Source: Sphingobacteriales bacterium (GTDB lineage: Bacteria; Bacteroidota; Bacteroidia; Chitinophagales; CAIOSU01). From it: 64,000 nucleotides of DNA. This document shows positions 1 to 64,000 of the stretch, piece after piece; position 1 is the first letter of the stretch; each line of letters begins with the position of its first letter. The DNA lies in NCBI GenBank assembly GCA_027486795.1, contig JAIXOI010000037.1, positions 1-64,000 on the forward strand, written 5' to 3'. The notes below the pieces were generated by a model, which had not been told where the DNA came from, searched no databases, and saw only the letters and a list, made by a program, of their open reading frames with translations. The position numbers and the translations under genes were made by a program.

Positions 1-1937
1 CTACTGGCGCAACAGGTGCAACAGGTACTGCTGGAACTGCGGGTGCAACGGGTGCCACAGGCGCTACGGGTACAACAGGTACTGCTGGAACTGCGGGTGC
101 AACGGGTGCTACTGGCGCTACGGGTGCAACAGGTACTGCTGGAACTAACGGTGCCGCTGGCGCAACGGGACCAACAGGTGCTACTGGAACTGCTGGTACT
201 AATGGTGCCACTGGCGCAACAGGTGCTACTGGCGCTACAGGTGCAACAGGTACTGCTGGAACTGCGGGTGCAACGGGTGCCACAGGCGCTACGGGTACAA
301 CAGGAACAGCTGGAACTGCAGGGGCAACGGGTGCCACTGGCGCAACTGGAGCAACAGGTGCAACTGGCGCTACGGGTGCAACAGGTACAGGTGTGGCAGG
401 CGCAACTGGAGCAACTGGTGCAACAGGACCTACTGGTTCAGGATCGGGTTTTTCAAACGGCACGGCTGCTGGCAACACCACCTATTGGGATGGAAGTGCT
501 TGGGTAGTTAACAGCAACAACATATACAACAATGGCAGTAATGTGGGCATTAATAACGCAGCACCGTCTTCCAAACTTTCAGTAGGTGGCGATATTAATA
601 TACGCATCGATAGTAGCATTCGAGCAGCTGATACTATTATTCTGCGCGCACCAAGAACCAGTCTTGTAGTTGGTAAACTAGCTGGCAGAACTTTAACAAC
701 AGGCGCTAACAACGTATTCGCTGGTTACAATGCTGGCGCAGCTACAGTAACTGCCCCAGGTAATAGCTTTTTTGGCTCACAAGCGGGTAACAAGAGCACT
801 GGCGCAAACAATACTTTCATTGGCTATTTATCGGGCAACAGCAACATTGCCGGCAATTTCAATACTGCGTTAGGCTATAGGGCTGGTCAAGCAAACGTTT
901 CAGGGAACCAAGGTTTGTTTATCGGGGCAGACGCAGGCTTTTCTGACGCTGCCGTTTCCTTGTCTACCTATATTGGTTATCAATCAGGGTATTTCACCAA
1001 TGGCGGCGATGGTAAAAACCAATTTGTGGGATACCAAGCTGGATACAACAACTTAACTGGGGGCAATAATGTTTTCCATGGTTATCGCGCAGGCTATAGC
1101 AATGGCATCGGCAATTTCAACGTATTTGAAGGGGGAGAATCTGGATATAATAACACTAGCGGAGAATTTAACTCTTTCAATGGTTACCGTGCAGGCTATA
1201 GCAACAATACTGGCAGCAACAATAGTTTTTTTGGATATCAAGCGGGATCAGCCAATACATTAGGAAATTTCGGCGTAGCTATCGGACATAATGCTGGTGG
1301 AGGTGCCAGCCCATCCAACCTGTTTGGCGATGGATGTACTTTTGTTGGCGGCAATACCGACTTAAGCACCAACGGACTTACTAATGCAGGTGCTTTTGGT
1401 TACTTAACCTCCATAAATGCTTCGGATAAAATTAGGATAGGCAATACGGGAGTTTCCGTTGTTGAAACACAAACCGCCTTTACTGTTATTAGCGACAAGC
1501 GTTTCAAATTCAATGTAAAACCTAATGTACCTGGCCTGAGTTTCATTACTTTGCTTAATCCGGTTACTTATAACTTTGATAATGGCGCTTACTTAGAGCA
1601 TATAGGCCAACTTAACAAACTAAAAGCTGACATTGCCAAAACTGAGGATCCTGCTCAAAAAGAAAGCCTAAACAAGCAGTTGGAACAGATGTTAGAAGAC
1701 CATGGTATTGAAACTGGTTTCTTGGCTCAAGATGTTGAGGCCGCGGCAATCGAGGCAAACTTTGACTTTAACGGCGTTTATAAGCCGCAAAACGAAACTG
1801 ATACTTATGCCCTAGATTACAGCAAATTTGTAGTGCCATTGGTGCAGTCCGTTAAAGAACTTAACGAAATGCTGCAAAAACAGCAGCTACTAATTGAGCA
1901 ACTGCAAAAAGAAATAGACCTACTGAAAAATAAGTAA
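1..1937 (+). CDS. Collagen-like tail-fibre/adhesin with S74 chaperone C-terminus (5' partial)
   Basis: The reading frame is already open at base 3, so the true start lies outside the window. Three parts follow in order. First is a Gly-X-Y collagen-like tract rich in GAT/GTA triplets (to about base 446). Next is a region of roughly 20-24-residue repeats built on N-(T/S)-x-F-x-G-Y-x-A-G, resembling the beta-helical heads of YadA-type trimeric adhesins. Last is a C-terminal intramolecular chaperone domain (Peptidase_S74 family) with SDKRFKFNV, where the Ser-Asp pair marks the usual self-cleavage site, then GFLAQDVE and [17 protein letters not shown] terminal heptad-like coiled coil ([19 protein letters not shown]) supports trimer formation. 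By family knowledge the chaperone folds the trimeric fibre and is cut off. It probably forms a surface fibre; no phage genes are nearby, so a prophage tail is less likely. The gene converges on the next one with a 2-base gap. Confidence 0.88.
3..446 (+). repeat. Collagen-like Gly-X-Y coding repeat
   Basis: A 9-base-based tandem repeat (units such as GGTGCAACA and GGTACTGCT) encodes uninterrupted Gly-Ala-Thr and Gly-Thr-Ala triplets. Larger blocks of about 45-60 bases recur almost exactly, for example near 20-70, 85-140 and 240-290, which points to recent slippage or recombination. The repeats run off the left edge of the window. Confidence 0.9.
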
Positions 1938-1939
1938 GG

Positions 1940-2923
1940 CTAGCTTTTAAATAACTTGGTGCTTAGGATAACTATATATCCTAAAATGGCAGGTATAACC
2001 AAGTTTATCAGCCAAAGGCTAAATGACGAAACAACCACTTGCTCTATTTGTGAGGTATAGCCAGCAAACACAAATAGGGCAAGGTTTCCCCTTATGCCAA
2101 GATCAATTATAGCTATATTAGGTATCGAACTCTGAAACAAGAAAAAAGTGGCTATCAATGCTAAGCCATGTGTTATACTAACATCAACATCAAAGGCATA
2201 GAGCAGCAATAAAAATTGAACTGCGTAAACACCATAACGCACGGCGGCTAGCAACAATACCACGCTTAGTTCCTTAATACTAAAGTCAATAAGTGTTAGC
2301 CATCTGCTTTGATACTTTACCAGCCAAGTTACCTTTCCTAAAAAAGCAGCAATCAAATCTAACCGAAAATATAGGAAAGTAAATATTGCTATAAAAGCCA
2401 CCAAAATCAAATAAAACAGCACTTGGGATAAAATGCTATACTCTTGACCACTCGACAACCACCAAAACAATCCAATTAAACCAGCTAAAATAGTAACCCA
2501 TATTTGGGCTATACTTCCTAAAATAGTTGCTTGTATGGTTTCGCTTCTTAAAGGGTCTCTAAGAAAAATAAAACGCCCACCATACTCTCCAATTCGGTTG
2601 GGAGTAAACAAAGTAAGCGTTGCGCCACTATAAATGGCCAAATACGACTTTGCAAAACTTAGCGGTTCGGCTCTATTAATCAATAGCTTCCATTTAAGTG
2701 CTTCGATACCCCAATTGACAAACATTAGTACAAACACTAACAATATTAGGTTAAAGTTTTGCCCAAAAGAGAAAGCTATTTCATTGATTACCTGTGTAAT
2801 ATCATCACGCTTAGCAATTTGCCAATATAGTGTTGCAAAAAGCAGTAGTAAAATTACTAGCTTTATGCTAAACTCAACCGCCTTGCGCAGTTTTGGTTTA
2901 TTGCGAAAATAACTAAATGACAT
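1940..2923 (-). CDS. Flippase-like membrane protein (LPG_synthase_TM family)
   Basis: A 327-residue polytopic membrane protein with about eight hydrophobic segments beginning after a basic N-terminus (NKPKLRKAVEF). The signature TLFTPNRIGEYGGR after the second or third membrane segment is typical of the lysylphosphatidylglycerol synthase transmembrane region / UPF0104 family, which includes lipid flippases. There is no soluble acyltransferase domain, so aminoacyl-lipid synthesis is unlikely; a lipid or glycolipid transport role is inferred only. It is divergent from ruvC, whose start lies 48 bases away, and tail-to-tail with the fibre gene. Confidence 0.8.
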   Translation of the reverse strand: MSFSYFRNKPKLRKAVEFSIKLVILLLLFATLYWQIAKRDDITQVINEIAFSFGQNFNLILLVFVLMFVNWGIEALKWKLLINRAEPLSFAKSYLAIYSGATLTLFTPNRIGEYGGRFIFLRDPLRSETIQATILGSIAQIWVTILAGLIGLFWWLSSGQEYSILSQVLFYLILVAFIAIFTFLYFRLDLIAAFLGKVTWLVKYQSRWLTLIDFSIKELSVVLLLAAVRYGVYAVQFLLLLYAFDVDVSITHGLALIATFFLFQSSIPNIAIIDLGIRGNLALFVFAGYTSQIEQVVVSSFSLWLINLVIPAILGYIVILSTKLFKS

Positions 2924-2971
2924 GCAGTGGTATTATTAAATGCAAATTAACGCTTTTAGCCTATAACTATT

Positions 2972-3568
2972 TTGGAAACCATCCAACCTAACAACATTGA
3001 CAAGGTAATCTTGGGCATCGACCCAGGTACCAACTTTCTTGGCTATGGGGTAATTTCGGTTAGGGGGCAAAAAGTAACCCTTATTAGTTTAGGCACCATT
3101 GATTTATCCAAACTCGAAACGCATCAAGACAAACTTAAACGCATTTACGAGCGCATTAGTTATTTGGTAATGGAGTACAAGCCCCACGAATGCTCTATTG
3201 AAGCGCCTTTTCATGGCAAAAACGTGCAAAGCATGCTTAAACTAGGTAGAGCCCAAGGTGTAGCTATGGCTGCAGTAATTAACCAAGGCATAGAAATACA
3301 TGAATATGCGCCTCGCAAAATAAAACAATCGGTTACCGGAAATGGAAACGCCAGCAAAGAACAGGTAGCCGCCATGTTACAAAACCTGTTGCAGTTTAAA
3401 GAACTACCCAAATATTTGGATGCCACCGATGGCTTGGCAGTAGCTGTCTGCCATTACTTTCAAAACAGGCTTGTAACCACCACATCAAGCGCGCCTATAA
3501 AACTAAAAAAAACCACCCCCAAAGGCTGGGGAGCATTTATAAAAGCCAATCCTGATAGGGTTAAATAA
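2972..3568 (+). CDS. ruvC: Crossover junction endodeoxyribonuclease RuvC
   Basis: Holliday-junction resolvase of 198 residues, close to the family length with a slightly longer tail. The RNase-H-like fold is recognised from ILGIDPGTNFLGYGV (catalytic D17), SIEAPFHGKN (catalytic E77) and DATDGLAVAVCHYF (D150/D153). It acts in the cytoplasm with RuvAB, which is not in this window. The start is TTG at 2972: an in-frame stop lies 15 bases upstream and no ATG occurs before the first catalytic residue. The basic Lys-rich tail (KLKKTTPKGWG) is common in Bacteroidota RuvC. It is a single-gene unit between a divergent flippase gene and a convergent HIT gene. Confidence 0.95.
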   Translation: METIQPNNIDKVILGIDPGTNFLGYGVISVRGQKVTLISLGTIDLSKLETHQDKLKRIYERISYLVMEYKPHECSIEAPFHGKNVQSMLKLGRAQGVAMAAVINQGIEIHEYAPRKIKQSVTGNGNASKEQVAAMLQNLLQFKELPKYLDATDGLAVAVCHYFQNRLVTTTSSAPIKLKKTTPKGWGAFIKANPDRVK

Positions 3569-3587
3569 GAGAGCAGGTCTACTAGCT

Positions 3588-3983
3588 TTATTCAAAATGA
3601 CTAGCAATCTCTTTGGCCAAACTTACAAATTCTTCTTTAGTAAGCTTAACACGCGCGGCCCCAAAATCTAAGTCACCTATATTATCCAGTGGCACCAAAT
3701 GTATGTGCGCATGGGCCACTTCAAGGCCTATTACCGCTACACCAATGCGCTTACAAGGCACCGCACGCTCAACAGCAGCACTTACTCTTTTCGCAAAAGC
3801 CCATAGGCCTGTGTAAGTTTCGGCATCAAGGCTAAAAAGATAATCAATTTCCTGTTTTGGTATTACCAACGTATGGCCAGCTTTAATGGGGTTTACATCC
3901 AAAAAAGCATAGAATTTATCATCCTCAGCTACCTTATACGCTGGTATCTCTCCGTTTACAATCTTCGTAAATATCGACGCCAT
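3588..3983 (-). CDS. HIT family nucleotide-binding hydrolase
   Basis: A 131-residue histidine-triad protein. The N-terminal SIFTKIVNGEIPAYKV and the catalytic triad motif HAHIHLVP (residues about 91-98) are diagnostic; the central His is the nucleophile that attacks nucleoside phosphoramidate or dinucleoside polyphosphate substrates. The real substrate cannot be told from sequence. It lies 6 bases downstream of greA on the same strand, so the two are probably co-transcribed. Confidence 0.93.
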   Translation of the reverse strand: MASIFTKIVNGEIPAYKVAEDDKFYAFLDVNPIKAGHTLVIPKQEIDYLFSLDAETYTGLWAFAKRVSAAVERAVPCKRIGVAVIGLEVAHAHIHLVPLDNIGDLDFGAARVKLTKEEFVSLAKEIASHFE

Positions 3984-3989
3984 AACAGA

Positions 3990-4469
3990 TTACATTCGGC
4001 TAATTGCAAGAATCTCAAATTGCAGTGTTCCTGCAGGGGTAGTAACATCAGCTATGTCGCCAACACTTTTACCCAGCAAGCCCTTACCAATTGGCGAAGT
4101 AACCGATAAGCGGCCGGTTTTTAGGTCCGCTTCGTTTTCACTAACCAAAGTAAAAGTCAATACTTTATTAAGCTTTAAGTTTTTTACCTCAACGGTAGAA
4201 AGGATAAGAGCTTTTGAACTATCAAGCTGTTCCACATTATCTAGCAAACGGGAGTTAGCTATACTTTCTTGCAACTTAGAAATACGGGCCTCTAAAAGAC
4301 CTTGTGCCTCTTTTGCAGCATCATACTCAGCATTCTCCGATAAGTCACCTTTTTCTCGTGCCTCACCAATAGCTTTTGATATATCAGATCTACCTTTGGT
4401 TGTAAGATAGTTCAAGTCCTCTTTTAGTCTTTGCAAGCCCTCTGGGGTTACATAATTAATGCCTGCCAT
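3990..4469 (-). CDS. greA: Transcription elongation factor GreA
   Basis: A 159-residue protein, the normal GreA length. The N-terminal coiled-coil domain contains GDLSENAEYDAAKEAQ, with the conserved acidic residues at the coiled-coil tip that enter the RNA polymerase secondary channel and stimulate cleavage of backtracked RNA. The C-terminal FKBP-like domain contains SPIGKGLLGKSVGD. It starts with ATG at 4469 and forms an apparent two-gene unit with the HIT gene. The downstream end of the PorV-like operon lies only about 85 bases upstream, separated by a terminator. Confidence 0.96.
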   Translation of the reverse strand: MAGINYVTPEGLQRLKEDLNYLTTKGRSDISKAIGEAREKGDLSENAEYDAAKEAQGLLEARISKLQESIANSRLLDNVEQLDSSKALILSTVEVKNLKLNKVLTFTLVSENEADLKTGRLSVTSPIGKGLLGKSVGDIADVTTPAGTLQFEILAISRM

Positions 4470-4494
4470 AGTACTTTAGTTTAAGCGGTAATAA

Positions 4495-4532
4495 CGAAAA
4501 AAGAAACGTCCCTGCACGCAGAAACGTTTCTT
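4495..4532 (-). terminator. Intrinsic terminator of the TonB/PorV-like operon
   Basis: Arms AAGAAACGT (4501-4509) and ACGTTTCTT (4524-4532) form a perfect 9-bp stem. Read on the minus strand it is followed by a run of T (4495-4503), so it ends transcription coming from the gene at 4554-5636, just before greA. Confidence 0.8.
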
Positions 4533-4553
4533 CAATATCTAAATTAATAAATC

Positions 4554-5636
4554 TTACAGGGTAATCCTAATACCGTAGGTATGAGTTCCTTTAAAAGTAT
4601 AAGTTGCGCGATAAGCGTAATCAATTCCAATGGTAGCACCTTCATTCTTTTTCTTGGTCAATGGCACTTGCACCGACATGCCGGCAGCTAGACCCGTAAA
4701 GGCTGTGGTGCTAGTTGAGAAGCTGGTTATACCATCTTCATAACGGTAGCCAGCCCTAACCATCACTATTTTTCTCCATCCATACTCCAAACCACCACCA
4801 AATTGGTCTTTACCGAAGGAGTTTGAGGTAAAATTGGCCATGAAGGTCAATTTGTGGTCAGGATTCTCCTTTGCTTTGTCAATATACCAATCGTAAGCCG
4901 CACCAATATTCAATTGAGAAGGCAATTCAAACTTTTGGGTACGCTGACTTTGGGTAATAGTGTAAGTGCCTTCAGTAGCCGAGCCACTAAAGTTTAAACC
5001 ATCTCCGCCAAATTTCATTGGTGTACCTACGTTGCGCAAAGCAATACCAAAGTGAATGTTTTCGCGAGGACCAGTAACATACTGGATACCAGCATCTAAA
5101 CAAAAGCCTGTTGCGCTAAGGTCGTCAATGCGCTCGTTTATCAATCGGAAAACAACACCTGCATAAATGCTATTAGAAAATGCACGTGAATAGCCTACGC
5201 CAATGTTCAAAAAACCTGGTTTAAAGGTACCGATTCCGCCTTCTGGCAGGTTGGTAGTAGTGCGCTCAATGTCTCCAAAGTCAAGGGCATTAATGGTTAC
5301 ACCCACCACGTTTCCTTTGTCTTTGCCAAATTTTTGGGCAATACCAGCAGAGTTTAAAAACACCTCGCTGCCCTGCAACCAATGTGTGCGGCTAAACAAG
5401 ATTTCTGTTTTGGGTGCAAACGCCAATCCGGCTGGATTGAGGTTCATAGATTCCAACCCTTGCACGCATGCCGAGTTCATACCAAATACACCTGATGTGC
5501 GGCCCCAGCCGTTCATCACTAGCTCATAGGCGCCTGCTTCACCGGCACGATCCGGATTGCCCGCCCACAACTGCGGCATTGCTGCCAGAAAAGCCATGCT
5601 CACTAAAGTGGCCCTGAATAAATTGCTCATCTTCAT
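4554..5636 (-). CDS. PorV/PorQ-family outer-membrane beta-barrel protein
   Basis: A 360-residue protein with a signal peptide (MSNLFRATLVSMAFLAAMPQLWA) and alternating amphipathic strands ending in a hydrophobic strand and terminal L (GIRITL), as in outer-membrane barrels. The segment GMNSACVQGLESMNLNPAGLA is the hallmark N-terminal motif of the PorV/PorQ (UPF0164) family, whose best known members act as T9SS shuttle or attachment components. Whether this is the true PorV or a dedicated paralogue cannot be decided; its operon with a TonB receptor and a giant secreted protein suggests a dedicated one. The first ATG is at 5636 and a second at 5630 is also possible. It starts 7 bases after the preceding gene. 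Confidence 0.82.
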   Translation of the reverse strand: MKMSNLFRATLVSMAFLAAMPQLWAGNPDRAGEAGAYELVMNGWGRTSGVFGMNSACVQGLESMNLNPAGLAFAPKTEILFSRTHWLQGSEVFLNSAGIAQKFGKDKGNVVGVTINALDFGDIERTTTNLPEGGIGTFKPGFLNIGVGYSRAFSNSIYAGVVFRLINERIDDLSATGFCLDAGIQYVTGPRENIHFGIALRNVGTPMKFGGDGLNFSGSATEGTYTITQSQRTQKFELPSQLNIGAAYDWYIDKAKENPDHKLTFMANFTSNSFGKDQFGGGLEYGWRKIVMVRAGYRYEDGITSFSTSTTAFTGLAAGMSVQVPLTKKKNEGATIGIDYAYRATYTFKGTHTYGIRITL

Positions 5637-5643
5637 AACCTTA

Positions 5644-8600
5644 TTAGAATGTACCTAAGTCAAACGGACGCATTACACCAAACCACTTAATCGTGCGCTC
5701 ACCAAGTCCTGGTGCTTCTACATGAATAAGATATACACCACTTGATACTGGGATGTTTTTAGTGTTTTTCAAATCCCAATCAAGAGAGTTGTCCAAATTA
5801 GTTTTTTCAGTATTCTCACCGTAGTGGGTATTTGGCCCTACATCACGCTTGTATTGACGTATCAACACCCCATCAATAGAATAAATGCTCACCGTGCAAG
5901 TACCAGGCAAATTGGTAATCTTAATGCGGTTATCCAATTGGCTGGTTTCGTAGCCAGAGTATGCATAGTAAGGGTTAGGCACCGCGCGTATTTGGTCTAG
6001 ATGATTTTTTGCAACATCCTCCTGAGTGGTTTCAACTGCCAATCCATCAGTACTGAATTCATACGCTGGGCGACCTTCGTTTTCATTGGTAGCTAAGAAG
6101 TTACCCAACGGCTTGCGCACCCTTATTTTAACTGTTACCGTGCTTGGCACTACGCCCTGTTCAATAGAAAGAAGGTTCAACTCTGGGTTAACAAAGGGCA
6201 TGGCAGTGTACATGATGTTTCTGTAAATAGAATCATTCAAGTTACTGGTTACAACCCTATTGATACCACCGGTAGGAGGAATGGTAAAGCCAGCTATACC
6301 TATGTTATTCAACATAATGCGCTGCATCTCTTCACCCTCATCGTATTTAGAGTTCATAACGTACACGTAATGTCCACCGCCAAAAAGTATCTGCCTTAAT
6401 GGGCTCAATTCATTTTTCGACGGGTTCCACAACATATCACGGCCGTTTTCACCTACTGCAAACGAATTCTCACCAAACATAATATTCAAGCGCTCACCAG
6501 TTTCTACGTTTATAGCATAACCAGGGAAATAGCTACGGCCAGTATCGCCAAGCAATTCGAAACCTGCAATATCTTTTGATAGGGCACTTCTAATTTGACC
6601 TTTGAATGAACCACCTTCGTTAGTTGCAAAATCCTCGCCAGTTTCTACCACTACACAACGTGTCCATTTACTCTTGTCACTTGTAAACACCAAGTCAATA
6701 CTTGATAAGCTGTCCAAATTATAGCTCGTCTGAACCATGTTCAAACTCTTGGTATTCGGAACCAAAACTGGCACCTGACCAGTGGTATTCCAAGTAAAAT
6801 TAACCAAGAAACCTGGGCCATAAGTAAAGTTGGTTGGCCATTGAGGATCGTCAGGATCGGTCAAAGCGGTATTTACCTTATTGGCTGCCAATGCGTATGG
6901 TGCAAATGCACCGCCAACAACGGTTCCGAATTCTTGCTGCGGATCATAGTAAGTTATTTCGTCCTCACAGTTGGGTTGTGGCGAGCGGCAGCAATTACAC
7001 CTAAAGTAATGGTCATCAAAGAAATGGCCGTAAGTAGCAGCATCGTCATTCTCTTTAAACTGACCACTACGTATCCAGTTCCTTAATGCAGGACCACTGC
7101 CTTCATCTACAACAAACTGCAACCAAGGCTTAACTGGGTCTTCGTAAGTAATGGACGACGTAATGTAACCCAACGAAGATTGACTGCGATCTCCTACGTT
7201 TTTAACTTGGCGCATGGATATGGAGATACCATAATCCATTATCAACTGTTCGTTTAATTGTTCCAAACCACGATCGGAATTATAAACTCTATTATCAGGC
7301 GAGGTCACCACCACCCAACGAGAGGCCGGGTCGGTAAACCTATTGTACACTGTATCAAGCGCATAGGCTACGCTAAACGAATCAGTTGGGTCGTTATAGA
7401 AAACAGTATCTGGGAAATATAAACGGAAAGACTGAGCACGTACCAACATAGGATCAACAATCTGAACCTGAATTGGTGCATTGCCACCTTTATATTCCAC
7501 CCTATCAAACACATTATTTGGACTTGCCAAAATGGCGCTGATAGATTCGTCAGTTAGCTCCAAGTTAAAGCCACCATTACCAGATCCATCGATACGAGTA
7601 ATGTTTAGTAAATCGCCATATTCTGAGTTCAATATGGTACCGCCATCTGCCCCTTGAGGCTTATGCGGAATAGCAGAATAAACAGCCTGCCCTCTACGAC
7701 CTTGCAAGTAAGGCAATTTCTGTTCTTCCAAAATTGGCACTTGCCCGCAGTCGGTATCTTCAAAATTTACCCTACCATTGGTATAGTAGTTGTGGGCGTA
7801 AGCTATTGCAGTATAGTAGTAGTTCTTGTGGTTTACAAGCTCTGTGTTTCCGGTAGCAAAAAGATCTTCTCTGATACGGAACGAACGACGGATACCTACA
7901 TTGGCTCCTTCAACCATTAAGCTTGGCACTTCGCCGCAAATAGCTCGGTTAAGCGCTTTGTTCACGATTTTGCTTATATCGTCTTCAATATCCACTTGGG
8001 CAACCAAACGAGCAAGTGTTGGGTCATCAAAGTCTTCAGCAGTTACTTGGCTGTTTTTCAATTGATACAAAATGTATCCTTGGAAAGTATAGGTTATATC
8101 TGTTATTTGAGGGAACGTTTGGCTCAACTCAAAGGCCAACGGGTCAACTTCGTCGTATGAGTCGTTCTCATTGTTGGTACCTGTATTATCCAACATAATA
8201 ATCAACTCCTTATCCAACTCACGGATAACCAATTTAGGTGCATCAGGTCCGTCAACTAGTTTAAAACAGTTGTTGAACAAGGCCTGCGCTTTAATATCAG
8301 CAGTACGCAACAAATCAATATCGGCAGCGCAACTTGATTGAGAACCTTGGCGAACCCAAACCGTACCAACGGTAATGTAGTTACGCGCACCCGGTTGCAA
8401 AATAAACGGACCAGAAGCTTGCATCCAACGACGGTCGGCAGGAGGGTTGTTACAGCTACACTCTGACCAAGATGCCGGGAAAGCTGGGCCACCTGGCTCG
8501 CCAGGGAACATAAACTTGGTAGGCACCGCTCCACCATAGCCGTTACAACGGTCGCTGGTAAACGGCGAACCGTCGGTCCAGAAACCCGCCATGTAATTAT

Positions 8601-9765
8601 AATAGTTAATAGCCGACTGAGGGTTACCAGTAGTGGTAAAGTCGTTGCTGTAGTATAGGAAGGTAGACATTCCCAATTGCTCAGGCTGACCATTAACGAT
8701 ACGACCCGAAAAAGGACCTTCGAAATAATCGACACCAATAATAGGAACACTTACACCATAACCACGAGAAGCACAATCAGGGTCGGTTGAAAGACCGTTG
8801 TACGCAAAACCTAAGCTCAAGCTGGTATCGCAACCTACATAATCATTATTAAAACAGCCCAAATCGGCATCTACCCATTGGCCCATATAAAAATCGCCAA
8901 TTGGCACGTTACCTTTATTCAAAATGTCGTAACGGTAAAAGGTCATGTTATTCACCTCATCAGATGTTCTGAATGCGAATGCCAAAGCACCTACCTGAAC
9001 ACCAATAGCCTGTCCACCAGTTTCAGTATGGATATTACCCTTGTCGTTATACACCCAGAAAATCATCTGGTCGGCATAGTTATTACCGCAAGTAGCATTA
9101 ATTACTGGGTAGTCGCCATTGATAGGGTCATAAACACCATTACCATTCACGTCGGAATAGGGTGCCAATTCATCTAGCACCGTTAACGATACCTCACCTT
9201 TACCTTTGGCATTGAAGTTTCCTTTACCAGGCCAGTCGCAAATAGATGGGTACTTATCGCAACAATCAGCACAAGGAAAAACCTCTGCACGGAAAGCATC
9301 AATCTCTTCACCAAACACTACCCAGTGGCGGTCATAATCTTCGCAAGTTTGCACATTAATGGTTGCGCTGGCATCCAATGGGCCAGGCCAAAAATCGTTA
9401 CCCGACTGGCGATAGGTTTGTGCTGCAATTTTTAAGTTACCGCCTGCGTCAATACCACCCAACCATACAGCACCTGCAAATAGCGAGTGTATAGATGGAG
9501 ATGAACCTGGTGGATCAATCTTTGGCACTTCGAAACGCGCGTCGCTCAAATCCCACCACATATCACCACCATTCAAAAGAATGGTACGCACGTTATTAAT
9601 TTCTAGTGTGGTACGCGACGTAGCTGAAGGGCAACTAGAAGCTGCTGCTTTATAAAACTCATTGGATTTTCCAGAAGAGCCAATATTCTCCTTTGCCAAT
9701 AAGCTATTGGTGCTTAAAGCAATCAGAAGTGCAGCCGCGCAAATGTTTAAAAAGTATCTAGCCAT
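5644..9765 (-). CDS. Large secreted protein with Por-like C-terminal region
   Basis: A 1373-residue protein with a signal peptide (residues 1-24, ending SLLAKE). Most of it is beta-rich and not recognised as a named domain. Two cysteine-rich patches are visible: PCADCCDKYPSICDWPG near residue 165 and FRCNCCRSPQPNC near residue 920. Asp-rich stretches such as SDVNGNGVYDPINGDYP look like calcium-binding loops. The last 110 residues (VPNPYYAYSGYETSQLDNRI, then SGVYLIHVEAPGLGERTIKW) resemble a T9SS sorting domain with the extra ending FGVMRPFDLGTF. It is probably exported to the cell surface. It sits between a TonB-dependent receptor (21-base gap) and a PorV-like barrel (7-base gap). No enzymatic motif was seen. 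Confidence 0.75.
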   Translation of the reverse strand: MARYFLNICAAALLIALSTNSLLAKENIGSSGKSNEFYKAAASSCPSATSRTTLEINNVRTILLNGGDMWWDLSDARFEVPKIDPPGSSPSIHSLFAGAVWLGGIDAGGNLKIAAQTYRQSGNDFWPGPLDASATINVQTCEDYDRHWVVFGEEIDAFRAEVFPCADCCDKYPSICDWPGKGNFNAKGKGEVSLTVLDELAPYSDVNGNGVYDPINGDYPVINATCGNNYADQMIFWVYNDKGNIHTETGGQAIGVQVGALAFAFRTSDEVNNMTFYRYDILNKGNVPIGDFYMGQWVDADLGCFNNDYVGCDTSLSLGFAYNGLSTDPDCASRGYGVSVPIIGVDYFEGPFSGRIVNGQPEQLGMSTFLYYSNDFTTTGNPQSAINYYNYMAGFWTDGSPFTSDRCNGYGGAVPTKFMFPGEPGGPAFPASWSECSCNNPPADRRWMQASGPFILQPGARNYITVGTVWVRQGSQSSCAADIDLLRTADIKAQALFNNCFKLVDGPDAPKLVIRELDKELIIMLDNTGTNNENDSYDEVDPLAFELSQTFPQITDITYTFQGYILYQLKNSQVTAEDFDDPTLARLVAQVDIEDDISKIVNKALNRAICGEVPSLMVEGANVGIRRSFRIREDLFATGNTELVNHKNYYYTAIAYAHNYYTNGRVNFEDTDCGQVPILEEQKLPYLQGRRGQAVYSAIPHKPQGADGGTILNSEYGDLLNITRIDGSGNGGFNLELTDESISAILASPNNVFDRVEYKGGNAPIQVQIVDPMLVRAQSFRLYFPDTVFYNDPTDSFSVAYALDTVYNRFTDPASRWVVVTSPDNRVYNSDRGLEQLNEQLIMDYGISISMRQVKNVGDRSQSSLGYITSSITYEDPVKPWLQFVVDEGSGPALRNWIRSGQFKENDDAATYGHFFDDHYFRCNCCRSPQPNCEDEITYYDPQQEFGTVVGGAFAPYALAANKVNTALTDPDDPQWPTNFTYGPGFLVNFTWNTTGQVPVLVPNTKSLNMVQTSYNLDSLSSIDLVFTSDKSKWTRCVVVETGEDFATNEGGSFKGQIRSALSKDIAGFELLGDTGRSYFPGYAINVETGERLNIMFGENSFAVGENGRDMLWNPSKNELSPLRQILFGGGHYVYVMNSKYDEGEEMQRIMLNNIGIAGFTIPPTGGINRVVTSNLNDSIYRNIMYTAMPFVNPELNLLSIEQGVVPSTVTVKIRVRKPLGNFLATNENEGRPAYEFSTDGLAVETTQEDVAKNHLDQIRAVPNPYYAYSGYETSQLDNRIKITNLPGTCTVSIYSIDGVLIRQYKRDVGPNTHYGENTEKTNLDNSLDWDLKNTKNIPVSSGVYLIHVEAPGLGERTIKWFGVMRPFDLGTF

Positions 9766-9786
9766 AGTGACTAATTTAATTCATTA

Positions 9787-12700
9787 TTAGAAATCAAACC
9801 TTAGACCCAAACGGATGGTCCTTGGCAAGCTATAGTTTTGAGGATTGTCAATCCAAGCATTGTACAAATCAGCGTAAGAATCAGGATTAAGCTGGTTGCC
9901 CAAATCTTGCTGACCGATTGCTGATGTTAAGTAGCCATCATCGTTTACGTTGCCAGTATATGAGTATACCTTAATAACGTTACGCGTATCCAATAGGTTT
10001 TGAACCCAAAGGTACACGTTCAAGCTCATTGGCCTTCCAGCTTTGCCAGTCTCTTTGTTCTTAGGAGTAATATTAAACCCTTTGTCGATACGCAAATCTA
10101 GGCGGAAGGTCCAAGGCAAACGAGCACCATTGATAGAACCTTTAGGGATTGGACGCTGCGGAACGCTTTCTTGGCCCTCTGCAGTTGGGTTTTGTTGTTG
10201 TGTGTAAGGGGTGCCTGAACGGGTACGAGCAATAAGGTTAATACCAAAGTTTGACAGTATCTGCTTTCCTTTTACCAATGGACCATTGTAGTTTGCACCT
10301 TCGCCATAACGGTAATCGGCAGTAAGGTTAATCATATGGCGGGCATCGTAGCTCAACGGAGCAATGGTACGCAAGTTTGGCTGGCCAGAGCCTACTAAGT
10401 TCAATTGGGTTACGTCATTTGAACCAGTACCATCGGCAAACTGCAAGGTATAGTTCAAGCGCAAGCTAAGATTGCTGGTGCGTGTTTTGCGCATATCGTA
10501 ATCCAAAGAGAAACCTTTAACGGTACCAAAATCGACGTTACCGAATGTGGTATAGTCACGTGGGAAAGCGTAACGAACCTGAACAATTTGCACCATATCG
10601 CGCATTTCGCGATAGAAAGCCGAGAAGGTGATAGCACTATTTTGTGTAACCAACTGACGGAAACCAATTTGATAATCAATGGTTTTCTCAGGTTTCAAGT
10701 TAGGGTTGTTAAACACCCCAGTGATACGCTCATTAAAGAAATAGTAATCAGATGGCGTAGCAACTACACGACCTTGTGGACGTTGAGCCAAAATATCGTA
10801 GTGGGCAAAGAATGATGCCTCATCGGTTAGGTTGAATGAGAACGCCAAACGCGGCATTACGGTAATCTGCGGCTTATAGTCAGTAAACGAATTGTTCGGA
10901 TCAAAGTTTTCACTCTTAATGTTGTTCACCACCGTGTTGTCCAACAAAGGTGTTGGGCGCGATGTTGCCGAGCTAGCACCAATAATCCTAGGGTCAGCTA
11001 CTTCTACCCCATCGGCAGTATACCAAGTGTTGCCATTACGGAAACCAGTAAGCACCGGGTTGTTTTTGTCAGGATTGTCAACATACACTTTATAGTCGCC
11101 ACCAACGCTGTTTGGCACCGCAAATCCGTAGCGCTCTACCGCTTCATCAACAGTCAGGATTTTGTACAACGAAAATTCATCGGCCAATACTTTTTGGTTG
11201 GCATCGTAACGGTCGATACGAAGACCTATGTTGAACAACAAATCCTTAAACTGGAATTTATCTTGAATAAAGAACGCGGTGTAAATAGGGCGGAAAGCAC
11301 CTACTTCGCGAGTATAGTTGCCATCTTTATCCTTCTTGGTAAAGAAATCGTTGAAGGCTGGCTGGCTGGTTGATTTGTTTCCTTTGTAATCATAGCCATT
11401 GTATGATACGTAGCCGTTACCTTGGTTCAACAACTCATCGGCACTGAACATATCCAAAGAGAAAAAGTCAGGCGAAAGGGTATCAATGTTTATGAAATCG
11501 GTGTTATCGGCAGATAGGCCAAGCTTTGCACGCAAATTACGGTCGAAAAACGATTGGCTACCGTTGTTTACTTGGTTGGTAAGAATGGTATCGTAAACGC
11601 TAAATGCAGGTGCATTTGGGAAACAACGGCAAGTTTGGTCAAACGCATATTCAACACCATCAATCAACAAACTAAAGTCGTTTAGGTTATTCAAATCCGG
11701 GTCAACAATATGCTGGTTTGCTTGCAAGCGAGCAAGCTCCCACAAACCAATTGGATTTACTTGATAATTGCGGTCAACACGCTGCTCAAATTCGAAACCG
11801 AACTCTAAAGCATGTTTGTTGCGACTAGAAGATCCTGGGCGCAAAATATCAACAGAGCCAATAAAGGTTAAACGGAACTGGTCGTTATCAGCTTCGATGC
11901 CATAACCATTGAACTGGCGACCAACATTGTACCAAACACCATGTACTGTTTGGCTACGGTCGCCGTTTCGCAAACCGTTGTTTGCTTGTATAGTCGACAA
12001 GTTGTTGTAGTAGGTTTCTACATTGTCTCCGGCCAACTCATAATAACGAGTCATGAAGTTAGCTGTTGTTTGGTTTAGGTTCGATGGGGTAAAGGTTACC
12101 AAAGTATCGGTAAAACCTGTCTGAACGGTACCAGTTAGGGTCTTTGGATTACCATTTACATCGAAATAAGTAATCTGGCCTTCGGTGCCTCCATTGGGTG
12201 CAGAGTAGCTAGGAGCCCTTAAAATATCATACCTACCTAAATAGCCATAGTCAAATGCATTAAAGCCATGCGTTTCGTCTTCGAAAGTGTTGTAAACTTT
12301 TGAATAGTCAAACTGCAAGCTATAGAACGCATTCTGGAAAGGGCTCTTAGATGCTTCAGCGGCATCAGTATTTGCCTTGCCAAAGCGTTGTGTGTAACGG
12401 GCAAATACCCTCCATGACAAATCCTTGTTCAAAGGATTGTTTTCAGCATTGAAAAGAGTGTAACGGGCTATCCAATCGTTGTATCGACTGTAGTTGATGC
12501 TACCACCAACAGTGATGCCAATCTTTTCGGTTATTTTAAAATCTAATTTACTAGATAAGCTATAGGTAAGGTTAGAGGTATTGGGTTTTACCTTTGATTT
12601 TTCTAAATCATCGAAAGTTACGGTTTGAGTAGAAGAAATAAAGGCATCGCCTACTGAAGAACGCACCAATGGATTCTCTTCCAACTCCTTCAATTTATCC

Positions 12701-13599
12701 TCTTTAACCTGCCATACGCCTACTGCCGATGGGCGAGGATCTTTCTGATAGCCAAATTCGCCCGCTATGAAGAAACCAACTTTAGCTTGTGCCGAATCGG
12801 TACCCTTATCTTTGATGTAAATTGGACCTGTAAGATTAAAATTGGCAAGATTGTAGCCAAAACCATCAAGAAACTGAGAGGTAATTAACTCAACACCTCC
12901 ATTCAATTGGCGCGATGGACCTTTTGTTACGATGTTGATGATACCACCTGTTGCATCGCCATAACGGGCAGGCACGCCACCAGTGATAACGGTAAGCTGC
13001 TCAATAGCATTTGCTGGCAAGTTGGTGCTACCACGAACACGGATACCATCAATATAATACTCTGTTGAACTTTCTCTAGAACCTTTGATACTCAAAGCAG
13101 AACCTTCATCTTCTTGAAATACGCCAGCACTGGTAGAGGCTATAGATTGAATGTTACGAGTTGGTAGAGATTTAATCTCATCTGCCGAAATAGTTGTTTT
13201 GGTAGAGTTGCTCTCCTTATCGATTAGGGGTACTTTATAAGCCACAATCTCAACAGCATCAATTACTTTCGACTCAGGTTTTACCAACTGGTTGAGCGTA
13301 GTAATACGGTCGGAGTTGATTTTAACACCAGTGATTAGCACTGTGCCGTAGCCTAGGGCCGAAAACTCCACATCGTAAGTACCCGGCTCAAGCGGCTTGA
13401 TAGAGTAGAAACCATCAAAATCGGTTGCGTTACCAGTAACCAGCACGCCATTCTTTTTAATGGCGACGTTGGTAAACGGAACTCCCTCTTTGTTCTCATC
13501 AGTAACCTTACCGGAGAGCTCACCTGTTTGGGCAAACGCCAAATTCACGCCGAGGAACATAAGCACCACGGCTGAGAAAAGCCTTATCATAACCTGCAT
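9787..13599 (-). CDS. TonB-dependent receptor with carboxypeptidase-regulatory-like N-terminal domain
   Basis: About 1270 residues. The order is: signal peptide (MIRLFSAVVLMFLGVNLAFAQ); a carboxypeptidase-regulatory-like beta domain (GELSGKVTDENKEGVPFTNV to the GYGTVLITGV segment); a plug domain with YYIDGIRVRGSTNLP and the TonB-plug motif GGVPARYGDATGGIINIVTK; then a 22-strand-type barrel ending in the aromatic F (RTIRLGLRFDF). Receptors of this SusC-like class import large ligands or serve in surface-protein assembly. The longest frame opens with TTG at 13617; ATG at 13599 or 13590 fits the signal peptide better. It is the first gene of a three-gene operon with the large secreted protein and the PorV-like barrel, and no SusD partner is present, so glycan import of the usual kind is not indicated. 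Confidence 0.9.
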   Translation of the reverse strand: MQVMIRLFSAVVLMFLGVNLAFAQTGELSGKVTDENKEGVPFTNVAIKKNGVLVTGNATDFDGFYSIKPLEPGTYDVEFSALGYGTVLITGVKINSDRITTLNQLVKPESKVIDAVEIVAYKVPLIDKESNSTKTTISADEIKSLPTRNIQSIASTSAGVFQEDEGSALSIKGSRESSTEYYIDGIRVRGSTNLPANAIEQLTVITGGVPARYGDATGGIINIVTKGPSRQLNGGVELITSQFLDGFGYNLANFNLTGPIYIKDKGTDSAQAKVGFFIAGEFGYQKDPRPSAVGVWQVKEDKLKELEENPLVRSSVGDAFISSTQTVTFDDLEKSKVKPNTSNLTYSLSSKLDFKITEKIGITVGGSINYSRYNDWIARYTLFNAENNPLNKDLSWRVFARYTQRFGKANTDAAEASKSPFQNAFYSLQFDYSKVYNTFEDETHGFNAFDYGYLGRYDILRAPSYSAPNGGTEGQITYFDVNGNPKTLTGTVQTGFTDTLVTFTPSNLNQTTANFMTRYYELAGDNVETYYNNLSTIQANNGLRNGDRSQTVHGVWYNVGRQFNGYGIEADNDQFRLTFIGSVDILRPGSSSRNKHALEFGFEFEQRVDRNYQVNPIGLWELARLQANQHIVDPDLNNLNDFSLLIDGVEYAFDQTCRCFPNAPAFSVYDTILTNQVNNGSQSFFDRNLRAKLGLSADNTDFINIDTLSPDFFSLDMFSADELLNQGNGYVSYNGYDYKGNKSTSQPAFNDFFTKKDKDGNYTREVGAFRPIYTAFFIQDKFQFKDLLFNIGLRIDRYDANQKVLADEFSLYKILTVDEAVERYGFAVPNSVGGDYKVYVDNPDKNNPVLTGFRNGNTWYTADGVEVADPRIIGASSATSRPTPLLDNTVVNNIKSENFDPNNSFTDYKPQITVMPRLAFSFNLTDEASFFAHYDILAQRPQGRVVATPSDYYFFNERITGVFNNPNLKPEKTIDYQIGFRQLVTQNSAITFSAFYREMRDMVQIVQVRYAFPRDYTTFGNVDFGTVKGFSLDYDMRKTRTSNLSLRLNYTLQFADGTGSNDVTQLNLVGSGQPNLRTIAPLSYDARHMINLTADYRYGEGANYNGPLVKGKQILSNFGINLIARTRSGTPYTQQQNPTAEGQESVPQRPIPKGSINGARLPWTFRLDLRIDKGFNITPKNKETGKAGRPMSLNVYLWVQNLLDTRNVIKVYSYTGNVNDDGYLTSAIGQQDLGNQLNPDSYADLYNAWIDNPQNYSLPRTIRLGLRFDF

Positions 13600-13687
13600 T
13601 TTAAGTAACCTTAACAAACGATAGCCGTCAAAAATAGTAAAATTTGTAAAAAAGCGTTAAAAAATTTGCCCCGAAGGACTAATTTGC

Positions 13688-13711
13688 GCTGCCATATAGC
13701 CGTATGGCGGC
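13688..13711 (-). terminator. Stem-loop between dehydrogenase and TonB receptor genes
   Basis: GCTGCCATA and TATGGCGGC form a 9-bp stem with one G-U pair and a 6-base loop, placed directly after the stop codon of the dehydrogenase. No T run follows immediately; a T-rich stretch is about 25 bases on. It may be a terminator or an RNA 3' stabiliser. Confidence 0.4.
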
Positions 13712-13712
13712 A

Positions 13713-14648
13713 CTAAAGTATCTCTTTTATCTTGTAAGCCATTGCTTTAGCAATTTTTTCCTTCGATTCTTTTGTCCAACCTGCAATATGCGGTGTTAGC
13801 AAAACGTTATCTAGAGAGCATAATCGTTCAAACTGTATCAACTCTGTCTTACTAAAAGAATCTAACTTTTCATTTTCTAGCACATCTAGTGCCGCCCCTA
13901 ATATCAATCCCTGCTCAATACCCCACAACAAATCTTCGGTATTCACTACTTTACCTCTACTAGTATTTATTAGGTAGAAAGGCCTATTAAACTGCTTAAT
14001 GAACTTTTTGTTCACTAAATACTTAGTTTCATTGGTAAGCTGAACGTGCAGACTTACAATATCAGCGTACTCGTAAATAGTATCAAGGCGGGTTTCTTCA
14101 ATTGTTCCGGTTCCAAAACCAGATTTATATTTATCGTAAGCCAGTATTCGCACATCAAAACCAGCAAGTCTTTTGGCAAAAGCAGTGCCTGTGTTGCCAT
14201 ATCCAATTATGCCTATCGTTTTACCTCCCAGCTCCACTCCCCTGTTAGGTTCGCGATTCCATTGCCCTTTTCTCACTTGCGCATCGGCTCTGTTTATGTG
14301 GTTCATCAGCCCAAGTAGCATACCTATTGCATGTTCTGCTACAGCATCGCAATTGCCCTCAGGAGTATTAAAACATTTAATCCCTTTGACACTTGCATAA
14401 GCTTGGTCAATCACCTCTAATCCTGCTCCCAAACGACCTATAAATTTTAGACGCACCCCTAGGTCAATCAGTTGCACGTCAGCAGATATTTTGCTATTTA
14501 TTATTAACCCAGTGTATTCAGCAATAACTTTTAACACCCCTTCTTGATCAATAGCAGGCTGATAATCAACAACATAACCCATACCCTCCAATTCTTGCAA
14601 AAGTAAAGGGTGAACGGGGTCGGTAATTAAAACTTTTTGGTTACTCAC
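13713..14648 (-). CDS. D-isomer-specific 2-hydroxyacid dehydrogenase
   Basis: A NAD-dependent dehydrogenase of about 311 residues in the SerA/phosphoglycerate dehydrogenase superfamily. It has the Rossmann motif GKTIGIIGYGNTGTAFAKRL, the catalytic Arg region LINTSRGKVV, the catalytic Glu near DVLENEKL and the catalytic His in LTPHIAGWT. There is no C-terminal ACT domain. GTG at 14648 is the preferred start because the protein then begins VSNQKVLITD like its relatives; a longer frame begins ATG at 14678 inside rsmA. With the GTG start it overlaps the 3' end of rsmA by 8 bases, so the two are probably translationally coupled. The substrate (3-phosphoglycerate or another hydroxyacid) is not determinable here. 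Confidence 0.88.
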   Translation of the reverse strand: MSNQKVLITDPVHPLLLQELEGMGYVVDYQPAIDQEGVLKVIAEYTGLIINSKISADVQLIDLGVRLKFIGRLGAGLEVIDQAYASVKGIKCFNTPEGNCDAVAEHAIGMLLGLMNHINRADAQVRKGQWNREPNRGVELGGKTIGIIGYGNTGTAFAKRLAGFDVRILAYDKYKSGFGTGTIEETRLDTIYEYADIVSLHVQLTNETKYLVNKKFIKQFNRPFYLINTSRGKVVNTEDLLWGIEQGLILGAALDVLENEKLDSFSKTELIQFERLCSLDNVLLTPHIAGWTKESKEKIAKAMAYKIKEIL

Positions 14649-15417
14649 TTTTCTTCTCCAACATTTGGGTAACGGCAAAAAAATCCTCTAGACTCATCTG
14701 CTCAGGCCGACGCGTAAAAAAATCAGTAGTCAATGTTTCCTCGTTTGGCTGAAAAGATGATAAGCTATTGCGAAGCATCTTCCGTCGTTGGTTAAAGGCA
14801 GCTTTTACTACTTGCTTAAACACGCGCTGGTTACAAGGAAGTGTTTTACGGTCGTTTCGTTGCAAGTTGATTACCACTGAGTCAACTTTCGGTGGCGGGC
14901 TAAACGATTCGGGAGGTATGTGACAAATAAGGCTCATTTTGTACCAAGCGGCCAATAGTACGCTCAATATGCCATAATCTTTTTTGCCAGGGCCTGATAT
15001 TACGCGCACGCCCACTTCTTTCTGGAACATGCCAACAACTTGTATTACCCGGTCTTTTTCGTCCAAAACCGTGAATAGTATTTGGCTGGAGATATTGTAT
15101 GGGAAATTGCCAACCACTATAATATCGCCCTCAGGCAATACACGCCAATCAAATTTCAGGAAATCTTGGTGTATGAGGCGATTACCTAATGCGGGAAACT
15201 GCTTATGCAACACTGGAATTAAATCGTCATCTACTTCAACGGCATAAAACTTATCGGCATAGCGCTCTAATAAAGGTGCTGTGAGCACACCTCGGCCTGG
15301 GCCTATCTCTACCACCGTAAAGTTGCCAGGTTCGGGCAAGGCTTGCACGGTTTGGCGCACCACGTCCATGTCTTTTAAAAAATGTTGCCCGAAGGCCTTT
15401 TTGGCTTTGTGATCCAA
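14641..15417 (-). CDS. rsmA: 16S rRNA dimethyladenosine methyltransferase RsmA (KsgA)
   Basis: A 258-residue SAM-dependent enzyme that dimethylates two adjacent adenines in the 3' hairpin of 16S rRNA during small-subunit assembly. The N-terminal KKAFGQHFLKD, SAM motif VEIGPGRGVLT (residues about 36-46), acidic EVDDDL, and catalytic NFPYN (residues 104-108) are all present, followed by the C-terminal SPPPKVDSVV and FNQRRKMLRNSL segments. The start is TTG: no ATG occurs upstream in frame near the conserved FGQHFL motif. It is the first gene of a pair with the dehydrogenase. Confidence 0.95.
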   Translation of the reverse strand: MDHKAKKAFGQHFLKDMDVVRQTVQALPEPGNFTVVEIGPGRGVLTAPLLERYADKFYAVEVDDDLIPVLHKQFPALGNRLIHQDFLKFDWRVLPEGDIIVVGNFPYNISSQILFTVLDEKDRVIQVVGMFQKEVGVRVISGPGKKDYGILSVLLAAWYKMSLICHIPPESFSPPPKVDSVVINLQRNDRKTLPCNQRVFKQVVKAAFNQRRKMLRNSLSSFQPNEETLTTDFFTRRPEQMSLEDFFAVTQMLEKKSE

Positions 15418-15588
15418 GAGTAGATATAAAATATGAAATGAGAAACGGGTAAAACAGGGTGGTAAAAATACCCATTTTTTACGTGTAATTTTGTCATAAG
15501 GATTTGCAATACATCTTATCCTTTTACATTTCCTATTTCATTTTTGATATTTTTCAGCCTCTCTCATTTCATACTCCATATCTATCCT

Positions 15589-16266
15589 TTGACAACGTCT
15601 GACCAAATAATATACGAAGACAACCACCTAATGGTGGTGAACAAGCTAGCCGGCCAACTATCTCAAGGCGATGAAACAGGCGACACCTCACTTGCCGATG
15701 ACCTTAAGGCGTATATAAAAGAAAAGTACAACAAGCCCGGCGAGGTTTTCTTGGGCGTGGTGCATCGGTTGGATAGACCCACAAGTGGGTTGATATTATA
15801 TGCCCGCACCAGCAAGGCCCTTACTCGACTTAATGAAATGCTGCGCGACCGAACCGTAAAAAAAACTTACTGGGCATTAGTAGCAAACCGTCCGCAAGAG
15901 GAGGAGGCCAACCTTACCCACTACTTAGTAAAGCATAGCGCCAACAATACGAGTGTGGTAGTATCGCCAAAACACAAGCAAGGCAAAGAGGCCAAACTGC
16001 ACTACCTATTACTAAAAAGCTTGAAAGACCGCCACCTGCTGGAGGTAAACTTAGAAACGGGCCGCCACCATCAAATACGCGTGCAGCTTAACAGCTTGGG
16101 TTGCCCGATTATTGGCGATTTGAAATACGGTTTTAAAACCCCGAACCCGGATAAAAGTATTTGCTTACACGCCCGACATATTGAGTTTGTGCATCCCGTG
16201 CAAAAAACCAAAATGGCTTTTGATGCCCCACTGCCAAAGTTGGATGTTTGGAAAGGGTTTGATTGA
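15589..16266 (+). CDS. RluA-family RNA pseudouridine synthase
   Basis: About 225 residues. The conserved block VVHRLDRPTSGLILYART contains the catalytic Asp of the RluA/RluC/RluD class, and ETGRHHQIRVQLNSLGCPIIGD is the second family motif. There is no S4 domain. The likely start is TTG at 15589; the frame is open back to TTG at 15544, and the first ATG (15631) lies inside the first conserved strand (IYEDNHLMVVNK) and is too late. The target base is not predictable. It stands alone, divergent from rsmA. Confidence 0.87.
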   Translation: MTTSDQIIYEDNHLMVVNKLAGQLSQGDETGDTSLADDLKAYIKEKYNKPGEVFLGVVHRLDRPTSGLILYARTSKALTRLNEMLRDRTVKKTYWALVANRPQEEEANLTHYLVKHSANNTSVVVSPKHKQGKEAKLHYLLLKSLKDRHLLEVNLETGRHHQIRVQLNSLGCPIIGDLKYGFKTPNPDKSICLHARHIEFVHPVQKTKMAFDAPLPKLDVWKGFD

Positions 16267-16290
16267 GGTATCGTACTTCACGCTGCACCC

Positions 16291-16306
16291 CGTCATTGCA
16301 ATGACG
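16291..16306. repeat. 16-bp perfect palindrome CGTCATTGCAATGACG
   Basis: An exact palindrome in the gap after the pseudouridine synthase gene. A related word, CCGTCACTGCGAGGG, occurs at about 18454-18468 in another intergenic gap, so it appears to belong to a dispersed intergenic repeat. Confidence 0.5.
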
Positions 16307-16324
16307 ACCACCCAACAACAACCT

Positions 16325-16372
16325 TAAACAAAAAAGAGAAAACGATAACGCGATCGGTTACCGTTTTCTCTT
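16325..16372 (-). terminator. Intrinsic terminator after rpmF
   Basis: AAGAGAAAACG (16334-16344) pairs with CGTTTTCTCTT (16362-16372), and an inner TAAC/GTTA extends the stem. On the minus strand the hairpin is followed by TTTTTTTG, so it terminates the DUF177-rpmF transcript. Confidence 0.8.
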
Positions 16373-16435
16373 ATAAAATGGAACACAGCACACGCAACAC
16401 GTGCTGTGGTATGCTAATAAAATCAGTAGGAATGA

Positions 16436-16621
16436 TTAGGCCCTAGCGGCTACAACCACTTTACCCTTATAGTAAAGGTCGCCGTTGATTTCATATGCAC
16501 GGTGGAACAAGTGCGGAGCACCAGTTTCTTTGCAAATGCTCACATTAGGAGCTTCAGCTTTGTAGTGAGTGCGGCGTTTGTCGCGACGGGTTTTCGATAT
16601 TTTTCGCTTAGGATGTGCCAT
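16436..16621 (-). CDS. rpmF: 50S ribosomal protein L32
   Basis: A 61-residue basic protein. [19 protein letters not shown] is the standard L32 N-terminus and [10 protein letters not shown] plus a short tail completes it. It is part of the large ribosomal subunit. It follows the DUF177 gene by 14 bases, the order seen in very many bacteria, and the pair ends at the terminator at about 16325-16372. Only one cysteine (SICKETG) remains where zinc-binding L32 forms carry four, so this is a zinc-independent type. Confidence 0.96.
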
Positions 16622-16635
16622 GGCTTAATTAATAT

Positions 16636-17199
16636 TTATTTCAGTTTCTTTAATGCTGACCATCGCTGGTCTATGTCTTCATCGTTATTATCGTCACTTT
16701 TGTCATCGGCCTTTCCATCGTTAAAAGAACCCAGCTTAGCTAGTATCTCTTTATTGCATTTTGGGCCTCCTACTTCTTCGGCTCGACAACCCTTTTGAAA
16801 GGGTATGCTCAGCGTTACAAACTCATATACCAGCTGCGAAACATCCAAATGGGTTTCGTTGGCAGGTATAAACACCACGTCGTCCTCATCTTCCATTTCG
16901 CCAGTTTCGTGACTGAACTTTACGTACACCGTAAATTCATCTAACAGCTCTTGGTCGATGTCGTTCAAGCAACGATCGCAAGTGGCTTTAATGGTACCCT
17001 CAACATAAAAGTCGAGCACCATCATATTGGGGCGCTTATCGAGCACCATTTCCACTTGAATATTGCTGCCCTCAGTGGGTTCGCTACCTTCAAAGTAAGT
17101 AAAGAACTTATCCCCTATCTCGAAATCGAAACTCGTTTCGCCCAACTTCAACCCTATAAAAGGGATGCTAAATTCACGAAGGGCAACATCACGAGACAC
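16636..17199 (-). CDS. DUF177 (YceD) family protein
   Basis: A 187-residue protein of the DUF177/YceD family, whose members are implicated in 23S rRNA or large-subunit accumulation and sit next to rpmF. The family CDRCL motif is present near residue 75, and the C-terminal CRAEEVGGPKCNKE segment supplies two further cysteines, followed by a very acidic tail (DDKSDDNNDEDID). The start is GTG at 17199. It is the first gene of a two-gene unit with rpmF. Confidence 0.85.
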   Translation of the reverse strand: MSRDVALREFSIPFIGLKLGETSFDFEIGDKFFTYFEGSEPTEGSNIQVEMVLDKRPNMMVLDFYVEGTIKATCDRCLNDIDQELLDEFTVYVKFSHETGEMEDEDDVVFIPANETHLDVSQLVYEFVTLSIPFQKGCRAEEVGGPKCNKEILAKLGSFNDGKADDKSDDNNDEDIDQRWSALKKLK

Positions 17200-17366
17200 G
17201 GCAACAAGATTTTAAAGGACTGCAAAGATAAAGAAAGGATTGGAAATGTGGAAATCTTTTTTCGGTTTAGTAAGAAGTAGCCTAAGTTAAAACCAAATTT
17301 AGTGTCAAACCCATAGAACAATAGCACATTTCAACCCGAAACTCGCAACCCGAAACCAACAACTAT

Positions 17367-18434
17367 CTAATCCCTTTCGCTCCGTTTTTCTTTAGCTTCA
17401 AGTGGGTTGGCGTGGCTTTCATCAAATACCCGGCGGGCGCGCAGGGCATCAATGCCCGTAAATATGGCTTCGCGCAATGAGTTTTCGTCGGCAAGGCCTT
17501 TGCCTGCAATATCATAAGCGGTGCCATGGTCAGGCGAGGTACGGATAACGGGCAAGCCAGCAGTATAATTTACACCATTGCCAAAACCCATCGATTTGAA
17601 GGCTACCAAGCCTTGGTCGTGATACATGGCCAGCACGGCATCAAATTTCTTAAACGCACCCGAGCCAAAAAAGCCATCGGCCGGGTAGGGGCCGAAAGCC
17701 ATTATTTTGGCCTCTTGCGCCTTATTTATGGCCGGAATAATGATTTCCTTCTCTTCCTTGCCAATCAATCCATTGTCGCCGGCATGTGGGTTAAGACCCA
17801 ACACTGCAATTTTAGGCCTTTCGATGGCAAAATCCCGCTCTAGGCAATGGTGCATTATCTCCAGCTTTTGCAAAATAAGCTTGGCATTGAGCTTTTCTAC
17901 TACCTCTTTAATAGGTATGTGGTTGGTTACCAAACCCACTCGTAAGGTATCGGTTACCAAAAACATCATACTTTCTTTTACATCAAAGTAGCGGGTAATA
18001 TACTCAGTATGTCCCGTAAACGATATGCCTTCAACCTTAATATTGTGCTTGTTGAGGGGTGCGGTTACCAGAACATCAATATAGCCGCTCTTTAAATCGG
18101 CCATGGCCTCATCGAGCAGGGTGATGGCTGCCTTGCCAGCGGCTGGGGTATCTTCACCAGGTTGAATCTCAAACTCATCGTCTAAGCAATTAACAATATT
18201 AAGCCCTTTGTTGCTCAATAGTTTTGGGTCTTTGCTTTTCAGTACTTGGTGCTGCAGTTTATCTAGCTGCAGCAAGTGCTTGTAATGATGGATAATTTTG
18301 GGGGAGGCGTACACTACGGCTACACATTGGTCGAATAGGCGGTTGTCGCTAAACGCCTTCAACACCACCTCAGGGCCAATGCCATTATAATCTCCTATAC
18401 TGATGCCTACTACAGGCAATTCTTTTGTCTTCAT
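17367..18434 (-). CDS. pdxA: 4-hydroxythreonine-4-phosphate dehydrogenase
   Basis: A 355-residue enzyme of the DXP-dependent pyridoxal 5'-phosphate pathway. It oxidises 4-phosphohydroxy-L-threonine with NAD. Recognisable elements are GISIGDYNGIGPEVVLKA at the N-terminus, metal-binding His in FTGHTEYITR, GLNPHAGDNG, and MYHDQGLVAFKSMGF with the conserved His/Asp. RTSPDHGTAYDIAGKG closes the active site. It starts with ATG at 18434. It stands alone; about 170 bases separate it from the DUF177 gene downstream. Confidence 0.95.
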   Translation of the reverse strand: MKTKELPVVGISIGDYNGIGPEVVLKAFSDNRLFDQCVAVVYASPKIIHHYKHLLQLDKLQHQVLKSKDPKLLSNKGLNIVNCLDDEFEIQPGEDTPAAGKAAITLLDEAMADLKSGYIDVLVTAPLNKHNIKVEGISFTGHTEYITRYFDVKESMMFLVTDTLRVGLVTNHIPIKEVVEKLNAKLILQKLEIMHHCLERDFAIERPKIAVLGLNPHAGDNGLIGKEEKEIIIPAINKAQEAKIMAFGPYPADGFFGSGAFKKFDAVLAMYHDQGLVAFKSMGFGNGVNYTAGLPVIRTSPDHGTAYDIAGKGLADENSLREAIFTGIDALRARRVFDESHANPLEAKEKRSERD

Positions 18435-18435
18435 T

Positions 18436-18668
18436 TTTCTAGTTTTTATGCACCCGTCACTGCGAGGGTCAAAAGGCCCGTCTTTTCGGAGCGTGCATTA
18501 CTATGCTTTAATTTCTTTGGCACCTTTAGCCTTATCCCATAAACAAGCAGCCCACGCGCACACCCTTCGATCTCGTTTCAAACGAGGCTAAGGATGACAC
18601 GCGCTTTTTAACATTAAAGATTATACAGCCTGATTAACAAATAACCAATTAACCAATACACCAATTAA
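18436..18668. repeat. Intergenic gap with dispersed short repeats
   Basis: No gene seen. The gap holds a CCGTCACTGCGAGGG word (about 18454) and an AT-rich tract of AACCAATTAACCAATACACCAATT type (18641-18668) that recurs near 39600-39780 and 42111-42142. Confidence 0.5.
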
Positions 18669-20102
18669 CTAAACTCTCTTTTTCAAGAAATCGTACAACA
18701 AACGCACGCCGTAGCCACTACCGTTTTTGAGGCGGTAACCTTCTGTTTTCTCCAGGAATGCCGGACCTGCAATGTCAATGTGAATCCAAGGATAATCAGT
18801 GAAGCGCCTTAAGAACATACCTGCTGTAGTAGCGCCACCAGTGGCACCACCAACGTTTTTAATATCTGCAACATCCGATACAATCATCTCGTCGTACTCT
18901 TCCCACAATGGGAACTCAACTAAGCGCTCGTAAACGGCATATCCACTATCAGAAAGGCTTTTCTTTACCTTGTCATCCGCATTACCCATAAATACGGCAC
19001 CTTGGCTTCCAATGGCGCGCTGCGCTGCGCCAGTTAGGGTTGCTAAATCGATAACCAATTCAGGCTTGTATTTTTTGGCGTAGCTAAGGGCATCAGCCAA
19101 TATCATTCGGCCTTCGGCATCGGTGTTCAACACTTCCACCTTTAAGCCGCTGTGCATCACAATCACATCGCCTGGGGTATAGGCATTGCCGCCAGGGCGA
19201 TTTTCCGTTGCCGGAATCAAACCAATGATGTGTATAGGCAATTCGTTTTTGGCAGCGGCATAAAAAGCACCAGCTACTGAAGCCGCGCCACCCATATCGC
19301 ACTTCATTTGGTCCATGCTATTTGGAGTAGGCTTTAAGCTTAGGCCGCCCGTATCGTATACCACCCCTTTGCCCACCAATATTATCGGGTTTTTGTTGAT
19401 GGCCTTTTTGGGTTTATACTCCAATATATTGAAGGTTGGTGGATTGGGACTACCTAAGTTTACGGCAATCAAACCACCCATTTTCAGGCTCTTGATTTTT
19501 GACTTGTTCAGTACCTCAACCGAAAAGCCTGCCTCTTTACCCATTTTGGTTATCTCCTCACTCAACATCTCAGCGGTAAGGTACGATAGGGGTTCGTTAA
19601 CCAAATCGCGCGCTATAAGTGTTGCATCGGTTAGGTGCTCAATCTCTTTGAGCGCCTTTTCGGCAATGCTTCCCTTCAAAAGCACCAGCTCTTTTACCAT
19701 GCTGGTACTTTGTGGCAAGGTTTTGTACTTATCAAATTTATAGTTGGCCAAAACAAACCCTTCAACCACATGCGTTAATGCATCTTTGTTATCGGTGGCA
19801 TTTACCAATGTAACACTATCTAGCTTATATTGGCTGGCAGCAACTTGCGCCTTAGCACCTACTTTGCGCCATTTTTCGTTGTTGGCATAGCTATTATCCG
19901 TGCTTTCGGCAAAAACAAAGTTATAAGCACCATCATCAACTACCATTACTGGGCTAATCTTTTTATCCAGTTCAACCTTAATTAACTTGGCTGAAGCAGA
20001 CGTAAATCCTTGCTTTTCCCAGTTGGTATCTGTAGAACCGATAAGTATGCGGGCGGCGTTTTTTGCGGGTTTGTCCGCTATTTTGAGAGCAGTAGTATGC
20101 AT
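18669..20102 (-). CDS. pepA: Leucyl aminopeptidase, M17 family
   Basis: A 477-residue two-metal cytosolic aminopeptidase. The C-terminal catalytic domain shows VGKGVVYDTGGLSLKP (metal-binding Lys and Asp), MKCDMGGAASV (metal-binding Asp) and the signature NTDAEGRMILADAL (Asp and Glu metal ligands, catalytic Arg). The N-terminal domain (residues 1-150) is divergent, as usual for Bacteroidota members. It removes N-terminal residues from peptides; the exact preference is unknown. It starts with ATG at 20102 and is a single gene with about 150 bases upstream. Confidence 0.93.
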   Translation of the reverse strand: MHTTALKIADKPAKNAARILIGSTDTNWEKQGFTSASAKLIKVELDKKISPVMVVDDGAYNFVFAESTDNSYANNEKWRKVGAKAQVAASQYKLDSVTLVNATDNKDALTHVVEGFVLANYKFDKYKTLPQSTSMVKELVLLKGSIAEKALKEIEHLTDATLIARDLVNEPLSYLTAEMLSEEITKMGKEAGFSVEVLNKSKIKSLKMGGLIAVNLGSPNPPTFNILEYKPKKAINKNPIILVGKGVVYDTGGLSLKPTPNSMDQMKCDMGGAASVAGAFYAAAKNELPIHIIGLIPATENRPGGNAYTPGDVIVMHSGLKVEVLNTDAEGRMILADALSYAKKYKPELVIDLATLTGAAQRAIGSQGAVFMGNADDKVKKSLSDSGYAVYERLVEFPLWEEYDEMIVSDVADIKNVGGATGGATTAGMFLRRFTDYPWIHIDIAGPAFLEKTEGYRLKNGSGYGVRLLYDFLKKRV

Positions 20103-20252
20103 AGTGGGTTGTTCAATTAAATTATCAGTGTTGCGAATTTAACCAATTAGTAGCAAGATGGGGGAATAGATCTGAAATATGAAAAGAGAAAGAGCAAAGC
20201 ACCTTTACAAAACCGAGATAAGAACACCTCTCCATTATCATTTGCAAAAAAA

Positions 20253-21254
20253 CTACTTGCCCCGCAACCTTTCAATAAATGCTTGCAGCTCACCAAACAC
20301 AGGCACTTGATCGCAGATAACGTATTGGCTCATCATTACATGTTCGCCATTGGGCATGGCTACGAGCTTGTTGCGGGAGTCTTGTTTTTGGGTACTTTCA
20401 AATTGGGCATAGGCATCTAGCATCGTGCTTACTTTGGCCGCACCGTCTTGGTGTTCCTTGTCCTTGTAGTAATACATCAACAAAGTTGGCGGCGAGACCT
20501 TTTTATACACATTGCCATTAGCTGCAAAATTCCGCAGGTCTTCCAAAGATTGTAACGATTGCATCAATTGTTCGGGGTACCAATAATCGTCATATCCCTC
20601 CCTAATAATTTTAAGCCACTCATCGGTGCGGTTCATATCGCGCTCAGGACCTTGTATCCATTGCAGCAAACGCAAGGCACCCGGCACCTTTAAAGCATTG
20701 CCTGCCGCAGGGGCATAATCATAGAAAGGCGACGATAGTACCAACGCATCCACCAAATCGGGCCGCTGGGCAGTAAGCCAAGTTGATATGAGCCCGCCCA
20801 TACTCACACCAACCAGCACTAATGTATCACCAAGCTGCTGGGCCATTAAAAGGGCATCCATACCAGCGGTAAGGTAATCGCTAAACTTGGCAGCGGCGTG
20901 GTCTTCTTTGTTTGTACCATGGCCAGGTAGGCGCAAATAATAAGTATTGGCCTGATACAGCTCGGCAAGGCTATCCATTACATATTCTCCTTCACCACGG
21001 CTGGCTGTAAAACCATGTATGTACAAAAACGCTAGCCCTGTTTTGGGTGCAAACCTTATTAACTTCTCCTCGTTGCTAGGTCGGGCATTTAGGGCTGCAC
21101 TTTCAGCCAGTTTTTGTTCGTAATATTTATTAAAGTCAGCAGGCAACGGGTGCTGCACATACTCATAGTGTGGCGCGCGGGCCAGCCAAACCCAGTAAGC
21201 CATGCCTAAAACCAATAGCGCAAGTACCCAGTATCGCTTTTTGCGGTAGTTCAT
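20253..21254 (-). CDS. Membrane-anchored alpha/beta hydrolase
   Basis: A 333-residue protein with one N-terminal membrane segment (YWVLALLVLGMAYWVWLA) and an alpha/beta-hydrolase fold. The oxyanion segment is FLYIHGFTASRGEGEY, the nucleophile elbow GVSMGG, and a late Asp/His pair is likely in YKDKEHQDG and MPNGEHVM. The arrangement resembles carboxylesterase/lysophospholipase-type enzymes (Hydrolase_4 group). The substrate is unknown. The start ATG overlaps the stop of the upstream ArsC/Spx-like gene (ATGA), so the two are coupled. Confidence 0.82.
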   Translation of the reverse strand: MNYRKKRYWVLALLVLGMAYWVWLARAPHYEYVQHPLPADFNKYYEQKLAESAALNARPSNEEKLIRFAPKTGLAFLYIHGFTASRGEGEYVMDSLAELYQANTYYLRLPGHGTNKEDHAAAKFSDYLTAGMDALLMAQQLGDTLVLVGVSMGGLISTWLTAQRPDLVDALVLSSPFYDYAPAAGNALKVPGALRLLQWIQGPERDMNRTDEWLKIIREGYDDYWYPEQLMQSLQSLEDLRNFAANGNVYKKVSPPTLLMYYYKDKEHQDGAAKVSTMLDAYAQFESTQKQDSRNKLVAMPNGEHVMMSQYVICDQVPVFGELQAFIERLRGK

Positions 21255-21607
21255 TTAGCGAGCGCGTGTTTTACCCCATCAATAGTTGCCTTGGCATTGC
21301 CGGCAAACAACTCATTGCCAATGATAAAAACAGGGCGCTTTAGAAAAGTATATTCTTTCAAAATCAAATCGCGGTAATCGTTTTCACCCAAAACCTGTTC
21401 TTTCAAATTCCAAGCTTGATATTTCATCGATTTGCGCGTGAACAAGGCCTCGTAACTGCCCGCTAATTGGTGCATTTCCTCCAATTGGGCTGGAGTAATA
21501 GCAGTATCCTTAATATTCTGCTGCTCAAAACTATCATCAACCCCAACTTCTTTCATAATACGTTGGCAAGTGCTGCACGAGGCTAGGTAGTAAACTTTCT
21601 TTTTCAT
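21251..21607 (-). CDS. ArsC/Spx-family thioredoxin-fold protein
   Basis: About 118 residues. The N-terminal YYLASCSTCQRIMKE carries the CxxC active site of the ArsC/Spx/YffB group, and FTRKSMKYQ and LILKEYTFLKRPVFIIGN are the family's middle and C-terminal motifs (the KRP loop is conserved). It may be a glutathione- or thioredoxin-linked reductase, or an Spx-like regulator; there are no ars genes nearby, so arsenate reduction should not be assumed. ATG at 21607 is preferred over TTG at 21616. It is translationally coupled to the hydrolase gene. Confidence 0.85.
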   Translation of the reverse strand: MKKKVYYLASCSTCQRIMKEVGVDDSFEQQNIKDTAITPAQLEEMHQLAGSYEALFTRKSMKYQAWNLKEQVLGENDYRDLILKEYTFLKRPVFIIGNELFAGNAKATIDGVKHALAK

Positions 21608-21684
21608 AGATGACAATAAATTTAGGCAATAAGTAAGGGATTTTTATCGTAAATTCATGAAAGTTGAATCAATTTGCACGCACT

Positions 21685-22002
21685 ATGATCCGGATATGGT
21701 TAACATTACTTTTGGCAATTAGTGCAATGGAGCTTAGCGCGCAAACATTAGAGCCGCCCAAACAATCGTTGCCAACGTTTTATTATCAGATTTTTCTTAC
21801 CGAACCTATTGATTCGGTTGGGCAGATATATTATCAACAAGACAGCACCGCCGTGCGATTCCAGCTTTCGCCTGATAAAATGGCAATTTATTTATTGGAT
21901 TATGACGGCGAACGAACTATACACATTGATTACTTTAAAGCTGGCATGCCTGCCGATATGAACAAGCCGCACTGCCATGTGCATGCACTGGAGCATTTGT
22001 AG
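21685..22002 (+). CDS. Small secreted protein of unknown function
   Basis: About 105 residues with a signal peptide (MIRIWLTLLLAISAMELSAQ) and a mature domain of roughly 85 residues predicted to be exported. The C-terminus carries HCHVHALEHL, a cluster of His and Cys that could bind metal. The family is not recognised. The frame also opens with TTG at 21664, but the ATG at 21685 fits the signal peptide better. It lies upstream of the metal-handling group on the same strand. Confidence 0.6.
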   Translation: MIRIWLTLLLAISAMELSAQTLEPPKQSLPTFYYQIFLTEPIDSVGQIYYQQDSTAVRFQLSPDKMAIYLLDYDGERTIHIDYFKAGMPADMNKPHCHVHALEHL

Positions 22003-22115
22003 CAACCGAATGGTTAACAATTGTTACAATTAGCATTGGTTGAACGATTTGCGCAACATTGGCATTATTATGGATAGTAGCTAGTTATTACCTTTGTACC
22101 CTAAACAAACCTGAA

Positions 22116-22466
22116 ATGAAAAACATAGTAACCCTATCGCTTAGCTTGGTTCTAACACTTTTTGTAAGCTTGAATGTATTTGCAGGCAACGAAACCGAAA
22201 CCCTGAATGTAAAAACGAATGCGGTATGTGGCGAGTGCAAAACCCGCATTGAAGGCAATGTAGTGAAACTGAAAGGTGTAAAAAACGCTATACTTAACTT
22301 GGATACCAAGGTTTTGACCGTTACTTATAACAAGGAGAAAGTAACCGCGGCAGACATTAAAAAAGCGGTAACCGAAACTGGATACAGCGCCGATGAAGTA
22401 GCTGGCAACGACAAAGCCCGCACCAACTTACCACATTGCTGTCAAGCCGACGGACATAAACACTAA
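22116..22466 (+). CDS. Secreted heavy-metal-associated (HMA) domain protein
   Basis: A 116-residue protein with a signal peptide (MKNIVTLSLSLVLTLFVSLNVFA) and one ferredoxin-like HMA domain. The metal site is VCGECKTRIEG (a CxxC variant of the usual MxCxxC), followed by LKGVKNAILNLDTKVLTVTY and ITKAVTETGY-type ending. The C-terminal HCCQADGHKH adds a second Cys/His cluster. Inferred role: periplasmic copper binding or transfer. ATG at 22116 is the true start; the frame opens earlier at 22059 without homology. It is followed 4 bases later by the DUF3347 gene. Confidence 0.85.
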   Translation: MKNIVTLSLSLVLTLFVSLNVFAGNETETLNVKTNAVCGECKTRIEGNVVKLKGVKNAILNLDTKVLTVTYNKEKVTAADIKKAVTETGYSADEVAGNDKARTNLPHCCQADGHKH

Positions 22467-22470
22467 AACT

Positions 22471-23040
22471 ATGAACAAGTATTGGCTAGTTGCTTTAATC
22501 GCTATTGCATTCTTTGCTTCATGCGGAGGTGCTGAAACCGAAAGTGCTGAAGCCAAGGTGCCGCAAACGCAGTTGCCAGCTCCTAAAAACGAGGTAGTGG
22601 GGCAAGATGTGGCGTTGCTTTGGAACAATTACTTAAAAGTGCGCGATGCATTGATTGCCGCAAAAAGCACCGAGGCCGGCAAATGGGCATTAGCCTTGCA
22701 TTTGGCAGCTGGTAGCTTCCCGGCAGATAGTTTGGACGAAGAGGCCAAATTGCGCTGGACAAGGCAACAAAAAGACTTGCAGCAGGATGCGCTAACCATT
22801 AATACTAGTGATATTGAGGGCCAGCGGGCTGCGTTTGAGTCTTTGTCGAAAACCATGTACCAGCTCATAACTGAACTAGGCCTGCCAAAAGGATACTACG
22901 TATACCAGCAGCATTGCCCAATGGCATTTGACAACCGAGGCGCATGGTGGCTTAGCGAAATACCCGATATAGTGAACCCTTACTTTGGCGACAAAATGCT
23001 TACCTGTGGCGTGGTTAAAGAGGCTTTTGAATACAATTAA
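22471..23040 (+). CDS. DUF3347 lipoprotein
   Basis: A 189-residue protein with a lipoprotein signal (ALIAIAFFASCGG; lipidated Cys near residue 18) and a DUF3347 domain. The family pattern is clear: YLKVRDALIAAKSTEA, then RAAFESLSKTMYQL, then QQHCPMAFDNRGAWWLSE and NPYFGDKMLTCGVV with two conserved cysteines. DUF3347 domains are found in proteins of copper/silver efflux or CusB-like context, so a periplasmic copper role is inferred. It lies between two HMA-domain genes. Confidence 0.85.
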   Translation: MNKYWLVALIAIAFFASCGGAETESAEAKVPQTQLPAPKNEVVGQDVALLWNNYLKVRDALIAAKSTEAGKWALALHLAAGSFPADSLDEEAKLRWTRQQKDLQQDALTINTSDIEGQRAAFESLSKTMYQLITELGLPKGYYVYQQHCPMAFDNRGAWWLSEIPDIVNPYFGDKMLTCGVVKEAFEYN

Positions 23041-23060
23041 CCCCATTTAATTGCATCGTT

Positions 23061-23273
23061 ATGTCGACCTATAAGTTTAAAACCTCCATCAATTGCCAAA
23101 GCTGTATAAACATAGTAAAGGCATACCTGACCGAGGTGCCCAACCTAAGTGGCTGGGAGGTAGCAACAACCAACCCCGATAAAGTACTAACTGTGAATGG
23201 TGATGGCCTGAGTGCCAACGAAGTAATGGCAAAAGTGCAAGAGGCAGGGTTTACGATTGAACAAATAGATTGA
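23061..23273 (+). CDS. Cytoplasmic HMA-domain metal-binding protein
   Basis: A 70-residue single HMA domain without a signal peptide. The metal site is TSINCQSCINIVK (CxxC), and the predicted beta-alpha-beta-beta-alpha-beta order fits the fold of CopZ-type copper chaperones. It is the last gene of a three-gene set with a secreted HMA protein and a DUF3347 lipoprotein. No copper ATPase is in the window. Confidence 0.85.
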   Translation: MSTYKFKTSINCQSCINIVKAYLTEVPNLSGWEVATTNPDKVLTVNGDGLSANEVMAKVQEAGFTIEQID

Positions 23274-23278
23274 AACCC

Positions 23279-23309
23279 TTTGGAAATTAAAGATATAGTG
23301 CTATATTTG
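23279..23309 (+). promoter_or_regulatory. Promoter of the initiator tRNA gene
   Basis: TTTG at 23279-23282, a 19-base spacer, and TATATTTG at 23302-23309 match the Bacteroidota primary-sigma consensus (TTTG at -33, TAnnTTTG at -7) without mismatch. The tRNA begins 11 bases after the -7 element. Confidence 0.82.
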
Positions 23310-23319
23310 CACTCCACAT

Positions 23320-23392
<73 letters not shown>

Positions 23393-23397
23393 CTACA

Positions 23398-23429
23398 AAG
23401 AGTCTTGGTTTTCCAAGGCTCTTTTTTTT
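23398..23429 (+). terminator. Intrinsic terminator of tRNA-fMet
   Basis: An 11-bp stem (23398-23408 with 23413-23423, one G-U pair) with loop TTTT is followed by a T run on the plus strand. Confidence 0.88.
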
Positions 23430-23447
23430 ATGTAAAATTGACCAGAA

Positions 23448-23550
23448 CAGAAGGTAGCTCGTTGGGCTCATATCCGTCAGCCGACGGACGTTGGTTCGAG
23501 TCCAACCCCCGCTACTACAAAGAGTCTTGCTTTGCCAAGGCTCTTTTTTT
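23448..23550 (+). pseudogene. Damaged tandem copy of tRNA-fMet and its terminator
   Basis: Bases 23448-23472 repeat 23332-23356 exactly (D arm to anticodon CAT), and 23489-23529 repeat 23367-23407 exactly (variable loop, T arm, 3' acceptor and into the terminator). The 5' acceptor strand is missing. The 10 bases that form the 3' side of the anticodon stem are replaced by TCCGTCAGCCGACGGA (23473-23488). It cannot fold as a tRNA. A second T-run terminator follows (about 23519-23550). Confidence 0.85.
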
Positions 23551-23891
23551 ATGCCGAAAAATTCAAGATGGGTATAGTGTATGCAGGCACGGCCTATATT
23601 TAGGTTAGGGATACAGGCCAGTTACAATAACCGTACGTTTATACCCTAGCTTGCCAACAAAGCTGCAGACCCAGTTTTTACAAGCGATAGTAGCACCGCA
23701 AACAATAACATGCTCAAACAAATACGTATGAGCCAAACAGTGGCCAAGTCAACAGTTCTCATGGGTTTTGGATAAGATTTGGGTGTGAGCATTGAGTACC
23801 CCTCTTTACGAAACCCAGCGGCAATAGTTTCGCTTTTTACAAAACCGATTAATGGGGCAAATCAGCATTTTGCTATTGCCAGCATAACCAC
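23551..23891. other. Intergenic gap, no feature seen
   Basis: No convincing gene or RNA. Reading frames are short and no integrase remnant is visible, which matters because the gap lies next to a partly duplicated tRNA. Confidence 0.4.
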
Positions 23892-23933
23892 TAAAAACAA
23901 GTAGGGCTACCCCGTTATTGGGCAGCCCTACTT
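23892..23933 (-). terminator. Intrinsic terminator after the cadherin-lectin gene
   Basis: AAGTAGGGCTGCCC and its partner GGGGTAGCCCTACTT (minus-strand reading, 23933 down to 23899) form a long stem followed by GTTTTTAG. Confidence 0.82.
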
Positions 23934-23969
23934 AGTTCATTATTATGTTATTACGCGCTATTGCAGTGC

Positions 23970-26900
23970 TTACTTAGTTAGCACCAAACTTATGGTTTTG
24001 GTTATAACCGAACCATCGACAGCTGTAGCGCTTAGGTGGGCAATGTATTGGCCGTTGGCCTCACCACCGTTCCAGTTAACTATTTGCTCTCCTGTTAGGG
24101 CTTCGGCATCAATTAGGCTAGCCACTTTGCGACCCAATAAGTCGTATACCTCAAGGGTTACGGTCATTTGGCCTGATAGCTCAAACTTAATGCTAGTAGT
24201 ACCTTGGAAAGGGTTAGGGTAGTTGCTAAACACGGTTACATCCAATGGCATTTCTTCGATTGAAGACAAACCACCTTCGCGGGCAACACCTGGACCAGAA
24301 ACGCTACCAGGGTTTAGGCTGATAATGCCACCATTAACAACAGTGCCACTAGTAGCGCCGCCAACTGTGCGAGCATTTACCACTGTAAGTGCGTAAGTTG
24401 CATCGGCAGAGTACATTACACCGTCATAAGCGGCAAAGGTAAAGGCATCAGCACCAAGGTAGCTACCTGCCGGGGTGTAAGACAAACTGTTAAACTCGGC
24501 AACCAAGATGGTTTGACCAGCAACTACCGGAGTATTGCTGAACAGTAACTGCCCATTGGCAGGCAAACTCATAATGCGGATATGCTTCTGGCTATTGCCT
24601 TCTTCTTGGCTGAAAGCAGCATTGAATTCGCGGGCCGACAAACGGTTGTTTTGGCCTTTGTAAACAGTTCTGGTAATGCTAGCTGCTACTGGTGCATCAG
24701 ATACGTTGTTGATGGTTATCGTAAACATACCTTCCTCTTTCAAGCCACCAAGGTCGGTGCCCGACAGACGGATGCTGTAGCTGTTTTTAACCTCGTAATT
24801 GAACGATGCATTGGCAATAAGCATGTTGCCGCTGATGTAGAACGAACCATTGTCGGCATCGCCAGCACCCGATACCAAATCGAAGGTATGGCTGTCGCCA
24901 TTGTCTTGGTCGGCAATACTAAGGGTACCGATGATAGCACCTGCTGGCTCGTTTTCGTTGATTGAAGTTGAAGATAAAGTAAGGCCAGTTGGCGTCTCGT
25001 TTACGTCAGTTACTACTACGGTATAGTTAGCTTCTACCGATGCACCATTGGTATCGGTTGCACGCACACGCACCGCATAGTTGCTTTGTGTCTCATAGTC
25101 AAGGTTCGCATTTACTTGCAATTTGTTGGCCTGTATGGTAAACTTACCGTTGTCAGTACCACCAAAGCCCGGAACCAAAGTAAAGGTATGCAAGTCGGCA
25201 AGGTCCTCATCGGTAGCAGTAATGTTACCTACTGCTGTGCCCATTGGGCTGTTTTCGTCGATGCCGATAATGTTGATGGCAACATCAGATGGCGCATCAT
25301 TCATATCGTTTACGGAGATGGCAATAACCTCTTCAATGTAATTACCCGCACCATCGGTTGAACGAACACGGATACTGTAAGCGCTCTTAGCTTCGAAGTT
25401 GAATGAAGCATTTGCAAATATTACATTGCCTGCAAGAGTAAAAGAACCATTATCATCGGCACCAATACCGCCTACCAATCCGTATGTGTGCCCACCTACT
25501 TGGTCGGGGTCAAGGGTAGTTAGGCTACCTACTAGGGTTCCAATCGATTCATTTTCGTCGATGCTGGCAGCTGATATGGTAATATCCATTGGGCTATCAG
25601 CAGCATCAATAATAGTTATTGCAAGCACTTGCTCAAAAGTAGCACCAGTGGCATCGGTTGCTTCCACGCGGATGCTGTAAGACGATTTTGCTTCAAAATC
25701 GAACACTTCAGCGGCAGTCAAATCACCGTTTACAAGGATAAAGCTGGCGTTGTCGTCGTCGCCTTGGCCATTTACCAATGCATAAGTATGCCTATTGTTT
25801 GCATCAGCATCAGCTGCAGTAAGGTAGCCCACAAACGCACCAATGGTGTTGTTTTCGGCAATAGTGGCATTGCTCAAAGCAATGGCAGTAGGCGCTTGGT
25901 TTACATCCAAAATATTGATTAAAAATACTTTTTCAGTAGAAGTTAAGCCTGAATCAGTTGAGCGCACCCGAATTGAATATTGCTGTTGTGTATTCAAATC
26001 GAATGTAGCAGCGGTGGTTAGCACATTGTTTACAATGGCAAAGCTACTGTTTCCAGTATCGCCTGCACCATTTACCAAGGTAAGGGTATGGCTATCAATC
26101 GCATCCTCATCGTCAGTGCTAAATGCACCTACGAAGCTGCCAACTAACTGTTGCTCGTCAACGGTATTGTTGCTCAAAACTAGGTCGCTAGGTGTATCGT
26201 TTAAGTCATTTACATCCAACATTATTACCTTTTCGAAAGCAAGGCCACCTTGATCAACGGTTTGCACCCTGATGCTAAGCTGCGTGGTGCGCTCATAGTT
26301 TACGTTATTGTCCAAAATCAATTGGTCTCCAGCTAGGCTGAAATAAACGTTACCCAAATCGCCTGCACCTGAAATCAGTTGGTATACATGGCTATCGCCA
26401 GCATCAACATCAGTTGAGCTTAAAGAGCCTATTATTGTGCCTACAGCCAAGTTCTCATCAAGGCTAGCCACCGAGCTTACTATATCGGTTGGCGAATCGT
26501 TGATAGGTGTAACGGTAATGGCCACAATAGCACTGCTTGCTGCATAATCGGCACCATCGCTGGCATTGAAAACAAAGCTATCGCTGCCGTTGAAATCAGT
26601 GTTAGGTGTATAGAATAGGTTTTCTATTTCGTAAATGTAAACTACATCGCCTGCAGTAACTGGCTGCGCATACAACGTAAGCATACCACTTGTAGGCAAA
26701 GTAACAATCTGCATTGCGCTGATAGTATCACCTTCAAGGTCGGTGTAGGTAGTAGCGGTAGTAAATGCACTAATCATCACCGGGGTTTCCTCTTCGGCAA
26801 CCACGGCTATATCTTCCAAAACCGGGGCATCGTTTATCGCGCTTACAGATATAGAAACCGTTGCTGGTGTTGACGCCCATAAAGAACCATCGCTTGCACC

Positions 26901-28172
26901 AAGTTCAAAGCTATCTGGTCCGTTGAAATCGGCACTTGGTACATAATACATTAAGCTAAACTGCACAAAACTGTATGCGGTGTTAGCCAGAGCTGGGTAA
27001 CCGCCATCTTGGTAAATAGTACCATGGGCAGGAAGGCTCTCAAAACGAATCGAGTGAGGATCGTCGTTATTGATATCAGAAAAAGTACTTGGGTTGTTGG
27101 CACTTATTTCATCCAACAATACAATACTACCATCTTCATTTACAGCTACGCTAGCATCAGTTAGCACGGGTGCATAGTTTGGTGTAGGAAACACCGTCAT
27201 GGTAATGTTGTCTGTCAATTGCAGGCTCGGGTCGCCTGGCATGCCGCCATACTCTACCAAGTAATAACTTACGCCACCATTATGTGGATAGTCATTCCAT
27301 GTGCCTGTTGAGCCAATAAAGTGCGCAACATCTTCATCATCACCACAATCATTCGGTTCACCATAGGCCCATGCAGCAAAGTAACCATTGATACCTTGTG
27401 CTTGGTCTGCTGAGCAAACATCAGTTTTGAACTGATCAGAAAAGTGACGGCCCAATCCACCAGCTTCAGTACCTTCCGGACCACTCACCCAACGCCAAAT
27501 ACCCTCGCTGGCCGCATCGCTGGCGCCCATCCAGGTATCAGAGTTGATTTTCTGCGACACGAAGTCGTTTTCGGTACTGGAAGTAACGGTTACTAGGTAG
27601 CCTTGCAAACCATAAAGGCTTTTTGCTGCTGCATTGTTTTTAGCTACCGTCCATTCTATAGCATCACCTTCATCTACCAACTCATAAAAGTGGCCATTAT
27701 ACTCATTGTACAAAGCAGCCCCGATAATGAAGTTGATGTTGCGGGTAGTGGTAGAACTTATAAGTGTAGTAGTATTGTAAAACCTTACCGTGCGCAAAGC
27801 AGCCTGATAATCGGCTGCTGAACCCGCACCAGTAAGGGTAAGTATACCCGTATTGGAATCATACCAGCCGGAAATTCCGTTCATGTCAGTAAATTCCAAC
27901 ACATCCGACGAAATAAAACCAGCACCTATAGTCACTTTGGCAGTATTAAAGGTAATGCTGGGGTCAGATGTTAGTGTCAAGTTAGGTGCAACTAAGGTAC
28001 CAGTGCCGGCACCATAATAGCTACCCGAAATATCTACGGTTGCCAAATAAGGCGGGGTAGATGGTACTGGAGCAGCTTGCACACCGTAAGCTACGCTGGC
28101 AACCATGCAAATTGCTAGCATTGACTTACGCAACCTAGCAACACTTTGAAAATTTAGTTTGAGCTTTTTCAT
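23970..28172 (-). CDS. T9SS-exported cadherin-repeat protein with C-type lectin domain
   Basis: A 1400-residue protein. In order: signal peptide (to about residue 33, ending VQAAP); a beta domain; a C-type lectin domain (about 155-310) with TWMGASDAASEGIWRW, YGEPNDCGDDED and TGTWNDYP, which carries an EPN sugar-binding motif; two cadherin-like/VCBS-type domains (about 330-560); and six cadherin repeats of roughly 95 residues, each opening near P-x-(D/A/G)-(I/L/V) and (I/V)-(D/A/N)-E-N. A further cadherin-like domain, a Gly/Ser linker starting at RTVGG, and a type A sorting domain (NYPNPFQGTTSIKFEL to the terminal LVLTK) follow. By family knowledge it is exported by T9SS and kept at the surface; the lectin domain suggests binding to mannose-type glycans. 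The calcium-binding DxD/DxND motifs between repeats are intact. Confidence 0.9.
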   Translation of the reverse strand: MKKLKLNFQSVARLRKSMLAICMVASVAYGVQAAPVPSTPPYLATVDISGSYYGAGTGTLVAPNLTLTSDPSITFNTAKVTIGAGFISSDVLEFTDMNGISGWYDSNTGILTLTGAGSAADYQAALRTVRFYNTTTLISSTTTRNINFIIGAALYNEYNGHFYELVDEGDAIEWTVAKNNAAAKSLYGLQGYLVTVTSSTENDFVSQKINSDTWMGASDAASEGIWRWVSGPEGTEAGGLGRHFSDQFKTDVCSADQAQGINGYFAAWAYGEPNDCGDDEDVAHFIGSTGTWNDYPHNGGVSYYLVEYGGMPGDPSLQLTDNITMTVFPTPNYAPVLTDASVAVNEDGSIVLLDEISANNPSTFSDINNDDPHSIRFESLPAHGTIYQDGGYPALANTAYSFVQFSLMYYVPSADFNGPDSFELGASDGSLWASTPATVSISVSAINDAPVLEDIAVVAEEETPVMISAFTTATTYTDLEGDTISAMQIVTLPTSGMLTLYAQPVTAGDVVYIYEIENLFYTPNTDFNGSDSFVFNASDGADYAASSAIVAITVTPINDSPTDIVSSVASLDENLAVGTIIGSLSSTDVDAGDSHVYQLISGAGDLGNVYFSLAGDQLILDNNVNYERTTQLSIRVQTVDQGGLAFEKVIMLDVNDLNDTPSDLVLSNNTVDEQQLVGSFVGAFSTDDEDAIDSHTLTLVNGAGDTGNSSFAIVNNVLTTAATFDLNTQQQYSIRVRSTDSGLTSTEKVFLINILDVNQAPTAIALSNATIAENNTIGAFVGYLTAADADANNRHTYALVNGQGDDDNASFILVNGDLTAAEVFDFEAKSSYSIRVEATDATGATFEQVLAITIIDAADSPMDITISAASIDENESIGTLVGSLTTLDPDQVGGHTYGLVGGIGADDNGSFTLAGNVIFANASFNFEAKSAYSIRVRSTDGAGNYIEEVIAISVNDMNDAPSDVAINIIGIDENSPMGTAVGNITATDEDLADLHTFTLVPGFGGTDNGKFTIQANKLQVNANLDYETQSNYAVRVRATDTNGASVEANYTVVVTDVNETPTGLTLSSTSINENEPAGAIIGTLSIADQDNGDSHTFDLVSGAGDADNGSFYISGNMLIANASFNYEVKNSYSIRLSGTDLGGLKEEGMFTITINNVSDAPVAASITRTVYKGQNNRLSAREFNAAFSQEEGNSQKHIRIMSLPANGQLLFSNTPVVAGQTILVAEFNSLSYTPAGSYLGADAFTFAAYDGVMYSADATYALTVVNARTVGGATSGTVVNGGIISLNPGSVSGPGVAREGGLSSIEEMPLDVTVFSNYPNPFQGTTSIKFELSGQMTVTLEVYDLLGRKVASLIDAEALTGEQIVNWNGGEANGQYIAHLSATAVDGSVITKTISLVLTK
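24690..26490 (-). repeat. Six cadherin-type coding repeats
   Basis: Each unit of about 290 bases encodes the same frame: an opening DEN/NEN segment, a DxDxxDSHTF-like calcium loop, GAGD(D/T)N.SF, and FD/NFE.K..YSIRVR. The units are divergent enough to be aligned individually. Confidence 0.8.
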
Positions 28173-28271
28173 CTTTTTTGATTGATTGAGAAATGTTTTT
28201 GAGTACTCTCTTTTACGGGTGCATTATCCTTTTGTTCCGCTTTGTCAAATTTTTTTTTGAATAGACACAAT

Positions 28272-28299
28272 AAAAAAGGGCCCCCATTTGGGAGCCCTT
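28272..28299 (-). terminator. Intrinsic terminator after the short cadherin gene
   Basis: AAGGGCTCCC-AAAT-GGGGGCCCTT in minus-strand reading, followed by a T run (28272-28277). Confidence 0.85.
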
Positions 28300-28325
28300 A
28301 TCTATTCAATATCAAACAGTTAAAC

Positions 28326-29591
28326 TTATTTCACTTTTACCAAGCTACCATTGTGAAGCATAGTGGTTTGACCATCGGCGGCAAGTACCTTTACCGTGTA
28401 TATATAAGAGCCGTTGCTCAAATCATCACCCACTTTCACTGTGTTTGCGCCAGTAGGTTGCATGCCTTTTACAACTTGTTTTACCAAAGCACCCATGTAG
28501 TTGTATACGTTTACTTCCACCATCGATTCTTCAGAAAGCGTAAAGTTAATAACCGCTGCACTCACGAAAGGGTTAGGGTATGCTGTTACGCTCAAGTCAT
28601 ATTTTTCATACTGCTCCAAGCCAGTAGCTTCGTCGCCAAGTTTCGAAAAAGTAGGATCAACACTTACACCCGAACCACGCCTACCGCCATTGGCACCTGC
28701 GCCAGATGTAGTATTGCCAGCCAAAGTGCCCGAGCTAGGACGAGTACCAGGGTGGCCTACAATTAAAGTACCCGAAGGTAATGTTATGCCACTCGCATCA
28801 ACTGAAGCGCTACCGCCAACCGTGCGGCCTTGATTTACTTTAATGTAGAAGGTACCATCTGCATCGGCAAAATCTATACCGTCATCCGCTTTCCAATCAA
28901 AGCTTAGTCGGCCGAAAATGCTATCAGGTGCATCAAAGTGCAAGAAATCCAAATCGCCGGCGCTGATAACATCATTGATAGCTACGGGTACTGCATTCAA
29001 ACGCAGTACACCATAATCAGGTAATGAAGTAATTTCTACTGTGTTTAATCCGTGTCCATCTTGGTCAGCATAAGCAAGTTCAAAGTCAGACAATGTCAAG
29101 TCAAGAGTAGCATTGATTTCAACACTGCGAGTAACTGTAGAAAGCTCTGGTTTGTCGTTTGCATCGTCAATGGTTACGATAAATGGTTTTTCGTAAACCA
29201 ATCCATCATCCCCAGTAGCCGAAATGCGCACCGAGTAAGATGCTTTTACTTCAAAATTAAATACATCATTCGTTTGCAATTTGTTTGCAAGAATCGAAAA
29301 TGAAGCATTATCATCATCGCCTGCACCGGCAACCAGTGCAAAGGTGTGGCTTTCCACATCTACATCGTCAGCTGCCAAAAAACCAACTGCCGTACCAACT
29401 ACTTCATTCTCGCTTACCGACAGGTTGGTAAGCGTAATGTCGGTAGAAGGTGTTTGGGCATGTACATTAGTGCTCATGCCCATAAAAGCCAAGGCTGCAG
29501 CAGCCGGCATAATGTAGCGTATTGCGCCACCGAGTTTCTTGTAGAATCTCTCTGCCGCGCTTATTCCAGTAATAGCTTTAACCGTTCTCAT
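28326..29591 (-). CDS. T9SS-exported single-cadherin-repeat protein
   Basis: A 421-residue protein, the short relative of the neighbouring 1400-residue one. It has a signal peptide with a long basic n-region (to about residue 46, ending STNVHAQ), one cadherin repeat (DITLTNLSVSENEVVGTAVG to YSVRISATG), one cadherin-like domain (DLTLSDFELAYADQDG), and the RTVGG element followed by a low-complexity Gly/Ser/Thr linker. It ends in a type A sorting domain (VTAYPNPFVSAAVINFTLSE, SNGSYIYTVKVLA). Shared repeat type, RTVGG junction and sorting tail indicate duplication with loss or gain of repeats. Its own terminator separates it from the long gene. Function: probable surface adhesin. Confidence 0.87.
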   Translation of the reverse strand: MRTVKAITGISAAERFYKKLGGAIRYIMPAAAALAFMGMSTNVHAQTPSTDITLTNLSVSENEVVGTAVGFLAADDVDVESHTFALVAGAGDDDNASFSILANKLQTNDVFNFEVKASYSVRISATGDDGLVYEKPFIVTIDDANDKPELSTVTRSVEINATLDLTLSDFELAYADQDGHGLNTVEITSLPDYGVLRLNAVPVAINDVISAGDLDFLHFDAPDSIFGRLSFDWKADDGIDFADADGTFYIKVNQGRTVGGSASVDASGITLPSGTLIVGHPGTRPSSGTLAGNTTSGAGANGGRRGSGVSVDPTFSKLGDEATGLEQYEKYDLSVTAYPNPFVSAAVINFTLSEESMVEVNVYNYMGALVKQVVKGMQPTGANTVKVGDDLSNGSYIYTVKVLAADGQTTMLHNGSLVKVK

Positions 29592-29794
29592 CGTTATTGA
29601 AGTTTAGATTGTTTTGTGTCCTATATCCAGTTTTTACGCAAATGCAAAAGAAAGGTTACGCCAACATGGTTTTTTTTGCAAAAGTGTTTGCCACAAGTAC
29701 GTACTGCGTTCATTGTTTCTTTTCTGCACAAAATGAAGTCGTCACAAAAAAGTTTTATCTATTTCCAATTTCCGTATCCCTTATCTTTGCTTTT

Positions 29795-30850
29795 ATGGCT
29801 AAAGGCTACTCGCTCAACGTGCAACAGGTAAACTACCTCAACATTGTGTTGATGGTTGCAGCGTCTGGCGCAGCAGTTATTTGGCCTTTTGAGCTATTTC
29901 TGTTCTCATATATAGTGCTTGGGCCACTGCACTACCTCACTGAAATGACTTGGCTGCACCAACGCCAATATTTCATTGATAAAAGCAAAGCTTGGTGGTT
30001 GCTGGTGGCTTGCGGTTTTGGCGTAATTGTTTTTTATCTAGCCGATTTTTTGATTACGAATTTCCATAGCCAACTCTTAATGCTAGATGCCGAAGAGATA
30101 AATAACTATAGTGCATTATTTAGAAACTGGACACTCAACTTTGTTCTATTAGCTTTTATAATAGGTGCAGTGCTAGTTGCAGTTAAAGACAAATGGTGGC
30201 GATTGACCGCTATTTGCCTGCTTACCGCCTTTTTAATTGTTCTAAACCCCTACCGAGAATTGCTGATAACCTTAGGCATACTTATACCCACATTGGTGCA
30301 TACCTTCTTGTTTATGATGGCATTTATCCTATTTGGGGCCCTCAAATCAAATAGTTTCTCGGGCTATTTGTCGGTGGTGGTGTTTGTGCTATGCTCTGTT
30401 TCATTTTTTGTTGCCAACTGGGGCATAGCCAGCTATAGTATCAATCTATATGTGCTTCAAAACTTGCAAGAAGGGTTCTTTCTTTCCGTAAACGATATAT
30501 TGGGCAAGCTGCTAGGGCACCAATTCAACAGTATACAAGATACCCTATACTCACCTTGGGGCATACGTATACAACAGTTTATTGCTTTCAGCTACACCTA
30601 CCACTACCTCAATTGGTTTTCCAAAACCAACATTATCAATTGGCACCACATTCCGCGCAAATGGGGCATTGCCATCATTGTACTATGGGTTTTATTTGTC
30701 TCACTTTATCTTATCGATTTTAGAATAGGGCTACTTGCCATTTTTTTACTCAGCATGCTACATGTATTTTTGGAGTTTCCGCTCAACTACCTAAGCATGT
30801 TAGGTATTGGTAACCACTTTTGGGGCCGCAACGAAACACCCAAAACCTAA
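29795..30850 (+). CDS. Unrecognised polytopic membrane protein upstream of exosortase
   Basis: About 351 residues with eight or nine hydrophobic segments. I do not recognise the family. Notable are conserved-looking histidines at membrane edges: LGPLHYLTEMTWLHQRQYF near residue 60, PTLVHTFLFM near 175, FSYTYHYLNWFSKTNIINWH near 275, and MLHVFLEFPLNY near 330. This pattern would suit a membrane metal- or cofactor-binding enzyme but is not proof. The frame is open further upstream to 29597; ATG at 29795 is chosen because membrane-type sequence begins there. The exosortase gene starts 5 bases after the stop, so the two form an operon. Confidence 0.7.
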   Translation: MAKGYSLNVQQVNYLNIVLMVAASGAAVIWPFELFLFSYIVLGPLHYLTEMTWLHQRQYFIDKSKAWWLLVACGFGVIVFYLADFLITNFHSQLLMLDAEEINNYSALFRNWTLNFVLLAFIIGAVLVAVKDKWWRLTAICLLTAFLIVLNPYRELLITLGILIPTLVHTFLFMMAFILFGALKSNSFSGYLSVVVFVLCSVSFFVANWGIASYSINLYVLQNLQEGFFLSVNDILGKLLGHQFNSIQDTLYSPWGIRIQQFIAFSYTYHYLNWFSKTNIINWHHIPRKWGIAIIVLWVLFVSLYLIDFRIGLLAIFLLSMLHVFLEFPLNYLSMLGIGNHFWGRNETPKT

Positions 30851-30855
30851 ATGCA

Positions 30856-31449
30856 ATGATTAAGCAAAGCGCTTTGATAAGTTCCGTAAACAAATCTGAA
30901 ACCGTTAGGGAGATTTTGGTTTTCGTATTTAAGCTGTTGTTGGTTTATTTTCTTTGGCGTTCTTTTTCGTTGCTCATTGGCCCTGAGGCGCAGCCCATAA
31001 ACGAACGCACTATACCATGGCTTTCGGCAGCATTCGAGGGGTTCAATGATTTACTTAAAACCTCATTGGCACAGAGCAGCGCATGGCTTATTAGCCTTTT
31101 AGGGTATGAGCCAGTAATTATTGGAAACAATATGGTGAAAATACAGGGCTCGTCGGGTGTAGAAATAGGAAACTACTGTTTGGCCGTAGAGCTCATGGTA
31201 CTTTATATAACACTGGTGGCCACCTACCCTGCACATTTGAAACTGAAGCTTGGGGTTGTAATAGGCGGCTTGGTAATGATTCACCTGATAAATGTGTTGA
31301 GGGTGGCGCTGCTAAACTTAATGACCGTGCATTTGCCGCAATATGCCGACTTTAACCACCATTTTACTTTCCGCATTTTGGTGTTCCTGTTTATACTAGT
31401 TATTTACAACCGATATGTAAAAAAGGCCTCACGAATGGCTAAAAGTTGA
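30856..31449 (+). CDS. Exosortase/archaeosortase family protein
   Basis: A 197-residue integral membrane protein with about six hydrophobic segments. The three catalytic residues of the family are all visible: Cys108 in VEIGNYCLAVELM, Arg149 in HLINVLRVALLN, and His168/169 in DFNHHFTFRILV. Exosortases cleave a C-terminal sorting tail (motif, membrane helix, basic end) and attach the protein to a lipid or glycan. No protein with such a tail is found in this window; the adjacent surface proteins carry T9SS tails instead. The Bacteroidota subtype cannot be assigned with certainty. It overlaps the convergent next gene by 11 bases. Confidence 0.85.
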   Translation: MIKQSALISSVNKSETVREILVFVFKLLLVYFLWRSFSLLIGPEAQPINERTIPWLSAAFEGFNDLLKTSLAQSSAWLISLLGYEPVIIGNNMVKIQGSSGVEIGNYCLAVELMVLYITLVATYPAHLKLKLGVVIGGLVMIHLINVLRVALLNLMTVHLPQYADFNHHFTFRILVFLFILVIYNRYVKKASRMAKS

Positions 31450-32350
31450 TAGCATAGTGCTGTAAAATGTATATAAACCCCGAAATTATAGCAAGGCCTA
31501 TAATCCCTATCCACATACGCCCTTGAAAAACATCAAACGAGTGCACCTGAATGCCACCCACAATATAATCAAGCCTAAAAATGGTACCGACAATAAGCAA
31601 TAGAATACTTCCATGGTGCACCAAGTGGGGCATAAGCACGCGCACCCTATTAAAATCGTAGTTATCGGGCCTCAATAACCAAATAGTAAACAAACACATT
31701 AAGGTGCCCACTATCCAGGGCCCGGTTAGCACCTGCATTAAAAACTTTCGCCTTGTGTTGTAATTGATAGCCACCTTTCGCGAGTATGCTAAATTGATGA
31801 AGCCCCTTATAAAAAATATGCCACAACCAATCATAAACAACATACCGCCTAGTGTTACTGGCATCATAAATGGTTTCTCCAAATGAAACCAACTGGCAGC
31901 TGCCGCAAGCCCATAGTAAAACGGCGATTCATCGTCGCCAGTGCCTATAACCGTGGAAACTAAATAGCTACCAAAAAAAGTAAGGCCATGCACACCCATC
32001 CACAATACAAATACCTTTAAAATAGTATTGTACTCGCGCAGCAAACTATTTACCCACCTAAGTGTGAGGCCTAAAACTAAACCAAACACCGGTATTGCAC
32101 CGTATACCGCCAACACCAACCACCTGTGCCAATCTTTTGATTGGGTAGGTAAATTATACACGCCCATAAATTTGTAAATAGGATCGAAACCTACCCAAGC
32201 CGCTATAAAAGCCATAAATAGGCTAGCGCTTATAAACATGATGTTGTAAGAAATGAAATAGATAAATACCGAAGAAACAAAACGATACAGACCGCCACCT
32301 GGACGATCTTCGACTTGGTCTACAATATCTTCGTAATAGTCTCTATCCAT
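31439..32350 (-). CDS. Membrane protein of unknown function
   Basis: A 303-residue protein with about eight hydrophobic segments after a charged N-terminal tail (MDRDYYEDIVDQVEDRPGGG). No family was recognised. HLVHHGSILLL near residue 240 is a possible functional His group, and several Trp/Arg pairs mark the membrane edges. It converges on the exosortase gene and their coding ends overlap by 11 bases; it is divergent from the Hpt gene. A link to the exosortase is possible but is not shown. Confidence 0.65.
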   Translation of the reverse strand: MDRDYYEDIVDQVEDRPGGGLYRFVSSVFIYFISYNIMFISASLFMAFIAAWVGFDPIYKFMGVYNLPTQSKDWHRWLVLAVYGAIPVFGLVLGLTLRWVNSLLREYNTILKVFVLWMGVHGLTFFGSYLVSTVIGTGDDESPFYYGLAAAASWFHLEKPFMMPVTLGGMLFMIGCGIFFIRGFINLAYSRKVAINYNTRRKFLMQVLTGPWIVGTLMCLFTIWLLRPDNYDFNRVRVLMPHLVHHGSILLLIVGTIFRLDYIVGGIQVHSFDVFQGRMWIGIIGLAIISGFIYILQHYAINF

Positions 32351-32445
32351 ATTGCCACAGACTTTTTAAGCTAGGCTAAAGTAAAGAATATTGGCAATAA
32401 ATAACTGTTATTCATCAATTAGCCTAGCGCTACAAATCAAAGAAT

Positions 32446-32463
32446 TTGTAATAAATATTACAA
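32446..32463. promoter_or_regulatory. 18-bp perfect palindrome TTGTAATAAATATTACAA
   Basis: The arms TTGTAATA and TATTACAA are separated by AA. It sits in the divergent gap between the membrane protein (31439-32350) and the Hpt gene (32522). It resembles an operator for a dimeric regulator; the protein is unknown. A TAATTTTG element at 32491-32498, 24 bases before the Hpt ATG, may be the -7 box. Confidence 0.45.
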
Positions 32464-32521
32464 TCGGCCACTTCAAACATAAATAATTCATAATTTTGCA
32501 AAAGCTAATTTTATTGGTAAC

Positions 32522-32878
32522 ATGCCAGAATGCAACATCAATCTTAGTTTTTTCAAGCAAAACTCGTTTGGAGAAGTCTCCTTGTATAGGGAGTTGCTGG
32601 AAATATTTTTAAAAACTACCCCCGAAATGCTGGCACATTTAAAACAAATGGCTGAGCAAAACGACTTTACAACGGTTGGTAAAATTGCGCATAAGCTAAA
32701 GTCCAACGTCCAGTCGGTTGAGCTTAACAACATTTATGACTTGCTAGATGATTTTGAGGCGCAAAAGTACAGTAATAAAGATGATGCTAATTTCCAATCG
32801 GCCCTTTACAATATCATCGAATGCTGTAATATTGCGGTATTGAAAGTTGAAGAGGAAATGAAGTTGCTGCAGAATTAA
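32522..32878 (+). CDS. Hpt (histidine phosphotransfer) domain protein
   Basis: A 118-residue single Hpt domain: an alpha-helical bundle with the phosphoryl-accepting His57 in GKIAHKLKSNVQSVEL and a preceding helix FLKTTPEMLAHLKQ typical of the family. It would relay phosphate between a hybrid kinase and a response regulator. The LytTR regulator starts 66 bases downstream on the same strand. The nearby kinase has no receiver domain, so a phosphorelay partner for this Hpt may lie elsewhere. Confidence 0.85.
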   Translation: MPECNINLSFFKQNSFGEVSLYRELLEIFLKTTPEMLAHLKQMAEQNDFTTVGKIAHKLKSNVQSVELNNIYDLLDDFEAQKYSNKDDANFQSALYNIIECCNIAVLKVEEEMKLLQN

Positions 32879-32944
32879 ATGTTTCCAGTATTTTTATAGC
32901 GACAATGATCAATATATTTGCTTTTATTTTGAATTTGGATAGAG

Positions 32945-33631
32945 ATGAGATGTGCTATTGTTGATGATGATGAGTTGTCCATAAGGTTAATTACTGAATA
33001 CATTAACCAAACCGACTTTCTCAATTTGGTTGGTGCTTACTCAAGTGCCATTAAGGCATCTAATGTGCTTTTGCGTGAGCCTGTTGATTTGATTTTTCTG
33101 GATGTTGAAATGCCTGGCATGACCGGTTTGGAACTGATAAAAAGTTTAGAGCGCAAACCACAAATTATTCTCATTACTTCTAAAAGAGATTATGCCATAG
33201 AAGCATTTGAGTACCAAGTAGCCGATTATCTATTAAAGCCAGTTGGGTATTCGCGTTTTCTGAAAGCTGTAACCAAGGCACGAGAGCTGTTTGAGGTAAA
33301 GCAAAAAAGCGCTTCGGCACCCAAACATTTGTACATAAAAGAAGATAGTGTATTGGTAAATGTAGCACTAAACGATATTGTTTGGATTGAAGCCCTAGGC
33401 GATTATGTTACCATTCACCTTACCGACAAAAAACATACCGTGCTTACTACCATGAAAGCCATGGACGGTAAACTGCCACCTGAAGAGTTTATGCGGGTGC
33501 ACCGCTCGTTTATTGTGCGTGTCGATAAAATTAGCAACCTTGATGGCAATATGCTAGTGGTAGGCAAAAAGCTATTGCCCATTGGCAAATCTTATCGTAA
33601 AGCGTTGATGGACCGACTTAACATTGTGTAA
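32945..33631 (+). CDS. LytTR-family response regulator
   Basis: A 228-residue protein. The receiver domain (1-115) has the acidic pocket VDDDE (7-10), phosphoacceptor D53 in FLDVEMPG, T78/S79, and K98 in LLKPVG. The LytTR DNA-binding domain (about 125-225) has LYIKEDSVLVNVALNDIVWI, FMRVHRSFIVRVDKI and LPIGKSYRKAL. Its arrangement is the standard AlgR/LytR layout. Its cognate kinase is not obvious; the propeller kinase converges on it with a 25-base gap. Confidence 0.93.
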   Translation: MRCAIVDDDELSIRLITEYINQTDFLNLVGAYSSAIKASNVLLREPVDLIFLDVEMPGMTGLELIKSLERKPQIILITSKRDYAIEAFEYQVADYLLKPVGYSRFLKAVTKARELFEVKQKSASAPKHLYIKEDSVLVNVALNDIVWIEALGDYVTIHLTDKKHTVLTTMKAMDGKLPPEEFMRVHRSFIVRVDKISNLDGNMLVVGKKLLPIGKSYRKALMDRLNIV

Positions 33632-33656
33632 CAGCCAATTGGCAATATTTACCTTA

Positions 33657-36600
33657 CTAGCGTGGCACTTTAATTTCTATAATAACTCCTTTTCCCGGCT
33701 TGGTTTTAATGTTGATGTTGCCCTTCATCAATTCTACCCTTACTTGTATATTCTTTAAACCCAAGCCGGTGTTTCGGCCACCTTTTAAATATCCAGGGTC
33801 AAATCCTATACCGTCATCTTCAGAAACCCATACAATTTCCTCAGGGCCGATATGACACCTTATTGCCAAGTTTTGAGCCCCTGAGTGCTTTTGGGCATTG
33901 CTTATGATCTCTTGGGCAATACGGTAAAAATTAATTTCATTCGATTCGCCAATGCGCTCATCCTGTCCGGTTATTTGTAGGTTTATGTTAAGTGTACTCG
34001 ACTTCATGGCCCTATTACACATTTCTTCAAGTGCAGCTTGTAGGCCCTCTTCGGCTAACAAGTATGGCATTAAGTTGTGCGATATATTGCGCACTTCTTG
34101 TATAGCACTGCCCATAAGTAGTTGCAAATTAGATAAGTACTCATATAATTTACCCTCTTTGCTATTATTCAAGGCCGCATCAAGGGCCATTAAGTTCAGG
34201 CTTGCGGCTGTTAAAGTTTGCCCAAGGCCATCGTGCAAATCTTCCGAAATACGTTTTTGTTCTTGGTTTTGACCTTCAATAAGCGCTTGCGACACGGCAT
34301 ACTCATTTTTTAGTTTTTCGAGCTGTAGCTTTTGCGATTGTGTTTTAAGCTGCTCCTCCAACAATTTTTGACGCTCTTTGTAGCCTGCAAGTTGTAGCCT
34401 AAAAAACAAGTAAAAAATCAGAATTACGATGAATGCCAATACTGTCTTAAACCAGATTGTGCTCCAAACCGCTGGCACTATTTTTAATTCAATTGATAAG
34501 CCTTCCTCGTTCCAATATCCATCTTTGTTTGATGCCCTTACCTTAAAAATATACCTGCCAGGCGGCAAGTTTGAGTAGTTAGCTTGTCGCATGGCCCCTG
34601 GGTATATCCAGTCTGCATCAAAACCCTCTAGTTTGTATGCATATTTATTATTTTCGGGAGCCGTGAAATCGAGGGCTGCAAACTCAAATGTAATATTGTT
34701 CTCGTCGTAATTGAGCAAAATATTTTTAGTAGTGGCTACTGCATTGCTTAGCGGGTACGATTTGTTGAATACTCTAAAATCGGTTAGCACCACTGGCGGC
34801 GGTGTTGTGTTAAACTTCAATTGGTCAGGATAAAAGGAGTTGAGCCCATTAATGCCCCCAAAAAACATTTTTCCGTTGCTAGCTTTGTAAAAAGCACCTG
34901 CATTAAACTCATTGCTTTGCAGTCCATCGGTTTTGTTAAACCGGTGCCAAGTGCCGTTTCGCTTGCTGTAGCTAAACAATCCATTGTCAGAACTCAACCA
35001 TAAGTTTCGTTCTTTGTCTTCCAATATGCCATAAACCGTTAGCTTGGCGTACGACTCATCATAATTGATACATGTAAACTCTACAGAATCGAACTTCAAT
35101 CCATCACATTTATACTTTGCTTGGTAAAGGCCATTGCCCTGTGTACCTATCCAGATATTGTTTGAAGCATCTTTATGCAAGCAATAAATACCTACTGGCA
35201 AGGCCGCCTTATTAGCCGGATATTGCAAATCAGGAAATTTAATTGTTTGGCCTGTTTCAATTTCAAAGTACATGAGCCCCATATCGGTTCCCAACCAAAG
35301 ATACCCGGGCTTATCTTCAATTATTGAGCGAACAAACGGCACTGGGTTGGTTTCGTTTACCGATGGGAAGTGGGTAAAGGTTTGGGTTTCTCGGTTAAAA
35401 AGATCAAGACCTCTGTGGGTTCCTACCCATAGGCGCTGTTCCGAATCGAGCAACAAAGAAAGCACATGCCCGTTTATTAAACTGTTTGCATCCTTTTCAT
35501 TGCTCTGGAAAACCTGGAAAGTACTCGTTAGCGGATTAAAAAGTTGCAAGCCTCCACCTTCAAGCCCTAGCCAAATTTTTCCGTTTTTTTCTTCCTTAAG
35601 ACAATACACCGCCGAGCTGCTCAAGTTATACTCGGTGTTCAGTTTCGACACGTATAACCGATAGGTACCCGCAATTTGGTTGTAAACCATTAGCCCCCCA
35701 TACAAACCAATGAACAGGTTATGCTTGCTATCTTCCAGTATGGCCCTAATACTGTTAGATGGTAAACTTGCAGGATTAGAAGGTATGTGCCGGTGAAGTT
35801 TAAAATTTTGGTTTGGCGCCAGCATGTTTATGCCACCGCCATTAGTGCCAATCCAGAGGTTTTGGGTTCTATCAACAAATAACATCCTTACATCGTTGTA
35901 GTTCAGCGAAGTACCACTGTAAGCGTCGTGCTGATAGTGCTGCCATTCGCGGGTTTCGATGTTTAGTTTCATGATACCTTGCGGGTATACCGCCAACCAA
36001 ACATAATTGCTATCGGTTTGTGCAAATGCCGTAACCGAAGCCACAGGATAATGCATTGGGTTTATGCTGAACGAATTGAAACAGTTGGATGCTCTGTCAT
36101 ATAACCATCCGTTATTTTCACTGCCTACCCAAATTCGAGCTTTGCTATCTCTAAAAACGGTGTACACGTGAAAATCGGCGAAGTTGTGCTGCTCAAAAGT
36201 GAAATGCTCAAAACTATCGCGATCAATAAAATATCTGCTCAGCCCTGTGGAATATGTACCCACCCACAACTCGCGTTCGGGGGTATAGCGTAAGCTATAA
36301 ATGGTGTTTGAAGTGGGCGCATTTTTTTTCCCGGGTTGGTGATAGTAGTGTTTATATAAGCCCGTTTTAGGATCTAATTTGTATAGTCCGTCTTCTCGGG
36401 TGCCTACCCATAAGTATCCTTCTGCATCAATGGCCAACTCCTGTATGGCACTTAACTGGGTATCTTTGCCTTTTATGGGCAAAAATGAATAGTGCTGAAA
36501 GGTTTGTTTTTTGTGGCAATATCTGCTAAGTGTGCCATTGCTGGCACCGGCCCAAATGTTACCTCCACTGTCAACTACCAGCGACAAGATGTTATTGCCG

Positions 36601-36866
36601 CCTATTGAATTAGAATCGGTTCGGTTGTGCTGAAAAACCTTGAATTCGTATCCGTCGTAAAGGTTTAAGCCATTTTTGGTACCAAACCACAAAAACCCCA
36701 AACTATCTTGGCAAATAGCAACCACTGTGCTTTGCGACAATCCATCGTCGATGGTTATGCTTCTAAATCTTTGCTCTTCGGGCTGGGCAAACAACAAGTT
36801 GTTGCCTAGCAAAAAAATTGCTAACCATATTACAATAAAACTTAAACAACAAAGATTTAAACGCAC
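33657..36866 (-). CDS. Two-component sensor kinase with Reg_prop propeller, Y_Y_Y and HisKA_3 domains
   Basis: About 1070 residues. In order: signal peptide (to LLFAQP); two seven-bladed propellers built of repeats such as DGLSQSTVVAICQDSLGFLW and LWVGT (to about residue 690); a Y_Y_Y domain (YAYKLEGFDADWIYPGAMRQ, FKVRASNKDG); one membrane segment (WFKTVLAFIVILIFYLFFRL); a coiled coil; HisKA_3 with the phospho-His in RISEDLHDGLGQT; and an HATPase_c domain with EIISNAQKHS and TGLGLKNI. The periplasmic propeller senses an unknown ligand, in this class often a polysaccharide. Unlike many Bacteroidota hybrids it has no receiver or DNA-binding domain. Start choice: the frame opens at 36905 (TTG); GTG at 36866 fits the signal peptide. 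Confidence 0.9.
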   Translation of the reverse strand: MRLNLCCLSFIVIWLAIFLLGNNLLFAQPEEQRFRSITIDDGLSQSTVVAICQDSLGFLWFGTKNGLNLYDGYEFKVFQHNRTDSNSIGGNNILSLVVDSGGNIWAGASNGTLSRYCHKKQTFQHYSFLPIKGKDTQLSAIQELAIDAEGYLWVGTREDGLYKLDPKTGLYKHYYHQPGKKNAPTSNTIYSLRYTPERELWVGTYSTGLSRYFIDRDSFEHFTFEQHNFADFHVYTVFRDSKARIWVGSENNGWLYDRASNCFNSFSINPMHYPVASVTAFAQTDSNYVWLAVYPQGIMKLNIETREWQHYQHDAYSGTSLNYNDVRMLFVDRTQNLWIGTNGGGINMLAPNQNFKLHRHIPSNPASLPSNSIRAILEDSKHNLFIGLYGGLMVYNQIAGTYRLYVSKLNTEYNLSSSAVYCLKEEKNGKIWLGLEGGGLQLFNPLTSTFQVFQSNEKDANSLINGHVLSLLLDSEQRLWVGTHRGLDLFNRETQTFTHFPSVNETNPVPFVRSIIEDKPGYLWLGTDMGLMYFEIETGQTIKFPDLQYPANKAALPVGIYCLHKDASNNIWIGTQGNGLYQAKYKCDGLKFDSVEFTCINYDESYAKLTVYGILEDKERNLWLSSDNGLFSYSKRNGTWHRFNKTDGLQSNEFNAGAFYKASNGKMFFGGINGLNSFYPDQLKFNTTPPPVVLTDFRVFNKSYPLSNAVATTKNILLNYDENNITFEFAALDFTAPENNKYAYKLEGFDADWIYPGAMRQANYSNLPPGRYIFKVRASNKDGYWNEEGLSIELKIVPAVWSTIWFKTVLAFIVILIFYLFFRLQLAGYKERQKLLEEQLKTQSQKLQLEKLKNEYAVSQALIEGQNQEQKRISEDLHDGLGQTLTAASLNLMALDAALNNSKEGKLYEYLSNLQLLMGSAIQEVRNISHNLMPYLLAEEGLQAALEEMCNRAMKSSTLNINLQITGQDERIGESNEINFYRIAQEIISNAQKHSGAQNLAIRCHIGPEEIVWVSEDDGIGFDPGYLKGGRNTGLGLKNIQVRVELMKGNINIKTKPGKGVIIEIKVPR

Positions 36867-36956
36867 GGCAGTACTATGCAATTTTGGATAGCTAAATATA
36901 CACAACCCCTAATGATATGTTGTGTAAATTAAGAAAGTTGATACATAAAACAATAT

Positions 36957-37619
36957 CTAATCTTTTGCATCCATTACCACTCCTATAAAATTGTCTATTT
37001 TTTTGGTTAAGTCCGGTACACTTTGCTTAAACAACCCTTGTGTGCGCAGGGTAAAATAATCGCGAAACGCTTTTTGCAAGCTCAGCCCGTTTTGCATCAA
37101 AAATTCTGGCTCCGATATGGCATCAAAAAACATCTTATCGTTCAGTACCAGTATTGCAGGGTCAATGTCGTTAAACACGCCACCTTCTATGCCCCTGCTA
37201 TAAAATGCCTTAAGCATAGTGGCGGCATACTCTCTAAAAAACTCAACCCGTTTCCAAATTTCGGGGTAAAGGTTCTTTAAATCCAACAAAAACTCGGTTG
37301 ATATGCCCGAAATTTCGGCAAAAAATAAATGGATAGAATTAAAGTAGCGGTCAATGTATGGTTGGCTCTCGTCAAACAACATTTCCTTAAAAGAGCCTAT
37401 ATCGTTTAGCTTCACTACCAAAGCCATCTCTATTATCTCTTCGCGACTGCTAAAATGCTTGTAAAGTGTGGCCTTGCTTATATTAAGCTGGGTAGCCACT
37501 TCATTCATCGAGAGTTTCTTTAGCCCATTTTTGATGTATATCGGCAAAAGCACTCTAACCCATTCCTCTTTTTGCGAAGGATTGTCAATACGCTCTTTAA
37601 CTACCGGTTTTCGTCCCAC
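36957..37619 (-). CDS. TetR/AcrR-family transcriptional regulator
   Basis: A 220-residue protein with an N-terminal helix-turn-helix (KLSMNEVATQLNISKATLYKHFSSREEI) and a helical ligand-binding domain. The start is GTG at 37619; an in-frame stop lies 15 bases upstream. It is divergent from alkB with 129 bases between, and a perfect inverted repeat lies in that gap, so it most likely controls alkB, itself, or both. The ligand is unknown but an alkane- or fatty-acyl-derived molecule is a reasonable guess. Confidence 0.9.
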   Translation of the reverse strand: MGRKPVVKERIDNPSQKEEWVRVLLPIYIKNGLKKLSMNEVATQLNISKATLYKHFSSREEIIEMALVVKLNDIGSFKEMLFDESQPYIDRYFNSIHLFFAEISGISTEFLLDLKNLYPEIWKRVEFFREYAATMLKAFYSRGIEGGVFNDIDPAILVLNDKMFFDAISEPEFLMQNGLSLQKAFRDYFTLRTQGLFKQSVPDLTKKIDNFIGVVMDAKD

Positions 37620-37676
37620 TGCTATGCCAATTTATGAGGTGCCCCAAAGCATTTTGCACAAAGTTGAATACAATCT

Positions 37677-37706
37677 AGTAAACTATTTTCACGTTTATAG
37701 TTTACT
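37677..37706. promoter_or_regulatory. Candidate TetR operator (perfect inverted repeat)
   Basis: Arms AGTAAACTAT (37677-37686) and ATAGTTTACT (37697-37706) are perfect inverse complements separated by 10 bases. The right arm covers the putative -33 element of the alkB promoter, so binding would block RNA polymerase. Confidence 0.72.
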
Positions 37707-37731
37707 TTTAAAAAACAATTTCCTATATTTG
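37701..37731 (+). promoter_or_regulatory. Putative alkB promoter
   Basis: TATATTTG (37724-37731) is a perfect -7 element; TTTA (37701-37704) lies 19 bases upstream where TTTG is expected (3 of 4). The ATG of alkB is 17 bases after the -7 box. Confidence 0.7.
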
Positions 37732-37748
37732 GTTAAAATGCTCCTGCT

Positions 37749-38858
37749 ATGAGTACTTACACATCATCAATTCAATGGCGCGACATGAAGTATGCGCTAG
37801 GCTATTTGGCCCCAGCGTCAGCTGTTGTGGCTATATATTTTGGAGGTATAGTTTCGTTTCTTACCCCGTTCATCATGTTTGTACTCATTCCTATTCTGGA
37901 GTTTTTCTTTACAGGCACCGACGTCAATTTCACTAAAGAAGAAGAAGAAACTGCCAAAGGGAAATGGATTTTTGATGCCATGCTGTACATAAATGTACCC
38001 ATACAATGGGGCGTTATTATTTATATGCTCTTCAGGGTAACGGGTGGCGACCTGGAGACGTACGAAATAGTGGGCATGATTGTTAGCGCAGGCATGTGCT
38101 GTGGCATTTTAGGTATAAATGTAGCGCACGAGCTGGGCCACCGCCGCAAATGGTACGAGCAATGGATGGCCAAAGCCTTGCTGTTGAGCAGCCTTTATAT
38201 GCAGTTTTACATTGAGCACAACCGTGGCCACCATAAAAACGTAGCTACCGACGAAGACCCTGCCTCATCTCGCTACGGAGAGCCCATTTACTTTTTCATT
38301 CCCCGATCCATCATTTTCGGCTATATAGGTGCCTGGAAACTGGAGTTTGACCGATTGCGCAAAGACAATAGTTTCCTTTTTGGTTGGAGCAACGAGATGG
38401 TGCGTTTTCATGTTTACGAAATAGCTGCCATTGCAGCGGTGTATTTCATTTTCGGAGGCATGGGAGCGCTAGCTTTTGTTGGTGCAGCGGCTTGTGGTTA
38501 CTTTTTGCTTGAGTCGGTAAACTACATTGAGCACTATGGCCTGCGCCGCAAAGAAGTGGCACCGGGCCGATACGAAAAGTGTATGCCTTGGCACAGTTGG
38601 AACAGCGACCACACATTTGGCCGCATAATGCTATATGACCTTACCCGCCACAGCGACCACCACTACCTTGCCGGTCGCAAGTACCAAGTATTGCGTCATT
38701 CCGAGGATAGCCCACAGTTGCCTATAGGTTACCCAGCAGCGATAGTGCTATCGTTTATACCGCCTTTGTGGTTTGCCTACATGCACCCCAAAATTGCCAA
38801 AATTGAAAAAGGTGCCCATCCTGAGATTAAGAAGGATTATGGTATGGCCACAGCGTAA
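37749..38858 (+). CDS. alkB: Alkane 1-monooxygenase (AlkB-type, di-iron)
   Basis: A 369-residue integral membrane protein with about six hydrophobic segments. All diagnostic His motifs of the AlkB family are present: HELGHR (127-132), EHNRGHH (156-162), NYIEHYGL (258-265) and RHSDHH (300-305), which together bind the di-iron centre. It inserts oxygen into the terminal carbon of medium-chain alkanes using electrons from rubredoxin; no rubredoxin gene is in the window. It is divergent from a TetR regulator and convergent with phhA, with only 3 bases between the stop codons. Fatty-acid or other alkyl substrates are possible. Confidence 0.94.
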   Translation: MSTYTSSIQWRDMKYALGYLAPASAVVAIYFGGIVSFLTPFIMFVLIPILEFFFTGTDVNFTKEEEETAKGKWIFDAMLYINVPIQWGVIIYMLFRVTGGDLETYEIVGMIVSAGMCCGILGINVAHELGHRRKWYEQWMAKALLLSSLYMQFYIEHNRGHHKNVATDEDPASSRYGEPIYFFIPRSIIFGYIGAWKLEFDRLRKDNSFLFGWSNEMVRFHVYEIAAIAAVYFIFGGMGALAFVGAAACGYFLLESVNYIEHYGLRRKEVAPGRYEKCMPWHSWNSDHTFGRIMLYDLTRHSDHHYLAGRKYQVLRHSEDSPQLPIGYPAAIVLSFIPPLWFAYMHPKIAKIEKGAHPEIKKDYGMATA

Positions 38859-38861
38859 CTG

Positions 38862-39593
38862 CTACCGCCCTACCTTCGCCAATTGCAACTCTAACTGCGC
38901 CTCAATAGCATCTACGCTGTGGTATAGCTGCTCAAACGAGTCGATAATGTAGTACTCTACTTGAAACTTCTCTTTGATGTACGGGCTATCGAAAATGGCT
39001 TGTATGTCGAAGGGCTTGCGAGCAGGCAACGGCGACTCTAACGAATATACCGACTCGCCAATGGACGATAAAATACCCGCCCCGTATATCTCCGTATGGC
39101 TTTGCTCTTTAATCAGGCCAAACTCAATGGTAAACCAATACAAGCGGCTCATCAGCTCTACGGCCCATGGGTTTTTAATGTGCTTAAGTGCAATGCGGCT
39201 TATGCCTTGCAAAAAGTCTACATACGGTTGGTTAACTAGCAGTGGCACGTGGCCAAAAACATCATGAAACATATCTGGCTCTTCCAGGTATTCCAATTCG
39301 CTCATTTTGCGAATCCAGGTGGTTGCCGGGAATTTCTTTTCGGCCAATAGTTCAAAGAAATGGTCGTCGGCAACAATGCCGGGCACCTCATATATGCACC
39401 ATCCGGTAAGTTTGGCCAAACGCTCGTTTACCTCACTAAATTTAGGTATCCGGTCGGGCTCAAAGCCTGCCAACTCAATGCCCTCCAAATACGCAGCATT
39501 GGCGCGACCTTTCAAGTTCACCATTTGCTTACCGAAAAGGATAGACCACACTTCGTGGTTTTCGGCGGTGTAAAGCTCATACTGCTGTTTCAT
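38862..39593 (-). CDS. phhA: Phenylalanine 4-monooxygenase
   Basis: A 243-residue bacterial-type aromatic amino acid hydroxylase consisting of the catalytic domain only. The iron ligands are H110 and H115 in DMFHDVFGHVP and E157 in YWFTIEFGL. It converts phenylalanine to tyrosine with tetrahydropterin and oxygen. Starts with ATG at 39593. Its upstream region contains a Tyr-rich short open frame and a terminator that look like an attenuator. With hppD (40892-42028) it forms the start of phenylalanine/tyrosine degradation. The C-terminus overlaps no other gene but ends 3 bases from alkB. Confidence 0.95.
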   Translation of the reverse strand: MKQQYELYTAENHEVWSILFGKQMVNLKGRANAAYLEGIELAGFEPDRIPKFSEVNERLAKLTGWCIYEVPGIVADDHFFELLAEKKFPATTWIRKMSELEYLEEPDMFHDVFGHVPLLVNQPYVDFLQGISRIALKHIKNPWAVELMSRLYWFTIEFGLIKEQSHTEIYGAGILSSIGESVYSLESPLPARKPFDIQAIFDSPYIKEKFQVEYYIIDSFEQLYHSVDAIEAQLELQLAKVGR

Positions 39594-39782
39594 TTTGATT
39601 ATTGGTTTAATGGTTACTTGTTATTGTTTAATGGGTCAACTGGTTAATTAGTTATTGGTATACTGGTTTATTGGTTGCTTATTATTGATTAATGGGCATT
39701 ACATTTTTAGTCCCATTTATTATTAACATCTTAATCAATCAATAAACTAATGCACCTATCAACTAGTAACTAATAACCAAAC
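39594..39782 (-). repeat. Long AT-rich leader of phhA with inverted low-complexity words
   Basis: Between the terminator and the phhA start lie about 190 bases. TTGGTTTA/GGTTATTGG words (39600-39690) face their reverse-complement-like forms (39725-39780), so an imperfect long hairpin is possible. No gene was seen. Confidence 0.45.
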
Positions 39783-39815
39783 AAAAAAAGGCCCACTCCT
39801 TGGGGAGCAGGCCTT
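39783..39815 (-). terminator. Terminator hairpin of the putative phhA attenuator
   Basis: On the minus strand AAGGCCTGCTCC (39815-39804) pairs with GGAGTGGGCCTT (39799-39788) over 12 positions, two of them G-U, with loop CCAA. It is followed by five more T. No full-length gene lies directly upstream on that strand, only the Tyr-rich short open frame, so this is an internal, conditional terminator or the end of a short transcript. Confidence 0.82.
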
Positions 39816-39839
39816 ACTATATCAAAATAGCATCAATAC

Positions 39840-39902
39840 CTATTCCCTATCCACCAGCGGCGCATAATACAAAGGGTAATAGATATTGCTATTGTTGTTC
39901 AT
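39840..39902 (-). CDS. Putative Tyr-rich leader peptide of a phhA attenuator
   Basis: A 20-codon frame, MNNNSNIYYPLYYAPLVDRE then TAG. Four of 20 codons are Tyr (residues 8, 9, 12, 13). The stop lies 24 bases before a strong intrinsic terminator, and phhA, which makes tyrosine, follows on the same strand. The segment GGGAAUAGG at 39847-39839, which includes the stop codon, can pair with CCUGCUCCC (39811-39803) of the terminator's 5' arm at eight of nine positions, a candidate antiterminator. A ribosome held at Tyr13 would leave this segment free, while one finishing the frame would cover it. There is no clear Shine-Dalgarno, as is normal for the phylum. It is an inference from layout; no homologue was searched. 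Confidence 0.6.
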   Translation of the reverse strand: MNNNSNIYYPLYYAPLVDRE

Positions 39903-40353
39903 AATGGTGAAAATACAACGAAAATGATGCCAAAACAAGTGTGATGGAGTAATTTTTTGTATCTTTTTCACAATGGTTCGCATGCATATACATCAGGGTA
40001 ATTAGGTACGTACTTGCCCGTTATTGCTCTACGCTTATACGCGTACCTTCCTTTTGTCGGGCTAAATGTTCCGTTTGTCGGCGATTTAGATACGTCTGCC
40101 GATAATACATCAATCAAATAAACTATCCGTTCTATATTTGCTTTAGCAATTGAAGTAGCCCTTTTAAAGATTAATAAAATCGTTAACGGAAGTAACCATT
40201 AGTTCAACGATTATTATAATCCGTTCAACGAATTGTTAAGGTTTTGTGAGAACATCTGCATTAGCTTTACGTTGTATTATTGAAAGAGCAAGTTTAAAAC
40301 AACTTGTTGCCCCGATTAGTAAATATTAATATCACAATCAAAATTTTACTGCC
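39903..40353 (+). promoter_or_regulatory. Regulatory gap upstream of the ArsR-like gene
   Basis: 450 bases without a gene. It contains TTTGTCGG twice (40053-40060, 40074-40081) and GTTCAACGA twice (40202-40210, 40223-40231), each pair spaced 21 bases start to start, i.e. on one face of the helix. A perfect -7 box TATATTTG is at 40133-40140, without a matching -33. These are candidate regulator sites for the downstream gene. Confidence 0.4.
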
Positions 40354-40674
40354 ATGAATTATTTGAATAAAGAACAAATGGAAGTGTTGAGCAGGGTTAA
40401 GTCTAAAGTACGTGCCTTGTATCACCCTTTGCGTCAAAGCGTTTTGATGCTTATCAACGACAACGGTAACCGCATGAACGTAACTGAAATTTACGTGAAA
40501 TTGCGCATTGAGCAGTCAGTAGCATCACAGCACTTGGCTATTTTGCGCAACGAAGGTTTTGTAAACACTGAACGTGAAGGTAAAACTATTTGGTACAGCG
40601 TAAACGAAGAAAGCATTAAGAGTTTCGTAGCTCACGCTGCTGAAGTATTGGATACTGCAAACCACGCTGCATAA
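40354..40674 (+). CDS. ArsR-type winged-helix transcriptional regulator
   Basis: A 106-residue protein. The winged helix runs from RALYHPLRQSVLMLI through the recognition helix QSVASQHLAILRNEGFV to the wing EREGKTIWYSVN, the classic ArsR/SmtB pattern. No cysteine occurs anywhere, and the usual ELCVCDL metal site is replaced by NVTEIYVKL, so it is not a thiolate metal sensor. It lies between phhA and hppD, both on the opposite strand, and may regulate them. It ends in a hairpin at 40718-40754. Confidence 0.9.
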   Translation: MNYLNKEQMEVLSRVKSKVRALYHPLRQSVLMLINDNGNRMNVTEIYVKLRIEQSVASQHLAILRNEGFVNTEREGKTIWYSVNEESIKSFVAHAAEVLDTANHAA

Positions 40675-40717
40675 TAGCTGGGTTTTAAAGTAAAGCTTAA
40701 GCATTTGCACTAAGGTG

Positions 40718-40754
40718 CATAACAAAGGCTACCATGTAGGTCGCCTTTGTTATG
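40718..40754. terminator. Hairpin after the ArsR-like gene
   Basis: CATAACAAAGGC (40718-40729) pairs exactly with GCCTTTGTTATG (40743-40754); a moderately T-rich stretch (TTATCCTTTT) follows on the plus strand. It may work for both strands. Confidence 0.55.
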
Positions 40755-40764
40755 TTATCCTTTT

Positions 40765-40890
40765 CAAGAAACAAGACGCAAGACACAAGATTGAGATTAA
40801 AGGATTGAGAAGTTCTTTACCGCTTCCAACAAATTCGCATTTAACGAACTATTTTTAAAGCAAACACTATGTCTTGTGTCTTGTGTTTAA
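40765..40890. repeat. Short repeats of CAAGACACAAGA type
   Basis: CAAGACGCAAGACACAAGA at about 40772-40790 and its inverse TCTTGTGTCTTGTG at about 40872-40885 bracket 80 bases before the hppD stop. Function unknown. Confidence 0.45.
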
Positions 40891-40891
40891 C

Positions 40892-42028
40892 TTACAACGT
40901 TCCCCTTAACTCTTGTTCGCGCTCAATGGCCTCAAATAAGGCTTTAAAGTTGCCTTTGCCAAACGACTTAGCGCCTTTGCGCTGAATGATTTCGAAAAAT
41001 ACCGTTGGGCGGTCTTCAACGGGTTTAGTGAATATCTGCAGCAGGTATCCCTCGTCGTCCCTATCCACCAAAATATTCAGGTTTTTCAGGTCTTCAATAC
41101 TTTCGTCAATATTGCCAATGCGGCTTTTTAAGTCTTCGTAGTAGGTTTCGGGCACTACCAAAAACTCTACCCCACGCTTGCGGAGATCGGATACGGTATG
41201 CAGTATATCATCGGTAGCCACGGCTATATGTTGCACGCCCGGCCCGCCATAAAAATCAAGGTATTCCTCAATTTGCGATTTCTTCTTGCCCTCTGCTGGC
41301 TCGTTTATCGGGAACTTGATGCGACCATTGCCATTACTCATTACCTTACTCATCAAAGCAGTGTAGTCGGTGCTGATGTCCTTATCATCAAAACTGATAA
41401 GCTGCGCAAAGCCCATAACCTCTTTATAGAAGTTAATCCAAGTGTTCATCTCGTTCCAACCCACGTTGCCCACCATGTGGTCAATATATTTTAGGCCAAC
41501 CACGGGCGCGCTGTAAGGTGCATTCCAGGCCTTGTAGCCTGGCAAAAACGTTCCTTTGTAATCCTTACGCTCTACAAATATGTGCACGGTGTCGCCATAA
41601 GTGCGTATACCGCTACGCACTACCTTGCCGTGCTCATCGCTTTCTTCGCGTGGCTCCATAAAAGGCTTAGCGCCACGCTTTACGGTCTCATTAAACGATA
41701 GGCGGGCATCATCAACCCAAAGCGCCACCACCTTTACCCCATCGCCATGCTGTTGCACGTGCTTGCTTATCTCGCTATCGGCCACCAAACTAGTAGTTAG
41801 CACGATGCGAATCTTATCTTGCTGCAGCACATACGATGCACGATCCTTTACGCCCGTCTCTAACCCAGCATACGCCAATGGCTGAAAACCAAATGCATTG
41901 ATATAGTAGTAAGCCGATTGTTTGGCATTGCCTACATAAAACTCAACATAATCGGTGCCGTTCAAGGGCAAAAAGTCTTCGGCGGTTGGGTTTATTTTAG
42001 GGGCGTTGGTGGCGGATGTACTGTACAT
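40892..42028 (-). CDS. hppD: 4-hydroxyphenylpyruvate dioxygenase
   Basis: A 378-residue enzyme with two vicinal-oxygen-chelate domains. The ferrous ligands are H184 (KYIDHMVGNV), H267 (GVQHIAVATDD) and E346 (FFEIIQRKG), in the order of the family. It converts 4-hydroxyphenylpyruvate to homogentisate in tyrosine degradation. The C-terminal helix (FKALFEAIEREQELRGTL) that closes the active site is present. Starts with ATG at 42028. A regulator gene and phhA lie downstream on either strand. Homogentisate dioxygenase is not in the window. Confidence 0.96.
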   Translation of the reverse strand: MYSTSATNAPKINPTAEDFLPLNGTDYVEFYVGNAKQSAYYYINAFGFQPLAYAGLETGVKDRASYVLQQDKIRIVLTTSLVADSEISKHVQQHGDGVKVVALWVDDARLSFNETVKRGAKPFMEPREESDEHGKVVRSGIRTYGDTVHIFVERKDYKGTFLPGYKAWNAPYSAPVVGLKYIDHMVGNVGWNEMNTWINFYKEVMGFAQLISFDDKDISTDYTALMSKVMSNGNGRIKFPINEPAEGKKKSQIEEYLDFYGGPGVQHIAVATDDILHTVSDLRKRGVEFLVVPETYYEDLKSRIGNIDESIEDLKNLNILVDRDDEGYLLQIFTKPVEDRPTVFFEIIQRKGAKSFGKGNFKALFEAIEREQELRGTL

Positions 42029-42110
42029 AGTATAGCGGATTTAAGCGGTAAAGGCATTCAATTACATAACTCGAAGCTACGAAATACGGTTCCCGATTGC
42101 AAATGGTGGG

Positions 42111-42142
42111 TGGTTATTGGTTATTGGTTATAGGTTATTAGG
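42111..42142. repeat. GGTTATTGGTTATTGG tract
   Basis: Tandem GGTTATT(G/A) words upstream of hppD; the same word type appears near 18641-18668 and 39600-39780. Confidence 0.5.
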
Positions 42143-42218
42143 CAATTGGCATACAATGAAGCATTTCGCATCAAAAACATTGTACTTTGCACATCGTACA
42201 TAGTACATTTGAAAAGTC

Positions 42219-42641
42219 TTGAAACTTGATACTCACTACTTGATACTAGAAAAATTACACATCGGCGATACCAAGACTTACCACAAGCTGGTTACCGAGA
42301 CCGACGTAGCGGCATTTGAGCATGGAAAAGTACACCCAGTATATGCTACCTTTGCATTGGCTAGGGATGCCGAGTGGGCTTGTCGCCTATTTGTGCTGGA
42401 AATGAAGGAAGCTGACGAGGAGGGCATTGGCACTTTTGTAAACGTGAAGCATATTAGCCCGGCACTGGTAGGCCAAACGGTTACGTTTGTGGCCACGGTA
42501 AAGGAACTAAAAGGCAATAGCATTGTTTGCACTTACATTGCCAGCGTAGGCAATAGGCTGGTAGCTAAAGGTGAGCAAGGACAAAAAATTTTAAAGAAAG
42601 AACGGCTGCAACAATTATTCGGCAGCTTGAAGGATGAATAA
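42219..42641 (+). CDS. Hotdog-fold thioesterase family protein
   Basis: A 140-residue protein. LHIGDTKTYHKLVTETDVAAF, HPVYATFALARDAEWACRL and GTFVNVKHISPALVGQTVTF match small thioesterase-superfamily (4HBT, FlK-like) proteins; the conserved His/Glu region around AFEHGKVHP may hold the catalytic residues. It probably hydrolyses an acyl-CoA. The start is TTG at 42219; no ATG occurs before the conserved start. smpB begins 3 bases after its stop, so they are co-transcribed. Confidence 0.75.
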   Translation: MKLDTHYLILEKLHIGDTKTYHKLVTETDVAAFEHGKVHPVYATFALARDAEWACRLFVLEMKEADEEGIGTFVNVKHISPALVGQTVTFVATVKELKGNSIVCTYIASVGNRLVAKGEQGQKILKKERLQQLFGSLKDE

Positions 42642-42644
42642 ACT

Positions 42645-43103
42645 ATGTCGCAACAGAATGTAAATATCAGTAACCGTCGTGCTTATTTCGATTTCGAGAT
42701 ATTGGATAAGCTAACGGCTGGTATTATGCTCACGGGCACCGAAATTAAATCGATTCGCGAGGGGAAAGCCAATATTAATGAGGCTTTTTGCATTGTTACT
42801 AAAGACGATGAGCTATTTATTCGCAATATGCACATTACCGAGTACAGCCGCGGCAGCTATTACAACCATGAGCCTCTGCGCCCACGCAAATTGTTATTGA
42901 ATAAAAAAGAGATTGTACGTTGGGGCTCGAAAATAAAAGAGAAAGGCCTTACACTTGTGCCGCTCAAGGTTTTCCTTAGCGACCGTGGCTTTATTAAAAT
43001 TGAAATTGGCCTTGCTAAAGGCAAAAAAACCCACGACAAACGCGACAGCATTAAAGCCAAAGATAGTAAGCGTGAGATTGATAGGGTGATGAAACGGTAT
43101 TGA
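42645..43103 (+). CDS. smpB: SsrA-binding protein SmpB
   Basis: A 152-residue tmRNA-binding protein needed for trans-translation and ribosome rescue. Family markers: NRRAYFDFEILDKLTAGIML, GTEIKSIREGKANI, HEPLRPRKLLLNKKEI and the basic C-terminal tail KGKKTHDKRDSIKAKDSKRE that reaches into the decoding centre. Length and order are normal. It follows the thioesterase gene by 3 bases. Confidence 0.97.
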   Translation: MSQQNVNISNRRAYFDFEILDKLTAGIMLTGTEIKSIREGKANINEAFCIVTKDDELFIRNMHITEYSRGSYYNHEPLRPRKLLLNKKEIVRWGSKIKEKGLTLVPLKVFLSDRGFIKIEIGLAKGKKTHDKRDSIKAKDSKREIDRVMKRY

Positions 43104-43182
43104 TTGATTTACGATTTCAGATTTACGAAGTACGATTGCATTCGAACTCATTCGTAAATCGTACCTCGTACGTCAACAATTC
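43104..43182. repeat. GATTTACGA/TCGTAAATC words after smpB
   Basis: TTTACGAAGTACGATT (about 43121-43136) and its near inverse AAATCGTACCTCGTA (about 43156-43170) form an imperfect inverted repeat in the gap. It may act as a terminator-like stem but has no T run. Confidence 0.4.
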
Positions 43183-43206
43183 AAAATTTGGCCTTATTCT
43201 TGTATC

Positions 43207-43220
43207 TTTCGGTACCGAAA
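43207..43220. promoter_or_regulatory. 14-bp perfect palindrome TTTCGGTACCGAAA
   Basis: Lies 13 bases upstream of the DUF4197 gene start. It has the form of an operator overlapping the promoter region; a -7-like TATCTTTC overlaps its left edge (43203-43210). Confidence 0.4.
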
Positions 43221-43233
43221 TAAATCTACCACT

Positions 43234-43968
43234 ATGTTAAAGCAATTGCGATTAGCTGTTTTGGGAACGGCTTTACTACTTGGACCTCTTTTTGTTTTCA
43301 CCTCTTGCGATGAATTGCCTTTTGATCTGCCAGTCAGCGAATCGGAAATAGCAGAAGGATTACGTGAGGCATTGAAGGTATCATCAGATACTTCGGTAAA
43401 CCAAGCCAGCCAGCAAGATGGTTACTATGGCAACTTGGCCATCCGTATTTTGCTGCCACCCGAAGTGGCTACCGCCCAAAGTTACATTAACCGCATACCG
43501 GGCGGTTTGGGTACTACCCTTACCAATGAGTTGATGCTAAAACTCAACCGCGCTGCCGAAGATGCCGCTACTAAGGCTACGCCAATACTGATTGATGCCA
43601 TTACCAACATTACCATAACCGATGCCTTGAGCATTTTGAATGGTAGCGATTCGGCTGCTACCATCTATTTACGCAATAGCACATATACATCGCTCAAAAC
43701 AGCCTTCAAACCCGATATCGAAACCTCGTTGCAAACCGTTGGTGCACAGCAGGCTTATAGCACGCTTACTAGCAACTACAACACTTATGTAGTTCCTATT
43801 CCGTTTCTTAACGCTCCGTCCATCAATACCGACTTGGCCGACTATACCACTGGCAAAGCATTAGATGGTTTGTTCCACTATGTAAAGTTGGAAGAGCAAA
43901 AAATAAGAAGAGACCCTTTGCATAGGGTTAGCGACCTATTGAAACGCGTATTCGGCCAGAACGACTAA
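43234..43968 (+). CDS. DUF4197 lipoprotein
   Basis: A 244-residue protein. The signal peptide ends in a lipobox (FVFTSCDELP), so it is a lipoprotein. The mature domain matches DUF4197: GLREALKVSSDTSVNQ, ILLPPEVAT, LTNELMLKLNRAAEDAATKA, FLRN/YLRNSTYTSL-type segment, and LDGLFHYVKLEEQKIRRDP at the C-terminus. The function of the family is not established. It sits 13 bases before the C26 amidohydrolase gene. Confidence 0.85.
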   Translation: MLKQLRLAVLGTALLLGPLFVFTSCDELPFDLPVSESEIAEGLREALKVSSDTSVNQASQQDGYYGNLAIRILLPPEVATAQSYINRIPGGLGTTLTNELMLKLNRAAEDAATKATPILIDAITNITITDALSILNGSDSAATIYLRNSTYTSLKTAFKPDIETSLQTVGAQQAYSTLTSNYNTYVVPIPFLNAPSINTDLADYTTGKALDGLFHYVKLEEQKIRRDPLHRVSDLLKRVFGQND

Positions 43969-43981
43969 AACTCCTCATTCC

Positions 43982-44743
43982 ATGTTGCGTATCGGCGTAT
44001 CGGCTTGTTTTATGTACCCTGACCCGAATAGATTGGTTTTTGGGCATAAAACGTTAACGTATATTGAGAAAGACATGTCGCGTTTCCTATCGCGGCCCGA
44101 TGTGCAGGCCATCATGATACCCGACTTGGAAGGGGATACCATGGCTGCATTTTTGGAAGGTATGGATGCGCTAGTGCTGCAAGGCGGCGCCGATTTGGCC
44201 CCTGAAAGCTATGGCGAAGAACCGATTGAAGATGGCCGCTGGAAAGGCGACCGATACCGCGACGAATACGAGTTTGCATTGATTGACTATTTCATGAAAC
44301 GAGGCAAGCCCATACTGGGCATTTGCCGTGGTTTTCAAGTACTAAATGTATACTTTGGTGGCACCCTGTATCAAGATATTGCTACCCAACGCCCTAATAG
44401 CATTAAGCACCGCGACGCAGCGGAATACGACCAGATAAGCCACGATATTGAATTTATTCCCGATGGCTTAATGCAGGAGATATATGGCCCGGGCGAAAGC
44501 CGCAGGGTAAACTCAATACATCACCAAGGCGTAAAAGATATTGGCAAAGACCTACAAATACTGGCCAAGTGCAAAGAAGATGGTATGATTGAAGCCTTTA
44601 CTTGGACGGGTGCCGAACCTGGCAAAGTAATGGGCGTGCAATGGCACCCTGAATTTGCTTACAACTTTAAACCCGGCGGCTTGCTAGAAACACCTAAGCT
44701 TTACGACCACTTTTTGGCTATTTGCAGGAAAGTACAAGGCTAA
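43982..44743 (+). CDS. Class I glutamine amidotransferase-like C26 peptidase
   Basis: A 253-residue protein of the gamma-glutamyl-gamma-aminobutyrate hydrolase (PuuD-like, peptidase C26) family. The catalytic Cys115 is in PILGICRGFQVLN, the catalytic His and Glu are in GVQWHPEF, and LQGGADLAPESYGEEP is the family's oxyanion and substrate region. It would cleave gamma-glutamyl amides; the substrate is unknown. It starts 13 bases after the DUF4197 gene. Confidence 0.87.
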   Translation: MLRIGVSACFMYPDPNRLVFGHKTLTYIEKDMSRFLSRPDVQAIMIPDLEGDTMAAFLEGMDALVLQGGADLAPESYGEEPIEDGRWKGDRYRDEYEFALIDYFMKRGKPILGICRGFQVLNVYFGGTLYQDIATQRPNSIKHRDAAEYDQISHDIEFIPDGLMQEIYGPGESRRVNSIHHQGVKDIGKDLQILAKCKEDGMIEAFTWTGAEPGKVMGVQWHPEFAYNFKPGGLLETPKLYDHFLAICRKVQG

Positions 44744-44957
44744 GTTGCGTGTTTCGAGTTGCGGGTTGGATTGTGTGCTAGCAATTTAATGATTAGGCAA
44801 AGGCAAACTCAGTACGCCGAATTACGCCTCCCCCACCCTTTCCTTCGGCTGCCGCTCAGGACAGGCTCTTTCTAGGAGGGAAGCATTTAAAATCAATCAT
44901 TTACCCAAAATATTGGCTGCTTCAGCAATTTTGAATTTTAAATTTTGAATTTGAAAT
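44744..44957. repeat. Intergenic gap with several dispersed short words
   Basis: No gene. It contains GTTTCGAGTTGCGGGTTGG (about 44750-44769, near-inverse of 17332-17357), CCTTCGGCTGCCGCTCAGGA (about 44842-44861) and an AATTTTGAATTTTAAATTTTG tract (about 44928-44950). Confidence 0.45.
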
Positions 44958-45284
44958 TCATTGCAATTTCTCATTATCCTTATGCCGCGTGGCATCGCGG
45001 TTGGTTTTCTTTTCTAGGTTGCGCTTCAGGGCTTCGGTAAGGTCTACACCCGTTTGGTTGGCTAGGCAAATAATCACAAACATTACATCGGCCAGCTCGT
45101 CAGCAAGCACTTTGTCTTTGTCGCTGGCCTTAAACGATTGCTCGCCATATTGCCTAACAATAATGCGGGCCACCTCGCCTACCTCCTCGGTAAGCATGGC
45201 CATATTGGTCAGTTCGTTAAAGTAGCGCACACCTGTGGTGTTTATCCATTGGTCTACGGTCTTTTGGGCTTCTTCTATGGTCAT
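44958..45284 (-). CDS. MazG-like nucleotide pyrophosphohydrolase
   Basis: A 108-residue protein with one MazG-type helical domain. The metal-binding acidic motifs are EEVGEVARI (residues 33-41) and ADELADVMFVI (residues about 62-72). It would hydrolyse a nucleoside triphosphate or similar to the monophosphate and pyrophosphate. The gene lies 5 bases downstream of dtd on the same strand, so they are co-transcribed. Confidence 0.9.
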   Translation of the reverse strand: MTIEEAQKTVDQWINTTGVRYFNELTNMAMLTEEVGEVARIIVRQYGEQSFKASDKDKVLADELADVMFVIICLANQTGVDLTEALKRNLEKKTNRDATRHKDNEKLQ

Positions 45285-45289
45285 GGTAA

Positions 45290-45742
45290 TTATTCTTTAT
45301 TCCTACTATCAATGGCAATGGTCACTGGGCCGTCGTTAACCAACGCTACCTTCATATCAGCACCAAACGATCCACTTCCAACTGGCTTACCCAATGCGGC
45401 CTCTAGGCGCGATAAAAAGGATTCGTAAAGGGGAATGGCTGTCTCAGGCCTAGCCGCTTGTATAAACGATGGTCGGTTACCCTTTTTAGTGCTGGCATGT
45501 AAGGTAAATTGGCTCACTATCAGCAGCTCGCCGCCAAAATCCTGCACCGATAGGTTCATCAACCCTTGCTCGTCACCGAAAATGCGCAGTTGGGTAATTT
45601 TCTTCACCATCCAATCTAAGTCTTCCGCAACATCCGCAGCTTCAAAACCAGCAAGCACCAGCAAACCCTTCCCAATAGTAGCTTTTACGCTACCGTCGAT
45701 AGTTACCGATGCCTCCGATACTCGTTGGATGATTACACGCAC
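45290..45742 (-). CDS. dtd: D-aminoacyl-tRNA deacylase
   Basis: A 150-residue enzyme that removes D-amino acids from mischarged tRNA. Motifs: MRVIIQRVSEASV, LLIVSQFTLHASTKKGNRPSF (the SQFTL motif) and VALVNDGPVTIAI with the Gly-Pro pair that enters the partner's active site. The length is normal for a homodimer. The start is GTG at 45742. It pairs with the MazG-like gene. Confidence 0.95.
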   Translation of the reverse strand: MRVIIQRVSEASVTIDGSVKATIGKGLLVLAGFEAADVAEDLDWMVKKITQLRIFGDEQGLMNLSVQDFGGELLIVSQFTLHASTKKGNRPSFIQAARPETAIPLYESFLSRLEAALGKPVGSGSFGADMKVALVNDGPVTIAIDSRNKE

Positions 45743-45796
45743 CTATTCAAATATGAGATGACAAATAAGAAATACAAAAAGTAAATGGGTACTGAT

Positions 45797-45820
45797 AGAA
45801 AACAACATCATACGGATGTT
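45797..45820 (-). terminator. Weak intrinsic terminator after the PorP/SprF gene
   Basis: AACATC-CGTAT-GATGTT on the minus strand followed by GTTTTC. The short stem lowers confidence. Confidence 0.4.
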
Positions 45821-45851
45821 TCTTATCTCTCATTTCCCATTTCTAATCTAA

Positions 45852-46817
45852 CTAGATTCGCTTGGTTTTCTTCTTCACAGGTCTGAAGAGATATGACAGC
45901 ACTACTTCGTGCGTGCTACCTGTAAACGAACGAACATCGTTCAGCTGCTGGTCATAAGCGTAGCCTATCTGTATTTTATCGCCGATAATAAAACCAGCAT
46001 CGGCCAGCAGGGTCATAGAGCTACGGAAACCTGTGCCTACCCAGAACAAATTCTTATATCGCAACCTCAAGTATCCATCCACTTGAAACGGTGCACCCTT
46101 AACGGTTCGGAACCATGCCATAGGCTCTAGCGTAAGTTTAGGCTGGTAGTCTTTGCCCAACGGTATTTTACCACCCACCACTATGTAGTGGTGCATTTCG
46201 CGCTTAAGGTTCGATATGGTGCCACCTTCGCTAAAGTTTACATTCAGCGGTATCAGACTTGGAGCCGAATAGCCTAAGTAAAACTTATCGTAGTAGTAAT
46301 AGATACCCATGCCGGCATTTGGCGTAAACCTAGTATTGTTGCTAGAGTTAATCAATGCGTCGTTGGGCTGGTCGAGCAACAACTCGCTTGAATTGAGCCT
46401 GTACTGGCTTACCGAGAAACTCAAACCAACCGCAATGTGGCTCTTGCGCAAAAACTTGGCCCAACTGAATGGATTGATTTTACGAAAATCGATATGATAC
46501 GAAACAGCACCGGTGAGGCCCGTGTAGGATGTAGGGCCCGTTTTATCGTTTACCACGTGCCCGCCTACCCCAAGGTTGTATTTCGGTATAGGGGTGCGGT
46601 ATGATGCGCTCATAGTTTGTGGCGCACCTTCAATTTTGGTCCACTGGTAACGGTACGAAGCGTTTACACTACCCCTATCTTCTGAACCTGCAATAGCAGG
46701 GTTGATAATAAAGTTGTGCTCGCGGTATAAGGTATACAACGGCAATTGTTGCGCAAATGCTGGCATGGCCAACAATATGGTTATCAATACTAGGAAATTC
46801 CTTTTCATGGCAGCCAT
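45852..46817 (-). CDS. T9SS membrane protein, PorP/SprF family
   Basis: A 321-residue protein with a signal peptide (MKRNFLVLITILLAMPAFAQ) and the PorP/SprF pattern: YREHNFIINPAIAGSEDRGSV, RYQWTKIEGAPQTMSASYRT, PKYNLGVGGHVVNDKTGPTS, and a barrel ending YLFRP. By family knowledge SprF-type proteins are needed for secretion of the SprB-type adhesin encoded immediately upstream. The ATG shares a base with the stop of that gene (TAATG), so the two are translationally coupled. A second ATG at 46808 is possible and gives the better signal peptide. Confidence 0.93.
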   Translation of the reverse strand: MAAMKRNFLVLITILLAMPAFAQQLPLYTLYREHNFIINPAIAGSEDRGSVNASYRYQWTKIEGAPQTMSASYRTPIPKYNLGVGGHVVNDKTGPTSYTGLTGAVSYHIDFRKINPFSWAKFLRKSHIAVGLSFSVSQYRLNSSELLLDQPNDALINSSNNTRFTPNAGMGIYYYYDKFYLGYSAPSLIPLNVNFSEGGTISNLKREMHHYIVVGGKIPLGKDYQPKLTLEPMAWFRTVKGAPFQVDGYLRLRYKNLFWVGTGFRSSMTLLADAGFIIGDKIQIGYAYDQQLNDVRSFTGSTHEVVLSYLFRPVKKKTKRI

Positions 46818-49800
46818 TATTTAATAATAGTGATAGGTCCGGTTACACTCTCACTTATGTTATCCAATTTTATTATATAGTAGTAAGTGCCTGCAGGCAA
46901 TGGATTACCATTATTTGTCCCGTCCCAATCGTTTTGATAAGGGCTGGCACTAAACACCACATCTCCCCAACGGTTCAAGATAATTACTTCGTTTTCAGGG
47001 AAAGTAACCAATTCGCGAACCATCCATACATCGTTCGAGCCATCACCGTTAGGGGTTATAGCATTCGGTATAAAGATATTGGTCTCGTCTTTTACCACTA
47101 TAGTTACAAATGCCGTGTCTTGGCAACCCGTGAAATTGTCGGTAACCCATACCAAATATGTAGTAGTGCGGGTAGGTGTTGCTACTGGGTTGGTGCAATC
47201 ATAACAATCCAATCCCGGGAAATCCAGCCATTCATAGTAAACACTATCGATAGGGCTTACTAAACTTACCTCAATAGGCACTGCTTGTCCAGCATAGATG
47301 GTTTGCGGCACATCTGGTATTACGCTAATCGAAGGACCATCAATTTCAACAACGCTCAGGGTAAGCGAGGTATCGCAGCCATTGGCATCTGTAACCGTTA
47401 CCGAGTAGCTTCCTTCTATCAAACCAGTTGCAACATTAGTAACCAAAGAAGTATCGTGGCTCCAAGTAAACACATAAGGCGCTACGCCGCTGCTTACTTG
47501 AATAGATGCTACGCCATCTTCATTACCACAATAGCTGTCCTTAATTACCACACTGTCAACCACTGGCTTATCAATAGCCGGTACAAAAATATCGATTACG
47601 GTGTCGCAAGTAGCGGCATCGGTAATGGTTACCGTATAAGTAGCTGATGCAAGTCCACCTGCTATTGGGCTACTCAGCGAAGCATCATGCGACCAGTCAT
47701 AATCCAAGCCCGGATCGGTGGTGTTAACGGCCAGTATAATTGCGCCATTTGGCTGGTTACACAAGGTTGAAGTGATGTCAATATTCACTACTTGTGGGCC
47801 ACTGCGCTCAAACACTTCAATGGTGCTAATTTTAGAACAACCATTGGCATCAGTAACCGTTACTGTATAAACACCGGCATTAATGTTTGCGTTGGTGTTG
47901 CTAGTAGCAGCCGAAGCCAAGGTATTAGGACCATTACTCCACTCATAATCATAAGGACCAGTGCCGCCAGTCAGCGTAACGGTAACTTGACCACGACCAT
48001 TGCCGTTGCAATAAGCACTGCTATCCACCACAGTAGTTAGCAACAACTCATTGGGTTGGTTCACGCTTACCAAATCAATAGCACGGCAGCCATTAGCATC
48101 AGTTACAGTTACTACATAGTTACCAGGGCAAAGGCTGCTCAAGGTATCGGTAGTATTGGTAGTGTTGGCCCACTGATAAACGTAACCTGTAGTTCCGCCC
48201 GTGGCAGTTACCCAAGCTTTACCGTCGCATGCGCTAAAGCAGGTCACATCGCTGCTATCCATCACAATAGATAATGCAGTAGCAGGTTGAGTAACCGTAA
48301 TGGAGTTGGTTATAGTACAACCGTTTACATCAGTAACGGTTACGCTTACCGAGCCGGCGGTTAGGTTCAAGGTAGTATCGCCAGCCCCAAAAGGTAAACC
48401 TCTAGACCATGTATAGCTATAACCGCCTGGTGTTGAAGTACCACCAGTGGCGGTTACCCAAGCGCGGCCGCTATTGCCACCGAAACAAAGCACACCTGAA
48501 GTATCCATAGTAGAAGCCAAAGGCGCCAATGGCTCTGTAATAATTACCGTATCCGATATAGTACAACCATTTACATCCACTACATCAACAGTATAAGTAC
48601 CTGCAACTAAATTAATAATAGTATCGCCATTACCGGTTGGGGTACCGCCGCCTGACCAAGTATATTGGTAGCCACCTGCACCGCCTGTAACGGTTACCCA
48701 AGCTTTGCCCGTATTTTCGCCAAAGCATAAAACATTTCGTTGCCCTGCCGAAGTAAATAGCTGGGCTGGTTGAGTTATATTGAAAGAGGTGGTTGCCTCG
48801 CAACCATTGCCATCCGTTACGGTTACCCTAACCACACCGAACAATAGATTGGTAACCGTATCGCCAATACCTTGTGGCGTGCCACGAGACCAAGTGTAAG
48901 TATAATTACCGCCAGCCAAGGTGCCGCCAGAGGCAGTTACCCATGCACTGCCCGTACTATCGCCAAAGCACAATATGTTAATACTGTCTTTAACCAATGA
49001 TACCGGTGTAGCTGGTTGGTTTATCGAAACCGTATTAAGCGCAGTACAGCCAGTGTCGTCAGTAACGGTAACGAAATAAGTCCCTGCCAACAAAGTTCGC
49101 ACGGTATCGCCATCACCAACTGGGGTTCCGCCGCTCCAAGTATAGTCATAGCCGGCACCCAAGGTACCACCAGTTGCAGTTACCCAAGCACGGCCAGTAC
49201 TAGCACCAAAGCAAAGCAAATCAATGCTATCCATTACAGTAAGCAATTGGGTAGGCTGCGTTATAACCGCAGAGTCAATGTAAGTACAGCCGTTGGCATC
49301 GGTTATGGTTACGTTATAAGTACCCAACACTAGGTTAATTATCGTATCGCCATTTGCACCCGATGGGGTACCACCGCTCCATGCAAAATTGTACGGCGAT
49401 GTACCACCAACTGCTGTAATCCAAGCCCTGCCGCTGTTTTCTCCAAAGCAGCGCACATTTACTTGCTGAACATTACCCAACAATAGGTTTGGCTCGTCAA
49501 TAGTTACATCGGTAATCTTGGTACAGTTAAATAAATCGGTAACCGTTACCACATAAATACCCGGAGACAACGGAGCAATAGTATCGCCAGTAGCGTTGGT
49601 TGGTGTGCCGCTACTCCATAAATAATTATATCCTGGTGTGCCGCCTGTTGCGGTAACCCAAGCACGGCCATCGTTGGCGCCGTTGCAACTAACATTGGTA
49701 CTATCCATGGTAAGTACCAACTCGGCAGGTTCATTCACCTTAACACTATCTATGGCGGTACATCCGCTAGCATCTGTAACCGTTACAAGGTAAATGCCCG

Positions 49801-52800
49801 CACCTAGACCAATAATGGTATCGCCATTGCTTACCGCATTGCCACCGCTCCATGCAAATGTATAAGGGAAAGTACCACCTGTTGCACTTACCCAAGCCCT
49901 ACCAGTGCTATCGCCAAAGCAGGTAATGTCGCTACTATCTGTGTTGGCAACCAACAATGAAGGCTCAATAATATCTACCGAGTCAACAATGGTACAGCCT
50001 TGGTTATCAGTAATGGTTACATCATAAACACCAGCCGCAAGATTGATAATGGTATCACCACGGATGCCCGATGGCGTGCCGCCGCTCCATGCATAATTAT
50101 AAGGGCCGGTGCCACCTGCTACAGTAGCCCAAGCCTTACCAGTGGTTTGGCCAAAACAGGCTATGTTTAGGCTATCCAATGTTACACTCAAAGGTGCCAA
50201 TGGCTGCAGAATGGTAACACTGTTGACAGCGCTACAACCGTTGCCATCCGTTACGGTAACGGTGTAAGTGCCTGCAATCAAACCAACAATGGTATCGCCG
50301 GCGCCTGCTTGGGTGCCTCCGCTCCATGCATAAGTATATGGCGGAACGCCAGGTGTACCACCAGTTACTACAACCCAAGCCTTACCAGTACTTTGGCCAA
50401 AGCAATTCACATCGTCAGCAAACATGTTCAGCACCAATTGGGTGGGTTGTGTTATTACAAATGTGGCGGTTGCCGCACATCCATTTGCATCGGTTACGTT
50501 TGCGGTATAAGTGCCAGCGCTTAAATTGTTCAATGTATCGTTCAATGCGCCACTTGGGGTGCCGAAACCCGTCCAGGTTACGTTGTTGTAGTTGGCAGTT
50601 CCACCTGAAATGTTTACCCAAGCTTTGCCCGTGTTATCGCCAAAGCACAATACGTTAATACTGTCTTTGGTCAAGGCTAACAAGGTTGGTTGGGTAATAA
50701 ATACCGAATCGATAGCCACACAGCCGTTGCTATCGCTAACGGTAACTGTGTAGTTGCCGGTAGCAAGGTTGATGATAGTATCCTGTAAACCAATTGGCGT
50801 GCCGGCACTCCAAGCATAATCGTAGCTACCAAAAATTGGCGTGCCGCCAGTAGCAGTAACCCAAGCCTTGCCATTGCTCAAACCAAAGCACGACACGCTA
50901 TTGCTATCAAGCACCACGGTAAGCGGCGCCAACGGTTGGGTAATAGTCACGGTATCAAATGCCTCACAACCATTGCCATCAGTAACAGTTACGGTGTATG
51001 TACCTGCAGCCAAAATACCTATGGTATCGCCAGTGGCATTGGTTGGTGTGCCGCCGCTCCAATCATAAGTATAACCTGGGCTGCCGCCGCTAGCGGTAAC
51101 CCATGCTTCACCATCGTTGCCACCAAAGCAGTTAACGTTCAAGCTATCGTGGGTAAGTAATAATTGAGCAGGTTGTGGCACCGTTACAGAGTTGGTGGAG
51201 AAACAACCACTATTGTCGGTAACAGTAATTGAGTAGGTTAGGTTTGATAAGCCAATAATAGTATCGCCAGTAGCATTTGTCGGCGTACCCGCAGGCGACC
51301 AGTTATAAATAAAACCACCCGTTCCACCGCTGGCCGTAGCCCAAGCACGGCCATCGTTGCCACCAAAGCACGATACGCTATCGGTAGCCAAAGTTACACC
51401 CAAAGCAGGTGGTTGGCTTATTACAAATGTATCAATGGCTGTACAACCCCTTCCGTCGGTAACGGTTACGGTGTAAGTTCCTGCTAGCAAGTTGTTAATA
51501 GTATCGCCAGGTGCCGTTACTACACCACCGCTCCAGGCAATAGTGTAAGGTGTAATTGGGCCAGGTGTGCCACCCGAAACAGTTACCCAAGCTTTACCGT
51601 TGGTTTCGCCAAAGCACCTTACATTCTGGCTATCCTTAACAATAACTATAGCAGGTGGGTTATTCAATACTATCGTATCGGTTATAGCGCAGCTGTTGCT
51701 ATCAGTTACGGTTACAATGTATTGGCCAGCACCAAAGCTTGATACTGTGGCAGTGTTGCCGCCGATAGGCGTTCCATTCAAGGTCCAAGCATAATTGTAG
51801 GCATTTAAGCCAGCAAATGGTGTACCACCAGAAGCAGTTACCGTGGCTGTAGAACCAACGGTACCTCCGTTACAATTAGGATTGGTGCCTGTAATAGTAC
51901 TCGTTAGTTGTGTTGGCTCAATAATAACAATAGTGTCAAAACCAAAGCAACCACCTACCGCAACTACTACCGAATAAGTACCAGCTGCTAAGCCAGTAAT
52001 AGCTGCAGTAGTAGGGGCAAAAGGGGCAAAATTTCTCTGCCAAGTATAAGTTGGGGTGCCTGAAGGGCCGCCAGTGTAAGCGGCGGTTGCTGTTCCGTTG
52101 GCGGTACCGAAGCAGGTAACATTGGTACTAGTTGCGGTTACCACTATTTGGGCTGGTTGGGTAATTATAATAGTATCAAAAGCCTCACAGCCATCAATAT
52201 CAACTGTTACGGTATACGTGCCTGCTACCAAGTTGGTAATGTTGGCAACATTGTTATTGGCAAACGTGGCACCATTACGCAACCAAGTATAGGTAATGCT
52301 AGTTGGCGGTGTAGGGCCGCCAGTATTGGTTACGGTAGCATTGCCATTGTTGCCACCAAAGCAGCTTACATTGGCTGAGGTAATGCTGGTATTAATTTCG
52401 GTTGGCTGAGTAATCAGTATCGAATCATTGTTGGCACAACCGCCAGCATCAGTTACAGTTACATAGAACCTTCCGGCACAAAGGTTGGCAATGGTTGCGG
52501 TAGTATCTCCATTTGACCAACCATAAGTATAGGGTGTAGTGCCACCCGAAGCAAAAATTGTAGCCTCACCATCGCAAATACCAAAGCAACTTGCGTTAGT
52601 GCCGCCTTTTTGAAGACCAAGTGCGGCAGGGTTTATAAGAGTTACGGTATCTAACAACGCACAGCTGCTATCATCCGTTACTTCCACTTGGTAAACACCG
52701 GCACCAAGGCCTGTAATGGTGGCGGTATTGCCTACAAAAGTACCAGCTGGTTGCAGGGTCCAGTTGTATGTATACGGTAGTGTGCCGCCCGAAACCGTTA

Positions 52801-55800
52801 CCGTGGCTTCACCATCGGTACCATTAAAGCAGCTAATATCTACTTGGCTTGTGGTGCTCGTTAGTTGGGTAGGTTGTGCTATTACTATAGTATCAAAACC
52901 AAAGCAACCGTTTATAGTTACGACTACCGAGTAAGTACCAGCGGTAAGGCCTGTTATGGTGGCAGTGGTGGGGGCAAATGGGGCAAAATTTCTCTGCCAA
53001 ACATAAGTTGCCGTGCCAGTTGGGCCACCCGTATGAGTTACCGTTGCCGCACCCGTATTGCCTCCGTTACAAGCTATATTGGTGCTTACAATATTGGCTA
53101 TTATCTCGGTTGGCGATGTAATAACTACGGTGTCAAATGCCTGACAATTGCCGATGGTTACGGTAACAGTGTACGTAGCGGCTGTAAGGTTGTTAATGGT
53201 TGCGGCATTTCCACCGGGAACTGGGTTTCCGTTTCGAAGCCAAACATAGGTTGGAACAGGGCCTACTGGTCCGCCAGTGGCGGTTACTGTTGCTGAGCCA
53301 TTGTTGCCACCAAAGCAGCTTACATTGGTTTGGCTAGTGTTCGTAGTAATTGCCGATGATTGCCCAATACTTATAGAATCAACAATGAAACAACCGTTGG
53401 CATCAGTAACCGTTACGGTTACAAAGCCCGGCAACAAAGCACGGGTAGTATCATCGTTTGGCGGGGTGTTGGTACCTCGGCTCCAAGCATAAGTATATGG
53501 AGCAGTGCCAGCACTTGCGGTTGCCCATGCCCTGCCTGTTGCAGTGCCAAAACACTCCGCATCAACTTTAGCCAACACCAAGACCAGAGAGGCTGGATTG
53601 CTTAAAGTAACGGTATCAAAAACGGTACAAAGGCTATCGTCGGTTACTACTACCCTATAGGTGCCTGCGCTTAGGTTGTTTACCGTTGCAGCGTTGCCAC
53701 CTGGTATAGGAGTACCGGCTGGCAACCTTGTCCATGCATAGGTATAATTGCCCGTGCCACCGGTTGGTATTACCGTAGCAGAACCATTGGCGCCATTAAA
53801 GCAAGTGATATTCGTTTGTGTGGTACTTGAGCCCAATACTGGGTTCTGGGTTATAACTATGGTATCAAAAGCTGTACATATTCCACTTACCGTAATAATT
53901 ACCGTGTAAGTACCTGCAGTAAGGCCAGTTATGGTGGCAGTTGTAGGTACTATTGGGGTTCCGTTGCGCCTCCATGCATAAGTTGTAGCAGGGCCGCCAG
54001 TTGGGCCGCCGGTAAAGGTTACGCTAATGCGGCCAGTTGCTGCGCCGTTGCAACCCACGTTTACACTAGTGCGGGCAGGTATAATTTGGGTTGGGGTACT
54101 AATAGTAAACAAGGTAGTATCAGTACAGGTAAGCTTGGTAACTACCAAACGGTAGTTACCCGCTGATAGACCTGAAATATTTGAGCCAGTGCCGAGTACG
54201 GCACCAGCTAAACTCTGCCAGCTATAGGTAGCTGCACCCGTGCCACCAGTAACGCTTGATGTTGCAGAGCCATTAGTACCTCCAAAGCACGATACACCTG
54301 TTGGAGTAACCGTAGTTACAATATCCGTTGGAGTTAACACTTGAACCGAATCGACACGGCTACAGCTGTTCAAATCGGTAGCGGTTACGCGGTACAAACC
54401 GGCACATAGGCCTGTAATGGTAGCTGTAGTGCCGCCATTCGACCATAAATAACTGTATGGGGTAGTTCCGCCAGAAACGGTAACGCTGGCTTGCCCGTTG
54501 CAAGTACCAAAGCAGGTTACATCTACCTTGCCCATAGTAAGGCCTAAGGCAGGCGGATTAGTAAGTGTTCTGCTATTGGTAACTGTACAGCCGTTTGCAT
54601 CCCTAGCTACTATTGAATATACCCCTGCTCCTAGGCCCGCTTGTGTATTGCTGGTAGACACATTAGGAGTCCAAGCATAGGTATAGGGTGCACCCGAAGC
54701 GAAAGGAGTTCCTCCAGAAACGGAAATAGTTACACTGCCGTTGGTGCCATTATTACATAACGGATTAACACCGCTAATGGTGCTTGTAAGGGCAGTTGGA
54801 GCCGTAATGGTGCCAGTTACTGTTGAGCCACAACCTGCGGCATCGTCAACGGTAATGGAATAAGCCCCAGCAGCCAAACCCGTTCTTACAGAATCGGGAG
54901 TATTGGTTTGCGTACCTGTGCTCCAAGTATAAGTAAACGGGGGTGTACCACCAGAATTAGTAACCCACACTTTACCATTTGTTAAGCCGTTACAGGTAAT
55001 ATCACTATCGTTAACCGCAACTACGGCTGCATTTACCACATTTATAAAGCATGGAAAAGTGTCGCGTAATGTGCCACCGGCATAAGTTCCTTCCAAAATA
55101 ACGGTTTTGCAACCTAGGGTACTATATAGTATGTTGGTTGGGTTGGTAGCTGTAGATGAGCTTGGCGTGCCTCCTGGGAAAAACCACTGGCTAGTGGTTG
55201 GCGAAGGGACGTTACCGTCAAAAAAATTAATCGCCGTTCCAAGGCAAATAACCGTATCGCTTGAGATTATACGAAGATCGGGCAATTCCGGGTCGACAAT
55301 GGTAAACGGTGTAAAAGTGTTTTGGTTTGGTATGGTTACGGTGTTAGCTGCATTGTTTCGGGTGCTTGTTCCGTTTGGCAACTGCCAAGCAGTAGTTCCA
55401 GGCAACCAACGGTGAGCCTCTATCCTACTCTCAACTATAGCGTTTTGTGATAAGTTAAAGTCAACATCCCTATATGTAAAGGTTAGTCGTCCCACAGGAT
55501 TAGTTGTAAAACCCGATTCCTCGGGAATCCAATAACGGTCAATTTCCCTTGAGTAGTTATTGGCACCTAATATATTATTGATATTGGTAACCGAAGTAGG
55601 GAACGGCAAGTTATTTGGGGTAAGCGTATAGTCGGTAGGATAAGTAGCCACGGCCAATTTACCACCAGCGCTACCAGCAGTTTGCACTTCGAACGTAAAA
55701 GGGATATAGGTTCCGGTAGCTCCTGCAAACGGATAGGTAAAAGTATTTCCTGCGGTTGCATTGCCAATTGACCATTCAAACCTACCATACCCCGATGCAG

Positions 55801-57910
55801 GCACGTTTTCGCTAATTACATAACCGGTGGTCCTTACCAAATTGGCGGGCACCGAGCTGTTCATAGATAACTTGAAGTTGTTGAGGCTCACTCTTCCATC
55901 GCTCAGTAAAAAGCGATTGTTTACGCCCACACTGCCAGTCATACTCCTGTTTACGGTACCAACTATAGTAAGGTCGTAAAAAGACATAGTACCCGCGCCG
56001 CTTTCCATATCCAGATTGAAACCCGTGTTGTGCAAGAAAATATTCGAGCCTGTCGCAGCAGTTACGGTACCATTTAGCAAAGTCCAGTTTCTGGCTACCG
56101 AGATGGTATCAATCAAAGTTAGGGTTCCGCTGGGTTTGTCAATGGTTACATTAGGCAAGAAACCATTTGTGCCGTTTTGCTGTGGCAAGGTAAAGTAGTT
56201 GCTCGAAAACGTAGCGTTGCCGGTACCTTTAATAGTAATAGTGCCAGTGCCGCCTGTTCCAAAACCATTATTCATGGCATATAAGCTACCCGTTACATCG
56301 GTTTGCCCGTTAATGAGCAACTGCCCCGAGCCATTGGTAAACAAAGTATCGCGGGCAGTTAGGGTTGCAGTAGGACTCTTTATCGAACCAGCCGAGCCAG
56401 AAGGCGCATGATACGAAATGTTGGGAAGTGTGTGGGCGTTGGTTATGGTATTGGTGCCGTTGCTGCTATTGAAACAAACAATGCCATCGCCAGATATAGT
56501 ACCACTGTTGTAGGTCCACTGGGTGGCATTGCTTAAATAATTGGCATTGGCAGCCTTCGGAGCACAAAATGCAGGATATTGGGCTCTTGTAATAACTATA
56601 TTGTTAGTAGAATTTAAGCGTACTTCGGGCAAAGTACCTTCTCCAAGCAGGGCATTACAGTACATGGTTTGAGTGCCTGTGCCAGTTACATTCAGCACTG
56701 CATCTCCTCCGCCAGTTGTACCCAAAGAAGCCACTACTATATTTCTAGTGGCATTTATAGCTGGCACTACCGTTGCGTTTACGGTGGGGTTGGTACTAGC
56801 CCAAATAACTGCCGAATCGGAAGTAAGTGTTGTGTTGAACGTAATAAGGCCTCCACAAAGTGCCATATTCGATATAGTGTGCGGTGGGCCATTGACGCTA
56901 GTATACGAGCCTGCACCACCACAAATAGCCAATATGCCTGTGGTTTTAGTTGCTATAACGCCGCTTACATAGGTATAATTACCTGTAATGTTGCAAATAC
57001 CTTCTATTTTGAAGGTATCACTTGGTGCTTTCTCAATCCGTAAGTTTGGTATTCTGCCTCTGGCAAAATCATCGATACTATCGCAAACGCCAGCAACGGT
57101 GCAAACAGGTGCTGCCCCGCCCCAACCATAAAAAGTCTGGCTTCCGGTGCCGTTGACGATAAACAAAGTGTTTCCTATATTAGAGAAAGCAGCACCTACG
57201 TGCTGCGTACAAATATTTCCGCGCAAATTAATTGTGCCATTGTTATAAACAAGACGAGAACCACCTGCGTTTATGAATGTACAGTTAACCTGTAATATAC
57301 CATTGGTAGAAAATGTGTAAAATCCACAAATTGGGGTTTGTCCAATAACGGCACTATAAACCAAATTGCAGAATGTGATACTACCATTAACTTGGAAATC
57401 GATAGAACAGCTTACATCATCAAACATGGTAACGGTGCCTAAGTTGGCGTTAAAAACACCCGTGCCCGACAGCGTAAATGGCCCTGAGTTTAGCACCATG
57501 TTTCCAGATGTGCTGTTAAAAGTTCCGCCAGAAACCACCCACGGACCAGTGATGTTAATACTTCCTGAGCCCCCATTAAAAGTACCGCCAGCTTGGCTGT
57601 ACCCAACCGAAAGCGTAATGGAGTTGGTGGTATTGGTTATGGTACCAGTGTAAGCTGCTGCAATATTTATCTGTTGCAATACCAAAGCGGGAATATCTTG
57701 CGTGCAGTTTGCCGTGCCAGTGCCGTTAAATATCGCCACGTCGTTTACGCCAGGCACACCCACTGGGCTCCAGTTGGCAGGTGTGCTAAAATTGCCAGCG
57801 GCACCATTCTTTACCCAAGTATAGTTGGCAGCGCTACAATAATCAACGAAAAGGAAGAAAATACTGAACAAAGCTAGGTGCTTTGTGTTTTTTAGCAATG
57901 TGCCCATCAT
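46817..57910 (-). CDS. Giant SprB-repeat adhesin with gliding-motility (type B) sorting domain
   Basis: About 3697 residues. In order: signal peptide (MMGTLLKNTKHLALFSIFFLF to about CSAAN); a beta-rich N-terminal region (to about residue 890) opening with YTWVKNGAAGNFSTPANWSP; a PKD-like domain (FDGNVPSPTTSQWFFPGGTP); 30 SprB-type repeats of about 75 residues, each with the core (T/V/S)CFG(x)nnG(x)AW(V/A)T..GG, (P/Y)YTYAWS, AGTYTVTVTD.NGC, plus two variant repeats (CNQPNG and CGNEDG); a further beta domain; and the type B CTD (FIPNAITPNGDGSNDVW to ITIIK). It is probably exported by T9SS, remains at the surface, and serves adhesion or gliding. It is co-transcribed with the PorP/SprF gene. ATG at 57910 is preferred over the frame opening at 57946. 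Confidence 0.93.
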   Translation of the reverse strand: MMGTLLKNTKHLALFSIFFLFVDYCSAANYTWVKNGAAGNFSTPANWSPVGVPGVNDVAIFNGTGTANCTQDIPALVLQQINIAAAYTGTITNTTNSITLSVGYSQAGGTFNGGSGSINITGPWVVSGGTFNSTSGNMVLNSGPFTLSGTGVFNANLGTVTMFDDVSCSIDFQVNGSITFCNLVYSAVIGQTPICGFYTFSTNGILQVNCTFINAGGSRLVYNNGTINLRGNICTQHVGAAFSNIGNTLFIVNGTGSQTFYGWGGAAPVCTVAGVCDSIDDFARGRIPNLRIEKAPSDTFKIEGICNITGNYTYVSGVIATKTTGILAICGGAGSYTSVNGPPHTISNMALCGGLITFNTTLTSDSAVIWASTNPTVNATVVPAINATRNIVVASLGTTGGGDAVLNVTGTGTQTMYCNALLGEGTLPEVRLNSTNNIVITRAQYPAFCAPKAANANYLSNATQWTYNSGTISGDGIVCFNSSNGTNTITNAHTLPNISYHAPSGSAGSIKSPTATLTARDTLFTNGSGQLLINGQTDVTGSLYAMNNGFGTGGTGTITIKGTGNATFSSNYFTLPQQNGTNGFLPNVTIDKPSGTLTLIDTISVARNWTLLNGTVTAATGSNIFLHNTGFNLDMESGAGTMSFYDLTIVGTVNRSMTGSVGVNNRFLLSDGRVSLNNFKLSMNSSVPANLVRTTGYVISENVPASGYGRFEWSIGNATAGNTFTYPFAGATGTYIPFTFEVQTAGSAGGKLAVATYPTDYTLTPNNLPFPTSVTNINNILGANNYSREIDRYWIPEESGFTTNPVGRLTFTYRDVDFNLSQNAIVESRIEAHRWLPGTTAWQLPNGTSTRNNAANTVTIPNQNTFTPFTIVDPELPDLRIISSDTVICLGTAINFFDGNVPSPTTSQWFFPGGTPSSSTATNPTNILYSTLGCKTVILEGTYAGGTLRDTFPCFINVVNAAVVAVNDSDITCNGLTNGKVWVTNSGGTPPFTYTWSTGTQTNTPDSVRTGLAAGAYSITVDDAAGCGSTVTGTITAPTALTSTISGVNPLCNNGTNGSVTISVSGGTPFASGAPYTYAWTPNVSTSNTQAGLGAGVYSIVARDANGCTVTNSRTLTNPPALGLTMGKVDVTCFGTCNGQASVTVSGGTTPYSYLWSNGGTTATITGLCAGLYRVTATDLNSCSRVDSVQVLTPTDIVTTVTPTGVSCFGGTNGSATSSVTGGTGAATYSWQSLAGAVLGTGSNISGLSAGNYRLVVTKLTCTDTTLFTISTPTQIIPARTSVNVGCNGAATGRISVTFTGGPTGGPATTYAWRRNGTPIVPTTATITGLTAGTYTVIITVSGICTAFDTIVITQNPVLGSSTTQTNITCFNGANGSATVIPTGGTGNYTYAWTRLPAGTPIPGGNAATVNNLSAGTYRVVVTDDSLCTVFDTVTLSNPASLVLVLAKVDAECFGTATGRAWATASAGTAPYTYAWSRGTNTPPNDDTTRALLPGFVTVTVTDANGCFIVDSISIGQSSAITTNTSQTNVSCFGGNNGSATVTATGGPVGPVPTYVWLRNGNPVPGGNAATINNLTAATYTVTVTIGNCQAFDTVVITSPTEIIANIVSTNIACNGGNTGAATVTHTGGPTGTATYVWQRNFAPFAPTTATITGLTAGTYSVVVTINGCFGFDTIVIAQPTQLTSTTSQVDISCFNGTDGEATVTVSGGTLPYTYNWTLQPAGTFVGNTATITGLGAGVYQVEVTDDSSCALLDTVTLINPAALGLQKGGTNASCFGICDGEATIFASGGTTPYTYGWSNGDTTATIANLCAGRFYVTVTDAGGCANNDSILITQPTEINTSITSANVSCFGGNNGNATVTNTGGPTPPTSITYTWLRNGATFANNNVANITNLVAGTYTVTVDIDGCEAFDTIIITQPAQIVVTATSTNVTCFGTANGTATAAYTGGPSGTPTYTWQRNFAPFAPTTAAITGLAAGTYSVVVAVGGCFGFDTIVIIEPTQLTSTITGTNPNCNGGTVGSTATVTASGGTPFAGLNAYNYAWTLNGTPIGGNTATVSSFGAGQYIVTVTDSNSCAITDTIVLNNPPAIVIVKDSQNVRCFGETNGKAWVTVSGGTPGPITPYTIAWSGGVVTAPGDTINNLLAGTYTVTVTDGRGCTAIDTFVISQPPALGVTLATDSVSCFGGNDGRAWATASGGTGGFIYNWSPAGTPTNATGDTIIGLSNLTYSITVTDNSGCFSTNSVTVPQPAQLLLTHDSLNVNCFGGNDGEAWVTASGGSPGYTYDWSGGTPTNATGDTIGILAAGTYTVTVTDGNGCEAFDTVTITQPLAPLTVVLDSNSVSCFGLSNGKAWVTATGGTPIFGSYDYAWSAGTPIGLQDTIINLATGNYTVTVSDSNGCVAIDSVFITQPTLLALTKDSINVLCFGDNTGKAWVNISGGTANYNNVTWTGFGTPSGALNDTLNNLSAGTYTANVTDANGCAATATFVITQPTQLVLNMFADDVNCFGQSTGKAWVVVTGGTPGVPPYTYAWSGGTQAGAGDTIVGLIAGTYTVTVTDGNGCSAVNSVTILQPLAPLSVTLDSLNIACFGQTTGKAWATVAGGTGPYNYAWSGGTPSGIRGDTIINLAAGVYDVTITDNQGCTIVDSVDIIEPSLLVANTDSSDITCFGDSTGRAWVSATGGTFPYTFAWSGGNAVSNGDTIIGLGAGIYLVTVTDASGCTAIDSVKVNEPAELVLTMDSTNVSCNGANDGRAWVTATGGTPGYNYLWSSGTPTNATGDTIAPLSPGIYVVTVTDLFNCTKITDVTIDEPNLLLGNVQQVNVRCFGENSGRAWITAVGGTSPYNFAWSGGTPSGANGDTIINLVLGTYNVTITDANGCTYIDSAVITQPTQLLTVMDSIDLLCFGASTGRAWVTATGGTLGAGYDYTWSGGTPVGDGDTVRTLLAGTYFVTVTDDTGCTALNTVSINQPATPVSLVKDSINILCFGDSTGSAWVTASGGTLAGGNYTYTWSRGTPQGIGDTVTNLLFGVVRVTVTDGNGCEATTSFNITQPAQLFTSAGQRNVLCFGENTGKAWVTVTGGAGGYQYTWSGGGTPTGNGDTIINLVAGTYTVDVVDVNGCTISDTVIITEPLAPLASTMDTSGVLCFGGNSGRAWVTATGGTSTPGGYSYTWSRGLPFGAGDTTLNLTAGSVSVTVTDVNGCTITNSITVTQPATALSIVMDSSDVTCFSACDGKAWVTATGGTTGYVYQWANTTNTTDTLSSLCPGNYVVTVTDANGCRAIDLVSVNQPNELLLTTVVDSSAYCNGNGRGQVTVTLTGGTGPYDYEWSNGPNTLASAATSNTNANINAGVYTVTVTDANGCSKISTIEVFERSGPQVVNIDITSTLCNQPNGAIILAVNTTDPGLDYDWSHDASLSSPIAGGLASATYTVTITDAATCDTVIDIFVPAIDKPVVDSVVIKDSYCGNEDGVASIQVSSGVAPYVFTWSHDTSLVTNVATGLIEGSYSVTVTDANGCDTSLTLSVVEIDGPSISVIPDVPQTIYAGQAVPIEVSLVSPIDSVYYEWLDFPGLDCYDCTNPVATPTRTTTYLVWVTDNFTGCQDTAFVTIVVKDETNIFIPNAITPNGDGSNDVWMVRELVTFPENEVIILNRWGDVVFSASPYQNDWDGTNNGNPLPAGTYYYIIKLDNISESVTGPITIIK
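47360..55030 (-). repeat. SprB-type coding repeat array, 30 canonical and 2 divergent units
   Basis: Tandem units of about 225 bases, counted by their Cys-(F/N)-G core. The two units nearest the C-terminal end lack the TCFG form and have CNQ and CGN instead. Sub-blocks are more alike in the second half of the array (units ending AWVTATGG), pointing to local amplification. Confidence 0.85.
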
Positions 57911-58463
57911 GGTACGTTTTTTCGAAAAACCCGTAAAAATTAACAAATTAACCTGAAAAGTTAAACTATTACTACTGTTTTTAGCTTACTCCCAGATCCG
58001 TTATTTTTAAATTATCATCAAATAATACTGACGGGCACCAGTACTGTCTTTTAAGTTTTATCAATCTATTTAAACATTTTCTCTAACTAGTCAACCCTAC
58101 CCTTGTTCTTTATTTATTACAAAACATGCCATTTTCACAAGCAATATAGGGCATTTAAGATTAAAAACAAACTGCCTAATCCAAATACAGCCCACTATGG
58201 GCATACCTTACCACTTGCAAATATTTGTACTTTACACTTGTGCCAATAATATAACGGAAAACCAAGGATAAAACTTGCTTGAAATAGCTAAAGCCAATGC
58301 TGTGCAAAATACTAGTACCCGAGTACTTAAATACCGGGTATACTAAGTTATGTAAGCGGCTGAAGGAACTATAGCGGTGTTTCTTGCAATGCAATATGCT
58401 TACCTACATCTAAATTATGATAATTTTTTGATTCAAAACCTATGCAGCCCTATATTTAAAGCT
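57911..58463. other. Intergenic gap with a possible gene fragment
   Basis: No intact gene. On the minus strand 58176-58394 is a 72-codon frame (TTG start) ending RYAHSGLYLD that looks protein-like, possibly the tail of a glycosyltransferase-type gene, but has no upstream part. The rest is AT-rich without recognisable sites. Confidence 0.35.
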
Positions 58464-59354
58464 TTACAGCACTTGGCGTTTCAATATAGCCAAACTGCGT
58501 CTGGTAAACAGTTCTCGCGCATCTAACTTTACCGCTCTGGTAAAATATGCCCAAGCATCCTTTTTTTGTTGGCTAAGCTGCAGGTGCAGGGCTATATAAG
58601 ATAGCATATGCGCCTCAATTCGACCCAAATAATGACCATATACGGCCATGAATTTATCATCGGCTTTTAGGCCTTGCATCAATAAACTTGTACGAGTAAG
58701 CATGGCCTGCTCGTCAAAATTGAGCACACTGCGGCTATCATGGTTTATCATACAGGCCGTTACTGTGTTGGAATAGTAAAATTTATGTCTAGCCGCAAGG
58801 CGCAACCAAAGCAACCAATCTTCGGTACCCGAAAGGGTTCTATTCTCGCTAAATAGCAAATCGCCAGCCAATAAACCCTGCTTGATAAAAATACCAATAC
58901 AGCTAATGATGTTGCCTCGGATTAATTGTTCATTAAAATTACGCCAATGCTTTTTGGTATCCAACAAATTGGCTTCTGTGTCACGGTATTCGTAGGCCAA
59001 ATGAAACACCTCTGCCATCGGGTTTGCCTTGAGCAGCTTTATCGCCTCTTCAAAGTGGTTGGGGTATAGTACATCGTCCGAGTCGATGAAAGTAACAAAA
59101 TCGCCCTTGGCCCTAGCAATACCAAAATTGCGAGCCGCGCCGCGCTCACCGTTCTCTTTCCGATAGTATGCAATGCGCTTATCATCAATAGCCTTTACCA
59201 CCGCCTCAGTATTATCCTTGCTGCCATCGTCGGCAATAATAATTTCGAAATGCGGATACGTTTGCGCCAATATCGACCTTATCGTTTTTTCTATAAACGT
59301 CTCCCGGTTGTAGGTGGGCACAATAATGCTAAACAGGATGTCTTTACTGGGCAT
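58464..59354 (-). CDS. Family 2 glycosyltransferase
   Basis: A 296-residue GT-A fold enzyme. FSIIVPTYNRETFIEKTIRS opens the nucleotide-sugar site, IIADDGSKDNT carries the first acidic motif and FIDSDDVLYPNHF the DxD-like metal motif. A C-terminal helical part follows. It uses an unknown nucleotide sugar. It begins with ATG at 59354 and overlaps the preceding glycosyltransferase by 11 bases, part of a surface-glycan operon of five minus-strand genes. Confidence 0.92.
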   Translation of the reverse strand: MPSKDILFSIIVPTYNRETFIEKTIRSILAQTYPHFEIIIADDGSKDNTEAVVKAIDDKRIAYYRKENGERGAARNFGIARAKGDFVTFIDSDDVLYPNHFEEAIKLLKANPMAEVFHLAYEYRDTEANLLDTKKHWRNFNEQLIRGNIISCIGIFIKQGLLAGDLLFSENRTLSGTEDWLLWLRLAARHKFYYSNTVTACMINHDSRSVLNFDEQAMLTRTSLLMQGLKADDKFMAVYGHYLGRIEAHMLSYIALHLQLSQQKKDAWAYFTRAVKLDARELFTRRSLAILKRQVL

Positions 59355-60312
59355 GCGGAGTATGTTTTATTTTACCAATGCCCAAATTATTTTTCACCAA
59401 AGTCTTCAGCTTACCCAAAAGGTGCCCCTCGCCCAACGACTGTATTACTAATCGATTGGTATTGGCGATACGTCCGCGAGTGTATTCTTGTTCAATGTAG
59501 CTGTTTAAGTATTCTTGTAGCAACATTGTCTCTTGCTCTTTTGGCCATGCCGCGTAGGCAGGGTAAAAAGCATCTTCGGGGTTGTGGTATACTTTCAGTT
59601 GCTTCAGTTGAGCCAATAGCTTTCCATCAGGCAACGACCTAGCCATGCGCGATATTACCCTTCGGTAATCGTCGTAAAGACCGACGGGGTTGTTGCCTGT
59701 TTTGGCACTATCGTGAACCCTAAACCTAGCCAGAGTTTTGTTGATTCGTTGGGATGGGACGTTAAAGAAGATCCTCGCCCAAAAATCGTAATCCATCAGG
59801 TAGTAAAAGCTCTCATCAATATAGCCGAATGTTTCATGCAGTTCTCTTTTCCAGAACACGGCTGGTTGATGAATGGATACTCTTTTAAAAAAGTCGGCTG
59901 GCTCAAAGTTATTGGTCCATAATTCGGTTCGTCCATCCGGGAAAAAGCTCTCCACATCACCATACACAATTCCGGCCTTGGGGTTAGCCGCAAAAGCATT
60001 GGCAATGGCTTGCAATACGCCTGGTTGGTATACATCATCGCTGTTAAGCCAAGCAACAATATCGCCAGTGGCAATTTTGAGCCCTTTGTTTATGGCATCG
60101 CTCTGGCCTTTGTCTTTTTCGCTTACCCAATAAGCAATTTGCGGAGCGTATTTTTTAATTACTTCAACGGTATTATCAGTACTTCCGCCATCAATAATAA
60201 TATACTCGAGGTTAGCATAGCCCTGCCCAATGATGGAAAGTATGGTTTCCTCAATATAATGACCCTGATTGAATGAGGGCGTGATAATAGATATTTTGGG
60301 TTGCGCGCTCAA
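59344..60312 (-). CDS. Family 2 glycosyltransferase
   Basis: A 322-residue GT-A enzyme. KISIITPSFNQGHYIEETIL, IIIDGGSTDNT and WLNSDDVYQPGVL are the standard motifs, and the RVSIHQPAVFWKRELHETFG segment is typical of the acceptor region. The start is TTG at 60312, 2 bases after the sulfotransferase stop; no nearby ATG is in frame. Its end overlaps the next glycosyltransferase by 11 bases. Confidence 0.92.
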   Translation of the reverse strand: MSAQPKISIITPSFNQGHYIEETILSIIGQGYANLEYIIIDGGSTDNTVEVIKKYAPQIAYWVSEKDKGQSDAINKGLKIATGDIVAWLNSDDVYQPGVLQAIANAFAANPKAGIVYGDVESFFPDGRTELWTNNFEPADFFKRVSIHQPAVFWKRELHETFGYIDESFYYLMDYDFWARIFFNVPSQRINKTLARFRVHDSAKTGNNPVGLYDDYRRVISRMARSLPDGKLLAQLKQLKVYHNPEDAFYPAYAAWPKEQETMLLQEYLNSYIEQEYTRGRIANTNRLVIQSLGEGHLLGKLKTLVKNNLGIGKIKHTPHAQ

Positions 60313-60314
60313 GG

Positions 60315-60929
60315 TTAAAACTTGTAATCGAACAATTCGATATCCTCTTTAAAATGCACTGCAATCAGTTCTCGTGTTTCGGGGGTATAATAATCTTGAT
60401 AGTGCTTGTGGCTGCTTTTATTAGAGTGGGGCAGCACGGCATCAATGCCTATATGCTTGGTAATATGCTTAAAGCTGCTTTCTATGTGCTCCATTTTGCC
60501 TATGTAATCTGCCAAGCAATTTCCTTGTGCATCATACATAAAGTTCTTTTGCAGCCTAATTTCGTGGTTTACACGCCAATGAATATACTCATCGAAGCTC
60601 ATTTTCATCGTAGCTTCGTGCTGGTGGTGATCTTTTTGCTGCCTAGCATAGTGGTAAAGTGACACTTGCCAATCCCAGGGGTTGCGCACGAATGAAAATT
60701 TGTAATACTTATCAAAATATTTAGGAGCCAACTCTGCCTTTAATTGGGGTGCAGAAATATGGTCTGGGAAATCGCTGCTTTGGGGCAACAGGTGCAACTT
60801 CTGCATTATCCAATTGGGGTAACTTTCTTTTGGCGGAATGGTGTATACCTGTAATGCCTCTCTTACACTAGTACCCGCAACTTTGTAATTGTGTATAAAA
60901 ATGAATTGGTAGCCGTGCGATATAACCAT
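60315..60929 (-). CDS. Sulfotransferase family protein
   Basis: About 204 residues. YQFIFIHNYKVAGTSVREAL is the 5'-phosphosulfate loop (relative of the usual HIPKTAGTS) and FSFVRNPWDWQVSLYHYAR the 3'-phosphate binding site for PAPS. The family is the bacterial sulfotransfer_2-like group, which sulfates carbohydrates. ATG at 60929 is chosen over the TTG at 60968. It lies in a glycan cluster, so the product may be a sulfated surface sugar. The acceptor is unknown. Confidence 0.87.
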   Translation of the reverse strand: MVISHGYQFIFIHNYKVAGTSVREALQVYTIPPKESYPNWIMQKLHLLPQSSDFPDHISAPQLKAELAPKYFDKYYKFSFVRNPWDWQVSLYHYARQQKDHHQHEATMKMSFDEYIHWRVNHEIRLQKNFMYDAQGNCLADYIGKMEHIESSFKHITKHIGIDAVLPHSNKSSHKHYQDYYTPETRELIAVHFKEDIELFDYKF

Positions 60930-60993
60930 ACAAGGTTTTGTTTTGTAAAAATAAAGAAAGGCAGTCAACTTTTGCCCTTATGGGGTAAATGCT

Positions 60994-62241
60994 CTAAACT
61001 AATTGCTTGAACAGGGCAATATACTGGTTTGCTTGTACATCTTGGTTGTATTTCTCAAAGGCCTTCTTTCTGATGATATCTTTATCAAACACCTCAGCAC
61101 TTAGCAAAAACCGCTCCATTGCCTTGCTTAGCGCTTCGGCATTTATCTCGGTTACCAAATAACCGTTTTGCCCATCTTCTACCATATCCTTAATGCCGCC
61201 CAACGCGAAACCGATAACTGGCGTACCAGTCATAAGCGACTCCATAACGGTATTAGGTAAATTATCTTCTAACGATGGTATAACAAACACATCCGCAGCA
61301 GCATATACCATGCTCATCAACAATTCGTCTTGTATTACGCCTAACCTTTTCACTGCGCAGTCTTCCCATGTTTCGCGAGCACTTTCGTTGCCTATTTGAA
61401 CTAGCAGCACCTGTTCTTTATTGGTTAAGCCCTTAATGGCATCCACCAAAATTGCGTATCCTTTTCTATGGTTATGCACATTATCGGCCACAAACAGGAT
61501 TATCTTTTTATCGGCTGGCAAACCTAGCATTTCCCTACAATGTTGTTTGCTCTTTGGGCTAAAAACTGTTGCGTCTAATGAATTAGGGATGTGATAATGA
61601 GGCCTGCTTCCCAAAAGCATGCTTTTTTGCGAATTTTCTTGCATCCATTGAGATAATGTTACGATGCTAAGTTTACTAAAACCCTTTAACGCCTTAAGTT
61701 TTGTAGCAAATATTTTTGCTGAATATTCGGGGTCAATCGTTCCTGATAACTGGGGGCACACTTGGCAAGATGCTGTGAATTTATCACACGAACCTGCATA
61801 ATGGCAACCTCCAGTAAATGGGTTCATATCGTGCAGCACCCAAATTACCGGTTTGTCAATATTCCGGAAAAATGACAAATAGTCAAGAAAACTATTTACC
61901 CAATGTAATACAATTATGTCTGCCTGCTTTACGATTTCCAGATTATGGATTCGGTATGGCGAACCTGCTTCTGAAAACATTTCGAAGTGCTTAGGCCTGC
62001 CAGCTAAATGTTTTGCGTGCTTTTGAAAATATATACGCTCTTTCATGCGCAAACCAACACGCTGTATAATAGATGGAGAAGCCTCATCCATATACCCAAA
62101 CTCGTTTTTATCGCGATTGGTGTTGCCATGCAAGAACAAAAAGCTTGAATCGATGCCACTTTTCAACAAACCCTTATGCAGCCTGTATCCTGCCTTGGTA
62201 GCTCCGCCCGATGGATATGTGGAAATATGCAATATTTTCAT
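60994..62241 (-). CDS. Family 4 glycosyltransferase
   Basis: About 415 residues, GT-B fold. MKILHISTYPSGGATKAGYRLHKGL is the N-terminal domain start and PSLEDNLPNTVMESLMTGTPVIGFALGGIKDMV contains the E-x7-E motif of the nucleotide-sugar site. The central WVLHDMNPFTGGCHYAGSCD with clustered cysteines occurs in WcaC/WbaZ-like enzymes. The frame opens at 62307; ATG at 62241 is chosen because it starts at the first beta strand and avoids overlap with the FkbM gene. Confidence 0.9.
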   Translation of the reverse strand: MKILHISTYPSGGATKAGYRLHKGLLKSGIDSSFLFLHGNTNRDKNEFGYMDEASPSIIQRVGLRMKERIYFQKHAKHLAGRPKHFEMFSEAGSPYRIHNLEIVKQADIIVLHWVNSFLDYLSFFRNIDKPVIWVLHDMNPFTGGCHYAGSCDKFTASCQVCPQLSGTIDPEYSAKIFATKLKALKGFSKLSIVTLSQWMQENSQKSMLLGSRPHYHIPNSLDATVFSPKSKQHCREMLGLPADKKIILFVADNVHNHRKGYAILVDAIKGLTNKEQVLLVQIGNESARETWEDCAVKRLGVIQDELLMSMVYAAADVFVIPSLEDNLPNTVMESLMTGTPVIGFALGGIKDMVEDGQNGYLVTEINAEALSKAMERFLLSAEVFDKDIIRKKAFEKYNQDVQANQYIALFKQLV

Positions 62242-62284
62242 ATCTAATATGAATTTTGTTAAAGCTTTACATAACTTAGTATTG

Positions 62285-63079
62285 CTAAACTTCGGCGCGA
62301 TAGGCAAAAATATTCAATTGCAAATCCATACCTGATTCAATCTTATGCTCTAAAAAAGGAGCCCTCATTAAATACAGGCTTTGCACAAAGTACCTAAACC
62401 CAGCACCGCTCAACAAAGCCAGTAGCTCATTTAAACGCTGAGGCTGGTTTTCGAATGAATGATACTCTATAAAAGCACTTTTAACCTGTTTCAAGGAGGT
62501 TTCGGCTTCTATCAATACTTCCAACTCTGCTCCTTCAATATCTAGCTTCAATAAATCTACAGGCCGATTTAAAATACTGGATAGCAAAAACGTTTCTACC
62601 TGCACCCCGCCTCCTTGAGCCAAATGACCTCCATCTGCCCCATCAGAAGAAAAGTTGAGCGTACCTTTTTCTTTCCAAAGTGCTTTGTTTATGGTTTCAA
62701 CATCGGTATGGCCCAAATGACTCAGGTTACCTACCAATGTTTTGTAAATGGTTGGGTCTGCCTCAATAGCTGTTATATCACTGCCCGGATACAAACGCTT
62801 AAAATAGGCCGTGGCCATGCCAATATTAGCTCCTCCATCAATTATCACTGGGGCGCTGTTGTCGGCTTTAAACCTAAATATCTCTGACTTAAAGATATCG
62901 TAGTACATATTATGAAAGGATAGCGCGTCGGAGTAATGAATGGAAGGCCCTAGTATCGTTGTAGCTCCCATTTTGTAACGAGGCAAGCTTTTTATTCTGT
63001 TTAACTCCCTGTACTCTGCCGAAAGTATCTTTTTTGCAAGATGCTGGGCATTTTGGTTAACCGCTGAAAATATACTCAT
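62285..63079 (-). CDS. FkbM-family methyltransferase
   Basis: A 264-residue SAM-dependent methyltransferase. VIIDGGANIGMATAYFKRLYP is the SAM-binding loop, TAIEADPTIYKTLVGNL the second motif, and LLKLDIEGAELEVL the FkbM signature; FIEYHSFENQPQRL follows. In glycan loci such enzymes methylate sugar residues. It is the first gene of the visible minus-strand glycan operon, with 43 bases to the next gene start. Starts with ATG at 63079. Confidence 0.9.
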   Translation of the reverse strand: MSIFSAVNQNAQHLAKKILSAEYRELNRIKSLPRYKMGATTILGPSIHYSDALSFHNMYYDIFKSEIFRFKADNSAPVIIDGGANIGMATAYFKRLYPGSDITAIEADPTIYKTLVGNLSHLGHTDVETINKALWKEKGTLNFSSDGADGGHLAQGGGVQVETFLLSSILNRPVDLLKLDIEGAELEVLIEAETSLKQVKSAFIEYHSFENQPQRLNELLALLSGAGFRYFVQSLYLMRAPFLEHKIESGMDLQLNIFAYRAEV

Positions 63080-63739
63080 TAATGGTGTGTATTAAATTCT
63101 TAATGTATTTATTGAGAGCCAATCGCGGCCTTATTGGTGGGTTAAGATAATAATTTTGAACGGTTTTGCGTATTGTCAGAACTTAGATAAACAGTGCACG
63201 GCAAAGAACGAAGCCGTATTCTTAAAATAATTAGTTCCAACCTTTGTTGCTGCATACAAATCGCTTCTGTAGTTACCTTTTGGCGAAAGGTTCTTTATGT
63301 GGATGCCAAACCTAATAAGCGCTGATAAAACAAACCGTGTACTTAAAATTGAACAAACTTTCACACGAAAATTTAAGATAACACTTTCAAGTAGGGCTGA
63401 CTTTTTAGTTATTCTTGTTTGCAAATATCGCTTTTTTACGAGCACGAGGTTTACGAAATTGTTACAATAACGATTGCAACAACATGATAAAGCAATAAAA
63501 ACAGAGTTTAATAGCCGCTCGTTAACCAATAATAGTTTAAGAAGCGCAAAACATTACAGCCGGCTAACAATACAGTTCTAATCCAAAGAATGAGAAAGAG
63601 GAAGAAAAATTTAACCAATTAAAAATGAAAACCCATTAAGTAGACAACTAAATTACCCATGGAAAGCGCAACCCAAAATGGCAGAAAACCTACGTAATGA
63701 GATTAATTATCTAATTTTACAAAGACCATTAAGCTTCAA
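63080..63739. other. Gap between divergent glycan genes, with one doubtful frame
   Basis: 660 bases without a firm gene. A 117-codon minus-strand frame (63176-63529) has no recognised domain; its second half (NYRSDLYAATKVGTNYFKNT) looks protein-like, so it may be a gene remnant. The remainder is AT-rich and no promoter was identified with confidence. Confidence 0.3.
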
Positions 63740-64000
63740 ATGACCGAATCTTTTCAAACTCCAATACTGCTGATTATTTTCAACAGGCCCAGCACAACTC
63801 AGCTAGTTTTCAACGAATTGAGGAAGCTGCGCCCGACAAAATTGTTTGTTGCCGGAGACGGGCCTAGGCCTGATAAGCCAGGCGAAGCAGAAAAGTGTAC
63901 GGCAGCTCGGGCAATAATCAACCAAGTTGATTGGCCTTGTGAGGTATTTACTTTTTTTAGGGATGAAAATGTGGGATGCAAGTATGGGCCTTATGGGGGA
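63740..64000 (+). CDS. Nucleotide-diphospho-sugar (glycosyl)transferase, 3' partial
   Basis: The first 87 codons of a gene that runs off the right edge. MTESFQTPILLIIFNRPSTT, LFVAGDGPRPDKPGEAEKC and FFRDENVGC match the N-terminus of small GT-A-type sugar transferases often annotated hemolysin-activation or nucleotide-diphospho-sugar transferase proteins. It opens with ATG at 63740 and runs divergent from the minus-strand glycan genes, probably belonging to the same locus. Confidence 0.75.
   Translation, partial: MTESFQTPILLIIFNRPSTTQLVFNELRKLRPTKLFVAGDGPRPDKPGEAEKCTAARAIINQVDWPCEVFTFFRDENVGCKYGPYGG

Follow-up and report, generated by a model that had tools for sequence, protein, structure and literature searches.

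A candidate tyrosine-codon transcription attenuator upstream of the phenylalanine hydroxylase gene in Bacteroidota

Introduction

The enteric attenuators of trp, his and pheA share a single plan, in which a leader rich in codons for the end product is combined with three alternative RNA segments and an intrinsic terminator, such that transcription reads through when the charged tRNA is short. The trpL and pheL leaders are reviewed in PMC11802643. The leader of the phenylalanine hydroxylase gene (phhA) described here follows the same plan, and every feature of the class that can be judged at the sequence level is found in it: a Tyr-codon leader apparently under selection, an intrinsic terminator, an antiterminator, a protector hairpin between segments 1 and 2 (1:2) and a downstream gene whose product makes tyrosine. 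Unlike the trp, his and pheA attenuators, it has Tyr codons, phenylalanine hydroxylase as its target, a Bacteroidota host and a predicted near-leaderless start.

The nearest Tyr-containing case found is the aroR leader of Corynebacterium glutamicum, which carries Phe-Tyr-Phe and whose operon is stated to be unaffected by Tyr availability (Neshat 2014, as summarized in PMC11802643). Like the phhA leader it contains codons for aromatic amino acids and stands before genes of the aromatic pathway, in this case an operon; it differs in the Phe-Tyr-Phe sequence and in the stated indifference of its operon to Tyr. Cysteine-rich frames of mycobacteria are candidate attenuators in the context of leaderless transcripts (Shell 2015, PMC4633059); they are alike in being rich in a single residue and, if the predicted start is right, in their leaderless context, and differ in host and in the residue, cysteine as opposed to tyrosine. 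In the same phylum as the present locus, some amino-acid operons of Flavobacterium psychrophilum have been proposed to be under leader-peptide attenuation (PMC9723704), leader-peptide-like short frames have been described in Bacteroides thetaiotaomicron (PMC7366714), and a structured element lies upstream of pheA in Flavobacteriaceae (PMC9723704, PMC7366714). These cases share the phylum and the short 5' frames, and differ in that phhA and Tyr go unmentioned in the relevant passages of those papers.

What is new here is the amino acid (Tyr), the target gene (phhA) and a widespread, probably often leaderless form in Bacteroidota, whereas the class of mechanism is known. The charging of tRNA-Tyr is also sensed by the Tyr T-box, through antitermination; the phhA leader would share that sense and differs in having its Tyr codons in a frame that would be translated. 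The window, by which we mean the whole 64,000-nucleotide stretch of contig JAIXOI010000037.1 that was analyzed, gave no T-box match at E values up to 1 in an Rfam scan of positions 38500-41500. No family in that scan rose above its gathering score, the best being Thr_leader, which reached 23.4 bits where 55 are required (E 0.23), and the scan thus yielded no known leader or riboswitch. No Tyr-specific ribosome-mediated attenuator and no phhA attenuator was found among the searchable papers, a set outside which lie most subscription papers and all supplements. Lopatovskaya 2010, to which PMC4833913 refers, is said to be a comparative study of attenuators and may contain a related prediction.

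Results

On the minus strand of the window, the leader frame, the terminator hairpin and phhA follow one another in this order (Table 1). An earlier note, made from the window sequence alone, had described a 20-codon frame with two Tyr-Tyr pairs, a 12-bp terminator hairpin with a T run and, downstream, a phenylalanine hydroxylase gene. The frame and its Tyr pairs are present, the hairpin is followed by TTTTTGTTTG as its T run and is conserved in three relatives, and the identity of phhA is upheld by its NF008877 score. There is no minus-strand gene directly before the terminator, which is therefore not simply the end of some upstream gene.

Table 1. Features of the phhA leader region in the window; L002, L003 and L004 are the three further genomes of the genus.
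Feature	Positions	Strand	Details
Bacteroidota-type promoter: TTG (39938-39936), 20-nt spacer, TATTTTCA (39915-39908)	39908-39938	-	Predicted start 39903, one base before AUG
Leader frame MNNNSNIYYPLYYAPLVDRE, ATG...TAG, 20 codons + stop	39840-39902	-	From translation; kept in L002, L003, L004
First Tyr-Tyr pair, codons 8-9, TAT TAC	39876-39881	-	Tyr-Tyr in 4/4 genus genomes, codon 9 TAC/TAT
Second Tyr-Tyr pair, codons 12-13, TAT TAT	39864-39869	-	Codon 12 TAT, TAT, CAT (His), TAC; codon 13 TAT in 4/4
Segment 1, overlapping first Tyr pair; predicted partner segment 2 without ribosome	39873-39888	-	MFE and centroid of window RNA; four-genome consensus fold
Segment 2, around leader stop; predicted to pair with segment 1 or (39847-39838) with segment 3 as antiterminator	39834-39848	-	Masked folding, duplex prediction
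Segment 3, within terminator 5' arm; predicted partner segment 2	39803-39812	-	Duplex prediction, masked folding
Intrinsic terminator hairpin, 12 pairs (7 G-C), T run to about 39781	39788-39815	-	Same hairpin in L002, L003, L004
AT-rich spacer with degenerate repeats, terminator to phhA	39594-39780	-	Without TAnnTTTG element
phhA, phenylalanine 4-monooxygenase, 243 aa	38862-39593	-	NF008877 281.5 bits (cut-off 247), PF00351

An ArsR/SmtB-type regulator gene lies at 40354-40674 on the plus strand, divergent from the leader and phhA, and beyond it hpd (4-hydroxyphenylpyruvate dioxygenase) occupies 40892-42028 on the minus strand. The position of this tyrosine-breakdown gene about 1.3 kb upstream, seen in the window and also in L002 and L003, is compatible with a catabolic role of phhA too. 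The ArsR/SmtB-type gene is kept beside phhA in L002, L003 and L004, and its product may be a further layer of control on phhA. The degenerate repeats of the spacer are akin to CCAATAAC and GGTTATTG.

The genus comparison covered the window and the three further same-genus genomes found with phhA, whose copies of the gene are 96, 95 and 92% identical; phhA was not seen in a further genome of the genus that is 78% complete. The leader frames of the three relatives read MSFTSNIYYPAYYVPQVHRG, MNFTSNIYYPAHYVPQVHRG and MNIRINSYYPAYYCQQANRG, and the length, start and stop of the leader as well as the terminator are constant across the four genomes. The earlier note had named lack of conservation of the frame or of its Tyr codons as evidence against an attenuator, and the opposite was found: 15 of the 16 Tyr codons are retained, two of them spelled TAC, and one has become His (L003). 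Switches between TAT and TAC occur at two positions within the genus, and pairwise comparison in six sets of close relatives counted 12 synonymous and 3 non-synonymous differences at Tyr codons. When synonymous and non-synonymous differences were counted over the whole leader, frame 0 gave 41/97 and frame +2 gave 36/101, such that the frame is not supported by that test alone; the Tyr codons alone stand out in it.

A promoter of the form TTG-N20-TAnnTTCA precedes the leader in all four genus genomes. The TAnnTTTG box of Flavobacterium psychrophilum lies at -12 to -5 (PMC9723704), so a box that ends 4 nt before the AUG predicts a start on the A of the AUG itself; for the window the prediction is 39903. 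Across 39 leaders, 19 have a promoter of the TTG-N20-TAnnTTCA kind ending no more than 8 nt from the start codon, and 24 have TAnnTT[TC][GA] within 30 nt upstream, against 5% expected. For roughly half of the leaders, promoter position predicts a transcript that starts at the AUG. Such leaderless or near-leaderless mRNAs are uncommon in Bacteroidota, making up 5.5% in F. psychrophilum (PMC9723704), and 5' UTRs under 10 nt amount to 3.7% in B. thetaiotaomicron (PMC7366714). A consensus search of the four genus genomes found no Bacteroidota promoter element between the terminator and phhA, and for this reason a second promoter there was rejected.

How well does comparison between genomes support an antiterminator? 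The earlier note had paired the region around the leader stop with eight of nine bases of the terminator 5' arm; this pairing is confirmed and extends a little further, joining 39847-39838 to 39812-39803 by 9 pairs with one A.C mismatch. Taken alone, the window pairing does not exceed dinucleotide shuffles (p = 0.37), so a single sequence would not have proved an antiterminator. Within the genus of the window p ranges from 0.10 to 0.54, with weak pairing in L004, and the genus's own terminator arm ranks 19th of 36 in cross-genome pairing. Within the genus, the four sequences show two-sided changes at 3 of 46 pairs, too small a number to judge covariation, and cross-genome permutation of the pairing was used in its place. 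In a set of 36 divergent representative leaders, segment 2 finds a better partner in the terminator arm of its own genome than in foreign arms (0 of 20,000 permutations), and 16 of 35 leaders of the order have an antiterminator with p < 0.05 against dinucleotide shuffles. These two results are the main evidence that antiterminator pairing is under selection, as judged from the genomes compared.

The leader RNA of the window folds at -47.5 kcal/mol, as compared with -30.5 ± 3.8 kcal/mol for shuffles (z = -4.5). Free RNA is predicted to form the 1:2 hairpin together with the terminator, and the four-genome consensus fold agrees. According to these models, the 1:2 hairpin would keep the antiterminator strand hidden as long as no ribosome is on the RNA, and the leader would thereby have all three segments of the classic design. 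In masked folding, the RNA under the ribosome was blocked and the fold extended no further than segment 3. The expected number of pairs between segments 2 and 3 (2:3) in the window RNA was then 0.3 in the free state, 10.1 when a ribosome occupied either the first or the last Tyr codon, and 0 when it stood on the stop. The earlier proposal that a ribosome at the stop covers segment 2 is thereby reproduced in the model. Its companion, that a stall at codons 12-13 frees segment 2, holds in masked folding, although not for those codons in particular, since the first Tyr pair works equally well. L002 and L004 resemble the window, and the L003 RNA, folded as far as segment 3, favors 2:3 even when free. 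Once segment 4 is included, the terminator is more stable at equilibrium in every state, which suggests that the switch must be kinetic, its outcome being set while the RNA is still being made, as it is for the classic attenuators.

We hypothesize that this leader controls phhA by ribosome-mediated transcription attenuation, with charged Tyr-tRNA as the signal, and on the genomic evidence we consider this very probable. RNA polymerase would start at the leader AUG or one base before it, and a ribosome would presumably begin on the 5' end of the RNA. When Tyr-tRNA is plentiful, the ribosome would read YYPLYY, reach the stop and cover segment 2, such that the terminator would form and phhA would not be transcribed. 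When Tyr-tRNA is scarce, the ribosome would stall at the Tyr codons and cover segment 1, allowing 2:3 pairing that would block the terminator; phhA would then be transcribed and more phenylalanine converted to tyrosine. An untranslated leader would pair segment 1 with segment 2, and the terminator would again form. What the genomes show directly are the parts, their conservation, the match of antiterminator to terminator across genomes and the co-occurrence with TyrA loss; leader translation, stalling, termination and the tyrosine response are what we infer.

The earlier note had arrived at the same interpretation and had proposed comparing phhA upstream regions across Bacteroidota. In this comparison Tyr-rich frames and terminators recur in many families and the own-arm pairing is specific, which, together with conservation in the genus, supports that interpretation at the level of sequence. 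A sample of 398 genomes of the window's order contained phhA in 103, and up to 500 nt upstream of the 103 phhA loci were read. A Tyr-rich short frame ending beside a terminator precedes phhA at 35 of the 103 loci, equally 35 of the 103 genomes, with examples such as MKSNRIYYYYYYTPAQERYR, MINCSNYYYYYLNPARLGAGS and MITSCTYYYYSYKIPQKEQG and Tyr runs from YYYY up to YYYYYYY. When the count was restricted to ATG frames in which one residue is repeated at least three times in a row near a terminator, it gave Tyr at 27 of the 103 loci, Leu at 3 and every other residue at no more than 2, as opposed to 0 or 1 Tyr-run locus in each of 20 shuffled sets. Between the end of the terminator and phhA lie about 20-35 nt in most other leaders of the order and about 187 nt in the window.

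Tyr leaders also appear in other families of the class in the phylum sample (YYYYP, YYYYYP, YYYHYY), and a scan of named genomes found them among Cytophagales in Marivirga, Fulvivirga, Roseivirga and Hymenobacter gummosus, and also in Cesiribacter. The leaders before phhA in Echinicola and Algoriphagus mix His with Tyr, and in those of Algoriphagus His is the more frequent of the two (TYVHHSYHLLQ type). Mapped on the PhhA tree, the leader requires 11 changes, of which well-supported branches force at least 5; it has therefore been gained or lost repeatedly.

Why would tyrosine control phenylalanine hydroxylase? Neither TyrA (PF02153) nor prephenate dehydratase (PF00800) is present in the window genome, which is 97.6% complete, or in its genus, both searches being positive in nearly all control genomes, whereas chorismate synthase and pterin dehydratase are present in the window genome. 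The phenylalanine/tyrosine branch thus appears to be lost in this genome, possibly with a prephenate dehydratase of another family in place. In the absence of TyrA and prephenate dehydratase, PhhA would probably be the sole endogenous source of tyrosine, using imported phenylalanine. The same holds for family f1, noted together with the window genome: prephenate dehydratase (PF00800) is absent from 6 of 6 genomes of the family, in spite of the presence of chorismate synthase, and phenylalanine synthesis has probably been lost.

The leader and the loss of TyrA co-occur across the order. TyrA is absent from all 35 leader genomes and present in 35 of the 68 phhA genomes without a detected leader, the other 33 having neither TyrA nor a detected leader. 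In the class sample TyrA is absent from 37 of 39 leader genomes, with G446 and G736 the two that have it, versus 33 of 78 genomes without a detected leader, counts that come from non-independent lineages. Paired comparison on the PhhA tree left just 5 independent contrasts, not enough to test the link with TyrA. One genus of the order has the Tyr leader followed by phhA and then aroB (L033, G302, 139-2199), and on the same strand aroC follows at a greater distance in G302, G366, G383 and G284. A Tyr leader in front of shikimate-pathway genes points to a biosynthetic setting.

Discussion

Could the leader be a real attenuator that reads something other than charged Tyr-tRNA? A nascent peptide, the modification state of a tRNA or a general slowing of translation might serve as the signal, and although we hold this improbable, it is the alternative that survives best. 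It draws on the mixture of His with Tyr in Cytophagales leaders, where in Algoriphagus His exceeds Tyr, and on the C. glutamicum aroR leader, which answers Phe and not Tyr (PMC11802643); since that response occurs despite a Tyr codon, codon content can mislead. It is opposed by the small amount of sequence that families share outside the Tyr run, unlike arrest peptides, by run lengths that vary from 2+2 to 7, by a Tyr share of 20% of leader residues in the window's order versus 2.6% for His, and by a downstream gene whose product makes tyrosine. Queuosine sensing was considered because of the mixed TAY/CAY runs, His and Tyr codons both being read by queuosine tRNAs; nothing beyond codon content spoke for it as a separate reading, and it was kept within the alternative just described.

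A second alternative, which we regard as very unlikely, is that the terminator belongs to a small RNA or to a transcript from upstream, that the frame is there by coincidence or codes for a small protein, and that phhA has its promoter downstream. The distance between the T run and phhA in the window agrees with such an arrangement, whereas the spacers of all four genus genomes are without a Bacteroidota promoter element and the terminator of most other leaders stands too close to phhA for a separate promoter. Moreover, Tyr codons are retained while much of the peptide changes, and segments 2 and 3 match within genomes. That a Tyr-rich frame came to lie near a hairpin by chance in AT-rich DNA, as the AT-rich codons TAT and TAC and the unremarkable window pairing might suggest, is scarcely credible, being already contradicted by the conserved Tyr codons and by the excess of Tyr-run loci over shuffled upstream regions.

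The attenuator that responds to charged Tyr-tRNA is thus the reading we prefer, and it lends itself to a broader statement that we hold with moderate confidence: Tyr-specific ribosome-mediated attenuators, often starting at the leader AUG, occur in at least two Bacteroidota orders, with several gains or losses on the PhhA tree, and in the order of the window they would mark lineages where phenylalanine hydroxylase replaced TyrA, with tyrosine made from phenylalanine as in animals. Bacterial phenylalanine hydroxylase is usually described as catabolic. The present comparison suggests that a Tyr leader before phhA could serve as a genome-based marker for biosynthetic use of the enzyme.

Bacteroidota do not rely on Shine-Dalgarno starts, and the phhA leaders add a testable attenuator class in this phylum. 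If transcription does start at the AUG, as is probable, one may ask how ribosomes load on a leaderless leader fast enough to couple with RNA polymerase. Long Tyr runs occur in cultured strains (Fulvivirga sediminis, Marivirga sericea and Hymenobacter gummosus), which makes testing of the switch practical.

The His codons that would control a tyrosine-making enzyme in Algoriphagus and Echinicola are a puzzle for a Tyr-only reading. His is found in the leaders of loci L182, L186, L190, L192, L195, L202 and L204, for example MNPTPRTYVHHSYHLLR, and in those of L210, L212, L214, L216, L223, L224 and L231. These leaders keep the same terminator/antiterminator plan, as in GGGATAGG with CCTATTCC. In a further family (f29), the region from about -175 to -17 before phhA at loci L119, L127 and L159 has a leader frame without a Tyr run, for example MMNQTAKCFCLNIRPVVDGVGLYCRYGS, and a terminator, which in L119 and L127 is matched by a near-perfect antiterminator. 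The leaders of this family may respond to another signal.
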